From Rhizophlyctis rosea (Eukaryota; Chytridiomycota; Chytridiomycetes; Rhizophlyctidales; Rhizophlyctidaceae), in the NCBI GenBank assembly GCA_027596075.1, contig JADGJC010000144.1, forward strand, positions 35,619 through 99,618: 64,000 nt of DNA, in the 5' to 3' direction. The stretch's first letter is position 1, and every line of letters begins with the position of its first letter. The notes under the pieces were generated by a model, which did no database searches, was not told the DNA's origin, and worked only from the letters and a program-made list of their open reading frames with translations. Positions 1 through 64,000 of the stretch are shown here, one piece after another. The translations under genes and the position numbers were made by a program.

Positions 1-1020
1 CTTCAGTACCGGTACCTACCACTTATTCCCACCCTTCCAGCCCTCCCGGCACATCGCATCTAGTCACTGCTCTCGCGCATTCCCACACCTTCGGATCGCT
101 CCGGTCAGACACAAATGGGGGTTGGTGACCTCCTCAAATGAAAACAGGGATATGAACATACCAACTCATACATGATCATCAACATCAACATCATCAGTAT
201 GCGGATGGACACACTGGACACGGCCAATGGCGGGACAGAATGACTAGAATGCTCCGTACTCTCCCTTGCCCACACGGGGAAACATGACCCCGTCAACATC
301 ATTATGCTGCAAGATGAAACTTGCTATGAAGAACCAGAAATACTGACACTACAATGTAGTACTCTGCATATACCTATGTATGTGGTGTACATTGAAAGCC
401 GTCATAATCAATGAATTGTCCAGCCAGTTGGACAAGCGGAGGGCCGTGGGAACATGGGAACCAGCATGGGAACATGGGGATCATGGGGGTTTGAACTTTG
501 CATGGTGTGCCAATGCGCGTCACACAAGGTTCACCCAACACCCAGTGAGTGCATACAACAAGAAGCTCGCCTGCCTCAGTATAAACGCTTCTCCTCCTTT
601 CGTAGCTGGAGTTGATTTGGTAGCCCATGTGATAGCCCGCTACTGTTCCATTCCACCGTTATCGAATCGTCTGTAAACGGAAGCGTCTTGTGCTTGCCAC
701 CTCCACTCGGGGAGATCACCTTCCCGACCAGTAATAAAAATAGGAAATGTGAGTCTTCCAACCCATTACTGATGAGTTTCCGAAGCCTGGAACAGGAGAA
801 ACCAGCAAAAACCAATTTTCAAGTATAAAGGTCTCGACGAGCGGTGGTGTCCCGCCGCCGCTCTGACGTCCTTAAGAATTTTAAGCTTTTTAACTTTCTC
901 ACACTCAACCTGACTTACTGTATTTACAAACAACACCCGTTAACAGAAACTCCATCCTCGCAACCCTCAAAACCCATAAACTCTCTTCTCCCCCTCTTAC
1001 CTTTCAAATAACCCCAAAAA
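1..1020. other. Upstream intergenic, no gene recognised
   Basis: No convincing coding frame in either strand. The last 100 bases are A/C/T-rich and run directly into the start codon of the mannosidase gene, as expected for a 5' leader. I see no RNA gene or repeat. Confidence 0.5.
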
Positions 1021-4000
1021 ATGCACAAACCGCCCCCCCTCCCAACCCACACCCCACCCCGCACACCCACAAAACCCTTTCCCCCTCACAATCACTACCA
1101 CCGCCCAACAATAACAGCCAACTCCCTAGGCCGCCTCCTCCGCACACTCATCCTAACCCTGATGTGCGGCCTCGTCATCGGCGCGCTGTATTATGCTGTT
1201 GAGCCGTGGAGGGTGTTGTGGGGGATTGAGAGTGGGGGTGGGTGGAGTTGGGGTGGGCAGCAGGAGGTGGGAGGTGTGGGAGTGAGTAATGCGACTGGGA
1301 GTGTGGTAGGAGATGAGCAGTGGATGGGACATGCAAAGCCGGTGCTTTTGGAGAGGTTTTTGGGTGGGGATCGGGGTTGGAGGGATGTGGAGAAGATGGA
1401 GTTTGTTAGGAATGTGAGTTCTTATTTCTGCATTTTGGGTTTGTTGGCGGAAGCTGGGCGCGGGGGAGGGGGTGTGTGTGAGTGTGTGTGAGTATGTGAG
1501 TGTGTGAGGGGCGGGGGCCTGGGAGATGGGTTGGGTTGATTCAGGTTTGAGTGTGTCCACATATATTGAAACTTGAAAGCAATTGTAACCACACTTGCAG
1601 ATGATGATCCACGCCTGGGACTCCTACACCACCCACGCCTCCCCCTCAGACGAACTCCGTCCCCTCGCCCGCACCCCTCAAAACTGGTACACCAACCCAC
1701 TAGACCCCCAAAAAACACCCCACACCCTCCTTCTAACCCCCATAGACGCCCTCGATACCCTCCACATAATGAACCTCACATCCCGATACACACACGCAAA
1801 AAACCTAATCCTCACCCACTTCCCCTCCTCCCCACCACTAACAATCAACGTCTTTGAATCCACCATCCGAATCCTGGGAGGCCTCCTCTCTGCATTCGAT
1901 CTGACGGGTGATAAGGCGCTGTTAAGCAAGGCGGAGGAATTAGCAGATAAGATGATTAAGGCCGGCGTGTTTGATACAGGCGCTGGGTGGGCGTTAAATT
2001 GGTGTAGAGTTGATGAAGGGTGGAGTTTGGGATCGAGTGGAGGTGTTTATAATGTCAATTTAGCGGAGATGGGGACGTTGGGGTTAGAGTTTCAGTATTT
2101 AGCGGATGTGACGGGGAGGGAGGAGTTTATGCAAAAGGCACTCTTCATTTATGAACAACTACACGCCATGCCGCGGAAGTATAAGGGCTTGTACCCTACG
2201 GATTATCACCCGGATAAATTGGAAGCTACGAGTGGTGAGTGTTTGTGTCTGTTTTTTGAATGGTGGTTGTGGAACTCAAGCGGTGGGGGAGGGGAGTTTT
2301 CAGTGGTGCTGTGGAACTCGGTTGGCGGGGGAAGGAGAAGTCAATCAGTTTCACTCTACGCAACTTCCTGTCTTTAATCAAATTTTTATCTGAAGAACGC
2401 TACGGCATCGGCGCAGCCGCGGATTCCTTCTACGAGTACCTTCTCAAACTGTGGTTATCGACGGGCGAGAGTCGGTATAGGGAATGGTATGATGAAAGTG
2501 TTGATGTGAGTTTTTCGTTCGATTGGTGCTTTTCGGAGCAATGGGGATGGAGTGGGGGTCTACGTAAATCTCCCAAATGATGGCGTCTGTTATCAACTCG
2601 TTATTCTGAACAACGTCTACAGGCAATCAGCGACCATTTAGTACAACATACGGCAGACGGGAAGGAGTGGTATGTCCCTGATGCGTATTGGTGGGAGGGT
2701 GCGCAGAAGGGTGGGGGGTTGAATCCGCAGAGTTCGTTTAATCATTTGGTGAGTTTTGGAAAGGGCGCTTGGATGTCGGGTTCCATTTGGTTTCCCCCAA
2801 CCTTCAGCAAACGAAATGCCTCACCAAAAACCCCAATCACCATCCAACCAGACCTGCTTCGCCGGCGGCCTCCTAACCCTCGGCTCCCTAACAAACCGCC
2901 ACAAAAACTGGTCCCACCACCTCTCCCTCGCAACCCGTCTAGCCGACACCTGCGTAAGAGCATACACATCCACCTCTACCGGCCTGTCGGGCGATTCGAT
3001 AGACCCAACACGTCTAGCGCACCCAAACGACCCGAAATGGGCTCTTCGCCCCGAACTTGTGGAAACACTCTTCTACATGTGGCGTCTGACGCACGACACC
3101 AAATGGCGGGATATAGGATGGGAAATTGCACAAAAGGTTGAGAAGTATTGTCGGGTTGAGGGTGGGTATGTCGGGGTTTTGGATGTTACGAGGGGTGGTG
3201 AGGATGAAGAGCGTAAGGCGTGGATGCCACGGGAAGGGAGGGATGGAGATGTGATGGATACGTGGTTCCTCGGCGAAACACTCAAGTATCTTTACCTACT
3301 TTTCACGGACGACGATGTGGTACCACTTGAAGAGTATGTCTTCAACACTGAGGCGCACCCACTTTCTGTGAGGGGGAGGGGACGGAGACGAGATCCCAAC
3401 ACGTGGGTGAGGATACCGGATGGGGTTGATGTAAAGTGGTACCGTGACGTCGGCAGCGTCATCGATATATCAGAAGAATGGAAGCAGAAACGACAGAAGG
3501 GGATGGACCGGTGGAGGGAGGGGGAGGAAGCTAAGAGGCGGGTTGCGGAGGAGGAGGAGATGAAAAGACGGGTTGAGGTGGCTGAGAGGGAGGAGAGGGA
3601 GCGGGTTGAGAAGGAGGCGGGGGAGAAAGTTCAGAAGAAGGTATCGACGGGTATGAGTCCGCTTGAGAGGGAGAAGGAGAGGATTCGGAAAGTTGAGGAG
3701 GAGAGGGAACGGGAGTTGAGATTGAAGGAGATTAGTGCGCAGGAGGAGGAGAAGAGGAGACTGATGCGGAGTGGGGATAGCAGCCAAAAACCAGTTGTGG
3801 ACCAGCAGCAGGATGGGAGGGGTGGAGGTGATGTGGGTGGTATGAGGCCACCGCCTAGTGCGATGGGGGTTGGGAAGAGGGTTGGTGGGGTGAAGGTTGG
3901 TGGGGAGATGAAACAGCCGGAACATCGACATAAGGAGGGGGAGAAAAGAGTTGGAGGTGGGGCACCGGCTTGGGCTGTTGGTGCGGGTGGGGAAGGGAAG

Positions 4001-4063
4001 AAAAAGGAGGAGGAGGGGAAGGGGATGGAAGGGGATTTCGCTCCTCCGCCGGGGAAGGTGTGA
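1021..4063 (+). CDS. GH47 class I alpha-1,2-mannosidase with coiled-coil tail
   Basis: Five exons: 1021-1413, 1601-2234, 2396-2505, 2623-2748, 2852-4063, all GT-AG, giving 824 aa. Glycoside hydrolase family 47 enzymes trim alpha-1,2-mannose from N-glycans in the ER/Golgi. Residues about 42-62 form one membrane segment after a short Pro-rich cytosolic tail, so it is a type II membrane protein. Family marks seen in order: HAWDSY just after the first junction, DALDTLHIM, SFYEYLLK, TCFAGG, a FLGETLKYLYLLF block, and the calcium-site motif NTEAHP near residue 585. After the catalytic domain comes a long Glu/Arg/Lys-rich coiled coil (about residues 630-760) and a Pro/Gly-rich end, which ordinary GH47 enzymes do not have. 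I cannot decide from sequence alone between processing mannosidase and an EDEM-like role. Each exon starts C-rich and ends G-rich. Confidence 0.9.
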
Positions 4064-5872
4064 GGTAGGGGGTTTTGTACTGTTCTTCTAACAGAGGATT
4101 TGATCCTCGGCATTGGTTCATGAGTCCTGTTCCAAGAAGAGGTTTGGACGTGCATCCGGGAGGAGAGGAATGTCTGCCAATGGTTTCGGCGTGAAGTGCC
4201 GTTTGCTACAGTTCTGCGCTGCGTGCTGTGCGCACATCATGCAGAAGTTGAAGCAAGCATCATGCTTGTCGTGTGGAGGAGTCACATCGGCGCCAAGCCC
4301 AGGGTTAAGTTGAGGGCTTCAATTTGGACCGGAGGCATCTGCATGACTTGCATGAGAAAAGGAGATGATTGCTTGAAGTCCCCACACAAATAGCAGCTCA
4401 TCATGCAGCGGAGCACAGAGTCGTCCCCAGAAGACGTACTACAAAAACTTTAAAACCAGAGCGCATTTGAACATACTCCAGCATCACTTGGAGCAATTCT
4501 TATCCCTCAAAACCAACTTCTGCCGCCCTTCGGCGATATAGTATCGTTCGCCGCGCAATCACACAACACTTCTCGTCTGCGACGCTTCAGTTGGTCTAAA
4601 GAAAACCTCGGCGCAATATGAAAACCGAAAAGGCAACCTCCCGACATGCAGATGACAGGCACTTGCTTTTCCTTGACATGCCAAAGTCAAAACGTCTAAC
4701 TCCTTCCGGTTGAATTTCTTTGATAGCTCATCACAGAAGGTTTCACTTCCGACTGTGGGCGACTTTGATGGTGAGGTTGATAACAGGAAGGTAAGGCCAA
4801 ACAAGTTGATGTCGATATGACATATTGTGGGTTCATTCAGTTGAAACGTCTTTCACATGACCTTGCAGCAGAAGAAAAGCCGTCGGCGGTGGTCTCTCGG
4901 ATACGAGCATACTCAGCATCGTTCACAGACTGAACTGAACCCCTTGAAGGGGGGGAGAACTCCAAACAGGCTCGAACAGGTCACGGTAGCGGAACTGATA
5001 ACAGAGATCAGCAAATTGCAGGACGAAAATGCCAGCGACAGCGGGATGAGATAAGTTAGCAGACTGCTCAGCTTCCGAAAAATGGTTGATGCCCGTTAGA
5101 AATTTGTTATGATCGTTGTTTGATCAAAGATGCCAAAGAAGTCTGACGAGCCTGTCAAGTGGCATGCCGACATCCAACTTCAACTTCGGCAACGAACAGG
5201 AGGCGAAAACTTCCCTTGGTTGATGAGAATCGCCAACTGCGCAACGAGACAGAAGGAAAAGGATCACCGTATCGCGACCCTTACTGCCGACAGCACAGGC
5301 AAAAGTGGCTTCATCAACTTCGTCAGTCGTATCGCAGATACAGAACAGAACGTCAGAGTTGTGGCGGAGAAGCAAGTCTTAAATCTCTGTCGAAAAGTTT
5401 GTAAAATGTACGGACGCAACTGGAAGAGTCGCTACGCATTCGCACCGATGGGGGGTTTAAGAATTGCAGGGACATGGATATGCGTCAATTATGCTGGGGC
5501 CTCAAAAGACTCATTGGTGCCTGCAGTTATCCTTCCCATTGGCAGAACTTTGAGGCCGGATGACAAGCTTGCGGCGTTCTGTCGCAGATGTCGGTGCGGA
5601 TATTGGAAAACAGATGAAAAAATAGCATTGCTTGCCATTTTGCAATCTGGCATTCCCATATACAATAGCATTTGGCAAAAAGGTCCATGATTTCTCGAGG
5701 TCAAGATGTGCCGAGTTCCCTGCGAGATCTGAGGGGGTTCGACCCTATTGCAGTCGTTCATAAATGGTGTTACAGAATTTTGAACGCATTTTCGAAGTAT
5801 GGACGGTGAACTCCAAAAAGTGCATGTTTTTTTTTTCCCCCCAGCCTTTTACCTTTGAGATTTGCTGCCTCA
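4064..5872. other. Gene-poor stretch with broken coiled-coil-like frames
   Basis: About 1.8 kb between the mannosidase and the next gene. On the + strand several short frames look protein-like but switch frame repeatedly: one at 4857-5054 (contains ITEISKLQDEN), one around 5159-5404 (contains DENRQLRNE) and an open frame at 5130-5690 of 186 codons. They could be exons of a multi-exon coiled-coil gene, a decayed gene or chance. I could not join them into one sensible product and assign no function. A poly-T/poly-C tract lies at 5827-5841. Confidence 0.25.
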
Positions 5873-8092
5873 TCAAACTAGCACGACCATCAAGACGATC
5901 AAACCCGCCAACGCGCCCAGCGCACGCACATCACCCGCCCGCACCCTATTTTCACCTCCTCCAGAAGTCCCAGTAGTAATCCCAGGCTTTTCATAATACT
6001 CCGTACAAACCGCCCCGCTCTGCGTCAACACCAAATACGCAGTTTGGCCCGTGCGAGTCAATCGCCCCGTAATCCCATCGCCGGAAACAGACGCCGCGTC
6101 AGACCATTCAAACGTTCCGATGACTGTTTGATAAGTGCAGCCCGGTGCCGTATTGATTGGGAGGAGTTGGACGAAGTTACCTGAAACGGTGGCGTTGTAT
6201 TGGTTTGTGCATTTGACCATGCAGGAGTCTGGGGGGTTGTTGCAAAATGGGTAGGTTTGGAGGTTGAAGGTTCCGACCCACCAGGTGTGGTCGCCGGTTT
6301 TGCTGTTGCTTGAGGCGGTTGTGTTTGATGTGCCTGTTTGAAAGGGAGGGAGAAGATTGAGTGTGGCAGTCAGTTTCCGGTGAGGTCTTGAAGGCCTGCT
6401 TACCGGATGCACCACTTGCACTAGGTGTAGAGCTGGGGGTTCTGTTAGGGCAACGATGATTTGGATACGTGTTAGAAGAAAGATACTTCCCCTCCTAGAT
6501 GAGGCAACGTATAGGATGTGGGAATTGTAAAGGCAACAACTTACGATCCACTGGGGGTTTCACTGCTGGTGCTCCCAACGTTGGTGCTACCACTATTGGA
6601 GCCGCTGCCGGTGCCACTAATACTACTCCCCGATATGTCACAAACAGGTCCGCCAATGTAGATGCTCATGTAGGACGGTTCGACGCAAGCGGTGCAACAG
6701 TATTTGGTGGAACCAAGTGTGCCGCCATTGTCGCAGTCTGCGCAAGATCCAGGCCCGAAGCCGTTTGGGCAAGATTGTGATGGAGCGGATGGGGTGGGGG
6801 GGGGGCTAGGACTGGGGCTGGGGCTCGAAGACGTAGCAGTTGGCAGGGAGCTGTACATGTTGAAAAAGCTTTTGTGTCAATGCTGGATCTATGGCAGGGT
6901 TGCGAATCCTTCCTAGAAACGAAAATCGACACTGAAAAATAAAAGGANNNNNNNNNNCCCCCTCCCGCCGCTCCCTGAGTGATACACTGCCCAACTTGTC
7001 CACGAATCCAGATCGAACAGCTCGTGCACGCGGAATCGCAGTTGGTCCAATAGTTGTAATTGTTGTAGGAGTCTTGAGTGACAATGGAATATGTCATGTC
7101 GTTGTTGTACATGCAAGCGCCCAACGTGCGCGTAACTGTTATGGTTGGAGTTGAGGAACAATACGAGTTGCCGTTGTAACTTGCGAGAACGACTTGGCTG
7201 CCGGGATTGATGGTTGTTGCCGGGGTCCAGGAGTAGATGGCTTTTCCGCTGTTGCCTGAGGTGAAGCCGTTGGACGTGCATCTATGTGCAAAAGCAGTGG
7301 CCAATAACGGTGAGATTGCTGCCGGGATTTCACGGACTGTACATCAAAATACTTACTGAGACTCATACAACATATACTGATTAGTACAGTAAGAACAATC
7401 AGAAGAGCAACCCGTGTAGAAAAAGGCCTCGTTGTTTTGTACAACCCAGTAGGTGTAATCCGAACCCGATCCAAAGCATGTGCCCGTCTGTACTTGTGAC
7501 TGAGTTAGGTCTGGGGTAGTGGCGCAAGTGCTCGATCCCGTGTAATGAGTGTAAGTGATGTACTGCACGGTGTTGGACAATATCGTTGGGTTGTAGGCGC
7601 GGCGGAAGAGCTTCCGCATGATCCCAGCAGCGAGGCCTCCGGCACTGCCTGGCGTTGTGGAGTTGCTGGGAATCAGTGCAGACGACGAAGGACCGGACAA
7701 GATGGTCGGTTGGGGTTGGGGTGAAGGATTGGCCGTGACGGATGTGTTGGCGGGATTGGCAGATGGAGTGCCAGTGAGGTTGAATCCGTGCGGCAAGTTG
7801 CAGTTCAAAGTGATATTGCATGTTGCGCACAGCTCAGCTGGGAGGAGCTGGTAGATTCCGTTTGGGCATGGATGACTCAAAGGCTGATGAAGGAGTGGAA
7901 TGATTTCTTCTGTCGCTTGGGACGCTGAAAAGGCAATCAGTCGAAGGGAGTGCTTAGGTCTCAGAATTGCAAACAAGCCTCCTCCCGCGCATACTAACCG
8001 ATGAGCATGCAGGAGCATAAGACAGTGAAGACATGATAGAGGAAGGTGGGTTGTCTAGCATGCATCTTCGCCAATGTGTCGCGAAACTGCAT
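5873..8092 (-). CDS. Secreted, Cys-rich, GPI-type surface protein (repeat modules)
   Basis: Six exons read on the minus strand: 8092-7999, 7924-7357, 7281 into the N gap, about 6850-6545, 6441-6404, 6333-5873. Start at 8092 (alternative in-frame ATG at 8065) because it opens a classic signal peptide ending near CSCMLIG. The first exon joins at phase 1 to SQATEE. The mature part holds CPNG...C..C repeats, Pro/Ser/Thr-rich linkers and two related modules with spaced Cys and Tyr/Trp (in 7281-7600 and 6958-7281). The C-terminus is a hydrophobic tail of about 18 residues directly before the stop, as in GPI-anchor signals. No enzyme motif is visible, so I infer a cell-wall or surface role only. The junction around 6850-6957 is uncertain because the donor lies in the assembly gap. 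Confidence 0.75.
6948..6957. other. Assembly gap (10 N)
   Basis: Ten N bases inside an intron or exon end of the Cys-rich surface-protein gene. The true length of missing sequence is unknown, and flanking bases after the gap (about 6910-6947 read on the minus strand) contain a polypyrimidine tract with a CAG that could be an acceptor. Confidence 0.95.
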
Positions 8093-9260
8093 AATGACGA
8101 ACTGACTCCAAACAGCAGACGGCCGAATTTCTCAGCATTGTTCCTAAGTTCACTTATACTTTTAAGGTGATAGAGGCACAGACACTTGCACTGAAAATGC
8201 ATAATGTCATACATTTCGCAGACTTTCAGGGTCTCCAGCAAGTGCATTGTGCTCTATGTAAGCCCTCATTATGCTTTGAAAACCGTACGTCCGCACCGGT
8301 TACATTTTGCCCCCAAAAGTAGCATTACCTGCTTACAGCTGGTACCAAAACAGCGTGTTAGAAAGTACCGGAGCTAATTCGGAGACGAGTAGCTGATTCA
8401 AATCGGACTTTGCTATTCAGATCTACATATGTTTCGTAATCCGTATATCCCTGAATGCACCAGAAGAGGAATGTCGGAGCTCAGGCTGATGTAAACTCAA
8501 TGGTATGTCGCACTAGAGAAGATCGGATTTTGGTTGATAACTTGTAAACGATGAATGCCTACAAGTAGGATCGTCCAACATTGATTGGTCCAGGCAACCC
8601 AAGTTGATCCCCCAACGACCCACCGACCCTGGTCTTGATTGCGTGCAAGCAACCTGCGTGTACATACGATGGAGAGTACTCCCAGTGCAAAAATGGGGGT
8701 CGACGGGAGGAGAATGAGCATTTGGTGCCTTCCCCTGGCTTTTATCTGTGTTGACAAAGGAAATTATGTCAAAGACCCTTATGGCGCAGCCGACGCACAT
8801 GGCGGGATTGGTAAAAGATAGATGTTGTGCAGGTTCTGAATTTCTGATTGGAGTGACATATTGGTATGTGTATCGGCGGTTGACCATTACTTGAACCAAA
8901 ATGAGTGCGTCGAGAGAACTTATAATCAGCAAGTGGCGCATCCAGACACATGTCGTGGTTGTGAACATATCACCTCAGCTGTACCTCATTCCATATGCCT
9001 TCACCCCGTCAACTATTGAAGCCTTTCTCATGTAGGTCGTACCGAACTGCAGCATATCCACATCAGGTGTACACTTCAAGAACTATATCAATCATTCAGC
9101 ACAAGCACCTAAATATTGTACAAGAAAACAACCAACCAACTCGTCCGCCAAACGCAAGTTTTGACGGGCGCACAAGCACTGACATCCCCCTCTCGCTTGA
9201 TCAAAGAGGATATGAAGCAAGATTGAGACAAAAGCCTGCTTTCAATGCAAACTCCACCGA
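8093..9260. other. Intergenic, no supported gene
   Basis: A minus-strand open frame at 8968-8513 (151 codons, with a hydrophobic run near its start) is the longest candidate, but it shows no family match I recognise and no consistent codon pattern. The region upstream of 8092 should hold the promoter of the Cys-rich protein gene; I see no clear TATA box. Confidence 0.4.
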
Positions 9261-11675
9261 CTATTCTCGACATCCCTCCTCTGCCAGCACAAGACCCGAA
9301 TCATTCCTTCCCAATCTCTTGCCTCCAAATCGTCTTGCCATCCACCCCACATGCTCAAAACCTACATTTCCCAAACTTTTATCCAATACTACTGCTTCCG
9401 GCGTCAACGTAACTCCTTCCCTCGATGGCACTACCTCCTCCACACCAACCTCCTCACACTCATACTCCACAACACCCGCTCCATCCCTCTCCCCACCACC
9501 AGAAACAAACACCTTCCCCTTCCCATTTTTCGCCACAACATGCAACGAACAAGTTCGCGGTCGACTCATCTCTGAGTTCATATCACCACCATCCAATCGT
9601 CCCTCCAAAACAATACTTTGACCATTCTGCACCTCGAACGACTCGATTGTACCGGAGGGCGTTGTGATGCATTTACCTATGAAGTGCGGGTGGGGTGGGA
9701 GGGAGAGGAGGTGACGAGGGAAGAAGAGGCGTTTTAGAGAGGAGCGGAGGGTAGTGGGGAGGAAAGTGGATTTGGGGAGGCGGGTGAGGGTTACGGTTAT
9801 TGTTGCGGGGCTGTGGGGTGGTGATATTGGCCTGTGAGTAATGGAATGTTTTATTCTTGCGTGAGATTCAGACGTTTTGAACAATTGATCCGTGGAAGTC
9901 ACAAAAGATGAACTTACAACTGCCCATACAAATCCAACTTCACAGTGCCATCTTCTGCGGACACTCTCGGGGCCACCGCCATCTCATTTTGCATCCATAC
10001 AACGTCTCCAATCTTCACCGTTACTTGCATCAATACATCCGTCAGACCATATCCTTCCCCCAGACGGAGATCACGCAACGATTTCAGATGGATGACCGTG
10101 TGCCGGTCTGAGGGAGGGAGCAGGGATGCGGGCGCGGGAGGTGGGTGCGGTTGAGTTGCGGCTTCGTAGAGGTCAGATACGAAACGGACTTTTTTGGGCG
10201 GTTTTTGTGGATTTGTTGGACGACGGCGGGAGGGGAAGTGGCCTAGGATGTGGTTGATGATGGATGAGGAGGTGGAGACGTGACGTTGTTGCGGGATGAT
10301 TGAGCGGATTGATTTGGTTGTGGGAATGGTTTCGAGGTCGGAAGGCGTGATTTCGTCGGCGTCGATTTCGCTGAATGTTTCATCATCTTCCTCCAGGTCT
10401 TCCTCCATACCATCATCCATGCAGTTTTCCATCCTATTTGAAGGAATGGATTCCTCCGATGTTCCCACCTTCTCCGCACGTTCAAATTGTTCGCCGTCCA
10501 GCTCGTCCGTTTCATTCAAAACTTCGTCACTATCGGATCCTTCCGACGCTGTTGTTGGCACACTCGATGTTCGCGCCCTACTCCAGCCCCATCGCAGCCG
10601 GCTCAAAATAGTTCCTCCAATAGCTTTACCCTTGCCCGCCTCAGCCGCCTTTTCAATCCATTTGGCATTGGTTTGATCCTCATCGAGCGTTCGACCGGGG
10701 CCGACTTCGGCGGTTCCATCGTCCTTTTCCGTGTGGAGCCCACCATGCCCAACCGTTCCATGACCATCTCCTTCCACTACATCATCCGCCACATGTTGCG
10801 TGGTGGGAGTGTGAGCTTCATGATCTTTGACAGGAGGAACAGCCTGTGCTTCGTCTTCCACCTTCTCCAAAACATGTGCTGCCACACCGTCAGTGAGGTG
10901 ACAATCTGTGCTATGATACCCCGGCGAAATCACTTCCTCCACATGATCTAAGCTCCGCACATCAATTGTACCATCCACCTCCTCAGATGCATTACCACTA
11001 AACTTCGCAACCCCATCCCACTTCCCTCCATCAACACATATACTCTTATTGTCGCTTGCCCGACCCTCACCAGACTCCACGTCCTTCCCCAAACAGTCAT
11101 CAAGCGTTGATCGACTTTCCCATCGGGCACATACATTGGCCACATGACTGTTCGACCTCGTACGAACAGGCGTGATATCGGCCTTCTCCGCCGCGGCTGC
11201 AGCCATACAGCGCTCCTCCCATAACGACTTGATGGAATTTACGTGGACAGTTGTACGCGCAATTGTTGTGGTGTTGCATTCTTTGTCGTGAAGAGGTTGA
11301 ATTGTGCCGCTTCGAAGCTGTTGGGCGGGGGTGTTCACGTGATGAATGGTATGTTGAGAAAGCTGAGTGGGAGTTGATGGAGCTTCTATGATGGAATTTG
11401 ACCTGGTGAGAGTTGGGGAGTCTTGTAGAGTTGCTTGCGGCTGTTCAAATCGAGGGAATTGTTCCGAAGATGGATGCATATTGTTGAATAGGAAAGTCAT
11501 TAGCTAAAGAGGCCCCACATCAAAACACAAGTTGACAAACCCTTACCGCAAGAACCGTTTTCGTCATCCACATCCGTCTACTCTTCACCAGTCCAGACGA
11601 TCGCAGAAACGCCAAATCGTCCGGTATGGACGTCCCGCTACGCGGTGATGGGTCTTCAATGATATCATCAGCCAT
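9261..11675 (-). CDS. Acidic low-complexity protein, possible C2-like C-terminus
   Basis: Three exons on the minus strand: 11675-11547, 11503-9918, 9831-9261; the introns are 43 and 86 nt and both junctions keep frame. The product is about 761 aa. The N-terminal two thirds are Ser/Thr/Glu/Asp-rich and low in complexity. Around residues 480-520 comes a basic patch (KKVRFVSDLYEAA) and then an ordered stretch with alternating hydrophobic residues (HLKSLRDLRLGEGYG, VDGVVWMQ-like, VKLDLYGQLP, ITVTLTRLP) that resembles a C2-type beta sandwich or the C2-like part of anillin-family proteins. I do not recognise the family with certainty and give no function. The gene itself is well supported by splice consensus and frame continuity. 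Confidence 0.7.
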
Positions 11676-12618
11676 CTTTTTGCTGGAACTTTCCCTCAGA
11701 TATATGTATGCAGTAGTCAGTCAAGCTGAAGAGAGGGATAGATCAATTTGAATTTTAGTTGAGCATTTGGGGAAGTCTCGAGAGGACGGGCAAACAGAGG
11801 AGCGGCGAATCTGTGGATCTAATTGCTGACCAAGAATTGGTGGTTCGGGCCAAGCGGCGCGCAAGCCACGTTAAACTTGGAGCCTTACTCTTTGAGAATG
11901 TCCATTACATTTCAACAGCGAAGAGATGGTGGAGTGGGAAATGTGATGTACGCTATCTTCTCAAGTCCGCCTCAGGTACGGAGTTGCCATCCTTGTCGTA
12001 ACCTTTCAACTTGATATTTCTGAGCATTTGGCGAAAGACTACATTTCACTCCATGTTGAAAGGCCGGTGCCCGCTGGACCGATCTGGAATGGTGACCCCA
12101 AATGCATGCATCCTTCGACAAGCCTTTTGTCTCATCGTTTGGGTCATAATCGGTTTTGCGGATCACTTGCTCAATTTGTCTGGGAACATTTGGTAGCCAA
12201 CTACCAGCCACCTGGCTCGTACTTCGTAGCAAATTCGCCGCCATAGCAGAGAACAACGGAACAACCCGACCGATCCCATGGATCCAAATGAAAACAAAAG
12301 ACTTTATTACTTGTACGTTCACATAAAAGAAAAGCACATAAAAAGAAAGAAAAGGAACGGGCAAAGATACTGCGTTCTACATATCTCCAACAAAAAGAAA
12401 GAAACAACAAAGCAAAAAGAACTTACTCTGTCGAAATTTGCTTATGTTTTGCCTGCCAACTCCTAGCTCGAAAGAAATGATGCACAAACCCTCCCCCCGA
12501 GTGATGATTGAAGAAGGCACCAAGAAGAACTACCGCAACAAAAATACTATACATGAACAAACCCGGTCAAAAAAAATACAAAACCCCAACCAGAATTCCC
12601 ATCCTTAACATCCCTCCT
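11676..12618. other. Intergenic, one doubtful small minus-strand frame
   Basis: A 90-codon minus-strand frame with its own ATG runs 12243-11972 (starts MAANLLRSTSQVAG, which could resemble a mitochondrial presequence). An overlapping frame on the same strand ends in a charged, protein-like tail near 11980. I could not choose between them or identify a family. Nothing else is seen. Confidence 0.25.
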
Positions 12619-14548
12619 TCACTCGGGCCTCACAACCCTCCTCTTCCTCCTCCTTCTCGGCCTCTGCTTACTAATTGCCCCAGCCTCCCCCTCAGCTTCC
12701 TTCCCCGTATCATCCCATCCATCTTCCGCTTCACCTTCCCCACCAACAGCAACCAACTCTTGCTTCTCCCCGTCCCTCTTCTTCACCCCACCACTCCCAA
12801 CCTCCTCAACCCACACATCCCCATCCCCCTCTTGACTTCCCTCCTCCCAGCCCCTCTTAGCCTTCCCACTCCCATTCTCCGACCCCACAAACACGTCCCG
12901 CTCCTTCTCCTCACCCTCCGCCAGCCCCTCCTTCCCTTCGCCCACATCACTCTCCTCCCCATCACTCCTAACATCCCCCGCAACCTCCCCAACAACAACA
13001 ACCTTATAAATAACCTTCACAACCATCGCCCCCCACAACACCATCAGCAGCTCCAACACAACAAACATGGCAATAAACCCGTACCAGACGTTGTAGGACC
13101 ACCATGCGCCGGTGCCCCACGGGTCGAAGAATCGGTATTTTGGGGAGATGTGGAGGAACGGGTCGACTATTATGCTGTGGAGGAGGAGGATGACGTGGTA
13201 GTGGCGGGTGATGAACCAGGAGAGGGTGAAGATTCCGAAGATGGGCGTGGAGAGGTGGGAGAGGTTGGGGGCGTATTTTGTTACCTGGGGGTGGGTGGGG
13301 GGGAGTTGGGTTTTTGAGTGAAATGTGTTTCGGGATGGATCAGCGAGCGAGTTGAGCAACTCTTACCCCGCTTTCACCTAACATAGTGCCCACATTTTAA
13401 CAACATCAAATCCTCACCTTAGCAGCCGGCAACCAAATATCCGCCACATCCATCAACGTCATCGTCACATGCCCCATCCGCGTGAAGTTCATCATGTAAC
13501 TCGCAACCACGAGTGCAATCGTTAAGACGTGGTGGATCATTGACGCTGCGGCGTCCGGGCGAGGTGGGGGAGGCAGTTTCTTCGGTCCTGGTCCAATTCC
13601 ATTCTCTTTCATTGTGATGGCCTCCCGCGCTTGACGGACGCGGTACCGGTGGTGCATGTAGAGTTCGTAGCAGAGGTAGAGCATGTGGTGGATCCAGTAG
13701 GCTAATTGGGTCAGGTAGAAGAGCTGTGGGGGTTTTGGTGTGGGGATATGAGAAGATGGGAGAATGGTAAGCCATGGCGTGTATGGCATCAAGAGTCCCC
13801 TACAGGTTGTCCATTTAGCCACAGGCATAGCTACGCCCATGTAACGGACGCATGTCCGCCAGAAATGTGGAATTCTAGCATGCACCATGACAGTTCACAC
13901 GCCAAACAGGATTCATCCACAGCACATTTCAGCAGACCCGAAGTTGACTGAAGCTCGATTCTGCATCATGCAAAACCCATCTCGAAAATCGGTTTCCTCA
14001 CCCTCCACCCAACCGCCCTCCCACTCGTCTGTCGCAAAGCGAAAATCACAATGCTAAGAAAAACCCACCTTAAACTCCGGCGTCAAAGTAACATCCCTAA
14101 CAGGATACCCCTTCCACAACCACCCAAACGCCTCCCTATCCCCCCACAACATCCCCCAATACTTCTCCCTCCACATCAACCCCAACCCAACCGCACAACT
14201 CCCCGCATGCCACAAACACAACCAAAGCTGTTCGGAAAACTTATGCAGCGTCGTCTGGTACCGTTGCATCGATGGGGGTGGTGTGGAGATTGTCGGTTTA
14301 GATGATAACGATGCGAGAGAGGATGTTCCTTCTGGGGAAGCTTTGTGACTGTTGGGTTGGGGGATGTGGAAGGGTGTTGTGTGTTGTGCGAGGAAGGGCG
14401 CGAGGGTGTGGGTTACCCAGTGGCGGAGGGCGAGGATGAGGAGTGTTAGGAGGATTGTAGGGAGGATGTCTGTTGGGGATTTTGAGCAGAGGGAGGGGGA
14501 GGTGGATGTGCAGTGGAGGAGGGAGTTGAGAGGTTGTGGTAGGAGCAT
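12619..14548 (-). CDS. Ceramide synthase (Lag1/Lac1 family, TLC domain)
   Basis: Three exons: 14548-14069, 13723-13418, 13284-12619; all junctions are phase 0 and the product is 483 aa. Ceramide synthases acylate sphingoid bases with acyl-CoA in the ER membrane. Several membrane segments are visible, the first at about residues 28-52. The TLC/Lag1 region includes FYLTQLAYW, the paired histidines MIHHVLTIAL (H224, H225), NFTRMGHV, and LMDVADIWLP with D252 and D255, then FTLSWFITRHY. The histidines and aspartates are the conserved Lag1-motif residues. Odd point: a roughly 30-residue Pro/Gly/Lys-rich insertion sits between the RYRVRQAR segment and the HH motif, where relatives have a short RRKDHxxM linker. 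The C-terminus is a long acidic stretch ending in a strongly basic run. Confidence 0.9.
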
Positions 14549-17180
14549 GATTATGTGACTTCGTTCTGGGGGGAAGTCTGTGGATGCGGGCGAAGGGGAT
14601 GTTGGATATGGTGACTAGGTTATGGGTGAGGCATACGATTGCTGATTAGCAACGGAACCGGTGAAAATGACAGGTAGCACGATTGATGAACTGAACATTG
14701 TGTATTTTGGCAGGATGTCAAACTCACCTCAGTGCAGAGTGTGTGGGAATTGACACACTGCTGGGAATGTGTGCGTGTGAAGAGGAGGTGCCGTGTCCGT
14801 CCGCCTCCGATTTATGCGATGTCTCAGGTTTCAATGCGTGTGTCGTATGTGTTTGTGTCAATCGATCAAAAGCAGATGACTTGGCTGCGCGGTTGGTGGA
14901 CCTCTCTCAAATCTACGGGTCCTATTATACCGTGTATGTACAACCAGACAAACAGTTACTAATGTGAAAGGAAGAACTTCCCCAAACGTCAACCCGATGA
15001 ATATATCACATGAAATGCCCTGTTTGCTTTGGTCGTCGTTGACATGTGTAATGGATGACCTCACTCACCAGAAGGACCCCTCCTGACTTGTCTTTGATGT
15101 TGGGGACGTGTCAACAGACGCGTTTCCCTGGTGGTGGATGGTGGTTTCAATTGGAGACGGGCAGGAAATTCGATCTCGGCGTTCCGTCTCGTGTAATGGC
15201 AAAGAAGAAGGTCCAATGTGCAATGGAGATTGGGAGCAAAACAAGCAAGCGATTGCAATGGAGGCGGCAGGAGCAGAGAGAAGTATTTCCGTGATTCACC
15301 CACACTTTGTCATTGGAAATGCCTCTGGCAAGAGCTGTATGGCGGACCAATTTCAAATGCGGGCCGACATAGTCTGCGTTATCGCAGCACATTTGTACTG
15401 TGGCTACCGTCCTCCTTTTTCCTTCCTTCCTTTTTTTGCTGACCCATCGCCAACCCTCCCATCACTGGCCTCCGAGCGAATCCGTGTGTAAGTCACTGGC
15501 CACACAATACGACGCGTCCCGGAGAAACTTTGCCGGCCCGACGTGTTGTCCGTCGTTTGATAAGTTGAACCATGACAGATGCGGTTACCCGGGCCAAGGG
15601 TCTCAGGGTCACTGCCGCCATGGATGACAAGGATGTGCATGGCCGCCGTGGCCGCCGATTGATCAATGCTTGTCAATCAGACTGTCGCTCCCTCACAACC
15701 AGCAAATCGCATTCATCCAAGAATCAAGACCTGAATCAATTGAACATCCCAGTAGAAGACATGTTTGAATCAAGAGAAATCGGAAGTGGTGCTGATGCCG
15801 ATTCCCACCTGATGTCATCCTGGGAACAAAGGAAAGTTCCCAAATTCTGAGCGCTGACCAATCTTCAATTGCCGTCGTACCACCAACCTTGTGTTGGTTC
15901 GATAAAGGCAACTCGTTGCACAGACTGACATGTGGCTTGACGATTTGTTATATGCTTACCCAACTCTCGGAAGCAGGAGCGGAAAATTGCACTTCCGGTC
16001 GGTACGTGCGGCAAATCCAAGTTCCACACTGGAACTTCGAGCGGTTGTCCGATAGGACCCTCGCGAACATGGGGTCCAAGCGCCCCACATGCAAATGGCA
16101 AATACACATACCTCAAACCTACCACAAACCGCAATCATTCGGAAGCTCAAATAACCTTCCGGTATCAAAAGCCCCGCCCCCTATTCAGCGCATATATGCA
16201 GATCGCTTGCCTGAGCAAAGCTGAGGAATATATTGGGTTTCAGACCGGCAAGACTCAAATAGAAATGCCATAAGTATTACAACTCGCATCATTAACTGCA
16301 ACACTACAGAAACACAAGATGTAACCGAATCAAGACATGTCTAGAATGTACAAAGAGCCATGTCTGAATGCAATCAATGTCGGTCTGGCATCACTCACAC
16401 TCATCACCATCAAACTGATGGCTGGACTGTGGCTGGATGGCTTCATTGACGAGAGGTACCTCAGCTGCTCACCCACCAAGTATCGTAACTTGGTGCCGTT
16501 CCTCTCCCTTCCGATATAAAAAGGCAGACATTGAACTTTACTGGCCATATGCAACATCAGATATATGAGATATTTGTAATTGCTTGTCATCGAGCACTAA
16601 ATAAGGTGTATCCGAGTCTGCTGTTCCAGCGGCCGATGGTGGGTGAACTCATTGGGTCGAGGCCTGCTCGTGAAAAATTTCGGAACCGCTAAGCTGGCCG
16701 ACTTTCGTTGCATGGGTTCGGGTTTTCAGAGTGCGAAATCAGCTCTGAAGTCATATCTCTTTGTAAACTACTTTGGCTTCTTCCTCCCGCTTCCTTTCCA
16801 AGTTCGTGCCTCCACTTCCATCCTTCAACTCGTGTGAAGACTCGTCAAGACTGGGACGTACGCATCAAGGACCGCCGCAAAGAACGTGCGAGTACATGGC
16901 GCAACCCACAAATAGCTGGACTAAAAACTGTGCAAGCGCCCAAATCAACGGCTTTGGCCAGGAGAGCGCCGCGGCGGCCCTCATGAAGAGCTCGGAAAGC
17001 TTGGCCACCTTCAAAACACTGGTGCACAACCATAGCCATGTTGTGAAATTCGCCGACAGCGTTTCGCAGTCAAAGGTTCTCAGATGCCATCGACGAAAGA
17101 TTTACACAGGTGAATTCTACATACAAAAATCTTTCGTCTCCTCCGACTCCCCTTATCCGCCAACCACCATCCCTCAAAAC
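14549..17180. other. 2.6 kb intergenic, no supported gene
   Basis: Several open frames of 70-130 codons exist on both strands (for example + 15108-15491, + 15572-15850, + 16773-17525) but none shows a family motif. The last overlaps the MICU-like gene antisense. Composition is even, unlike the skewed exons elsewhere, which argues against coding. I see no RNA gene. Confidence 0.45.
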
Positions 17181-19062
17181 CTACGCATCCGGATCCCTAA
17201 CACACTTCCAAACCCTCTTGAAATACTCCGTAACATTCGTGTCCCTACTACTCCTCAACCCCCTCGAATGCCTCGTGCTCATCACCTCGCTATAAAACTC
17301 ATCCACATCCAAATGCCCATCCCTGTCCGTATCAAATATATGGAAAATGAGATCAACCTGTGTCGGTGTCAGTTCCGTCCTCGTTACTGCCGCCACGATA
17401 CGGCGGAAATCGTCTTTGGAGAAGCCGCCGCCCATGGAGGTGTAGTATTTGTAGGCGAGGCCCAGGTCGTGGAGGCGGGTCCGGATCATGTGGTCGAATT
17501 CTGGGGGGGTTTGAGGGAGTTTTGATTTGGTGGTAAGGAGTCATTGGTGTTTTCATCCTCCGTTTCTATCACCAAGCCTACGCAGCGACCTCCCCACATG
17601 ACTCACCATAGAATTGCCCGAACGAGACCCTCTCCTCATACTGCGGCAAATTCTCTACCCGCTCCGCCAAATGCTTAAGCCGCTTCTCCTCCGCATACGA
17701 GATGATCGACAATCCAAAGTCCTTCATGCTGATCGTCTCATTGCTCGGCTCCACGTCAAATTGGTAGAACTCCAATTTGAGGATCTCGAGGTTGAGTCGT
17801 CTCATGAAGTCTGATGTCATTTTGGAAAGGGATTATCACCTTCTGTGAAGGGGCCATAGCTTCCAAACTGATGTGGCAGAGCAAAAATCATGCCCCCAAC
17901 CTACCAGTAAAATCATCAAACGTCAGCACCTTGTCCCCCTCCTCTCCAAAAAACAGCTTGTTGATTCCCGTGTGACTCAGATTGATGGCTTCTCGTTGCT
18001 TGTTCCCTAAACGAGCAAGTGCACCGAGACTAGCCGTATGGTGCGCCATAATGCGGGTGAACTCGTGTTTGGAGACGGTGCCGTCGCCGTCGAAATCGAA
18101 GAGTTTGAAAGAGATCTTCCAGTGGTATTCGGGTGCTGGACATTGAATGTGAGGTTGGTATTTCTCAAGGGCGAAGGGTCATTGTAGAAGAATGAATCTG
18201 ATGCCACTTACTGCCTAGTAGGCAGAGGAAAACAAGGTATTCGTCGTAGCTGATGAGACCGTCTGGGAAAGGAGACAGTAAGCCACGGGTTCTGTTGATT
18301 GCAGACCCGCACGAAGCAGTCCCCCACCTCCATCCGTGTCTGCTAGCTGGAAGAAGGCTTTTGTTGTTGGTGCCAGTATTGGAGGCCGTCCTTCATTCTG
18401 CAGAACAAAACACGTGTGGAAATGAATACTGACGGCACACTCCACACACATTCAAGACTACTTGGAACACACACATACATCTTGGAAATATCGGTACGGG
18501 ATCAGTGAACGGATGAAATCCTCTGGCGTCATGAAGAATTGACCGCTTTTGCGCTAATTTCGAAACACTGTTGGGGGTGCGCTCTCCAAAAAATATTCTT
18601 TGATGGACATACCACAGAAGCGAAATATTGAAACACTTTGAGAGGGTGGGAGAATTTTCGGATCTCTTCAAAATTTTGCTTTTAGACTTCGTCCCGGCTT
18701 GGTGCAACTTCAACCCAATGCCTACTGTTCTCATAGTTGCCTATCCGTTCGACTTTCCATTGCTCAAATACCTAAATTCATACAACTTTGAGCTGAGGGG
18801 TTACCAGGTGTAAGCGGCGTTGTTTTCCTACAGTCTTATCCTCTGTCTCCGTCGCCTCACACTGCACGCCAGCAGGTGCGTTTCGTGCTGCGACCCCATA
18901 ATATGTTACACCAGAAAAGACAGCGAGTGCAGCCGCCCACGGTAGTAGAGACGGACGCACTACGCGTTGCTGTTGTGTTGTTGCTGTTGCGAATGATCGC
19001 GAAGGGAGACATGAGTAAAGAGGTCTGGAGGCGATGAGACGTGTGGCGGGGCGTAATGACAT
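17181..19062 (-). CDS. MICU1: Mitochondrial calcium uptake protein, MICU1-like
   Basis: Eight exons on the minus strand: 19062-18805, 18678-18613, 18553-18479, 18397-18328, 18262-18212, 18135-17905, 17810-17607, 17500-17181; the sum is exactly 425 codons (424 aa). MICU proteins sit in the mitochondrial intermembrane space and gate the MCU calcium uniporter. Seen: an Arg/Ser-rich presequence at residues 1-28, a membrane segment at about 40-58, FASV, QFFMTPEDFIRSL, EF-hand DTDGDGLISYDE (153-164), EF-hand DFDGDGTVSKHE (187-198), FFGEEGDKVLTFDDF, FMRRLNLEILKLEF, and a last EF-hand DTDRDGHLDVDE (375-386). The short exons split codons exactly where the first EF-hand is rebuilt by splicing, which strongly supports the model. 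I cannot separate MICU1 from MICU2/3 by eye. Confidence 0.93.
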
Positions 19063-20156
19063 TGCGGAGCAGGAGCCAAGAACGGGGGTTGGGGAGATAC
19101 GTTGTGCGTGAAGGGTAGAGAAAAAGGATAGGTAGTTGGGCCAGTGCGGGTGTGACTAAGTAGTTTTTGTAAAGATGATCGCGAAGGAAATAAGGTTGGT
19201 TTGGGGCGGAACGTGCGACGGATGTGCAACAACAATTGTTCTGGTGGCACAGTAGACGTGGCGGAGTATTGGTATCAGCCACCGCATCCGTTGCCTGTTT
19301 GAGACCAAACAGAGGACGCCAGGGGGCAAACCAGCTTCTTCCCTCAATTTTCTCTTGTACATCGCATTCCACTATGTAGAATACTAAACTTCCTTTCTCA
19401 TTTCCTTACTTGCATATTCGCTCGTACCTTTCTCTCCCATGCTACCATCTTTTTGATTCGCCCACTGCCTTCTTTCCTTCGCTACCGAGAACGGATGAGC
19501 CTTTTTCGGTATTGGATTCGTCGGTCGGACAACCCTGGGCCAAGACTTCGACCACGACAATGGAATCAGCACTCCATAAGCCTTCGCTGTCCTTCTTCAA
19601 CAGTCCTGATCTTTTGGCATGCGGGTCTTGGGGTAACCAGTCCCCCTCGTGACCATTCCTTTCCCGGTTACACCCTCGCAAGAGGTGGCCCTTTGGATAA
19701 ATGAGCCGCAATTCGGGTGGCAGAGACTCGTGTGCTGGAAGGGAAGACGGACTTATGCCTTTCGACTTTATAGTTTTGGTGCGGTTCGCGACGTGAGTAT
19801 ACCCTCTGCTTGTTCCTCTTCGGTGTTAATTCAGCTTGGTAATATTTCCTCTTCCTTTGGTAGATTACCTCTTCGCGGTACATTCAAGGCATTATTTCCT
19901 CCGATTGCGGAACGTAACCAAGTGGCCTCGAACGCCAGACTAGCGGATGCGCCCTCAGAGGAAAATGCAGCTCTCTGGTGATGCTTGGGCTTTTTGCCAG
20001 CATGTGTCTGAAGGAGTATGGGGTACGGCCCGTCCCTGCGTCTGCCGACGTGTGATAATGCGATTGTAACATACACCGCCGCCACATGTAACATAGACCC
20101 CGGATGAGCAACGTGCTTACCCGTTGCTCAAAGTGCTTGCATAGAGTAGAACTATG
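19063..20156. other. Upstream region of the MICU1-like gene
   Basis: No gene recognised in about 1.1 kb. It should contain the promoter of the minus-strand MICU1-like gene. A motif at 19241-19270 recurs near 21025 (see separate entries). Open frames on both strands are short and without family features. Confidence 0.45.
19241..19270 (+). repeat. Dispersed repeat, copy 1
   Basis: Bases from CTGGTGGCACAGTAGA onward match 21025-21050 with a single inserted C, and weak similarity continues for about 30 bases on both sides. This is too long for chance in 64 kb, so the two sites share an origin. The element type is unknown. Confidence 0.5.
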
Positions 20157-20561
20157 TAGTATAACATCCTGAGTAAGCGTGTTTACACGTTCTCAGGAGG
20201 GTTAGATTAGTGCCTTGTATTATAACCTCCTGAGTAAGCGTGTTTACACGTTCTCAGGGGGGCTGGATTAGGACGATGTATCATAAACTCCTGAGTAAGC
20301 GTGTTTACACGTTCTCAGGGGGGCTAGATTAGGACGATGTATTATAACCTTCTGAGTAACCGTGTTTACACGCTCTCAGAAAGATAGCTTGATATCGTAT
20401 CTTGTAACGCCGTGAGTAAGCGCGTTTACACGTTCTCAGGAAGGATAGCTTAGCATGGTGTATTTATAACTCCTGCATCAGCGTGTTTACACTTTCTCAG
20501 GAAGGTTAGATTGGTACCCTGTATCAAGACGTTGTGAGTAGGCGCGTTTCACGCTCTTAGC
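20157..20561. repeat. 61-bp tandem array, 7 units, hairpin/forkhead-like core
   Basis: Seven imperfect units with core starts (GAGTAAGC or variant) at about 20171, 20232, 20293, 20354, 20414, 20475 and 20536, so the period is 60-61 bp. Each unit has an interrupted inverted repeat, CTGAG ... CGTGTTTACACG ... CTCAG, followed by a less conserved half (GGTTAGATTAG/GGCTGGATTAGG) and a GTAT-rich joint. The core of most units contains TGTTTAC, the consensus of forkhead factors (established knowledge). Units 1-3 are nearly identical; units 4-7 diverge, the last most. No open frame spans it. It sits 1.1 kb upstream of the MICU1-like start. Possible roles: minisatellite, regulatory array or origin-type element. 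Confidence 0.9.
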
Positions 20562-21024
20562 CGCAATTCTATGCCCTTTAACGGCATTGATTCTCCACCT
20601 CTGGGCCAATACGAAAGGCGCAGGCAAAGCAGGATTTGCTTTTATGTTTCTGGCGGTGGGACTTTCCCATCTTACTTGCCCAGCATGAAACCCTTTGCGG
20701 GTATATCTGATTTTGTTCGGAAAATTCAACTTCGATACTATTCCTGCAGGCTTAATAAGAGGGAGTTGCCTTCATCGTTATGTTTTTCTGTTTGTGTATC
20801 GGGGGTCTGCGGAAGGGAGGGAAATTGGGGCCATGTTGGCGGTGATGAGTGAGGGAGTGTTTTGCACGTGCCGTGTCAACTTCTGAAATATTGTAGTCTG
20901 TATCCAATGAAAGACGTGGTCACTCTCTCAGTTGAATTGGCAAACGACATTTTCTATAATGCACCCCTATTTTCAGGAGCAAAAGCGCACGAAGAGCACG
21001 AAATGTTTGGGATCAATGCCCAAC

Positions 21025-21050
21025 CTGGTGGCACAGTAGAGTGGCGGAGT
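21025..21050 (+). repeat. Dispersed repeat, copy 2
   Basis: Near-identical to 19241-19267 with one base missing; the two copies flank the 61-bp array at 0.9 kb and 0.5 kb. Confidence 0.5.
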
Positions 21051-21520
21051 GCTGACGTTAGTGACCATATCCCCGGCTATTTGCCAGCTATTGCCCAGGC
21101 GATCACCACTTGTTCACCCCCCTCCCAACTTCTTCTGCGCTTTTTCTTTCCATCTTTCCATCCACAAACATTCGCCTTCACTTTCGACAAGCACATGCAA
21201 CTCAATGCTCGACTGCAAGTCCAACTTCACTTTCAACAAGGACCTCCAACAATAAGCTGCCTTCCACCTTCCTTCACCCGCTTGGCCCTCGTTCAACACG
21301 GCGACACACCAAAGCTAAGTATCAATGTCTTCTCGTTCTCTGAAGGGCAATCAAGGGGAGTGGCAAAGAGTCGTAGTGGGCGCCTGCTGTCCGAGCTCAG
21401 CTCGTGGCCAAGTTGCTGCTGTCATCAGCGGGACTGAAGATGGAATGAGTGTATACGAGCTCCTGCTTCAGGTCGAACAAACTGTTCGCAACGATCAAAA
21501 ATGACGGGAGCGAAATGGTT

Positions 21521-21552
21521 GTCACATGTTCATTTCAAATGGAACATGTGAC
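21521..21552. repeat. Inverted repeat / hairpin
   Basis: GTCACATGTT at the left pairs perfectly with AACATGTGAC at the right; the inner CATTT pairs with AAATG with one bulged G. A partial third copy (GGATGTCACATTC) follows at about 21561. It could be a foldback DNA element remnant or a palindromic protein-binding site. Confidence 0.6.
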
Positions 21553-22721
21553 ATTCAAATGGATGTCACATTCTTCTCTGGGGATTTTCCACAAGAACGG
21601 AACGACATTTTCTTCTGACTTTCAAGAACACATTTTAACAATCCTTTTGCATTCCAGACTTGGGAAACCTCTCGCAAGCATGTCCTGGGCACGACCAATC
21701 ATATAACTGCACTCCTGGAATGCGGAAATCAGAGCAAAGCGACCGTGACACTCGGTGGCCACTTCGGTGGACAACATAACTGGTCAAGTTCACCCAACCT
21801 GCTAAGTATCTGCGTGTGGTGTGTAGGAGGGTACGAGTCGAGTACGTGCCGACCGATGCTCGCTCATTGGTTCAGAGGGTTGATGGCGGGATTGAGTCCA
21901 CGGCATAGGTGTCTAAGTTGCCCTTCTAGGTGAGACAGCATTGTCTCGGGGGGTCCATCATTGATAATAAACTTAGCGCTGATGATTGTCAACGCCTGAA
22001 GCCGACGTTCACCGTACCTGATCGGACATTATTGGGGGGAGAGTTTCCATCGAGTTGGTTTCCCGCGCGATGACATTCTTCGGTTTTCGGCTTCCAGTAC
22101 AATTCGTCCAACTCAACGGGAACTGGGATAGTCGGGATTAATTGTCATACATTTTGTACTGCGTACTAAATCCTCGAAAATGTTACAGATCGGCGGTGGC
22201 TTCCAGCCGAAAGGAAGTTCGGGCCCCGAGGTGCTAATGAGCATCGGCGCACGAGCGTCGGTATGTCATGTATTGCTTTTCGGGTCTCTCATAAGTTGTC
22301 AATTCAGGAGGGCCCGAATGTGGCCTCATACTCACCGTCGGTGATATGAGCGTGTCGCAAGCCACTAACACAGAGCGGGGTCCCTGATTACATGACGTTT
22401 CAAGACCTTCCAAGAGTTGAGGCTTGCAAGAAAGAGAACTACATGTATAGCATAGCAAACATTGCATCGTGCATCTAATGAACAAGTGTCCTATTTCACA
22501 AATTAAGTTTGATCCATCCCCACATGACGTACAAACAAAGTGAGGTTCGGTGGGTTACCTCACCATACCTCATCATCATAAATTCCATGTTGGACACGAG
22601 ATATACATAATAACACCAATATATTTCCTATACATGGAGAATCCCAGCTGGTGCTTGAGCAACATAACAGCGATATACAGCATAACTTCCTCCTTTGGCG
22701 ACCTGTTGAAGCCGGTCATTC

Positions 22722-24206
22722 TCACATGAACATGGTGTCATAATTCGGCGGCGGGAGGTCATCGTTGTCCGGATCACCACTACTACAAAAAACTTTCGAG
22801 TATCAATCATTACTGACAATGTCGCAAAACCTCTTAATCGACAATTATGTTCTGATAGATTACCTGAACCCAGACGGCCCACCACCAAACCCGCCTCCCG
22901 GACCTCCTGGTCTCGGCATACCAGGCCTCGGTCCAAACGGTCCAATGGGATCAAACCTCGCACCAGGCGGAACGGCACCAGGTGGCAGAGGCGGAGCTCC
23001 CGGTCCAGCGTACGGTCCCTGAGGACCACCACCACGAGGGTTGGCCGGTACGCCTCCAACGCCTCCGAACATTGGGTGAGAGGGGTCGACTACCATTCCT
23101 CCGCCCGGGTGCATGCCGCCCCCGCCGAAGGGGCGAGGGACGAGGCCTGGAGATGCTGCGAGGGGGTCTAGATCGACGTCGCCAATGCCATAGGGGTTTG
23201 GATGGAACCCGCCGATGCCGCCACCTACGCCGCCAATACCGCCTTGACCGAAGGGATCGAAGGGGCGAATTGGGCGGGGGTAGCCGCCGGAACGGGTGGG
23301 GTCGCGGAGGGGGTCGTTGTCTGGTTGTGGGCGGGGGCGGGAGGAGGAGGAGGAGGAGGAGGAGGAGGAGGAGGAGGTGTTTGCAGTGCTGGGTTTGTAC
23401 ATTCGTATTTGTGAGACGTCCTTCTCAATTCTCAAAGACAATGTTATCACGCATACCTTCTCGTCTCTTCATAACCCTCCTTGTACAACCCGGGAATCAA
23501 TGCCTGCACAATCTTCACTTTGAACTGATAGATAAGCTCTCCCAGCTGTTCATCCGAAGCGAACACTGTTTGAATGGTGGCAGGAGTCAAGTCGTCCGAC
23601 GATGGGGAGTAGGGAAAAGTGAAGTTGGGATTGATGAAGGTCGGAACGGAAAGTTCTAGCGTATGGAGTGTGCCGTCCTGTTTGTTTACACATTAGAAGT
23701 CTGTTGCGGGACGTTATTGATGATAAGACATTAACATCTCTCACCTCGATTGCCATCCCATGAACAATCAGCTTCGACGCCACTTTGACTCCCTTCACCA
23801 AGAATGTAAACTGACTCTGATGATGTCTGTATCGGAACGAGTATGATTCGCCACTTCTGTTCCAGTCCGGTGGAAGTGGTGCAGACTGTTTAGCTGCCTG
23901 CATAAAGTCTTCGGTTGTCTGGTTTGGCGGTGGGGTTGACGCTGCCGAAACGTCAAATAGTTAGGGTCAATCTTGCCATATATACAGCCTAATCGAAACT
24001 CTTTCAAGTCATCACTCACTATCTGCCTCCTCTCCCAAGCCCAAGAACCTGAACCCCAAGTTTATCATCATAGCGTGGAATAACGCCATGGTGGCGTCGA
24101 CGCCGTGACGGAAGATGGGTGTCCTGTCATTTCCAATCGCCTTGACCACCGTTTCGAAAAGTGAGGTTGCATGCAAAGGGTTTGTGTTGCCAGTAGAGGC
24201 CGACAT
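22722..24206 (-). CDS. PI31-like proteasome regulator
   Basis: Five exons: 24206-24020, 23941-23745, 23677-23457, 23388-22864, 22779-22722, giving 395 aa. PI31 (PSMF1) binds the 20S proteasome and is implicated in its inhibition, assembly and transport. The N-terminal FP domain (about residues 1-190) shows LPPDWNRSGESYSFRYRH and VASKLIVHGM. The C-terminal half is Pro/Gly-rich with the family blocks GGMVVDPSHPMF and LPPGAVPPGARFDP. The short last exon restores the typical end (DDLPPPNYDTMFM), which a single-exon reading would miss. A Ser run near residue 210 is encoded by a GGA/TCC microsatellite at 23341-23377. I chose a 68-nt third intron (23456-23389); a 26-nt alternative also keeps frame but is too short to be credible. 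Confidence 0.9.
23341..23377. repeat. GGA trinucleotide microsatellite
   Basis: About twelve GGA/GAG repeats inside a PI31 exon; on the coding strand they give a poly-Ser run, likely length-variable. Confidence 0.85.
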
Positions 24207-24781
24207 TGTGTCTTTCCCTACTTTGCTTCCCGTTATTTTGAAAATGGAAAAACGATGTGGATAGCAAGTGTGTGAAAAAGTTGGAGGCTAAAATTACACC
24301 CTGGTCATCAAATGCGCAGCTGGCGTCTGAACGCTTTCAAAGTTGCAAGTGACTGTGCCACGATGGTCATCTGTGCGTTTTGTTCCCCCACCCATTGCAT
24401 TTGAAGTTTTTGATAGTCAACTTCTGAGTTCAGGGATCAGGTGTGTGTGCATGGCAGATGGCTTCCTTGCATGCCTCGGCGTGTGGCCACAAGGCCTAGA
24501 CCCGGTCATCAAGCTGCCCTGAGGATGGACTACTCCATGCGAGCCCATTGAACATTGAACAAAAGGGATGAAGCAAATCCCACCTATCCTAAGCTATTAT
24601 GGCGATCAGCTCGGAGTCACCCTGAAGTTGCGTCCAAGCTGAATATGATAAAGTGATATCTGGTCAAGCGATTAGGTCTAGGCAGATAGACTGCCTCAAC
24701 GCACATCAAGCAATGCTCATCATTCCCCAGCATGCGTATTTGTTATCTGACAAAACGCACCTATCTACATACCACGCAAAC
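24207..24781. other. Intergenic between ALKBH1 3' end and PI31 start
   Basis: Holds the PI31 promoter/leader (C-rich just upstream of the start) and the ALKBH1 3' flank. No gene, RNA or repeat recognised. Confidence 0.5.
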
Positions 24782-26049
24782 TCAAAACACCTGTCTGACA
24801 TTTACATTGATCCTAGACGTCTGCAAATAGTCAGCAAAGATCTTCCAGTCCGGATCGTCCTCATTCTCCACCTCGGTGAGATAAGCCGGCAACGTTCCTT
24901 CCAACAACCTCGGCACACCATGAAAAGCCCGCCGGGACGGTCCAGACATCACTAGTATGTCTCCACTGTCAAGTCTTAACGATATTGGCGGGTCATCACG
25001 TGAGGTAGTGCCTATCAGGTAGACACAGGAATGACCAATGCTGATAGGAGTGTTGTAAATATATGCTATTTGGCACAATCCGTGTCGAGGTTGAGCTTAC
25101 CTGAAACTGACTAAAGGAGCCTCTGTATTGACCTCACTCCGATCCTGATGAGCGGTCAATGATTTTTTCAATTGATAAAAATTGACAATGCCAGCCTCCG
25201 ACTTCCATTTCTCGATATCGTAATGGGTAATGAGCTGCACGGTTTTGATGATGGCGTTACATAGATCAGCGATTTCAGCGGGAAGTGGAGGGCGACGGTC
25301 GAGGTGGTATTCTGTTTATGAAGAAAATTATCCATGTTCAGCCCGACCATCACAGTACGCACGGCACGAGGAGCAATTGACATGCCTTTTGTTGACCAAT
25401 TGTATTGAAAGCCTAAAGATGCCCACCGCAGCTGATGGACGGCATCCAAGGGTGTTATAGGTTTGAGGAATGGCGTAGGGGATGTTGGTGGGTCTATCTT
25501 AACCTTGCCATTGGGTTCAGAAGATTCTGCCGCTTCATCATACCGTTCATCATCCGACGATGAATTGGCAAGACTGTCCGGGTCACGTCGTGCAAGGAGA
25601 AAGTCATCTGGATTTGAACTTTGTAACGTCTTCTCATGCACCCTCCATACGCCTTCATCTGGTATTACGAAATGCGTGTCGAGGTTTGTGACATTTGGTC
25701 GGGAGGTATATTCTCGTAGGCATTTTTTGGCGAGGAAGCGCTGAGCGGCGGGTGTAAAGGGGTTTGGTATGACTATTAGTCCTGGCACACTGCGGACAAG
25801 ATAGGCGGTGGTTTGAGCTGCTTTTGAGGAAGACAAGCCAAATGTAGACGAGAGGCTGCATATGTCCGTTGGACAGGTAATTGGTGTGAACTCGTCCTGC
25901 GGGTTCAGGATAGGGTGGAGGAGTGAAGCGAATAGTTCGTCGGGTAGGACTTTCCGCTTCCAAGTTCGTTCGACGATGCGGAAGGGCGTTTGGTTTGCCC
26001 ATGCCGGCGAGTCTGGTGGTAGCTGTACGAACTTCTTCTTTTTGCCCAT
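24782..26049 (-). CDS. ALKBH1: ALKBH1, Fe(II)/2-oxoglutarate nucleic acid demethylase
   Basis: Three exons: 26049-25386, 25311-25101, 25040-24782, giving 377 aa. ALKBH1 dioxygenases demethylate tRNA (and perhaps DNA) in nucleus and mitochondria. Seen: VPGLIVIPNPF, LRWASLGFQYNW, iron ligands H276-x-D278 in TAHQDRSE, distal ligand H332 in RRAFHGVP, and the 2-oxoglutarate arginines in RINVNVR (R368, R374) near the end. The 56-residue spacing between the first and last iron histidines and the 6-residue Arg spacing fit the family. The first intron appears to use a GC donor (AG|GCATGT at 25385); an in-frame GT alternative does not restore the NWSTKEYHLD reading. The gene is divergent from eS30 with only 268 bp between starts. 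Confidence 0.93.
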
Positions 26050-26317
26050 CCCTTCTTTGTTGATAAGGTAAGTAAGTAGATGTCTGGAAAGCTGGGACGA
26101 ATTTCACGGAGGAGGAAAGCAGGAAACATGTCCAGCCAAGCCACCGCACTCACCTGGTGGCAAAGTCTCCAAAAAGCGGCATAGTCACGTAATGACTCAC
26201 CATGACTGCCCCACTCCCACCCACTCTGGTCGGCCCATTCCATATTGGCATCCATCCACAGCACATTTGCCTTCCTCCCTCTCACACATCCACTTTCCAG
26301 CCATCCATTAACGAAAG
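26050..26317. promoter_or_regulatory. Shared divergent promoter region, ALKBH1 / eS30
   Basis: The 268 bp between the two start codons must carry both promoters and leaders. It is Pro/CCA-rich near the eS30 side with repeated CATCCA elements. No TATA box is obvious. Confidence 0.5.
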
Positions 26318-26845
26318 ATGGGGTATGTATCTAGCATCGCAATGCATCCATCCATCCATCATCATGCGCGTATATCCAGGGAGGAACTATTGCTAATTTA
26401 AACCATCTTTTTATCGTTATTTTTCGCGATGTTCTTGTTGGTAATGCAGTAAGGTATGTCAAAGGAAGTCTCATGCGGTCACAATGGCGAATGATGGAAT
26501 TAACATGCCTTGACAATTGCCAGGTTCACGGTTCCCTCGCCCGTGCCGGTAAGGTCAAGGGTCAAACCCCCAAGGTCGACAAGCAAGAGAAGAAGAAGAA
26601 GAGGACTGGTATGTCTATTTATTGATGCCCGCTCAACGCATTCGATTTTCTCAAATACTGTATCTTTGCAGGCCGCGCCAAGAAGAGGATCCTCTACAAC
26701 CGCCGCTTCGTCAACGCCGTCGCCTCTTTCGGCAAGCGGAGGGTAAGTTCACACATTTCACAATTGGAATACTGGAATTAGTTTATGGAGCTCACACGAA
26801 TATCATCCGCAGATGAACCCCTCCCCCAACTCTGACTCGAAATAA
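26318..26845 (+). CDS. RPS30: 40S ribosomal protein eS30, with a 4-nt microexon
   Basis: Five coding exons: 26318-26322 (ATGGG), 26450-26453 (TAAG), 26524-26608, 26672-26742, 26813-26845; total 198 nt, 65 aa. Joined, they give [19 protein letters not shown], the conserved eS30 start, then [20 protein letters not shown] and NPSPNSDSK. eS30 is a small basic protein of the 40S subunit; here there is no ubiquitin-like fusion at the N-terminus. The microexon is flanked by a good acceptor (ATGCAG) and donor (GTATGT), and is needed: without T-AAG the Gly2-Lys3 codons and the frame are lost. Introns are 127, 70, 63 and 70 nt. Confidence 0.93.
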
Positions 26846-27551
26846 ATAACCACATATTTCGCATCGCTCGTCTGTGCCATCAGTTGGGGATTTCCGGTCG
26901 CTGTCTCGTTTCGGTTGCTGGAAACCATTGTAGAATGTCGTGTTCAATGGATAGGAACCTATAATCCACCTACTTTGTTGGTTTTCGGATTGTGGAGTGT
27001 GCTCGTGGAGGTTTTGTCGAGGGGTGATGAGTTCGGTGCGGAGTTATGGGGTCGGAGTTGAGAGTCCGATGGGTTGGGAGACGGAATGTTGAAAATGGGA
27101 ATTATTGAGGATTCATTTGGGGGAGAACAGCCTGCGCACACGCTGTGTGGCGCCAGCCATTACAAGTGTGGACCGATGTCTCGGAATGGGTTTCGGACGG
27201 GAGGGAAGGACGTCCGGCGTGTCGTGAGAAGATGATGGACATTGATAACTTCATTGCGCAACGCCTTGCCTCACTGGATCAAATTACTTTACCTTCTCCT
27301 CACTTCACGAATATCAGGAACATTACAAGATGGCCCAATGCCCAATTCTTTCTAAATGTCGAATCCTTTCCAAAAACTCGCAAATCAAACCTCATATGAC
27401 TGAATCTACATATGAATTAATACTACCATCACTAATAGGTTTCGTTCATTCCACCAGCTAACTCCACATGCCGCAAAGTACCTAATACTGCACCAACATT
27501 TGATATCTTTCCCCGTCCCCCTCTCCCACCCTCCCCCAACCATCACCATCA
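26846..27551. other. Convergent 3' intergenic
   Basis: Lies between the 3' ends of eS30 and the double-psi barrel gene. The right 150 bases are strongly C/A-rich on +, continuing the skew of the adjacent exon end. No gene seen. Confidence 0.5.
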
Positions 27552-28467
27552 TCACTCAGCAATAACCCCCGTCCCAATAACCCAATCCCCATCCAAACCG
27601 CCAACCTCAAATACCCCATCCACTTCAACCCCCTCACACCCCACCACCCACCACCTCACATCGCTCAACACCCCAATCCAAAACGCCTCATCCCACCCGC
27701 CCACCAACTCCGCAAACGCCGTATGCGATATGTCGACGCCGTAGAGGCCTTGACACCCGGGACATTGGTCGACGATTTGGACTGTTGTTGTTGTGTTTAG
27801 GGGCGGGTAGGAGAGCGTGAGGCATTGGCCGCAGACGAGGGTCGGGGAGAGGGAGGTGTATTGGGCCGTGTTCTAGTAATGTGTGTTCGTAAAGTATATA
27901 AAAATCTTGCAGCAAAATGTTTCGCAAACACAGGGTCACACAGTCCTCACCAACGCAGCAAATTTATTAAAGTTTTTCGGAATAACAATCTGACCCGGCA
28001 ACGCATCATAACATGCGCCGTACCATCCACCATTGTCCGGTCCGATGGGTGGCGGGTCCGCACCGTTTTGTATTGTCTTGTCTGCAGCGCATACGTCCAT
28101 TCAAACACAGGAATGCGACAATACAACGAGCCACAAATCAGCAACGCCATCCCAATGAGAGAACAAGCGAACCCCCAAGATCCGCACACACACCCACCCA
28201 CCGAAACTCACATCCATCACCATAATATGTTACGCGTCCACTGAATGTTGTCTCTGTCCATGACGCAGGTGCAGGCTCTGTAGTTGGTGACGGTGGTGGT
28301 GAGGATAATGGTACCGGGGTTGGAGTTGGGATCGGAGTTGCAGACGTAGTGGCGACCTTGACGAAGGTCACTCCTCTTCCGGCGTGGGCAGGTACGGATC
28401 GCGTTGGAGGTGGTAGTAATAGGAGGAGTACGAGAAGTGAGGTGGGGAGAAGAGTGAAGGCGAACAT
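27552..28467 (-). CDS. Secreted expansin-like / RlpA-like double-psi beta-barrel protein
   Basis: Three exons: 28467-28212, 28081-27951, 27872-27552, giving 235 aa. A signal peptide (LLPTSLLVLLLLLPP) is followed by a Pro/Thr/Ser linker (about residues 40-72) and then a double-psi beta-barrel: FSGRVTYYGDG, DNGGWYGACYDALPGQIV, CGQCLTL, VQIVDQCPGC, and DISHTAFAELVGGWDEAFWIG. Such fungal proteins (expansin-like, cerato-platanin/loosenin relatives) bind or loosen wall polysaccharides; the wall role here is inference. The Asp in the VDQCPGC strand and the Cys set fit a folded domain. There is no C-terminal carbohydrate-binding module. Start is the only Met giving the signal peptide. Confidence 0.88.
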
Positions 28468-29069
28468 TGGTATTGATGGGGCAGCCCACCCACTCGTTTT
28501 ATCAGACGTATGTTCTGGTTTGTGGGTTTATATCATCGTTTGCATCAATGTAATGAAGGTCTTTGCGGAAATGTGAGTATCGCCCGGTTTAAGGTTTTAG
28601 GGCAATCCGGTGGAAGGATATTTTTGGGACTTGCATCTTTCACTGTGGCGGATAGGACCCTAAAAATTGACCAAGCCACATCCTTTCATCGTTCCCACTC
28701 TCAAAAACCTCAGGGCCAATTGCAAACTCATTCCCACCATGAAACCAAATCAAACCCAACCACAAAGCAACAAAACTTCCGATATAAAATCACTATATTC
28801 ACAGGTGGGAATCTCCCTCACAATAACCCGAAAGCAAAAGAACCGCACCGTGACCATAACTAAAAACTGTACAAAAGCGCTTTGGCGCTATACAAAAAAA
28901 CGTAAAACAAAAAAAACACAAACTGTGACAAAACAACCAATTCTAAAGCACTGCACCCAAACCCTATAAATACCGCCCGAAATCACCGCAGTAAAAACCA
29001 CGTACCCCTCCTCCCACCATCCCCCGTCCTCCACCAGATCCACGCTACCACTTCATTCCGCGCAATTCA
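28468..29069. other. Intergenic, promoter of barrel gene and 3' flank of HMG gene
   Basis: No coding frame of interest. 28860-28960 is A-rich with two nearby AGCGC/GGCGC elements. The right 100 bases are C-rich on +, continuing the exon-end skew of the HMG gene. Confidence 0.45.
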
Positions 29070-31288
29070 TCAAACCATCCCAGCCTTCTCCATCCTCTCC
29101 CTCTCCTCCTTCTCCCTCAAATACCGAATCTTATCCTGCTTAGCCCGATCATTATAAACCCTCCTCTCCTCCGGCCCCAACTCCTTCCACGCCGCCGATA
29201 TCTTCTGACTAATAACCCCAACCGTACACCCCGGAAACCTTGCCGTATACGCCGGCCTCACCTCCGCTAAATAATAAAGGAAACTCCCCGTGGGTTTCTT
29301 CACTCCGCCTTTATCCTTCTTCTTCTTTTTCTTGTCGTCTTTTTTGTTGGTGGTGCTGTTGGTGTTGGTGCTGCCTTTGCGGTTTTTGTCTCTTTTCGAG
29401 GAAGAGGGTGGGGAGCCGGCGGGTGAGATGGGAGAGGGGAGACCGGTGTGGTGGGAGGAGGGGGCGCCGTAGTGGTTGTCGGTAGGGTATCCCATTAGGT
29501 TGTCGAAGAGTCCGGGTTCGCCGAGGGTGAGGCGTTCTTCGGGGCTAGGATATGGTTGTGCTTTTCCAGGCTTGTTCTTCGATCCTTTATCTTTCTTCCC
29601 ATCGCCAACACCGTTGTTCTCCGTCGCCCGCTTCTTCTTCTTCGCCCGCAACGCCTTCATCCGCTCATACTCCTCTTTGAGCTGCTTGCTCTTCGTCACG
29701 TATCTCTGCTTCTCGTCCGGTCCCAGCCCGCGCCACTGCTCCCCAATCAATCGTGAGATGTCCGATACCGTGAACGAGGACTTTTGTCCCGCACCCGCCT
29801 GCATCTGTAACTGTTGCTGTAGCTGTGGTCGCATTTCTTGGTTGAACACAAGGAACGCGTTCATGGGCTTCTTCGTCTTGCCGTCAGCGCTGGCGGCGTC
29901 ATCGCTGTCATCGTCCACTTCATCCGAGTCATCATCGTCCGGCCCCTTCTTCCGCTTCCCGCTGCCGTCATCCTTCTTCTTCTCACCCTTGACACGGCCC
30001 CACACATACTCCGGATGCTCCTTGACGAACTCTGCCTTCATCTCCTTGGCCCGCTGCACGTACGAATCCTTCTCGATCGGATCCAGCCGCTTCCACTCAT
30101 CAGAGAGCAGCCGACTGACCGTTGCTGTGGTCATCGTAGGATCCATGCGCCGAAGTTCCTTGCCTCGCGTTTGGGAGAAAAGGAAGTAGGAGTTGACTGG
30201 TCGTTTGACTTTTTCGACCACGGGGGCAGCTGGTGTTTGCTGAGGTGGCGTTGCGGCGGGAGATGGCGTTAGCGTGTTGTTGGGAGGAGCAGGTGAGCTG
30301 ATGGACGAATTGAAGGATGCAGTTGGAATGTTGGATGGACGCGCTTGCTGTGGCATGGCGCGTCCGTGAAACGATACGTTGAAAGGGTCGGGATTGTGCG
30401 GATTGTAGCCGCCAGTCGCTTGATTGTTGAAGGAGTGATTTGAGACGAGTTGAGGGATTTGCGGCATGTAGGCATTGGGAGGCGATTGGTGGTGATTTTG
30501 CGGACTGACGCGGGGCATGTTGTATTGATGTTGCGGGTTTGTCGTTGGTGCATTTCTGGACTGAGCCGGTGATGTTGTCGCAGGAACATTATGCTGATGA
30601 TGTTGTTGATTAGGATAGTAATGCGATGGATCAGCTAGTGCGCGATTGGCAAATGGATCGGCTGACGGCTCGATGATGGACTCGATGGAACCCAGCAAAT
30701 CGTTCGAAATGTTGCCGGGACGTGCCAACGCTGATCCCCAAGCGGGATCCGTGCTGTTGGATAGGAAGTTATTGGGAAATGCGGGTCGTCCAGACGCTTG
30801 AGCGTTATTTGGCATAGGCGAAGCATGGGTGAGCGACGACAAGGGAGGGAAATTTCCGGTTTGGTTATTCATTGATCCCGCGAAAAGCGAAGACTGTTGA
30901 TGTTGCCCTTGTGCTTGGTTTGCGTATTGTTGCGGAAGTGTAGAAGCATTGGCTCCGGAGTTCATATCCGGCCATTTCGGATTGAGAGACTGACTGAAGA
31001 GACCGGATTGATGTTGCTGCTGTTGCTGTTGCTGATCTTGCGGAAAGTATTGCGGATACCTTCCTTGCGGCATGTTATTCGGTTGATGTGATGATTGCAT
31101 TGGAGGGAGTACCAGAGATGGTAATGAGCCATGGCCCGTCATTGTGTAGGGTTGCTGGTATTGTGCGGTCTGAGGGCCTGTTGATTGATGCATGTTAGAG
31201 AGATGATGCTAGGTCAACCTGCTAAACATAACTCACCGGCGAAGCCGCCATATTGGGGATGCGACCCCATATGTTGATTTGAATGCAT
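29070..31288 (-). CDS. Triple HMG-box nuclear protein
   Basis: Two exons: 31288-31237 and 31177-29070 (59-nt intron), 719 aa. A later ATG at 31193 also opens the frame, but it lies inside an intron with a good GTGAGT donor, a CTAACAT branch-like site and an ACAG acceptor, so I prefer the upstream start. The first 330 residues are Gln/Asn/Pro-rich and probably disordered. HMG boxes follow at about 340-410 (VKRPVNSYFLFSQ), 453-535 (TKKPMNAFLVFNQ) and 640-710 (VKKPTGSFLYYLAE), each with the aromatic and W-K core, separated by acidic and Lys-rich linkers (a DDDSDEVDDDSDD type run precedes box 2). It likely bends DNA in nucleus or mitochondrion; no exact orthologue is claimed. Confidence 0.9.
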
Positions 31289-34262
31289 GTCCGCTTTCGA
31301 TGCAAGGTAATATGGTCACGTCAGACTGTATGGTTCACAGGAATGAAACATGAGTATGGTCCCCAATGGGTCTGCCATTCACAAAAACATCAAGCAGAGT
31401 TCCCCCCGCCGTTGAAGCTTCGCAACAGAAGCATGAAACTTTGTTTGTAAACATTGAGCGCCAGCGGCCATAACGACCCCCGCGTTTCCCGTCCTAAGTG
31501 CTTACTCCATACACGTACTCAAAGCACCCATGAACTCACCTTACACAATCGAGAAAATATCGGGACTGGTCGCGTTCGATGAAAGGGACAATCGCGATGA
31601 CGGTAACACGCCGGAGGCTGCCCTTGGTGAAGGTGATCGGAGGTGCACAGTGTCTAGCGGTCGTTGATGGTGTTGCAGGAGAAGATTGCACTGTAGCAAA
31701 GAGTGTATGCAGTGAGTAAAACTTGTCAATTGAGCAGTAGGCGATGGGATAGGCGCCACAAGATGGGCATTGATGGACCGATGGCTCAGAAATTGTTGAC
31801 TGTTGACAGCAGCAAGCAACAGTAGCCAGTAGCTTCCCCTCCCTACTGCACCACCCAGTTGCAAGTCACTTTGATGATGGCACTAATGCAACGTCTTTTC
31901 CCTCCGAGTAAATCGCTACAACCCGCATAGACAAGGGTCCTATTTACTCACAGTGTTTCGGGGAGTGTGGGAAATGAATGGGTCCCCCACTTGGGAATTC
32001 GCCGGCACCACAGACTGTTCAAAGACAATTGACAAGTGCACTCACAGCTTATTCTTGCTAGCACGGGACACAAGCTGCAACAACAAAACACGGGCGGTGT
32101 GTGTGTGTGTCTGCTGGGCAAGTGGTGAAGGACTGATGGACGATGTTGGGTTGGGATCGCGATTGACAGAGTTTGGGACTACACAGCAGAGTGTGGCAGC
32201 ACGCAGTAGCAAGCAGTAAGAGCGCAGTGATGAAACAATAAAAAGGACCGACAGCAAGTTGGGGGTGAATTTGGGTGATTGGGATCTGGAACCCCTGTGT
32301 CTTTCCCAAACAATTGAACGCAGGAACGGGAATGATGGCGGCGCTAGTGAATGTTGGAGTTGGGTGTTAGGGGCGATAAAACGTACACACCAACTTGCAG
32401 AGCAGTTTGAAAGTTGAAACTGGATGGACAAATTGCAATGATGATGATGGATGATGGGAAAAGGGGGGGGGCGTGGGCTGGTTCTTTCTTTCACATGGAG
32501 GGGGGCATGGGGCCATCCCAGAGTCTTTGAACATTCTGGGGGTTGGTCTCAATGGGTCCACTCATTTGTCCAGCAGGACCCGTGCTCAGCCGTGTATCAC
32601 CGTGTGTTACCCAATTTGTGGCGCATGGCATGAAAATGGCAAATGTTGCTGAGCACCGCCAATTTGATTGGTGGGACAATCCGTGACTATCACCCGGAAA
32701 TGGGTGAATCCTCCATTCACCTCATCAATGGCATTGTCAAACCGAGTATGCGGATCAAGCACAACCTGTGTTTCGGATCCCGGAATCTTAATCCAAATTT
32801 TGTTGTTTGACATCATGTGTGACAGGGGGCGATCACAAGCCTGGGCTTGTCGTTCCGTTCGATGTGGTTCATGATGACACATCACACACCACACTTTGCT
32901 TACGTCAACACAACCCAGGACCCCAGGGCTCCGGGTCGGAGGGAAAGTGACTTGAGAATCTCCCCAACACTAACACCGAAAATGTTCGCAATCTCATCAC
33001 TACTGGACGAAAGCACTAGTAAATGCATCAAAGGTCTGAATACATACACATAACAAACGAACCAAGCTGAGAAGTCTTTGCATGGTACAAAGCTGTTTGG
33101 TATGGCGATATAGTCAATGTTGAATGTGCTTATAAAGAGTGAATGCGTACCTATAATTGGTGTGCACAACAGGACTGTTTCGACTATCTAGACTCATACA
33201 TTCTGCACAGTAAGCGCTTTATCTGTACAAGACGGAAGAGATGGACTGAGCGTCAACGGCCGCACTTGAACGGTATGCATTCCGACATCCAAAATGATGC
33301 TGTGGATGGAGACATGGTGTCAGTCTGACCGAATGGGATCAGCAGCCCCACTTTCTTACAGCTCATGCAAGAGGAATGCAATGATCATGCCCATCGCTTC
33401 TATGCTGCAATTGCATTCGTCAGAATCCGGGGACCTAAATTCAACAGAAGCAACCAACTGGTTGTTCGTCTGTTCGTGGCTGTGGTCAGTGACATCGCGT
33501 CCGGTTGAACGCGTTGGTTCTGTGCACAGAACTCCGCACAACTCGATTCGGGCCCGGTCTCGCCCCAGCCACAGAAGCCCATCTCGTTCGGCCGCCCACT
33601 CAATCACAATTCGGGCCAAAACACCAAAAACAGTCAGTAAAAGTCCCTCCCTTTGTTTCGCACGTTTCTTTGAACTCTTTTTAGTGAACTCAGTTGAAGA
33701 CCGAAGACCAAACCGCACAATATATCTTCGTGCCTAATCGTACGTTTCTGTGCACATATATGCCGCAATCAGTATGCTGACCTGTACCTCCAAACCTTGT
33801 TTAGGTGTTTACTCATATTTTGGCAACGAGCTTCCCGCGCGAAACCACTTTTCTTTCTTGTTAGCTGTACGATACTTCCTAATTTAGCGCTCAAGCCGCT
33901 ACCAACCCTGTTGCTCCCTTCGTCCGCAGCAGCAGAGAACTTGAGACTTCCGCCGGGCACTCTAGCCAGACCCCATTGCAATTTGCACCCAAAAACCTTG
34001 GCCACTCGCCGGCCAAGATAAAGACAAACACCGAAAATTTCAAACCCGTGGAACCGTTGGAAAAGAGGGGACCAAACGCGGAACGTGGTATGTTGGGATT
34101 AGGGTGGTTGCAGGAAAGCACATCCTTTGCAACTTGACGCGATGAATCCCACTCCGCACTGATGAGAGTGTGGCGTTTGTTTACTATCAAAAACTCAAAT
34201 GAAATCAACCTCCCCTCTCGGTATTCCCACAGGTGATCCAAACCACCACACCCACGTCCAGA
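31289..34262. other. 3 kb intergenic, no supported gene
   Basis: Divergent space between the HMG gene and the BAR-SH3 gene. Open frames on both strands (for example - 31864-31541, + 33294-33737) have no family marks. A short GT microsatellite lies at about 32095-32110. The right end (34200-34262) is C/A-rich and may be leader or an upstream exon of the BAR-SH3 gene, with a possible acceptor CACAG at 34232. Confidence 0.45.
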
Positions 34263-37021
34263 ATGGTCGCCCCAACCCACCATCCTACAACCCAACCATC
34301 CCAATCCACCCCTACCTCTCCTCTCGTCTCTCCCACCGGATTCACAGTCCCACCACCCTTCATCACCCGGTCAGATGTCAAAGACACAATCCAAAAAACA
34401 TCGGCATTGGTGAAGGCGGCAGCAAAGTATAGGGCGACGCTGGGATTACTTGCAGCTGTGACAGGGGATTTGGCGGATGCGATTGGCGATTTGTCGAGAT
34501 GTAGATCGGTGGTGGCGGTGTCGAGGGGGGAAACGGGGGGTATGTTTTCGTGTTTTTGAGTGGGATGGGGTGTTGTATTGTGTAGGTTGAAATGGCGGCT
34601 GATGTGTACTCTTTGCGCGTTGTAGAGGCTATGAAGCATGTTGGGGAGCTGCATGCGTTGATGTCGAGACAGTTGCGGGAACTGGTAAGCTGAATGCAAG
34701 GTGATTGGTCTCGTGAGAGATTGTGTGCTCATAAAATATCAATTCCAGGCGGAGCGAGTGCAAAGAGACGTTGAAGAGCCTGTACATAAGAGTATTGATG
34801 AGCATAACGCGCATGTTGCGGTAAGTTTTGCTGCGATCACAACCGGCCCAATCATTCATCAATGATGGGGTTAAACTTGAAGTTAGCAAAACTAAACCTT
34901 TCTTTGCGACGTCAGTGGAATGAGAAGAATATCTTGCAGATGAAGAATGGCATCCAAGATAAGATTAAGAAGGCTGAATCTGAGACGCGGAAGAAGAAAT
35001 CTCGAGATCCGGATCAGTTACAGCAGGTAGGACGTGCCATTCAATCGGAGTGTACTAGATAGACGCTCGGTCTGACACGCCGACTTGTCACTTCAACAGG
35101 CACTCAAGAATCTCAACGCATACACAGCTGAACTTCACGACCTGAAGTTTGTGCATCAGCGAGCGATATTGAACGAGGAGACTCGTAATGTCAGGAAAAT
35201 TCAATCTCATTGGAGCGCCCTACTTCGCCGCCAGAGTGAAATGCATTCGGGATGGGGACTCAGCGGATACAAAATCGCAGAGGAGCTGGTGAAACCTATT
35301 GGTGCTGAATCGCAGAATGGTAGCTTACCCAGAAGTCAGGATGATGTGAAGGGAGCGGAGAAGTACGGGGCCAGTCGGCAATCTATGGATCAGGAGCGGG
35401 CGAAGGCGCTGCAGAGGGAAAGGACATCAAATGCTGCTGTTGGGCCATTACCACTTCGACCATCATCAGCTGGCCCACCACCTCGTACCGACTCGAAGCA
35501 ACAACAACAACAACAACCACAAAATTATAAAACCGTAGCGGGTCCTCATAATCCACAAAACAATGGAACAACACAATCACAACCATCATCGAAATTGGGT
35601 CCTGAATTCATATCCAGTAGTGCCCCAGCTTCGCATACTCATTTGTCGCGACGCGGATCATTAGACAGCAACACTGGATCATTCACGAACGCTATACAGC
35701 TGGATACCCCCTTGCTAGGAAGTCTCTCCCTCGAACGAACCTCATCATCATCAACACTGGATGACGTCAAACTAGCAAGATCACCTCATATACCGGTCAC
35801 AGCCACCAATAACTCTTCATTAGCATCGACCCTTTCGGTCACACCGGCAGCGACCGTCAAACAGCCTCAACCACCATCAGTTACAACAACCGCCGCTACG
35901 ATCCCGCCAGTTGCAGCGACGACGGCAGTACCATCAACAACAACAGCAACAACCACACCCGCAATACCGCCCCACGTCACCCAAACCGCCACCCCACCCC
36001 CCTCACCACCAACTTTACCCCAATCAGCTCTCACTAAACCCGCTACAACAAACGACGACAAAACCAAAGATAAAGAAAAGAAGCGAGTCCGGTTCCCGCA
36101 TCAACAGCCCATCGCGACCGTCGCGACGGAATCAGATTCTGAAGACGAGGATTTGACGTCTCTGGAAGTCCCTACGCATCCCACGACGGCCACACCAGGC
36201 AACCTCCAATCAACCCTCTCCACTCTCTACCCCCACATTTTCGGCAGCGAGCGACCGGCACTGAGCAGCGTTCCCGTCCAACGTGTCGCTGTTTCCGGGA
36301 AAGACAGTTCGGGAAGCGTCGGCAGCGCCTCAGGCCTAAATCTAATGAATAGTAATCCGACGAAAGGGAGCGTGACGCCGCCTTCTGCAAGTGGGAGCGT
36401 GAGAATGGTAGCGGTGAAGATGCCGGAAGTGTATGTCAGTCAAGAAGCGGATGTGGAGAGTCAGATGGGGAGTGTTGTAGGTGTTAGTGAGAGTTTGGTG
36501 GGGTTACCGAAGGAGGTTGATATGGTGTATGCTATTCATGATTTTACGGCGAGGAGTGCTAAGGAGATGAGTTTGGCTAAGGTTTGTTTGTTTTTGGGGT
36601 CTGTTTTAGGTGTGGGTGCGGTTGGGGGCACAAGTAGATTGAACGGTTCGGCACTTTGCGCACATCCCACAGGGCGATGTCATAACTGTTCGGAAACGCC
36701 AGGGGACGTGGATATATGGGACTAAAGTTCCTCGATCGAAGACTCCGGGAGGAGGAGCGGGGGCAGGGCAACAGGCTGCGAATGCGGCGAATAATAAGTC
36801 GTTTACGGATCGGTTCCGGAGGGGGCCGCCGCAGGCTGGTGGTGGTGGGGCGGGGGAGAGTCAGAGTGGTGGTGCGGCGGGGGAGACGCCCGCTGTTGGG
36901 TGGATTCCTATGGCTTTTGTTGGTAGGTTTCGTTTGGTGTATGGGGTTGGGGAAGTTGTTGAATGTGTGCTGATGCTACTTTCCTTTATTTGGGTTTGCA
37001 GCCAAGTTCAGTCCAAATTGA
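34263..37021 (+). CDS. BAR-superfamily (I-BAR/IMD-like) protein with C-terminal SH3
   Basis: Exons: 34263 to about 34508-34539, 34586-34684, 34749-34820, 34916-35026, 35100-36581, 36673-36922, 37002-37021; about 760 aa. The N-terminal 240 residues are helical and heptad-like (ALVKAAAKYRATLGLLAAV, ELHALMSRQLREL, KDKI-type coils, LHDLKFVHQRAILNEETRN), fitting a membrane-curving BAR/IMD dimer. A long Ser/Thr/Pro/Gln-rich linker follows. The SH3 domain begins near residue 658 (DMVYAIHDFTARSAKEMSL, then GDVITVRKRQGTWIYG) and ends GWIPMAFVAKFSPN, with a Gly/Pro-rich insertion of about 60 residues before GWIP. It should couple membrane shape to actin. The first splice junction does not keep frame with the obvious GTATGT donor at 34540 (see findings). 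Confidence 0.8.
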
Positions 37022-38631
37022 TGGGTACCATGTCAGGGACGTAGATGATGGTGCATAGTTGAGAGTTGCAGGAACGGACTCTTTTTTTTTTTTTTTCCTT
37101 TTTCGTTGGAGGGAGTAAAAATTGCTCCCGTTTTGTTTTATGTTTTTGGTGTATGTTTTTTTCTGTTACGATTTTTCCTCTTGAGGAAATATGTCCTTTC
37201 TGTTTACATGTCCGTGTTTTGGGAGTTGTTTGTGAAGAAAATAGTAAATGTTTTTTTTTGTTTTTGTTTTGGGTCGTTAGTGTCCTGGTGTTTATACAGT
37301 ATAGAAATGTTTGTTTTGGTTTGTTTTGGTGTGGTGTGTATGGGTCGAGTTTAATGTAAAAGATGAGGGTTGAGGGAATGATACTTACATCGGAAACTGT
37401 CTATGGGATAGGGTGCGCAGAACACGCCCATTGATTGGGCTGTCCAACTGGTGTAGCGAACATCGCTGTTGTTGCGTTGGGGATGAAAACTGCCATTCTT
37501 TGATTCGGGCAAAGTTCCTTTACTACATGGTTCTTTCGAGCAATCAGCGACAGAAAACAGCAACCGGCAGCTGCCAGCAAACTGCTTTCGGGTCTACGCC
37601 ATCGCTTCGGGTCCGTAACAATTTGTCTTATACGCAATCACGGATCGGCGGCATCTGCACATATGGCGTCAAACACCGATGAAGAGGAGTAGTGGCTTCA
37701 TATGGCTTTCTATTCTCCTAAGTTGTGGTGAGTTGCCCGCTTTCGCACTGGCATTTGCCCATCGTATGGCCATCCATTGCTCCAATGCCTTACGTGGCTG
37801 CAGTATGCTACTGAGTCGATTTGCTTACATGCTATGTGCTAGTTGCATAGGTGTCTCCGACTTGATGGACCAATGTAGAGCGCCCGTTCTGCCATGTCAC
37901 ATCGTCAACGATACTGCCGCGGAATTGGGTTAGGGTGGGTCGGCACCCTATGGCGGACTCTTCAATAGCGTGTAGCCGCATGTTACAGGGAGATGATGAC
38001 AGATATTCTGGTTGAATGTCACGGCTCCATATCAAGATATTATGGCATCCGATTGAACAGTATTTGGTTTACATTTCGTCCATTGCGGCAGTCAAAATCT
38101 TTCGACATCTGCGGGACCATTATGCCGCGTCTACCATGTCATTGGCTCCAGGTGAGCATTTGATCATCCGAAATGGAGAGCATCGTCAGTAATACCAGGC
38201 TAAGTATACCTCGAAGCTTTCTGCACGTTCGGCATGGCCCTGACTGCAAAGAAGTTTTCAAAATTGATATCTTCAAAAAGGGATACCGAGAAGGGTAAAA
38301 GGACCCTGAATCGCTGTGCCACTTCGGTCGGCACAGCCCAAACACAAATGCAGGAAATGGAACGTGCTCAAGCCACAAAATAGAATGTTCCACATTCTCA
38401 CAAACGAGATCGTGTCAATGCTGACGTGAGCAGATATCCTCCATTTTATTTTTCAGATCTCAGCCTTTGAAAACAAAATCTTCAACGCAAATGAAGCACC
38501 CTCCCAAACCATCAACAGCAAAAAACCGTACGGGTCGCCACCACTTTTATTCCGGCAACTGAAATCATCGACAGGCATATGGCATCCATCGTCCCACCCG
38601 TAATCGGACTGGTTCACCAACCCCATAGGAA
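37022..38631. other. Intergenic, no supported gene
   Basis: Starts with a T/G-rich 3' flank containing a poly-T run (37080-37096). Open frames around 37400-37950 are short and featureless. The right part should hold the DUF1003 gene promoter. Confidence 0.45.
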
Positions 38632-41105
38632 ATGAACGGTCGGAACAATAGCAAGAAGCGGGATGATGGTGTTTTGCAGGGAGCAGCTGTGGGAGGCGCG
38701 TCAAATCTGCTTGGAGACCCGCATGCACATATGCAGACCAACGAACTCACCATGAACAGCATGGAGCTGCGCGCCCTTGCCAGCGCTGCCTCCTTACATC
38801 CAGAAGCAGATACAACTCCCAGCAACGAATCATTGTACAGAGGAGACGGCGAAGGCACTCCGCTCATACCGTTACTCGACACGACGCGGATGCCAATTGC
38901 GGATGCGGAGGGGTTACGGGAGAGGCGGACGAACCATAACCGGCAGGGCACTGACGAGTCGGACATAGAAGACATCAAAAGGAGGAACCAAGGGATGGGT
39001 GATGGGCAGCGTGGAGGAGGGTACTTTGGCAGCCGACGCGGCTCATATGATGCAAATATAGCAAGTCCACTAATGACCTCACCCTCCTTCACATCCGACG
39101 GAGCCAATTCCCCAGACATCTCCCACGGCTGCGTCATCTGCCAACGACCCCTCCGCTCCCCATCCGACGAAGGCATCATCCCCCTCAAACGGATCAAACC
39201 CCGTTTCATGCGCCACCTCAAACGGATGTTCCCCACGCGCAACTTCAACGTCCAGGATGGCTACCTATGCGTTCGAGACGTCCAGGCTGTGCTCTCCTCT
39301 CGCATTGAGCACCTCCTGGAGGAGGATCGCTCGCAATTCTCACGTCTGCAGGAAGATGCGATGAAGAACGCTGCGCAGTATGAGCTTGAGGAGGAGCATT
39401 GGCAGGATATATTTGAGAAGAAGCCTACGTTGGGGGAGGCGTCTGCGGATCTTGTTGCTGAGTGGGGTGGGTCTTGGAAGTTTTTGATTGGGTTGTTGGG
39501 GTTTTTGGCGATTTGGATGATGTAGGTACTCTGCTCCACGTCGATGCATGGTCTCATTCGTGATATTTGTCTCACTGTACATCATTCGATCAATCCAGAA
39601 TCAATTTGATCCTCGGTAAATTCGGTAGTGCATGGGATGAGGTGAGTTTTGCGGTCGGGTTCTCATCAGAATTGACCCTGCTGTTGACCAACCTATGTTA
39701 GTATCCCTTTGTCCTCCTCAACTTGTTCTTATCCACTCTCGCGGCTACACAAGCACCCATCATCATGATGTCTCAGAATCGACAAGCGGAACGAGACAGA
39801 GCTCAAGATGTGAGTAGATATGTATCGAAAAGGTACATCGGATGCCGTCACTGAGAAAATTCACATCCGAAAGAACTATATCAGCAAAATAACGATGCGA
39901 ACCGAACTCCACGTCCGCCATCTCGACGCCAAAATGGACCACCTCCTCTCGTACCAATGGAAACGCCTCCTCGAAATCCAAGAACTCCAAATCGATCTCC
40001 TCCAAATCCTACAAGCTCAGAACCGCTCCCCCACCAGCTCTATCAAACCACGACCATCCCGCGAGGGATCACCGAAATCCTCCTCTCGCCGGTACTGGAC
40101 TATCCAAACCCAACCCGACGAACATCTAGACATGCTGCTGAAACATTATTTCAAGCTTGTTGATAGTGGGAAGGATTATTTGCTCTTTAGTCGGTGGCAT
40201 GAGGAAGGGGATAATTTTGTTGGAGTGTTGAGTGGGGTGGAGGTTGAGTGGAAGAGGGAGAGTATTTTGAAGAGTTTGAGGTATGAGGTTGGGTTTTTGG
40301 GGATGGGGGCTACGTTGGATGATGTGTTGAGTGGGGAGGGGACGGTGGAGTTGAGGAATGATTTTGATATGCCCGGGATGGAAATGGCTGGTGAGCTGGG
40401 GTTTTTTCAAATTTGGGACCATTGATTTGAGAGTGTGGCTCTGACGTTGTTAGCGCAGGCCGTCTGATACGAGTAGAAATGCACACACCCAACCGAATAT
40501 TCACGTACGCCAACGGCGAACTACCTCCACGCTATAAACCATCCTTCGCAACAAATCGCGTTGAGCGCATTTCAGACTTTTGGAAAATGCGAGTAAACCG
40601 TCTTGTTCTAACCTACGCCCCACCACCCCTGGTAGCAGTCGTCGACCTTTCTGCCGGTCAGACCCTCCGCAGAATAGACGCATCCTTCTTCTCAACACCA
40701 AACCAAAAACACGCCACATTATATTGTGTCGGTCATCGGATTGCAGCTGATGGGAACATATGGCTTTCGCATTTGGTTGGACCCCGCCCGTTGCCGGATG
40801 AATGGAAGGAAGTAGCACGCTGTGAGTGGCCGGAAGTTGGGAAAGCGCGACCCAGTGCTACGAGTTTTCCGCCTGATGGTGGGGAAGGGAAGGAGATCAA
40901 GTTGCCAGGAGTCAGGTGGAAGGCGTCGACCGATCTAGGGGAGGAAGCGGAGGCTCCCATCAATGTGCCTTTGGATTTAAAGTTGAGGGGTCCCGGGAGA
41001 TATTTGTTCTATTGTGCGGAAACGAGGGTTGCGTTTCATGGCATCTTTGAGGACGTACATGACGGTGGTCGCATTCGAGACGGGACGGTGGGAGAAGCTT
41101 CCTGA
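38632..41105 (+). CDS. DUF1003 membrane protein with long C-terminal extension
   Basis: Five exons: 38632-39521, 39599-39641, 39702-39809, 39874-40390, 40459-41105, exactly 735 codons (734 aa). The DUF1003 core is clear: CVICQRPL (C167, C170), MRHLKRMFP, DGYLCVRD, ERKPTLGE-type segment, WGGSWKFLIG with a first membrane helix (about 284-303), a second helix LLNLFLSTLAATQAPIIM, then MSQNRQAERDR and the helical DHLLSYQWKRLLEIQELQ. DUF1003 has no established function; bacterial members are small two-helix proteins. Here a disordered N-terminus of about 160 residues and a C-terminal extension of about 330 residues are added; the extension contains DEWKEVARCEWPEVGK and GRYLFYCAETRVAFHG and is probably a separate folded domain I do not recognise. 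Confidence 0.85.
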
Positions 41106-42685
41106 ATCGGGAATAAGTAGAATAATCATTGCGTGGATAGGACTCACGGCTGGGTCTGTAGGTCAGATCTGGCTGGGGGCAACGTATCACACGCTTCGGA
41201 GGAGTGTTTGATTGTAGATATTGATGAATATAGGAGCATAGTATCATTTTTTGCTGACGGCATACAGTGGGCCGAAATGATCGAGGCAGAGGGCAACATT
41301 TTGGATCGTGGAAGCTTAACGGACGGAACATCGGCATGGTGGACATGGTCAAGACTCCGGCGGCAAACGGCAGAAGTGAATGATGATCGTCGGGCATCAT
41401 ATGATTATCTTGGAAAGTGATACATGGAAGTTGCTCATTCTAAGGTATTGGACTTGGAACGCGAGGGTCGTTGGCTGCTGGTGACGCGATCATATGAAAT
41501 AAGTGTTCAGTCGGGCACGACTTTGTTCTCAACCCCATTCATCCACACCGAAAGCCAATGACTCGGACACTCTGACATTCATTCGTCTCATCTCACGCAA
41601 CCTTGTGATTGACATTGATTTTTGCGGTCCCAACTTATCATGACAACAGCAAGTCCGATCAGGTGTAATTGCATCGCACTGATGTTTCTTGCTCATTATC
41701 GGTGGAAAGGTGTCGACGTCAAAACTACACGAGATATGACATTCCCATGATTGTGGCTGCATTTGTAGAATCCTGCCAGAACGGTTCCCAGTATCAAACC
41801 ATCTTTGACAGCAGCTGGGAGCCTGCCCTTCACTCCCGGGAAGATGTGGGCAGTCTTTTAGTTTGTCACCGCGGCTACCTTGATTCTGAAATGCATCGTC
41901 ACAAATATGCCATCCCACGACGGTCTCATGGCGGTGAATTCAGGGCGGGGACACTCAATGTTGATAAAAGAGATCCCAACCACGTGGGAGCACGGCTACC
42001 AATTGAATTTGTGTGGAACAGTATGAATTTTCGATGGTCAGGTCCAGTCCTCATTTACAGGCCTTATTCAAAAAGTAGGGCTCGCAGCTTAGCGTGGAGG
42101 CTAACGTACAGACCAACGTAAAAGAGCTTGCGCAAAGAGCACGGAGCAGCCGAAAACTGAAAGGAGTTTCGAAGGGCTCCGAAGTGAATCGACTGATGTA
42201 GGGCCCGGTGGACGACCTCGGAGCATTTTGATATTGTGTGCACAGCGACAGGTTGTTGATCGCAGAGATTAGGTCAGGTATTCTGTACTCCGCCTGACCA
42301 CGATTCCTGTAGTTCATGCATATGCTGAGGATAAAGGTTGTTGATGGCCAGTGACGAAACTTGCCGCAACTCTCTTCGCCATCACGACAAAGGATCCACC
42401 ATGATCGAATGCTTGACCGGAAATCTGCAAATCCCTCAGATTGACATATGTTCCTGGCAGGACTTTGTTGGTGCGCCACAAAATATCCCCTTCCGGGTAT
42501 GAAAGATTGCACCTGCCTGTTTTCAAACGTTGGGAACTCTCTCGTCCCCATCACTCTTCGAAAAATGGTTCAATCAAATACATAAGGCAAGCGGCGCTGT
42601 AGATGACTGAGCATGAATAGCCATTGACACATATACACTTTGAATACTCTTCGCTGGCACAGCGCTCACCCTAAGTCTGTTCAAC
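41106..42685. other. Intergenic, no supported gene
   Basis: Open frames at + 41133-41420, + 41669-42121 and - 42554-42051 were considered and have no family features. The first could be a further 3' exon of the DUF1003 gene, but the preceding frame already ends in a stop. Confidence 0.4.
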
Positions 42686-43457
42686 ATGGGAGTGTGGACC
42701 TACTTTCACTATGCTAACGATGCCGCAAAAAGGCATCAAATTGATTGGGACAAGGCCGTCAACCTCACCAGTCTGTATGACTACTTTGAAATAGGACCAG
42801 ACTACAGTAGTTACAAAGAGTCTGTAGAAGAAGAGCCAGGCTCTGGAAGTGGGGAAGCAGGAAAGCAAGTCAAAGAAGGGATACTGGAATCGGCGACGGA
42901 TACCTCGTCTTCTTCTGGGTCGAATCCTGTGAAGCACTCCGGTCCAGCGGATACCGCCTCCTCCTCCTCTCGAGACCCACCATCCAGAACTCGCTGGAAC
43001 CATATGCCAATCCTTTGGCTACATCGAGCGCGACTCCGCCGAACTTTTCAATTCCCTCCAAACCACCGATCCCCTCCCTCGTACCCAAACTACCCGTATT
43101 TACTTTCGCACCGACGACACCGATATCATCTGGTGCTTCCATTTCATCCGTCCTTCCGTCATTGTTGGCACATTCCGTCCTGGCCACGCTGTAATCCAGG
43201 CCTACGTCAAGGGGCGCATGGTCGGCCATTCACCTCCTACCAGCGACGATGACGACCCAGAGAGCACCTTCCGTGATGAGTACATCCTGTCCGTCTGCAC
43301 ACAGCATGAAGCACGATGTATTGAACGGGACGCTGACACCATCCAATCTGCTCTTTGGAATGACATCAACGCATCTGAAAGTCGGCAATTGGGGCAACGA
43401 TTGGATGGGTACAAATTCAAGGGCTGGAGGTACTTACACATGGGTGAACAAGTTTGA
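42686..43457 (+). CDS. Orphan hypothetical protein, exon structure uncertain
   Basis: Two good coding stretches in different frames. The first starts at ATG 42686 (MGVWTYFHYANDAAKRHQID, LYDYFEIGPDYSSYKE) and becomes Ser/Gly-rich. The second is open from about 42925 to 43457 and has a strong C-ending codon pattern (FGYIERDSAELFNSL, RIYFRTDDTDIIWCFHF, RPSVIVGTFRPGHAVIQAYV, DEYILSVCTQHEARC). They are probably joined by an intron whose borders I cannot fix; acceptors exist at about 42947 and 42987. No family recognised. The 3' end may also continue into another exon. Confidence 0.5.
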
Positions 43458-44099
43458 GCAGGATTGGAGACTTACAAACCAATTCATGGGTCTGAACCCG
43501 ACGATGCAGCAGGCAATCATTACGAAGATGTTTGGGTTTTAGGTAGTATAGTTTGTGCAGGCATGTGGCTGATGGCAACCTAATCATGAGGGAGAGACTG
43601 CGTCGGTGGGCTTCATCCCGTCGTGCAGCAAAATTTGGAATGCTGTTGTCACCCAGTTCACCCCAGTTACTGCGTCCACTGCAAGTGAACTCAAAATTGT
43701 TCGGCGGGTACACATACAAGGGTGTAGCTACTACTATAGTTGGCTGATCAACTCGAATGAGAATCAACGTTCTGTATGCATTTAGTGGCTAAATCTATCC
43801 ATGCAATTTCTGTCTTTGCAAAGATATCCGGGTCTTCACAGAGTACGCCAAACAACATTTGGAGGGGTACTATCATCTGCCCCAACATATTTCTTGCTCA
43901 AAAGAAAACTAACATATCGTTGGCATATTGAACGTATAAACGCCACTGAAAAGGCATGCGTTTTGCATACAGCCTGCTCGAAGGCGCAATTAAGACCGAG
44001 AGTGTTTCTTGATCGGCATTCCGTCCACCATCAGCAAAGACTGGAAATACCTTTCAAACCTTATAAGTGCGCAGTTCTTTATAAACGTAAAACATGAGT
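43458..44099. other. Intergenic left of the tRNA
   Basis: No gene or repeat recognised. The short A/T-rich segment just before 44100 is compatible with a tRNA 5' flank. Confidence 0.45.
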
Positions 44100-44172
44100 G
44101 GGCACGTGGTAAAGTGGACAATACGTCCGCCTCCGGAGCGGAAGATCGCAGGTTCGATCCCTGCCGTGCTCG
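44100..44172 (+). tRNA. tRNA-Arg (anticodon CCG)
   Basis: A 73-nt cloverleaf can be drawn: acceptor GGGCACG pairs with CGTGCTC (one G-T pair), D arm with GTA/TAC, anticodon stem TCCGC/GCGGA around loop CTCCGGA (anticodon CCG, codon CGG), variable loop AGATC, T stem GCAGG/CCTGC with loop TTCGATC, and discriminator G. No intron. A TTTT run at 44176-44179 follows as a Pol III terminator. Confidence 0.93.
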
Positions 44173-45357
44173 TAATTTTGTACTGTAAAAGTAATTTTCA
44201 ACCCCTTGAGCAATGAGGGAGTCCTTCGCGATGGAAATTTTGACGAACGTGGAGTCTCTGCGTTGCGCTTGGTTTTGCTGTGGGACAGACCTACGTACAT
44301 GCAAAGGTGGCGCAATCGTTTTGCGCTCCTGGTGTTTGACACACACTAAGCGCCACGAAAGCGCCATGAAGGAAAACGTCGGATCTTTGGGTCAAGCACC
44401 TCCGATTCCAACTCAGCGATTGCGGGCAAAATCGATGTTTTTGCTCGGTGACAGCCTAACCAGCTCAATGTTATAGGTTGATGCATGAAGGAGAACAATC
44501 AAAGGCTGTACGAAAGGATTTAAAGGCTTACGTCCTGTATATAAATGGATTGTTTCCAATACTTCAATTTTGGAAGTCGATGTCCTCCACACGGTGTGAT
44601 TTACCCGCAAGTAGACAATCTGTCACAAACTTAAGGCAATTGTGCGGAAGAGCTCCCAGCTGGAGGTCCAGTCCAAAGACCTGTGGCGCACCTCGAGAGT
44701 TTCAGTTTGTTCCCATTCCGTTCACATCAACCTGTGAGGAGTTCCATAAAAGTGCAATTGACAAATTAAGCACATTGCGTTGAAGTTCACGGAGCTGAAA
44801 ACAACCAGTAAGATTGGAAAGCGGAGTACAGAGTAGAACAGGCTGTAAAACAATAATGACGATGGTGCAGCGGCATAAACATTCGAACTTCATAATTACT
44901 GGACAGAAACCGGCCAGAGATCTTCGAGAAGCTGCAATGACTGTCCGTTCTTGGATACCGCTGCGTAAATATTTAGGCATATGATTGGTCCGGGTTGCAA
45001 TGAACACCACCTTATAAACTTCCATGGCGAACAGTACTGATGATCGAATTGCTGATAGACGGCCCGTTCTACGGTCTCGGCGCCTGCGACTTCTGTGTTT
45101 TCAGAGTCGGGTCACAAACGCCAAAACAAGCTAAAACTCAGGCAGCCACCGTACACCTCTGGGGGTCCTTCTCGGAAACATTGCATGATGGCATTCGCGA
45201 GTTGCAACTTTTGAAGTTCTCCCTTTCCCCATCGATCACCAATGCCACCATCCTCAATATTGGCTCAGCCGGTGAGAATAAGAGCCATTTCACTTCCTTC
45301 ACATGTCATTGTCTAACCATCATACCAAGGCATCATTGACCTGACCATTTGACAACA
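44173..45357. other. Intergenic, no supported gene
   Basis: Open frames of 65-107 codons on both strands show no family marks. Right end should carry the promoter of the multipass membrane protein. Confidence 0.4.
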
Positions 45358-46545
45358 ATGACTCAATCCATCAAACCCAGCTTGCAGCTCATCGGTTTGA
45401 TCCTCACCGTACTCTTCGTTGCACGCCTGGTCATCATCCCCCCACCGCTTTCCCAAACTGCCAACAACATCATATTCAAACGAGCGACTGCCAACGGTGG
45501 ATTGACCCCAGGATCTATGGGCTACTTCGGGGTAGTGGGCACTGTCGGTTGCATAATTCGCACTCTACGCCTAGCCCACAGGATTTTCCAAAAGCCGCTG
45601 AATCGAGAATGGTACCACTCCTTCCTTCCGAAAGGCCCCGATCACTATCGACGTCTCATCACATTCTGCGCTGAGCTGACCTGGATGGCATATACGCTGG
45701 TTATCGTCATCCTAGCGGGTGAGCTCGGGAGTATCGTGTTCTGGGGTACCCTCGGTGCTTCAATGTACGCAGCATACGAATGTATATTGAGGAATGAAGA
45801 TCCATATCGTTTTCGTGCCACGGAAAGCTGGATCTGTGCATCGTGCCACGAAATCACATGGTTCGATTGGTGTACTATATTGTGGCTACTCGCGGTGTTC
45901 GTGTTTGACCAGCTGGGTATATGGCAGCCAATTAATGCTGGGAAGGTGTCAGCTGCGTGGGGCATAACCTCCGTGTGCATTGCACTCCTTGGTCCTTGGT
46001 TGATTTTTTTGGTCCCTTTGAGCCATTTGATGATCACCATTATGAATTCGCAACTGACAGCCTACTGGTTTCCGCCTGCAGATACGATAGGAGATGGGAT
46101 ATTATTAGTGGTTCATATATCCTTGATTTTGGGGTTGCCCGGACTGTTGTTCGACTTAGGATGCCTGATGATCATGGCGGGGCGGCGGCAGCGGAGGGAT
46201 CATACAGACCTAGAGTTGAGAGAGGATACTGAAAGCCCCAGCGAGCGCGAACGACGGATGGGCATTCGTGATGTCGCACCTACTATTCAACATACCGACC
46301 CTTCTGGATCGATAGCGGTGACGGATGCTTTGCAACCTCAGCCTCTCGATCGACTACCGCTTCCGTCTTCGGAGCTTCCGCTGCTTTACCAGACAGAAGA
46401 AGGAGATCGAGTAACGGATGGTATGCAAACGGTATGCATACGAAAGAAGTATAAGGGCACCCCACTTCAAATAAGCTCATCGTTCATCTCAAGACATCGA
46501 CGTACTTGCCTCAGCCGCCAATGGCTTTTGATAACCAGAAGGTGA
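45358..46545 (+). CDS. Orphan multipass membrane protein
   Basis: One uninterrupted 395-codon frame starting at ATG 45358. Hydrophobic segments are visible at about residues 12-33, 50-70, 105-130, 170-190, 200-230 and 245-275, so roughly six membrane spans, with loops rich in conserved-looking aromatic and Cys residues (ESWICASCHEITWFDWC). The last 115 residues are polar and charged, likely cytosolic. I recognise no family. The final 30 codons (after about 46425) contain two GTATGC sites and look less protein-like, so the true C-terminus may lie in a further exon. Confidence 0.65.
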   Translation: MTQSIKPSLQLIGLILTVLFVARLVIIPPPLSQTANNIIFKRATANGGLTPGSMGYFGVVGTVGCIIRTLRLAHRIFQKPLNREWYHSFLPKGPDHYRRLITFCAELTWMAYTLVIVILAGELGSIVFWGTLGASMYAAYECILRNEDPYRFRATESWICASCHEITWFDWCTILWLLAVFVFDQLGIWQPINAGKVSAAWGITSVCIALLGPWLIFLVPLSHLMITIMNSQLTAYWFPPADTIGDGILLVVHISLILGLPGLLFDLGCLMIMAGRRQRRDHTDLELREDTESPSERERRMGIRDVAPTIQHTDPSGSIAVTDALQPQPLDRLPLPSSELPLLYQTEEGDRVTDGMQTVCIRKKYKGTPLQISSSFISRHRRTCLSRQWLLITRR

Positions 46546-46787
46546 AAGATTGATTTACCAATGTACATGTGGGTGCGCTTTACTACTCCGGGTTTGTCAA
46601 GGAGAAGGTGCTTAAATCTTACTTCATATCTCCAATGAAAGGTGGTGAAAGCTTCGCTATCTCAGCCATGAGGCGAACCATGTTGCCCCAGTCCGATGCA
46701 CGGAGATAAAAAAGTGAGTGTGTTGGCTTCATATTCGCTGTTGGGGTATATACATTTTCGACGAGTTGCACAGCGAGCAGATAGGGC

Positions 46788-47177
46788 TCAGGAGGATGCG
46801 GAAGGTGCATTCGTGGCAGGTGCTTGTTCTTTTTGCTTGAGTAGTTCTGCTCTGTAAGAGGCCGTGCTACCAATGTTGAGACCTTACCAAAGTCACCACG
46901 AATCAGACGCCACCAAACCTCAGCTGTCGTGAGAACTCATCGTCCAGATCCTCGTCGTCCCAATTATCCTGCCATAACAAGGCGTCTTCTCGGTCTTCGT
47001 CCGCTTCCGTCCAGTCTTATTTTGTGTTCCCACGTGTCATTTCAGATCCCAATGTTTCCACTTCGGAAGGTGAAGAGAGGTAAACTCACCTTCAACACCG
47101 AAATCCTCAAACTCATCGTCCTCCTCAATTGGTCCCGGCTTGGGTATTTGAGATAGTGGTGTTTGTGGTTTGGACAT
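46788..47177 (-). CDS. SEM1: Sem1/DSS1, 26S proteasome and BRCA2/TREX-2 subunit
   Basis: Three exons: 47177-47090, 47015-46919, 46851-46788; 249 nt, 82 aa. Sem1/DSS1 is a tiny acidic, mostly disordered subunit of the proteasome lid, also found in TREX-2 and with BRCA2. The spliced product shows [13 protein letters not shown], then [23 protein letters not shown] (the two acidic-aromatic ubiquitin-binding patches), then [17 protein letters not shown] and a short tail. No single open frame reveals it because each exon is under 100 nt; the three junctions (GTGAGT/AAG, GTTTGG/ACAG) restore the family order exactly. Length fits (human 70, yeast 89). Confidence 0.92.
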
Positions 47178-48833
47178 TCTTTGTATTTATGCTGCTGGTT
47201 CCAAGGTCGACGCGTCGCTTTAGCGATGCAGTTGCGCAAACTGAATTCAGGACCACTTGAAGAGGATTTATCTACCCAACGCTCTTTGACAGGCGATGCT
47301 CACCTCAGCTACTGTCTGCAAAATTCTAGGAAGGAACAATTTTGAAATTTTTGCTGCCTGTGTGGGTAAAACAAGCAAAGCGGAATCCAACAGTTCCAAC
47401 CTGCCCACCCAGTCGCGATCCAACGACGCGGCGAGGTGACGCACGTGGCTTGATTGCGCCACGCGCCACTTCCCGTCGGCTGGCCATGTCCAAATCCGGC
47501 CATCCCCCAGTCTCTCCCTCTCAGCTCCATTCTCGATCTAACATCACACAATTGGCGCATGGCATTCACATCTGCCATTGGCGCGATCTAATGTAGGATA
47601 GTATACATAGGGAGCAAGTCCACGAAAGTTGATTGGTAACACCCATCACACCAATCATCCTTCAGTTTTACTCACTTCTCGAACTCGCTCTGACTCTCCG
47701 CTTTACATATAGGTTGCGTCCACGCTCAAGAAAACGCGAAGACCATCCAAGCTTTCAACGCCGCACCTTGCCATCATCCATCCACTACGCAACACCTTGC
47801 CACGCAGGAATCTATATCCTGCAACCAACGACTAACCGCTTCCGTCCTGACCACAGATCCACAATCATTCTCTCTCTCAAGGGCTTCCAAAAGCCACATG
47901 GCGTCCTCAGCTAGCGGATGTGCGTCTTTCGCCCATGATTATGAATACCTGATCCTGTGGGACCAGAGGATAAACTTCTCTTTTTGAGAAGGCGTCGGCG
48001 CCCGGCAGCATTCGCGATCTTCGAGAGAAGAGCTTTTCAAGGAGCAAACCTTGTTAGGCGCTGGAGGACAGGTCATTCTGGCTAGCGGTGTTGCTCAACT
48101 CACTGGTAAACGCACCAGTGGAATGGCGGGCAATTTGCCATGCCGAGCATACACCGGCTATCCTTCTGCGGAGGAGCTTCCAACTCGTTGGAATGTGCCG
48201 AGGATGATCTCTTAGGCCTGGGATATTACTTAGTAAATAGTTGTATGATTTAGATCAATTTGGGTGTAGCAAAGGAACTCGGTCTTTCCTTGCCAGGGCG
48301 ACCGCTCTCGACTGCCTCTTCTTGGGAAGAACTCGATGTTCGCCAAACGACGGCCTTCGCTCCCCACCTGGGGTTGAACGGCTGTTGGAGCCAAGTCCTT
48401 GCCGCGTAAGGCCGGACCCACCGGGGGTCTGCTCTTCGTCTCCGATATGGTCAAACCAGAAGGAGCGAGGTATTCTAGCAGTCGAGCAAGACGTCTAAGG
48501 CCTCTACCGCGGTGGAGAACAGCTGACGATTGCGTGAAGTGAAGGTGAGCATATGATCTGGTCTGTGTAGTCGAAATTGCGTGGCAAGGTGTGGCAATGG
48601 AGTGAATCGCGGGCATACAAGACTGGCAACGAGCGGAAGATGATCCAGGCGAGTGTATCTGTTTGAATTGGTGCACACGAGTGCTTCGTCGAACGAAGCT
48701 AGTTGATTGTAAGCATGTACCGGCAACAATAAATGTAAATTATACAAATTACTCCAAAATGGACTACAATATATTACAGGAATCATCTTCCCCCTTCTTC
48801 CCCTGATTGACAACCCACCTACACCCCACTAAT
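47178..48833. other. Intergenic, no supported gene
   Basis: 1.65 kb without a recognisable gene. Short frames on both strands (for example + 47342-47596, - 48676-48230) have no features. Sem1 promoter at the left, DRG1 3' flank at the right. Confidence 0.4.
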
Positions 48834-50419
48834 CTACGTCCTCTTAATAATCTGCACGACATCTTCATCCGCCAAAATATGATCTTTCCCAACCTTTTGC
48901 GGAACATGCTTCACCGATTGACCCCACACCAGCGCGTTCTTAAAATCCTTCAAAATGGCTTTGTGAATGGAATTACAGAAGTCTTCCACGGAGTTGTTGC
49001 CCCTTCTTAGGACGACGGGTGCGGAGTAGTCGGGGAGTTGGCCTTTGGGTTTTGTGTAGATGCGGACTAGGTCTAGGTATTCCCACATCTGTTTCAGAAG
49101 AGGCGATGTCAGCTAGGTGCAGATGAGATGTGTGTCATAAGAGAGGAAGGTTGTTACCTTCTCCAGCAGATCGTCGAAATTCCATTCGTGATGCGAACTG
49201 ATGGGGATGGAGTGCGGGATTTTGTAGATGATGTCCAGTTCTTCGATCGAGATCTAGCAATGGCATTTCTTAGGGAGGTGTCCATATCCACATATCCAGA
49301 CATCCTGCCTCTACCTGATCGATCTTGTTCAACACGTACATACAGGGAATGTAGATACGGTTCCTTCGAACAAAACATCTTTCAGTATGCCACCTCAAAG
49401 TCAGTCATCTGTGCCCAAGACGACTCACCCCTCCAACACATCAATCAAATCATCAGCAGTAGCATCACATCTAAACGACACATCCGCATTATGCATCTTG
49501 TATTCTCCCAAAATCGCCTTCACTTGATCGGCATCCAAGAACGTTAAGCTGACGGTAGAGGAGACGTTGATGCCACCCTTCTCTTTCTTTTTGATGGTGA
49601 TTGCTGGAGGCTTTTTGTTCAGTCGGATACCGAAACCTTCCAGTTCGCGTTCGATGATCTTTTTGTCGCCGAGGGGTTTTAGGACGTCGAGGACGATGAA
49701 GATTAGGGAGCATGTTCGTGCTACGGCGATGACCTGGGGTGATTTGGTTTCAGTCGAGGTGCCCCATGGCGGCTAGGAGAGTGGGTAGACATCACGCGTA
49801 CCTGTCGACCACGACCCTTGCCGTCCTTGGCACCTTCAATGATACCAGGCAAATCCAGCATTTGAATCTTCGCACCCTTGTATTGAATGACACCCGGTAC
49901 CGTCGTCAAGGTTGTGAATTCGTATGCTCCACTGTAATTACAAACAATTCAAAAATTGTAAACAACAAGCCCCCTTTCCACCAAGCCCCAGCGTGTAAAA
50001 ATAGCCACATCTTACACTTCAGAGTGCGTTCCCGTCAATTTGGACATGAGCGTCGACTTTCCAACTGAAGGGAAACCGACGAAACCTACTCGTGCTACAC
50101 CGGTTTTTGCTACGTCGAAACCGACACCTCCACCGCCGCCGCCGCCAGAGGTCGGCATGAGGAGCTCGCGCCGTAGCTTTGCGAGCTTGGCTTTGAGTAG
50201 ACCCAAGTGGTGAGCGGTGGCCTTGTTCCGCTGGGTCCTGGCCATCTTTTGAGTTGCAAGGAGTGTGTGTGTCAGTTGCGGTCCTTGTGGGCCTGAAGAA
50301 AGTTAGCCTTTGTGTGTACCTCATCTTCGATATCTTTGATTTTCTGTGGAAGTTTGTGGTCAGTGACGGCTGCGTGAGAGTGAACCAACGCTTTAGACCC
50401 AAACCTGCAAAGTGGACAT
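48834..50419 (-). CDS. DRG1: DRG1 developmentally regulated GTP-binding protein
   Basis: Eight exons: 50419-50405, 50343-50320, 50245-50016, 49931-49802, 49733-49429, 49363-49315, 49253-49158, 49088-48834; exactly 368 codons (367 aa, the family length). DRG1 is an Obg-type GTPase that associates with ribosomes together with a DFRP1-type partner. Seen: helix-turn-helix-like N-terminus ([20 protein letters not shown]), G1 GFPSVGKST (about 70-78), G2 region [12 protein letters not shown]3 [14 protein letters not shown] (D116), G4 NKID (247-250), and a C-terminal TGS domain beginning about residue 290 ([15 protein letters not shown]). A Gly run lies between residues 47 and 53. The first two coding exons are only 15 and 24 nt. 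Confidence 0.95.
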
Positions 50420-50718
50420 TTTGACGTTTGTATACGGGGGAAGGGTATGTGGAGTGACTTCAGCCTAGGCAAGTTAGAATGTTTTACGTGGTCTTCCTGG
50501 TAAAGGAATGGCCGAAATGTCAAGAAGGGAGAGAGTTGAACTTTGAGGAGAGGATGGTGGCTTTCGGCGAACTGAGCAACCCAATGCTGCGCCAAGTGCC
50601 ACAAACACGTCCCCCCTTCTCCATCACCATCCCCTTCTCCAACCTGTCATCGTTCACCAAATTTTTTTGCAAGCGTTGCTTCTTTGAAATCCCTCCGAAC
50701 CCCTCCTTTCGAAGCATA
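50420..50718. promoter_or_regulatory. Shared divergent promoter region, DRG1 / ELP6
   Basis: 299 bp between two divergent start codons must serve both genes. It contains A-rich and C/T-rich blocks on opposite sides; no TATA box is obvious. Confidence 0.5.
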
Positions 50719-51704
50719 ATGTACCCCGCCATAGACTCTGCCCTGAACTGGGCTACCAAAGCCTCGCAAACACCAGCAGACTCGACAAGCTCATCCCGCT
50801 TCGTATTCATCACCGACGAACTGTCCGCCGACGGCTCCTTCCTTCTCCACCACTTCATCGGTCGCCAGCTAAAGCACGACGACAACTCAAGTCAGGTATT
50901 CCTCGTTGGTCTAGCTCAAAATCAGGACCACTATCTGAACGTTGGTAAGAAGCTGGTGGGTGGGTTTTACTGCTTCAGCTGTGTCCGTCACGCGGACAAA
51001 AGACTAACGATACACACCAGGGCTATAACCTATCAACATCAACCCGCGCCGGACGTTTCCAATTCTACGATGTCCTCTCAACTTCCCCATCAATACCCTC
51101 ACACGTCATCAACTCTGCCGCATCACAAGAATACGCGAAAAACGTCTACCGCACCATAGCCGAAAAACTGCTCAGCAACAGAGGAGCAGACGCGTCGTGT
51201 GCCCTCATCTTTGATGACATTTCACTACTACTATATACCGGCATTGCCGTAAAAGACGTCATATGGCTGGTATCCGCGTGCAGATCTTTGGCGACAAGTG
51301 TATGTAGCTTTGTGGGATAGCGCGTCACTTCGGATCAGCTAATGAACGAATTCTTGAACGCGTCTAGTTGAAGGGACATCTAGTCGTACTATCGCATGCC
51401 GACACCACCACACAAGAGGACGTAGAGCAAACAACTTTACTGCGCAGTCTGGGTCATATGGCTGATTACTTGTTGGAAGTACGGAGTTTGGAGAGTGGTG
51501 TGACGCATGGGGTTACGGGGCAGGTGGGTTTCCGGTGCAAGAGATCAATCTTCATCATGATTCTCAACGAATACCTTCCAGTTGTCCTTGGTCAGAGGAC
51601 CGGTGCTAGACGATCCTGGCTTCCATCCGCAATTGCTACATTACAGTATCGGCGACTCTGGGGTGCAGTTCTCAGCAAAAGGATATTCTGGCGGGGTGTT
51701 GTAA
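50719..51704 (+). CDS. ELP6: Elongator complex protein 6
   Basis: Four exons: 50719-50955, 51021-51299, 51368-51523, 51582-51704, all phase 0; 264 aa. Elp6 is one of the three RecA-fold subunits (Elp4-Elp5-Elp6) forming the hexameric ring of Elongator, which modifies wobble uridines of tRNA. Seen: FVFITDELSADGSFLLHHFI, VFLVGLAQNQDHYLNVGKKLG, SCALIFDDISLLLYTG, GHLVVLSHADT, LLRSLGHMADYLLEVRSLESG, and a C-terminal strand set ending HYSIGDSGVQFSAKGYSGGVL. No Walker A motif is present, as expected for Elp6. The last exon is supported by the CTTCCAG acceptor and the restored family ending. Confidence 0.9.
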
Positions 51705-51927
51705 GCGGCTGTAGACGCCAACTTTCAGCGGTGATGACGATTCAGCCCGACACGCCGATTTCCTCCCACAGTGGATTTGCAGACTCAACATTATCCGCCA
51801 TCGGTGTTTGTGTAGTGAAACCGCATGTTGCAGAAGCCGATCTGATTGAATGGATATATGTACATGCACGTCAGCGCGTGCTTTGAGCTCCTCAAACTGC
51901 AAAATCCCCCCGAAGCGAAAATGTACA

Positions 51928-52476
51928 TCATGATTGTTGTGGTGGCGAGACAAGGATGACACCGTCTCCGCGGACAAAGAGCATTTCGTGATTCCTCTTA
52001 ACCAACTATGTGAAGGAACAGGCGGTTAGGATTTGCGGCGTTTGTGTATCATGTAACAGATGGTGCTGGACGCGCCTCCAACTCTACGTACCCTCACAAG
52101 CTCCTCGTTCGTATCTTCCTTGACATCCACAACCGTTATGGTCTCCTCCACGTCCCCCACCACAATGTTCATATGTTGGTCGTAAGCCTGCCGGACATAA
52201 CGCGATTGTCAAGTCGTCTTCGCAGAAGGCGACAGAGCAGGAATAAGAAACACACGTGCAACCGTCCCCTTAGTTCGCGATCTCCACGCATTTTGACGTA
52301 AATTCTTTCGTCGAGTGATAGCCGGACGAGGTCCAAGGGCTCGGATGATATGAAGTTGAGTTTATGAGTGGCAAGTTCTTATTGTGGAAATGACGGGCTG
52401 AAGTGGTGTGTTCGGTGATTCCGCTTACCATGTTGCTTTCACGGGTTACTGAGTCGGGTGCGTGCTCGTGCTCCAT
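51928..52476 (-). CDS. LSM3: U6 snRNA-associated Sm-like protein LSm3
   Basis: Four exons: 52476-52429, 52339-52256, 52187-52092, 52005-51928, all phase 0; 306 nt, 101 aa (human 102). LSm3 is part of the LSm1-7 ring (mRNA decay) and LSm2-8 ring (U6 snRNP). Sm1 motif: [38 protein letters not shown]; Sm2 motif: [15 protein letters not shown]. The second exon starts right after a CCGAG acceptor, which drops the Glu usually found before PLDL; this is the least certain junction. Convergent with ELP6, with 223 bp between the ends. Confidence 0.93.
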
Positions 52477-53207
52477 CTTTGAGTTTCGAGGTTTGAAAAG
52501 GGGATATTCAGTTGCAGTTATAAGCGCTCAACGTTCAGCGAAGAAAGAGATTTTGAAGAGCGGATAGTTTGGTTGAGTTTGGGTTATAAAAGGTTGTGAG
52601 AAAAGATCTGGGAAATTTACTGTGGGGAAAGGAGCTGGGAAGTTGAAACTGGCGGGGGCCTGACAGAACGAGCTTCAATCGAAGAGGCGTTACGCCCGAT
52701 GCAAGCCACCGAACAACGCCGCCAGGGTGAATGGCTCCCCATAAGACCCTTGACTACCTGCTTCTCCACTCTTTCGCACGACTTGTTTATTTACATCCGC
52801 GCCACGAATCGGGGCATGACGCTGCGCAACCGTCCCACCAATCGATCAACACTGGAATGATACTAGCTGATACTGGAATGCTGTCCGGCGCCAGTGCAGG
52901 ACTCGAAGGCGCAGGGTTTCGTCAGATGGTGTTGGTGGAACGCGGGTAAAGGGTTCACTTTCCAGGTATAGTCAGGCTAGTTGTTTCTTTTATATATTTC
53001 CATTGTCGTTTTCCCGCTATCTTTGCATGATAGGCATCTCTAGCTATTCGTCAAACAATCAACAATTAGGTCGCTGTGGCCGGTTGAAGAGGTTTCGGAC
53101 CCCTCAACACTGTACACGCGCTGTTCCCTTCCAGCTTTCTTCCCTTCATCAGTCAGCCCACCACAAGTTGTCCTTCGACGTTAACCACCCGTTTCCGCGC
53201 AAGAACC
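52477..53207. other. Divergent intergenic, LSm3 / TM-SH3 gene
   Basis: No gene firmly supported. An upstream exon encoding a signal peptide for the TM-SH3 protein could lie here; I could not identify one. A TTTTATATATTTCC element lies at 52989-53002. Confidence 0.4.
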
Positions 53208-55155
53208 ATGTCTGGTCCACCACCAGCATGCTTCCCGCTGATGGGCTCCACGGCCTGTCCAGACTTGTCGGCATTTTGTACGTTGCTCTGGTCTTTGCTT
53301 CGTCAGACTGCGAGGGGCCTGCGACTCACTGTTCTATACCTGAAACCCCAGCCGTAACATCTGTTCCAGAGTTTTCAAACGCCTCCTCCTTCGACACATA
53401 CATGTTTTCACAGTTCGACGGCTCGCCGACGTACACCGACGAGTTTCGACAGTATTTCGGGTGCCCTACTTGGGACGGTGCTGGGCAGAGGTGGAGAAGG
53501 AGTGTTATGTGCTTTTTTGTGAGTGGCATTTGCATCGTGCCGTGATACTTCGTCCCGGATACTGATCTAGTAGTCCTCACGCATCTGTTTCATTTAACCA
53601 TTCTATTCAGTTTGTACAAACATCCGACTGCACACAGCCATCAGATCCACCAACCCTTTGCCAGTCAACCTGCACCGGATTCATCAACTCCACCATCAGC
53701 ATTTTCGCCAACGCATCCGCTTGTAATGCCCAGCCTAGCGCTGAAATCGCTTCACACCGCACGCAGGCTACCGACATATCATCATCGCCGTACGCGTCAT
53801 TCTGCAGTGTGTTGGATGACGCCAGCCGGTGTCGCACTGGAATCAAATTGGATGTTGATCGTTGTGGTATGTAGGCAAATGGCGAGAATTGAAAGTTGCG
53901 TGTAAATTGAAAGTGAATTGCATGATGCAAAACACAGGCTTCGTAAAGCAAACCGACATTCAAGCATTTTGCGCATCATCTCCAACAGCCGCATGTTGTC
54001 GAAATCTCACAACCTCAGCAGGCGCACCAGCTTCCAACACCACTACCAATGGCACATCCACCAACAGCCCTCTCGACCGCCTCCCCCTAGGTGAAGCCCT
54101 CATACCCCTCTCCACATGGCCCATAGAAGAAACAGGCATAGTAGCCCTCATCTCAATCGCGATTTACATCGCACTCTACACAATCCCCTACATCGAACGA
54201 TGCTTCAAAATGCGCCATCCGAACGAACGACGCGAAGAAATCGAAGTCGCCTTCCAAGACGTGCGGCCGGGGAGGTTGAGTCGTATGGGCACTGTTGCGA
54301 AGGTTGCTGGTGGGGGTGGGGATGTGTTTCGTGTTAGGAAGGTCAGGCGTGTCACTGGGGAGGGGAAGAGTGGTGTCGGCGACGGGGGAGATGTAGACGC
54401 AATGGAACGAGGGGAGGGACGGATGAGTAGTGAGACGGGGTTCAGATCTGAGAGTTCTTTGCATCCCTTGGTTCAGTTCGTGAATGCTTTGTCGGTTGTC
54501 GATACGACGTTGCCGAGACCTGCGCCGGCGTTGACGCCGCCTGAGAGTCCGGTTAGTAAACGTGCGACGACGCCTACTACCCCGCTTGCGGTTCTTAGCA
54601 CTCCGACGTGGTTTGTTACTCCTACCCCTTCTACGCGTCCTCAGCATGAGAAGATGTTCGTCGGTAGTCCGCAGGATTTGCCTCTCCTTCCTATCAGTCC
54701 GCACCCGTTCGAAACCTCCCCACGATCGTCGTCGTTATTTAATAATGATACGTTGAAGAGATTGATGTCTCGAAGTGGGCAGCAGGCTGTTGAGGTGGTT
54801 AGGAGGAAGGAGGAGGAAGATGGGGTTGCGCCTGTGGGAAGTGGTCAGGACGTCATTGGGAGTGCTAGGATGTCGGTTGTGGAGGGGGAGAAGACGTTGA
54901 GATTTATGAAATGTTTGGAGGAGTATCAGGCGTGTATGGATGATGAGATGACGATTCGGGTTGGGGATGAGGTTTTGGTGGAGATTGAGTATGCTGATGG
55001 TAGGTTTTTGAAGCCGTGATTGATGTCGAAGGTAATGGGTGACTGACTGATTTCATACCACAGGATGGGCCTTCGCATACAACGTCATCACGGAAAAGTG
55101 TGGGATCGTTCCACTCGTCTGTTTGGGGCCTGTTCCGGCTTTGCGGGCAATGTAG
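53208..55155 (+). CDS. Surface sensor: Cys-rich ectodomain, one TM, cytosolic SH3
   Basis: Exons: 53208-53277, 53352-53518, 53611-53866, 53938-54999, 55064-55155; 548 aa from the ATG at 53208. The ectodomain begins with ACFPLMGSTACPDLSAF, a motif I associate with an early-diverging-fungal family of TM-SH3 proteins, and carries about 14 Cys and several Asn-glycosylation sequons. One membrane helix lies near residue 285 (IVALISIAIYIALYTIPYI), followed by a basic juxtamembrane, a long Ser/Thr/Pro-rich linker and a C-terminal SH3-like domain (CMDDEMTIRVGDEVLVEIEYADGW then CGIVPL). The architecture resembles Sho1/Fus1-type sensors (inference). The start is uncertain: no signal peptide is encoded from 53208, and an acceptor CCACCAG at 53226 suggests an earlier exon. 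Confidence 0.75.
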
Positions 55156-55773
55156 ATTAATCGCGTTGGAGGATGTTTAGTCTTGGCTGTCATACTTTGC
55201 GTTCGAGAAGTCCAGTCATTATAGTTATTGCAGCGTCGAATATGTATATAGAATAGAGGTCTGTTGAAGATACCGTTCATGGAAGAGGAAGGAGCTTCTA
55301 TTTCCAGGTTGATTTGAGAACGTTCTTACGCGGAACCGCTCCCAATGCTGGAAGGCGAAACATGCAGAGTGAAGTGCTCATGGATGCCAATAACGACTAG
55401 GGGCAAGTATCTGATTTATAAAACCTACGTATTTTCGGATATTTCGAAGCCTTAAACATCTCCGCATTTCCACAGTCTAACGAACCCTGCATACACGAAC
55501 TTACTTACAAACGAACTATAACCATGCTCCTAGCGAGCATGCACTAAGATTTTGGAAGTCTCGAGAGCACGGTCGATCACAGAGTCTGTTGTGTCCCTTG
55601 ACCACCCTGCAGCAGTTCACACCGGAACTCTGCAGCTCAGGTGGACTGGCACCGTGCCACACCACCTGCTGCTACTACCACCGCCTGTGGCAGATTGAGC
55701 ATGCAGGACAAAAAGCCTTGCACATCCAAAGGAAAGAGGTGCCTTCACCTCTAAGCCAGTGGATTGGTCTTGT

Positions 55774-55790
55774 GTGAGCGAGTCGCTCAC
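55774..55790. repeat. Perfect palindrome 1 (8+1+8)
   Basis: GTGAGCGA-G-TCGCTCAC; both arms match over all eight bases. Could be a dimeric transcription-factor site. Confidence 0.7.
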
Positions 55791-55802
55791 CAGTGCCTTG
55801 AG

Positions 55803-55820
55803 GGTCCAACATGTTGGACC
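55803..55820. repeat. Perfect palindrome 2 (18 bp)
   Basis: GGTCCAACATGTTGGACC equals its own reverse complement; it lies 12 bp after palindrome 1 and about 340 bp before the SmD1 start. Confidence 0.8.
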
Positions 55821-56025
55821 GAAGGGGAAGAATCGTGCGGGACGTAAATCAAGAAGAGAGAGAGAAAGATTGTGGTCTGGCCAGCTTTACAGACTTTGAT
55901 TGGGTAAGCAGCGTCCCAATGGGTTGCCAACGCTCGGAGCCAGGGGTAGACCAAACGCGCAGTTCGTTTCGAGCGCTCGACTGCGCAATTCCAAGCATCA
56001 ACCATCACCCAGAAAGCGAAGCTCA

Positions 56026-56070
56026 CATCCATCCATCCATCCATCCCACCACCCATCCATCCATCATCCA
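56026..56070. repeat. CATC tetranucleotide microsatellite
   Basis: Two runs of (ATCC)n separated by CACC; about 90 bp upstream of the SmD1 start codon, hence probably in its promoter or leader. Confidence 0.85.
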
Positions 56071-56159
56071 CATAACAGCATATCGCCATCATATAACACA
56101 ACGAAAACCCCATCCGTACCAATTTCCCACATAAATACCCCCAAAATCCATCCGCCACG

Positions 56160-56803
56160 ATGAAACTCGTCAGGTAAAGACCGGGCTACAACTCCAGATC
56201 TACACGATCATGCCCACTCCCATGCCTTAGTAGATCCCCCCCCCCTCCACCCCATCACCACCCCCTTCCCACCCAACCAATTACTAATCCCGAATTCCTC
56301 CCCCCAGATTCCTAATGAAATGCAACAACGAAACGGTCACAATCGAACTCAAAAACGGCACCGTCGTCCACGGCACGATCGCCGGCGTGGACATGCAAAT
56401 GAACACCCACCTCAAAACCGTGAAAATGACCGTGCGGAACAAAGACCCTGTCAGTCTTGAGTCGCTCAGCATCCGCGGGAACAACATCCGGTACTATATT
56501 TTGCCGGACTCGTTGACGCTGGATACGCTGTTGGTGGATGATGCGCCGAAGAGTAAGGGGAAGAAGAAGGATGGGAAGGGTTAGTAGTTTTTTTGCGTTT
56601 GTTTGGTTTTATTTTGTGGCTTTTGAAGCCGGGGAGGTTAATTTTTGTGAAAGAATGCTATAAATTGGGCTTTTGGAATCATGCTGAGATATGTAATCGC
56701 TAACATTTCATTTTTTCCACAATTTGCAGCACCGATGGGTCGTGGAAGAGGAGGAGTACGCGGACGCGGGAGGGGAAGGGGACGTGGTCGTGGACGGGGT
56801 TAA
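56160..56803 (+). CDS. SMD1: Small nuclear ribonucleoprotein SmD1
   Basis: Three exons: 56160-56173 (14 nt), 56308-56579, 56730-56803; 360 nt, 119 aa, same length as human SmD1. SmD1 is a core Sm-ring protein of spliceosomal snRNPs. Spliced product: [40 protein letters not shown] (Sm1), [21 protein letters not shown] (Sm2 with RGNNIRY), then an [24 protein letters not shown] Arg-Gly tail, a target of arginine methylation. The last exon supplies the whole RG tail after a GTTAGT donor whose first bases would otherwise read as a stop. Confidence 0.96.
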
Positions 56804-57753
56804 GGGATGTGATATATCATCCATATGCTTTCGGATTTTGAGACGTTCGGTTGGTGGGTGGCCTATAGGAGTGGGCCAAGAGAGCGACTTTGCGATTTCA
56901 CTTTGCTTTAGCGAGAACCAACACCGCCGTTGCAGCAGCATTTGCTTGCGCTTTGTAAATTACCCGGTGAGATGATGCGAGATAATGTATACCTGTAGAT
57001 ACTCGAACGTTGGCAGTTTCCAATCTTGGTTTGGCGGAAGAAGGGTGCCGATTACAATGCGGAGGGGAGATTCGCAGTTTGTTCGGCGGAAGAGAGTATT
57101 GATTGCATTGATGAAGGGAATGGATATCATTGGGTGGGCGGTCATTGATGGAGTGGGGAGGAGGGCAGAAATAATGCTGGAAAACGAAGATACCGCTTGG
57201 GGTGGAAGCGCCGATAAATGATGCTTGGATGGACGCGACATTATAGTTGAAGTATCGAATTTGGAAGGAGAGGATTATGTTGTCAGTCAACGACTGATGA
57301 TATCCGACCGACTACCTTGATGGTGCCCAAATCGTTGCATTTCGCAACACTGATTCGCACGCAGCCCCAAACCTTGCTTGAATTGTCTTCCAAATCCTCG
57401 TTTGAATTTGCCCGATCTTTTGTTTAATATGACCAGGTCAGAGTATCTGGAGTGGTTCCTGGAGCAGAAATCCATACTATCCATGTGTTGAACTGCTACG
57501 CAAACACCGTGCGTGTTGTTTCTCCCAAATTCCGTTTGCTGAACATGGTACTGCAATGATATATTTGTGATGTATCTGCCTATTGCTTTTGTATATACAA
57601 ATTGCCTTCATTCTTCGATGTGATTATATGCTAACTACTCAGCAAAGACACCCACTATGCGCGGTATGAATGTGGACTTGGAAGCCGTATCTTGCAGAGA
57701 GACCCTTTGGAAGGCATCATGTGGTGATGGCAATGGCGGTGATCAACGCCCCC
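56804..57753. other. Intergenic with a doubtful minus-strand exon
   Basis: A minus-strand frame from ATG 57241 to a CAG|GTATAC donor at about 56993 (83 codons; contains FINAINTLFRRTNCESPLRIV and PNQDWKLPTFEYL) has a protein-like codon pattern and may be a first exon, but I found no convincing second exon, and the opposite strand is also open (56985-57221). No function assigned. Confidence 0.3.
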
Positions 57754-58328
57754 TCATTCCGCCGTGCTCTCCTTGGCGCCCTTGCCCTTCCTGGGGAGGA
57801 GGACTGCATGAATGTTGGGTAGGACACCACCCTGGGCGATGGTCACGCCGGCCAGGAGCTTGTTCAGTTCTTCGTCATTGCGGACGGCGAGTTGGAGGTG
57901 ACGCGGGATGATGCGACGCTTGCCGTTGTCGCGGGCGGCATTGCCGGCAAGTTCGAGGATTTCGGCGGCGAGGTATTCGAGGACGGCCGCCATGTAGATG
58001 GGGGCGCCTGGAGTTTTGTAAAGAAAGTTTCATATTAGTATCACAAAACGCCGAGTGCAGGTCACTGATGAAAACATTGAGTGTTACGTGGGAAAGTTCT
58101 TAGAACTTACCAGTCCCGACGCGCACAGCGTAGTTGCCGTTGCGGAGGATGCGGTGGACGCGACTGACGGCTACGAATTACAAGGCATCATTAGCTTGAA
58201 TCAATTTTTAGTAGAATGCTTGCCTTTCCCATATACTTACGGAATTGGAGGCCAGCACGGGCAGAGCGAGTTTTGCCCCTCCCAGCGCTTTCGGTACCGC
58301 GGCCAGACTTGCCTTTGCCAGGAGCCAT
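57754..58328 (-). CDS. Histone H2A
   Basis: Three exons: 58328-58241, 58170-58111, 58007-57754; 402 nt, 133 aa. Core nucleosome histone. Seen: Lys/Gly-rich tail, [76 protein letters not shown] and [15 protein letters not shown]. The C-terminal tail is short ([11 protein letters not shown]) and lacks the SQ-[ED]-hydrophobic phosphorylation site that most fungal H2A carry, so damage signalling may rely on another variant gene. Two introns, at the QF|PVSR and GTG|APIY positions. No divergent H2B partner is present next to it. Confidence 0.96.
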
Positions 58329-59582
58329 TGGTGTTTCTGTTGCTGTAGAGGAAGGAGTTGCGGTGTATGGAGCTTTCTCGTAGTGTTGGATTCCAAGTGT
58401 GTAACTTTTTTCTTCGAAATTGCGTAAAGATAGGGAAAGAGATTGGCGTGGGAAAGAAATGCTGTTGGACGGACCAAAGTCTTTCATTTATCGGCAGATC
58501 AAAGACTACGCAAGTGGCGCAGTTTTTGGGATCACGTGTCTGCATGGGTCCTGACTTTCAGCCAAGATTCCAAATTGATATCACTGAGGCAAGTAATAGT
58601 AGTGGTGTTTCTCCGTTTCGGAGCTTTCAAGCCCACATGGAGATCAGTCTTCACAAATTTGGCGAAGGATCTTTCATTCAGTCATTTTTGCTCGTCCGTC
58701 AATGATTGTGGGAACATTGATGGATAGTGCGTTGATAGGGTTGATCCACTAAAGGATGGCTGAGAACGCAGTGTACATTCGAGTTTTGATACGTCCGTCA
58801 CATTTCGATATGGGGAAACTTTGCAGTGGATATGTCGGTAATTCGGAACAAAGTCCTTACATGTAACATATGAACGGGAATAGTAGGGTCCAAAGGGTCT
58901 TGGGCCAACAGTTACCCGAAGTGGCTTGGTGGCACGACCTCCGAAATTACCCCTCACCGCTCATTGGCCGACGCATTCCGCCAGTAGTATGACCATAATA
59001 GGCAAGAGCGTAGGAAATGCCAGCCAATGAAAAATTGTGGTAAGGGATCAAATTGCCATCATCCAAGCCGGTAGCGTGCACTTTTCGCGTGTGTGGTCTG
59101 TTTCTCCCTGGACCGGGACGGTGCCTCAAGTTCACACCATAGTGAGCCCGGCTTGCGGGTTCAATCTATTTTCTCCTCTCATCCAAAACCTTTCCTGACG
59201 GCGCATCCTCTCTTGAGATTATAGAAGATTTTTGATAGGGTAGAAGGAGGAGTGTTTGAAGTTTGAAGCCACGAATTTGACTTGAGGAATTCCCCACTCG
59301 TCGGCCCGGAACGTGAAGAAAATAGCTGCACATTTTGGCTGGACCATCGAAACGAAAACTTGTGAAACGGAGTGCTTTGTGTGGAAACTCAGAAACTCAA
59401 TCGAAATCCATTCTTTTCCGAACATCACTTGCCAGAACATATCTTTATATATACCCCTCCCCCCGTCCCCCATCCCATCCGCTTCTTACCCTTCGTCCTC
59501 GATACGGTCCAAAAACATCCCACAGCGGATTGTTGATTCTCCTCATTCCCCATAATACCCATCCTCTCTGTCATCTTCAAAC
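58329..59582. other. Divergent intergenic, H2A / FTR1
   Basis: 1.25 kb between divergent starts, so it contains both promoters. No gene recognised. A TATA-like element lies at 59444-59453. Confidence 0.5.
59444..59453 (+). promoter_or_regulatory. TATA-like element upstream of FTR1
   Basis: TTTATATATA followed by a C/T-rich tract, about 130 bp before the FTR1 start codon. Position and sequence fit a TATA box; this is inference. Confidence 0.45.
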
Positions 59583-60994
59583 ATGGGCAATGTATTCTCC
59601 GTACCGGCGTTCTTCGTCCTCTTTCGTGAGACGACGGAGGCGTCTATTGTGGTGTCTGTCCTTCTAACATTCTGTCGGCAAATGTTCGCGGATGATGAGG
59701 CTGTTTACAAGAGACTACGAAAGCAGGTGTGTATTCGTGAGAAGCTCAGAAAGTGTGTGGGGTGGGGTAAGCACCGCAGGTCCGGCGGTACGCGGAGCGG
59801 TGTGGGGTAGTCTGGCTGGTGATCAATGATGGTGTTTGTTTATTTACATTGAGCCAGCCATATCATGAAAGCGAGTCTGCACAAGCGGATAGTGGGCATT
59901 TGGAATCATTTGACTAATATAACGCTTCCAATCATTGACAGGTTTGGGTTGGTACAATCCTCGGTCTCCTAACAGCCATCGCCATCGGAGCTATCTTTAT
60001 CGGCATCTGGTACAGATACGCAACCAATGCCTTCGAAGCCCATGAACTCCTCTGGGAAGGTTCCTTCGCCCTCATCGGTTGCGTCCTCATCACCGTCATG
60101 GGTCTCGCCATGCTTCGCGCCGCCCAACCCGGCCACCAAGAGCGATGGAAGCTAAAGCTCATGAAACAGCTCAAAGCCGCCAACGAAAAAGCCGACAAGA
60201 AGAAGAAGCAAGACCCCGAATCTCCCACCGTCATCCCCGTCGAACAATCCACATCCCCAGACAATATTTCCGCCCAGTCCACTTCCGCGACGTTGACCGC
60301 CGCCCCGTCAATATCCACTAACGGCACCGCAGCCGACGTCGACTCGGACGCAGGACTCCTTGAAAACTCCTCCATGGCAACCCGCTACACCCTCCTCACC
60401 ATCCCATTCGTCACCATCCTCCGTGAAGGCCTCGAGGCAATGATTTTCCTCGGTGGCGTTTCCCTAACCGAATCACCAACCGCAATCCCTCTCCCCGCCA
60501 TCCTCGGTATCGTCATCGGCTGCGCGATCGGTTTCCTAATCTACTCCGGCTCCTCCCGATTCAACCTTCACTACTTCTTCATCGTCTCCACCATGTTCCT
60601 CTTCCTCATCGCCGCGGGACTATGGTCTAAAGCAATCTACAGCTTCGAAACAGACTACTGGTTCAAACACATCAATGGTGGCGGTGGAGATGAAGGTCCG
60701 GCAATTGGTTACAACGTCCTTCACAGCGTGTGGCATTTGGAGTGCTGTAATCCCAATGACGGCGGGTGGGGTATCTTCAACGCCATCTTGGGATGGAACA
60801 ACGACGGTACAATTGGGACGGTGGTTGGGTACTGCGTTTACTGGATTGTTATCAGCATCGCGTTGATTGTCATCAAGAAGATGGACATCAGGAAGGAGGC
60901 GGCGATCCAGACCAAGAAGAATGAGATTCTTGTTGGGAGCAGTGCGGGGACTCAACAGACTGTCTCTGTTGTTAGTGACGTTTCGAAGCAATAG
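59583..60994 (+). CDS. FTR1: High-affinity iron permease Ftr1
   Basis: Two exons: 59583-59726 and 59942-60994; 398 aa. Ftr1 transports Fe(III) made by a multicopper ferroxidase (Fet3) across the plasma membrane. The two essential iron-binding REXXE motifs are present: RETTE at 15-19 and REGLE at 209-213. Seven membrane segments can be drawn, with a Lys/Ser/Thr-rich cytosolic loop (about 115-185) and a glycine-rich GGGGDEGP segment before YNVLHSVWHLECCNP in the last extracellular loop, as in fungal Ftr1. No Fet3 gene lies within the window, so the usual divergent Ftr1-Fet3 pair is not seen here, although only FTR1's own upstream side is visible for comparison. Confidence 0.96.
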
Positions 60995-62261
60995 AACTTA
61001 GCTTCTTGTGAGTCGTAATTTCTATCCCCTTCATGCGCTTTCTTGCTGTTATGAGAGCATTGCGCACTGTACGATGAGGGATTTTGGGAGCGAGTGGTAT
61101 TTCCTCTCACTGGTGTCTTATATATATATATAATTTTAATACTTGTATGTACTTCTTCAACCTAATACAAACTTCTCCCGAGCGCCTGAATACAATCTTA
61201 TGTCTCATCCTTGCATGTTGCGTTTTGAAACTGGCAGGAAAATGACGGCTTAGAGAGCACCGGTGATATCATTACTTCGCCTTCAACTCCCATGGCGGTG
61301 CAGTCAGGGTCCACGCCGAGTCTCAAAACGTCCCTCTCCCACACAGAAATGGAAGTTATGGTTATCCAGTTTGTTGATGGCCCGCACCGGTGTTGAATAT
61401 CACGTAAAGTCAATCACAGCCCAATCGAGGGTCAGGCGGGAATGGCTTGCCTGTTGAGCGCAACGACCTCAACACGGCTCACGGGCCACGACCCCTATGT
61501 AATCAAATGGCCAAAAGAAGGGTCCGATTCGTGTCAGGACTGGCCCGTTGTCTAAAGGAGATTTTGGAGCGAGCAGAGCAGATTGTTCCTTATTCAATGA
61601 GTCTTCCGGGAAAGAGGTAATCTCCAACAGAACATGCCCATTGGAATAGCCCCTCGATTGTAGAACCCAAATTGGGATGCCTGAACACATTATGTGTACG
61701 CAAAAGTTCTCTCCGTGATTTATCAATCCAGATTCGCGGACCTTGCCTTTCACAGGCGTTCCTGACTTGGAAAGAGACACCTGCCACCAAATATGTGAGT
61801 ACACTTCCGATTGGAGGGAGGAGCTTCCTACCGAACAAGGCGACGCGACTTGTGTGGCGTGCGTCATGGTTGAGCGATGGTGACTTCGTCCGCTCCTGCG
61901 TGAGAGTCGCTGATAAGTATTCGGGCTCTATAGGCTCGTCATTGCAATACATCAAGATATGTGTCCTGGTACTACCTTCACAAAATGGTCATTTGTTTAG
62001 TTCCTTGCAAGGAGAGCACTACCTGGCACCACGTATGTAAAAGAGCAACAAGGGGCATCATGTACATGAACGCATGGGTCCCCGCGTCCAACCCTGCTCT
62101 CCACAACCTTTTGCTGGATGGCCATTGACGTCAGGGAAGGAACCTTTTCATGTCCTTGTTGCGGTGGGATCACCGAGAAATCCGCAGCAATCTCCAATGG
62201 CAGAGCACCGCCAATGAAGGATGGCCATTCAACGCATCTACCCATTATACCCACCAAAACT
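60995..62261. other. Convergent intergenic, no remaining Rad4 exons found
   Basis: Between the 3' ends of FTR1 and the Rad4-like gene. A TA repeat lies at 61119-61132 in the FTR1 3' flank. Minus-strand open frames (61955-61590, 61867-61469) were read for the missing Rad4 domains and do not match them. No gene recognised. Confidence 0.5.
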
Positions 62262-63800
62262 CTATAAAAACCCACCCAACCACCAACCCAACCCCCCCAA
62301 ACGAAAAACCCCAACAAACAACAAAACACTAACATCCGGATCAACAACCCTCCCAACATCCCCAACAGGCTTCTCCAAAAACTCTCCCAGCGCCTTCATC
62401 ACGCCCCGCGGTCCGTCAATGGTCGGCGGCGGTTGTGCCGTGCGCTGCGTTTTGAAGTAGTCGCGCCACCAGTGGGTGAGCATCTTGAGGTAGTGCCGGA
62501 AGTTGGGGATTTCGTTGGATGAGGTGGAGCGGGAGGAGGTGGCTTTGCCTTTGCCTTTTTGGTCGCGGAGGGTGAGGCGGGTGGTTATGGAGTCGGGGAT
62601 TAGGGAGAGGGCTGTGCTCTGTGGTCGTGATATGAGATGGGTTTCACCACACGATGCGTTTGGAAGGTCCGAAATGGCGAAGTACATACCTGCAATTCAG
62701 GATTATCACACCACCGGTTCCGAAACAACCCGGCGGAAAGCAAACAAAGAAGATGCGTTTTGTGCAGTTCGGCGCGGACAATGCGGTCTTCCTTTCGGAT
62801 TCCGCGCGTTTTTGGCTTCTTTTGGGGTGTTTCCAACCTGTATCAGGTATACCCAGATTAATCGCTCAGCTCCCCAGCTATCACAAAGGGCACGCAGTAC
62901 ATACGCTTTGTAGTCCGCTTTCGGAATGACAATATCAAATTGCCCAAAGGAAGAGCCATCGACGTCAGCCACACTTTCCTCCGTTTGCTCTGCTATCCCT
63001 CCAACTTCCTCCCATTCCTCGTCCTCGTCCTCGCTATAATCAAATGTGCCTCCCTGCAAGCTGGGTATTGACGTCGTCTGCGACAATGAAGATTGATCCG
63101 GCAAAGAGTGATCTTTGCTATCAGGCTTTTTCGCTGTTGGTGAGGGCGAGCGGGCTTTTGTTCCGGTCGGTGCGGAGGGGTTGAAGAAGGACGCCAAGAA
63201 CGGGTCTGCGGACTTTTTTTTTGGTGCTGCTCTGGATATGGAGGGAGTTAATGGAGACTGTGTTGGCGGTGAGCGGGTTGGAGAGTGGTGTTGGATTGTT
63301 TTTGCGCGTTTGGGTGATCGTTCAGTGGACGACATTTGTAGCGCTAGGGCCGCTGCTTCTTTTTCGATTTGCTTCCGTTTTGCGGCGGACGGACCAGAGC
63401 GCGACGAGGAAGAAGAGAGTGGGACTGAGGTGGACGGTTTCGCTGAAGGTTGTTCCTCCTCCCATTCAGTTTGTGCCTTTGGTAAGGTGGGAGTCTTGCT
63501 GGCTCCGGCACGTGGAGCGCCTTTGGGCGTTGCGCCTTTCCGGACCGAAGATGGACCGGCCGGAGGGTGATCCTCCTCCCATTCTGCTTCTTTCTTTCGA
63601 AGAGAGGGAGTGTTAAGGTGATCGGCTGGTGGGTTTGGCTTCGGTCGTTTCCCACGGGGTATTGCTTTGGCAGGAAGGGTTGTGGTGGTGTGGTTCGAGC
63701 TATTGGCTACCTCCCTTGTGGTAGCACGACCCCTCTTGCGACTTCCAGGTTGTAACGTGTCCTCCTTCTCCACCTTCTCGTCCTGCCCACGCCCGCTCAT
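62262..63800 (-). CDS. RAD4: XPC/Rad4-like nucleotide excision repair protein, C-terminally truncated
   Basis: Three exons: 63800-62905, 62837-62690, 62618-62262; 466 aa. The first 300 residues are disordered and basic/acidic. Then the Rad4 transglutaminase-like region begins: FDIVIPKADYKA, RGIRKEDRIVRAELHKTHLLCLL, FRNRWCDNPELQ, ALSLIPDSI, and DVSVLLFVGVFRLGG. Full-length Rad4/XPC continues with the second half of that domain and three BHD DNA-binding domains (roughly 350 more residues). Here the frame stops at 62262 and the 1.27 kb to FTR1 holds no matching sequence, so the part that binds damaged DNA is missing. It may be a pseudogene, a partial duplicate or an assembly join. Confidence 0.85.
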
Positions 63801-64000
63801 TATATGCCGAAGTTGACTTGTTTCACTTTTGGAATGACGTGAAATTCAACGGGGTTTGTGGTTGAGAATAGTAGATATGCAACTGTGAGAGAGCTGGAAC
63901 TGTTGGATCTGCTGTTGGATGCAGGCAGCAGATGGCTGGTGGGAAGTGACTGCGGGTTAATGTCATGTTTGTGGCTTGGCATTGCCCGCCGCCATGCCGT
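63801..64000. other. Upstream flank of the Rad4-like gene
   Basis: Should contain its leader and promoter; window edge. Nothing else seen. Confidence 0.4.

Follow-up and report, generated by a model that had tools for sequence, protein, structure and literature searches.

The eS30 gene in the window (the whole 64,000-nucleotide stretch of Rhizophlyctis rosea DNA that was analysed) raises the question of how the start of its product, MGKVHGSL, is assembled from the genome, and in particular whether an exon of only four nucleotides stands between the start codon and the exon that opens with GTTCACGG. The coding sequence is very probably spread over five exons, with exon 2 only four bases in length (Table 1). 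This is the best reading because it is the sole path found to a product that begins with MGK, the donors of both flanking introns are strong, a single locus was found, and the rival structure is weak and alters the conserved Lys3. A search of the whole assembly (44.1 Mb, 634 contigs) detected a single eS30 locus, and the joined exons give a protein of 65 amino acids that matches Pfam PF04758 (E = 2.2e-29), and likewise solved eS30 chains, over its full length. As the initial annotation had proposed, TAAG completes Gly2 and encodes Lys3, with coordinates that proved exact and a joined frame that yields this protein, and the proper splice sites claimed on either side of it are present, with a CAG acceptor before it and a donor of 10.46 bits after it (AAG/GTATGT, the slash marking the exon boundary). 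With its four nucleotides, TAAG falls in the size class of microexons (up to about 15–30 nt), and it encodes a conserved residue and breaks the frame if skipped.

Table 1. Coding exons of eS30 and the two introns that flank its four-nucleotide exon, in coordinates of the window.
Feature	Coordinates	Strand	Remarks
Coding exon 1	26318..26322	+	ATGGG; codon 1 (Met) and the first two bases of codon 2 (Gly); 5' UTR portion of the exon lies outside these bounds
Intron 1	26323..26449	+	127 nt; GTATGT...TAATGCAG; phase 2; donor GTATGT at 26323; acceptor ...GGTAATGCAG, last base 26449
Exon 2 (microexon)	26450..26453	+	TAAG, 4 nt; final base of Gly2 and Lys3
Intron 2	26454..26523	+	70 nt; GTATGT...TTGCCAG; phase 0; donor GTATGT at 26454; acceptor ...TTGCCAG, last base 26523
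Exon 3	26524..26608	+	opens with GTTCACGG
Exon 4	26672..26742	+	
Exon 5	26813..26845	+	stop TAA at 26843-26845

The four introns of the gene (127, 70, 63 and 70 nt) share a uniform set of splice sites, with three GTATGT donors, one GTAAGT donor and CAG as the acceptor in every case. In intron 1, the CTNAY-type branch-like motif closest to the acceptor, CTAAT, lies at −57, and a T-rich stretch follows it ahead of the acceptor; intron 2 contains the branch-like motifs TTAAC (−24) and TTGAC (−14). The distal position of the motif in intron 1 is no more than suggestive, as nine of the 36 ribosomal protein gene introns kept for comparison (see below) have none of the searched motifs in their last 40 nt; the 66-nt AG-free stretch ahead of the same acceptor was rejected as telling, with an equal or longer stretch in four of the 15 kept introns of at least 100 nt. 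No convincing spliced retrocopy of eS30 was found in the assembly, where five places matched with three mismatches (one of them the gene itself) and the reversed control gave two. None of 10 candidate stretches in viral and prokaryotic contigs held a stray eukaryotic eS30 locus, and 10 archaeal eS30 loci were set aside as short partial matches.

The residues at stake are strongly conserved. Among the best 120 of 2,210 protein matches to eS30, Lys stands directly ahead of [VQA]HGSL in 119 and Gly-Lys occupies this position in 117, the exception for Lys being the protein record of Rhizophlyctis rosea, the nearest named relative, which reads MLVHGSL; the top match (97% identity) is to Rhizophlyctis rosea. 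In the exceptional record (ML/VHGSL), homology picks up exactly at Val4, the first residue of exon 3 in the eS30 locus, and because it restarts where exon 3 begins, the record is quite probably a gene model in which the corresponding microexon was overlooked. Lacking the Gly-Lys of nearly all its relatives, the record illustrates a failure of annotation, and it lends indirect support to the earlier expectation that exons of this size are usually missed. Seven of the 120 relatives have Gln immediately before GKVHGS, as though an acceptor CAG ahead of GGN AAR had been translated, and these, judging by their names, are presumably zoosporic fungi. The pattern suggests an old intron directly after the start codon in those seven lineages. 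Such an intron would agree with the reported excess of start-codon introns in ribosomal protein genes (PMC1626468). The four-nucleotide exon may be the few bases that remained between an old start-codon intron and another intron following codon 3, the first of the two having later shifted by two bases. A metagenome protein reads ...LSQ/KVHGSL, as if an intron ended just ahead of Lys3, and the positions of the 5' introns of eS30 may vary by lineage.

Splice paths with one or two introns that encode exactly M[G/A]K ahead of Val4 were enumerated over the kilobase preceding 26524, any GT...AG intron of 40–1000 nt being admitted, and the microexon path was the only one returned. The statement in the initial annotation that MGKVHGSL can only be built from ATGGG, TAAG and the exon at 26524 thus stands for MGK; it does not extend to an open frame as such, which a donor at 26327 also provides by encoding MGYVHGSL. 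For the chance estimate, the upstream 700 nt were dinucleotide-shuffled, and an M[G/A]K path appeared in 63 of 2,000 shuffles when any GT-AG was accepted and in 0 of 5,000 when GTRNGT donors and YAG acceptors were demanded (M-any-K, 346 of 2,000 and 4 of 5,000, respectively). With exon 1 fixed and the interior shuffled (n = 20,000), AG-NAAR-GT occurred 180 times, YAG-NAAR-GTRNG six times, YAG-NAAR-GTRNGT once and YAG-NAAR-GTATGT not at all. The chance of a microexon path is not negligible under permissive splice sites and is negligible under strict ones.

Splice-site strength was judged against a sample of ribosomal protein genes from the same assembly, for which 18 ribosomal proteins were sought and 17 genes were aligned (uS10 was without a covering match). 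Of the 49 aligned introns, 36 had a score margin of 10 or more at both sites and were kept, the other 13 being dropped; a U12-type-looking intron in uS15 was excluded from the 36, and the donor matrix was constructed from 35 donors, none from an eS30 intron. All 35 matrix donors have G at +5, and their scores range from 4.6 to 10.5 bits. On this species matrix, the donors of introns 1 (G/GTATGT) and 2 (AAG/GTATGT) reach 10.47 and 10.46 bits, and 34 of the 35 left-one-out donor scores fall below both of them, while the donor at 26327 (T/GTATCT) that leads to MGYVHGSL scores −0.55 bits, under all 35. G at +5 is not absolute, with a hand-read uS13 intron carrying C at this position (AAG/GTAACT), though its donor, at 4.87 bits, is still well above the rival. 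Five of the 13 dropped alignments also lacked G at +5, and the gene-start cases in uS12, eS27 and eL36 were read otherwise by hand. The kept introns were short (64–386 nt, 19 of the 36 below 90 nt) and ended in CAG (25), TAG (10) or AAG (1). Introns of this length suit intron definition, and the earlier concern that so small an exon is hard for exon-definition splicing carries less weight here.

The treatment of donors also determined the outcome of spliced alignment. Donor-blind alignment produced the one-intron MGYVHGSL model in 8/8 runs, which it favours because there is one intron fewer to pay for, and donor-aware alignment, using the species matrix and the eS30 proteins of Spizellomyces and Allomyces, produced the microexon in 8/8 runs. 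Donor-blind alignment does not detect tiny exons, as the eS30 case itself shows.

Several features of the other ribosomal protein genes were recorded in the course of this comparison. Re-reading seven gene starts by hand yielded one 24-nt exon, an apparent internal exon of uS13 (SSLQVPDK; 1410-1433 of that locus) between a 318-nt start-codon intron and a 67-nt intron with the GTAACT donor. The start of uS12 reads ATGGGTAAG and then GCAAGT, with the next exon, CCCCGTGGT, preceded by AAG, by eye probably a GC-AG intron. Runs of the tetranucleotides CATC or GGAT were seen by eye at 26341-26363 of the window and in several ribosomal protein genes, uS12 and uS13 among them, within the first intron or the 5' leader. 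Second, partial copies with a decayed appearance exist of uL14 and of eL38, the latter containing an in-frame stop.

The four-nucleotide exon would be expected to be included constitutively, because skipping it shifts the frame (predicted product of 54 amino acids) and keeping either intron leads to an early stop, predicted after 27 amino acids for intron 1 and after 22 for intron 2. Splicing may proceed by intron definition across the two short introns, which would be removed in succession because the acceptor AG (ending at 26449) and the donor GT (starting at 26454) are probably too close to be bound simultaneously. Taking out intron 2 first would carry less risk, because the opposite order gives rise to an additional, frame-breaking donor that otherwise does not form. 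The junction of exon 1 and the microexon rebuilds a donor-like GGGTAAGG (ATGG/GTAAGG), positioned one base before that junction; this donor scores 5.17 bits against 10.46 bits for the true one, and its use is predicted to lose the frame and then to reach a stop codon. The true donor should outcompete the rebuilt one even if intron 1 goes first.

These same elements could instead make the microexon a regulated one, an offset recursive splice site or frame switch, in which use of the CAG acceptor keeps TAAG and gives eS30, whereas splicing to the AAG acceptor at 26453, which leaves an exon of zero length, or from the rebuilt donor loses the frame, the frameshifted RNA tuning eS30 output. The CAG and AAG acceptors are four bases apart, with the second AG abutting GTATGT, and the rebuilt donor lies inside the range of the 35 matrix donors, but CAG precedes AAG and is more frequent as an acceptor in the kept introns, and the true donor scores about twice the rebuilt one, leaving regulation of this kind an improbable role for the exon. 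If it were true, a splice choice within four bases would govern how much of an essential ribosomal protein is made in the Rhizophlyctidales.

It is very unlikely that the gene has no microexon and that one 197-nt intron on the plus strand (26327..26523) joins the start codon to exon 3, giving MGYVHGSL, possibly through the minor (U12) spliceosome. This structure has an open frame, spares one intron and is the choice of donor-blind alignment, but its donor is weaker than all 35 matrix donors and than the weakest hand-read one, it replaces Lys3, a residue shared by 119 of the 120 best-matching relatives, and it reduces the CAG-TAAG-GTATGT element to a coincidence, one that arose, in its GTRNGT version, in a single one of the 20,000 shuffles. 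The consensus sequences of U12-type introns are RTATCCTTT for the donor and TTCCTTRAY for the branch site. Just before 26523 there is a U12-branch-like TGCCTTGAC that agrees with the branch consensus at 8/9 positions, as expected of a U12 branch site, a fit that two of the 36 kept introns also reach. The donor GTATCTAGC, however, agrees with the U12 donor consensus at only 5/9 positions and does not qualify as a U12 donor, compared to 9/9 for the last intron of uS15, which is U12-type-looking with its donor GTATCCTTT and with ATCCTTAAC near the acceptor. Based on this intron and on two U6atac matches above the cut-off in the genome, R. rosea seems to possess a working minor spliceosome, a point in favour of the one-intron rival. 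The U12 snRNA model had no match in the genome, nor in any of 14 control genomes. Minor introns or minor snRNAs are reported for Spizellomyces punctatus (PMC10639083).

That another first exon upstream, bearing a start codon of its own, is joined directly to 26524 is scarcely credible, for although 16 in-frame single-intron starts exist at 25800-26480 when any GT is allowed (the MGYVHGSL start among them), none of the 16 places Lys before Val4, the best donors, at 4.1 bits, are below all 35 of the matrix, and the remoter starts fall within an AlkB-like reading frame of the opposite strand. This frame, a 2OG-Fe(II) oxygenase at 25171-26049 on the minus strand, points away from eS30, its start codon 268 nt from that of eS30, and the two genes may share a promoter. 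The best matches to the AlkB-like frame were a metagenome protein (68% identity) and then, with names, proteins of Borealophlyctis nickersoniae (54%) and Rhizophlyctis rosea (61%). Both species belong to the Rhizophlyctidales, and together with the top match of eS30 they place the genome within this order of chytrids or close to it. Elsewhere in the window, a tRNA gene at 44100-44172 is the only Rfam match at the gathering threshold.

If the five-exon structure with its four-nucleotide exon is true, an essential ribosomal gene for which the assembly shows one locus depends on an exon of four nucleotides, and the short-intron splicing of a chytrid copes with an exon that, from general knowledge, is smaller than the sequence contacted by the machinery at either end. 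The 5' region of eS30 would also offer a compact natural substrate, of about 0.2 kb, for the order in which two crowded introns are removed.

Tiny exons are already known as a kind, and eS30 is a new case in a gene and a phylum unnamed in the literature search, in which the titles and abstract openings of the best-ranked open-licence matches named no microexon of eS30 or of a chytrid. Among fungi, small exons are reported in the P450 genes of Phanerochaete, the shortest given there being 6 bp (PMC1184071), and these resemble eS30 in that the fungus combines microexons with introns of small size, while differing in that they belong to a dispensable, expanded family. The Fusarium P450 gene CYP621A is described with a 1-nt exon, backed by 20 orthologues and read support (PMC12940212); like the eS30 exon it is an ultra-small fungal exon that was inferred from the frame and a conserved motif and overlooked by annotation, whereas the eS30 exon has 4 nt and is known from one genome, in an essential ribosomal gene. 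In plants, the 1-nt microexons of APC11 and VPS55 are reported as conserved in many species, with proof by RNA-seq and RT-PCR (PMC8831610), and their absence from annotations led to wrong or shortened N-termini, a likeness to eS30, from which they differ as plant genes with multi-species conservation and RNA proof.

Two further comparisons concern the introns rather than the exon. Intron 1 of eS30 resembles the start-codon introns described for ribosomal protein genes (PMC1626468) in standing at the beginning of a ribosomal protein gene whose product is short and rich in lysine, though it interrupts codon 2 after the second base and so, being in phase 2, does not count as a start-codon (phase 0) intron, its site lying two bases beyond the usual one after ATG. 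As in the recursively spliced exons that have been described (PMC6224609), a donor-like sequence forms when exon 1 and the microexon are joined, and another donor follows within a few bases. In eS30, however, the rebuilt donor sits one base before the junction, is outscored by the true donor and would destroy the frame if used.

The closest parallel in size is the 4-bp coding exon of human and mouse MPC1, reported as constitutive and with RT-PCR proof (PMC9929638). Both exons have four bases and break the frame if lost, and the eS30 exon is predicted likewise to be constitutive. The MPC1 exon is flanked by introns of more than 12 kb and more than 3 kb and has been argued to rely on exon definition (PMC9929638), whereas those of eS30 measure 127 and 70 nt and belong to a fungal ribosomal protein gene. 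A distal pyrimidine-rich region has been proposed to ease crowding in MPC1 (PMC9929638), and the distal CTAAT of eS30 intron 1, followed by its T-rich stretch, is a suggestive counterpart.
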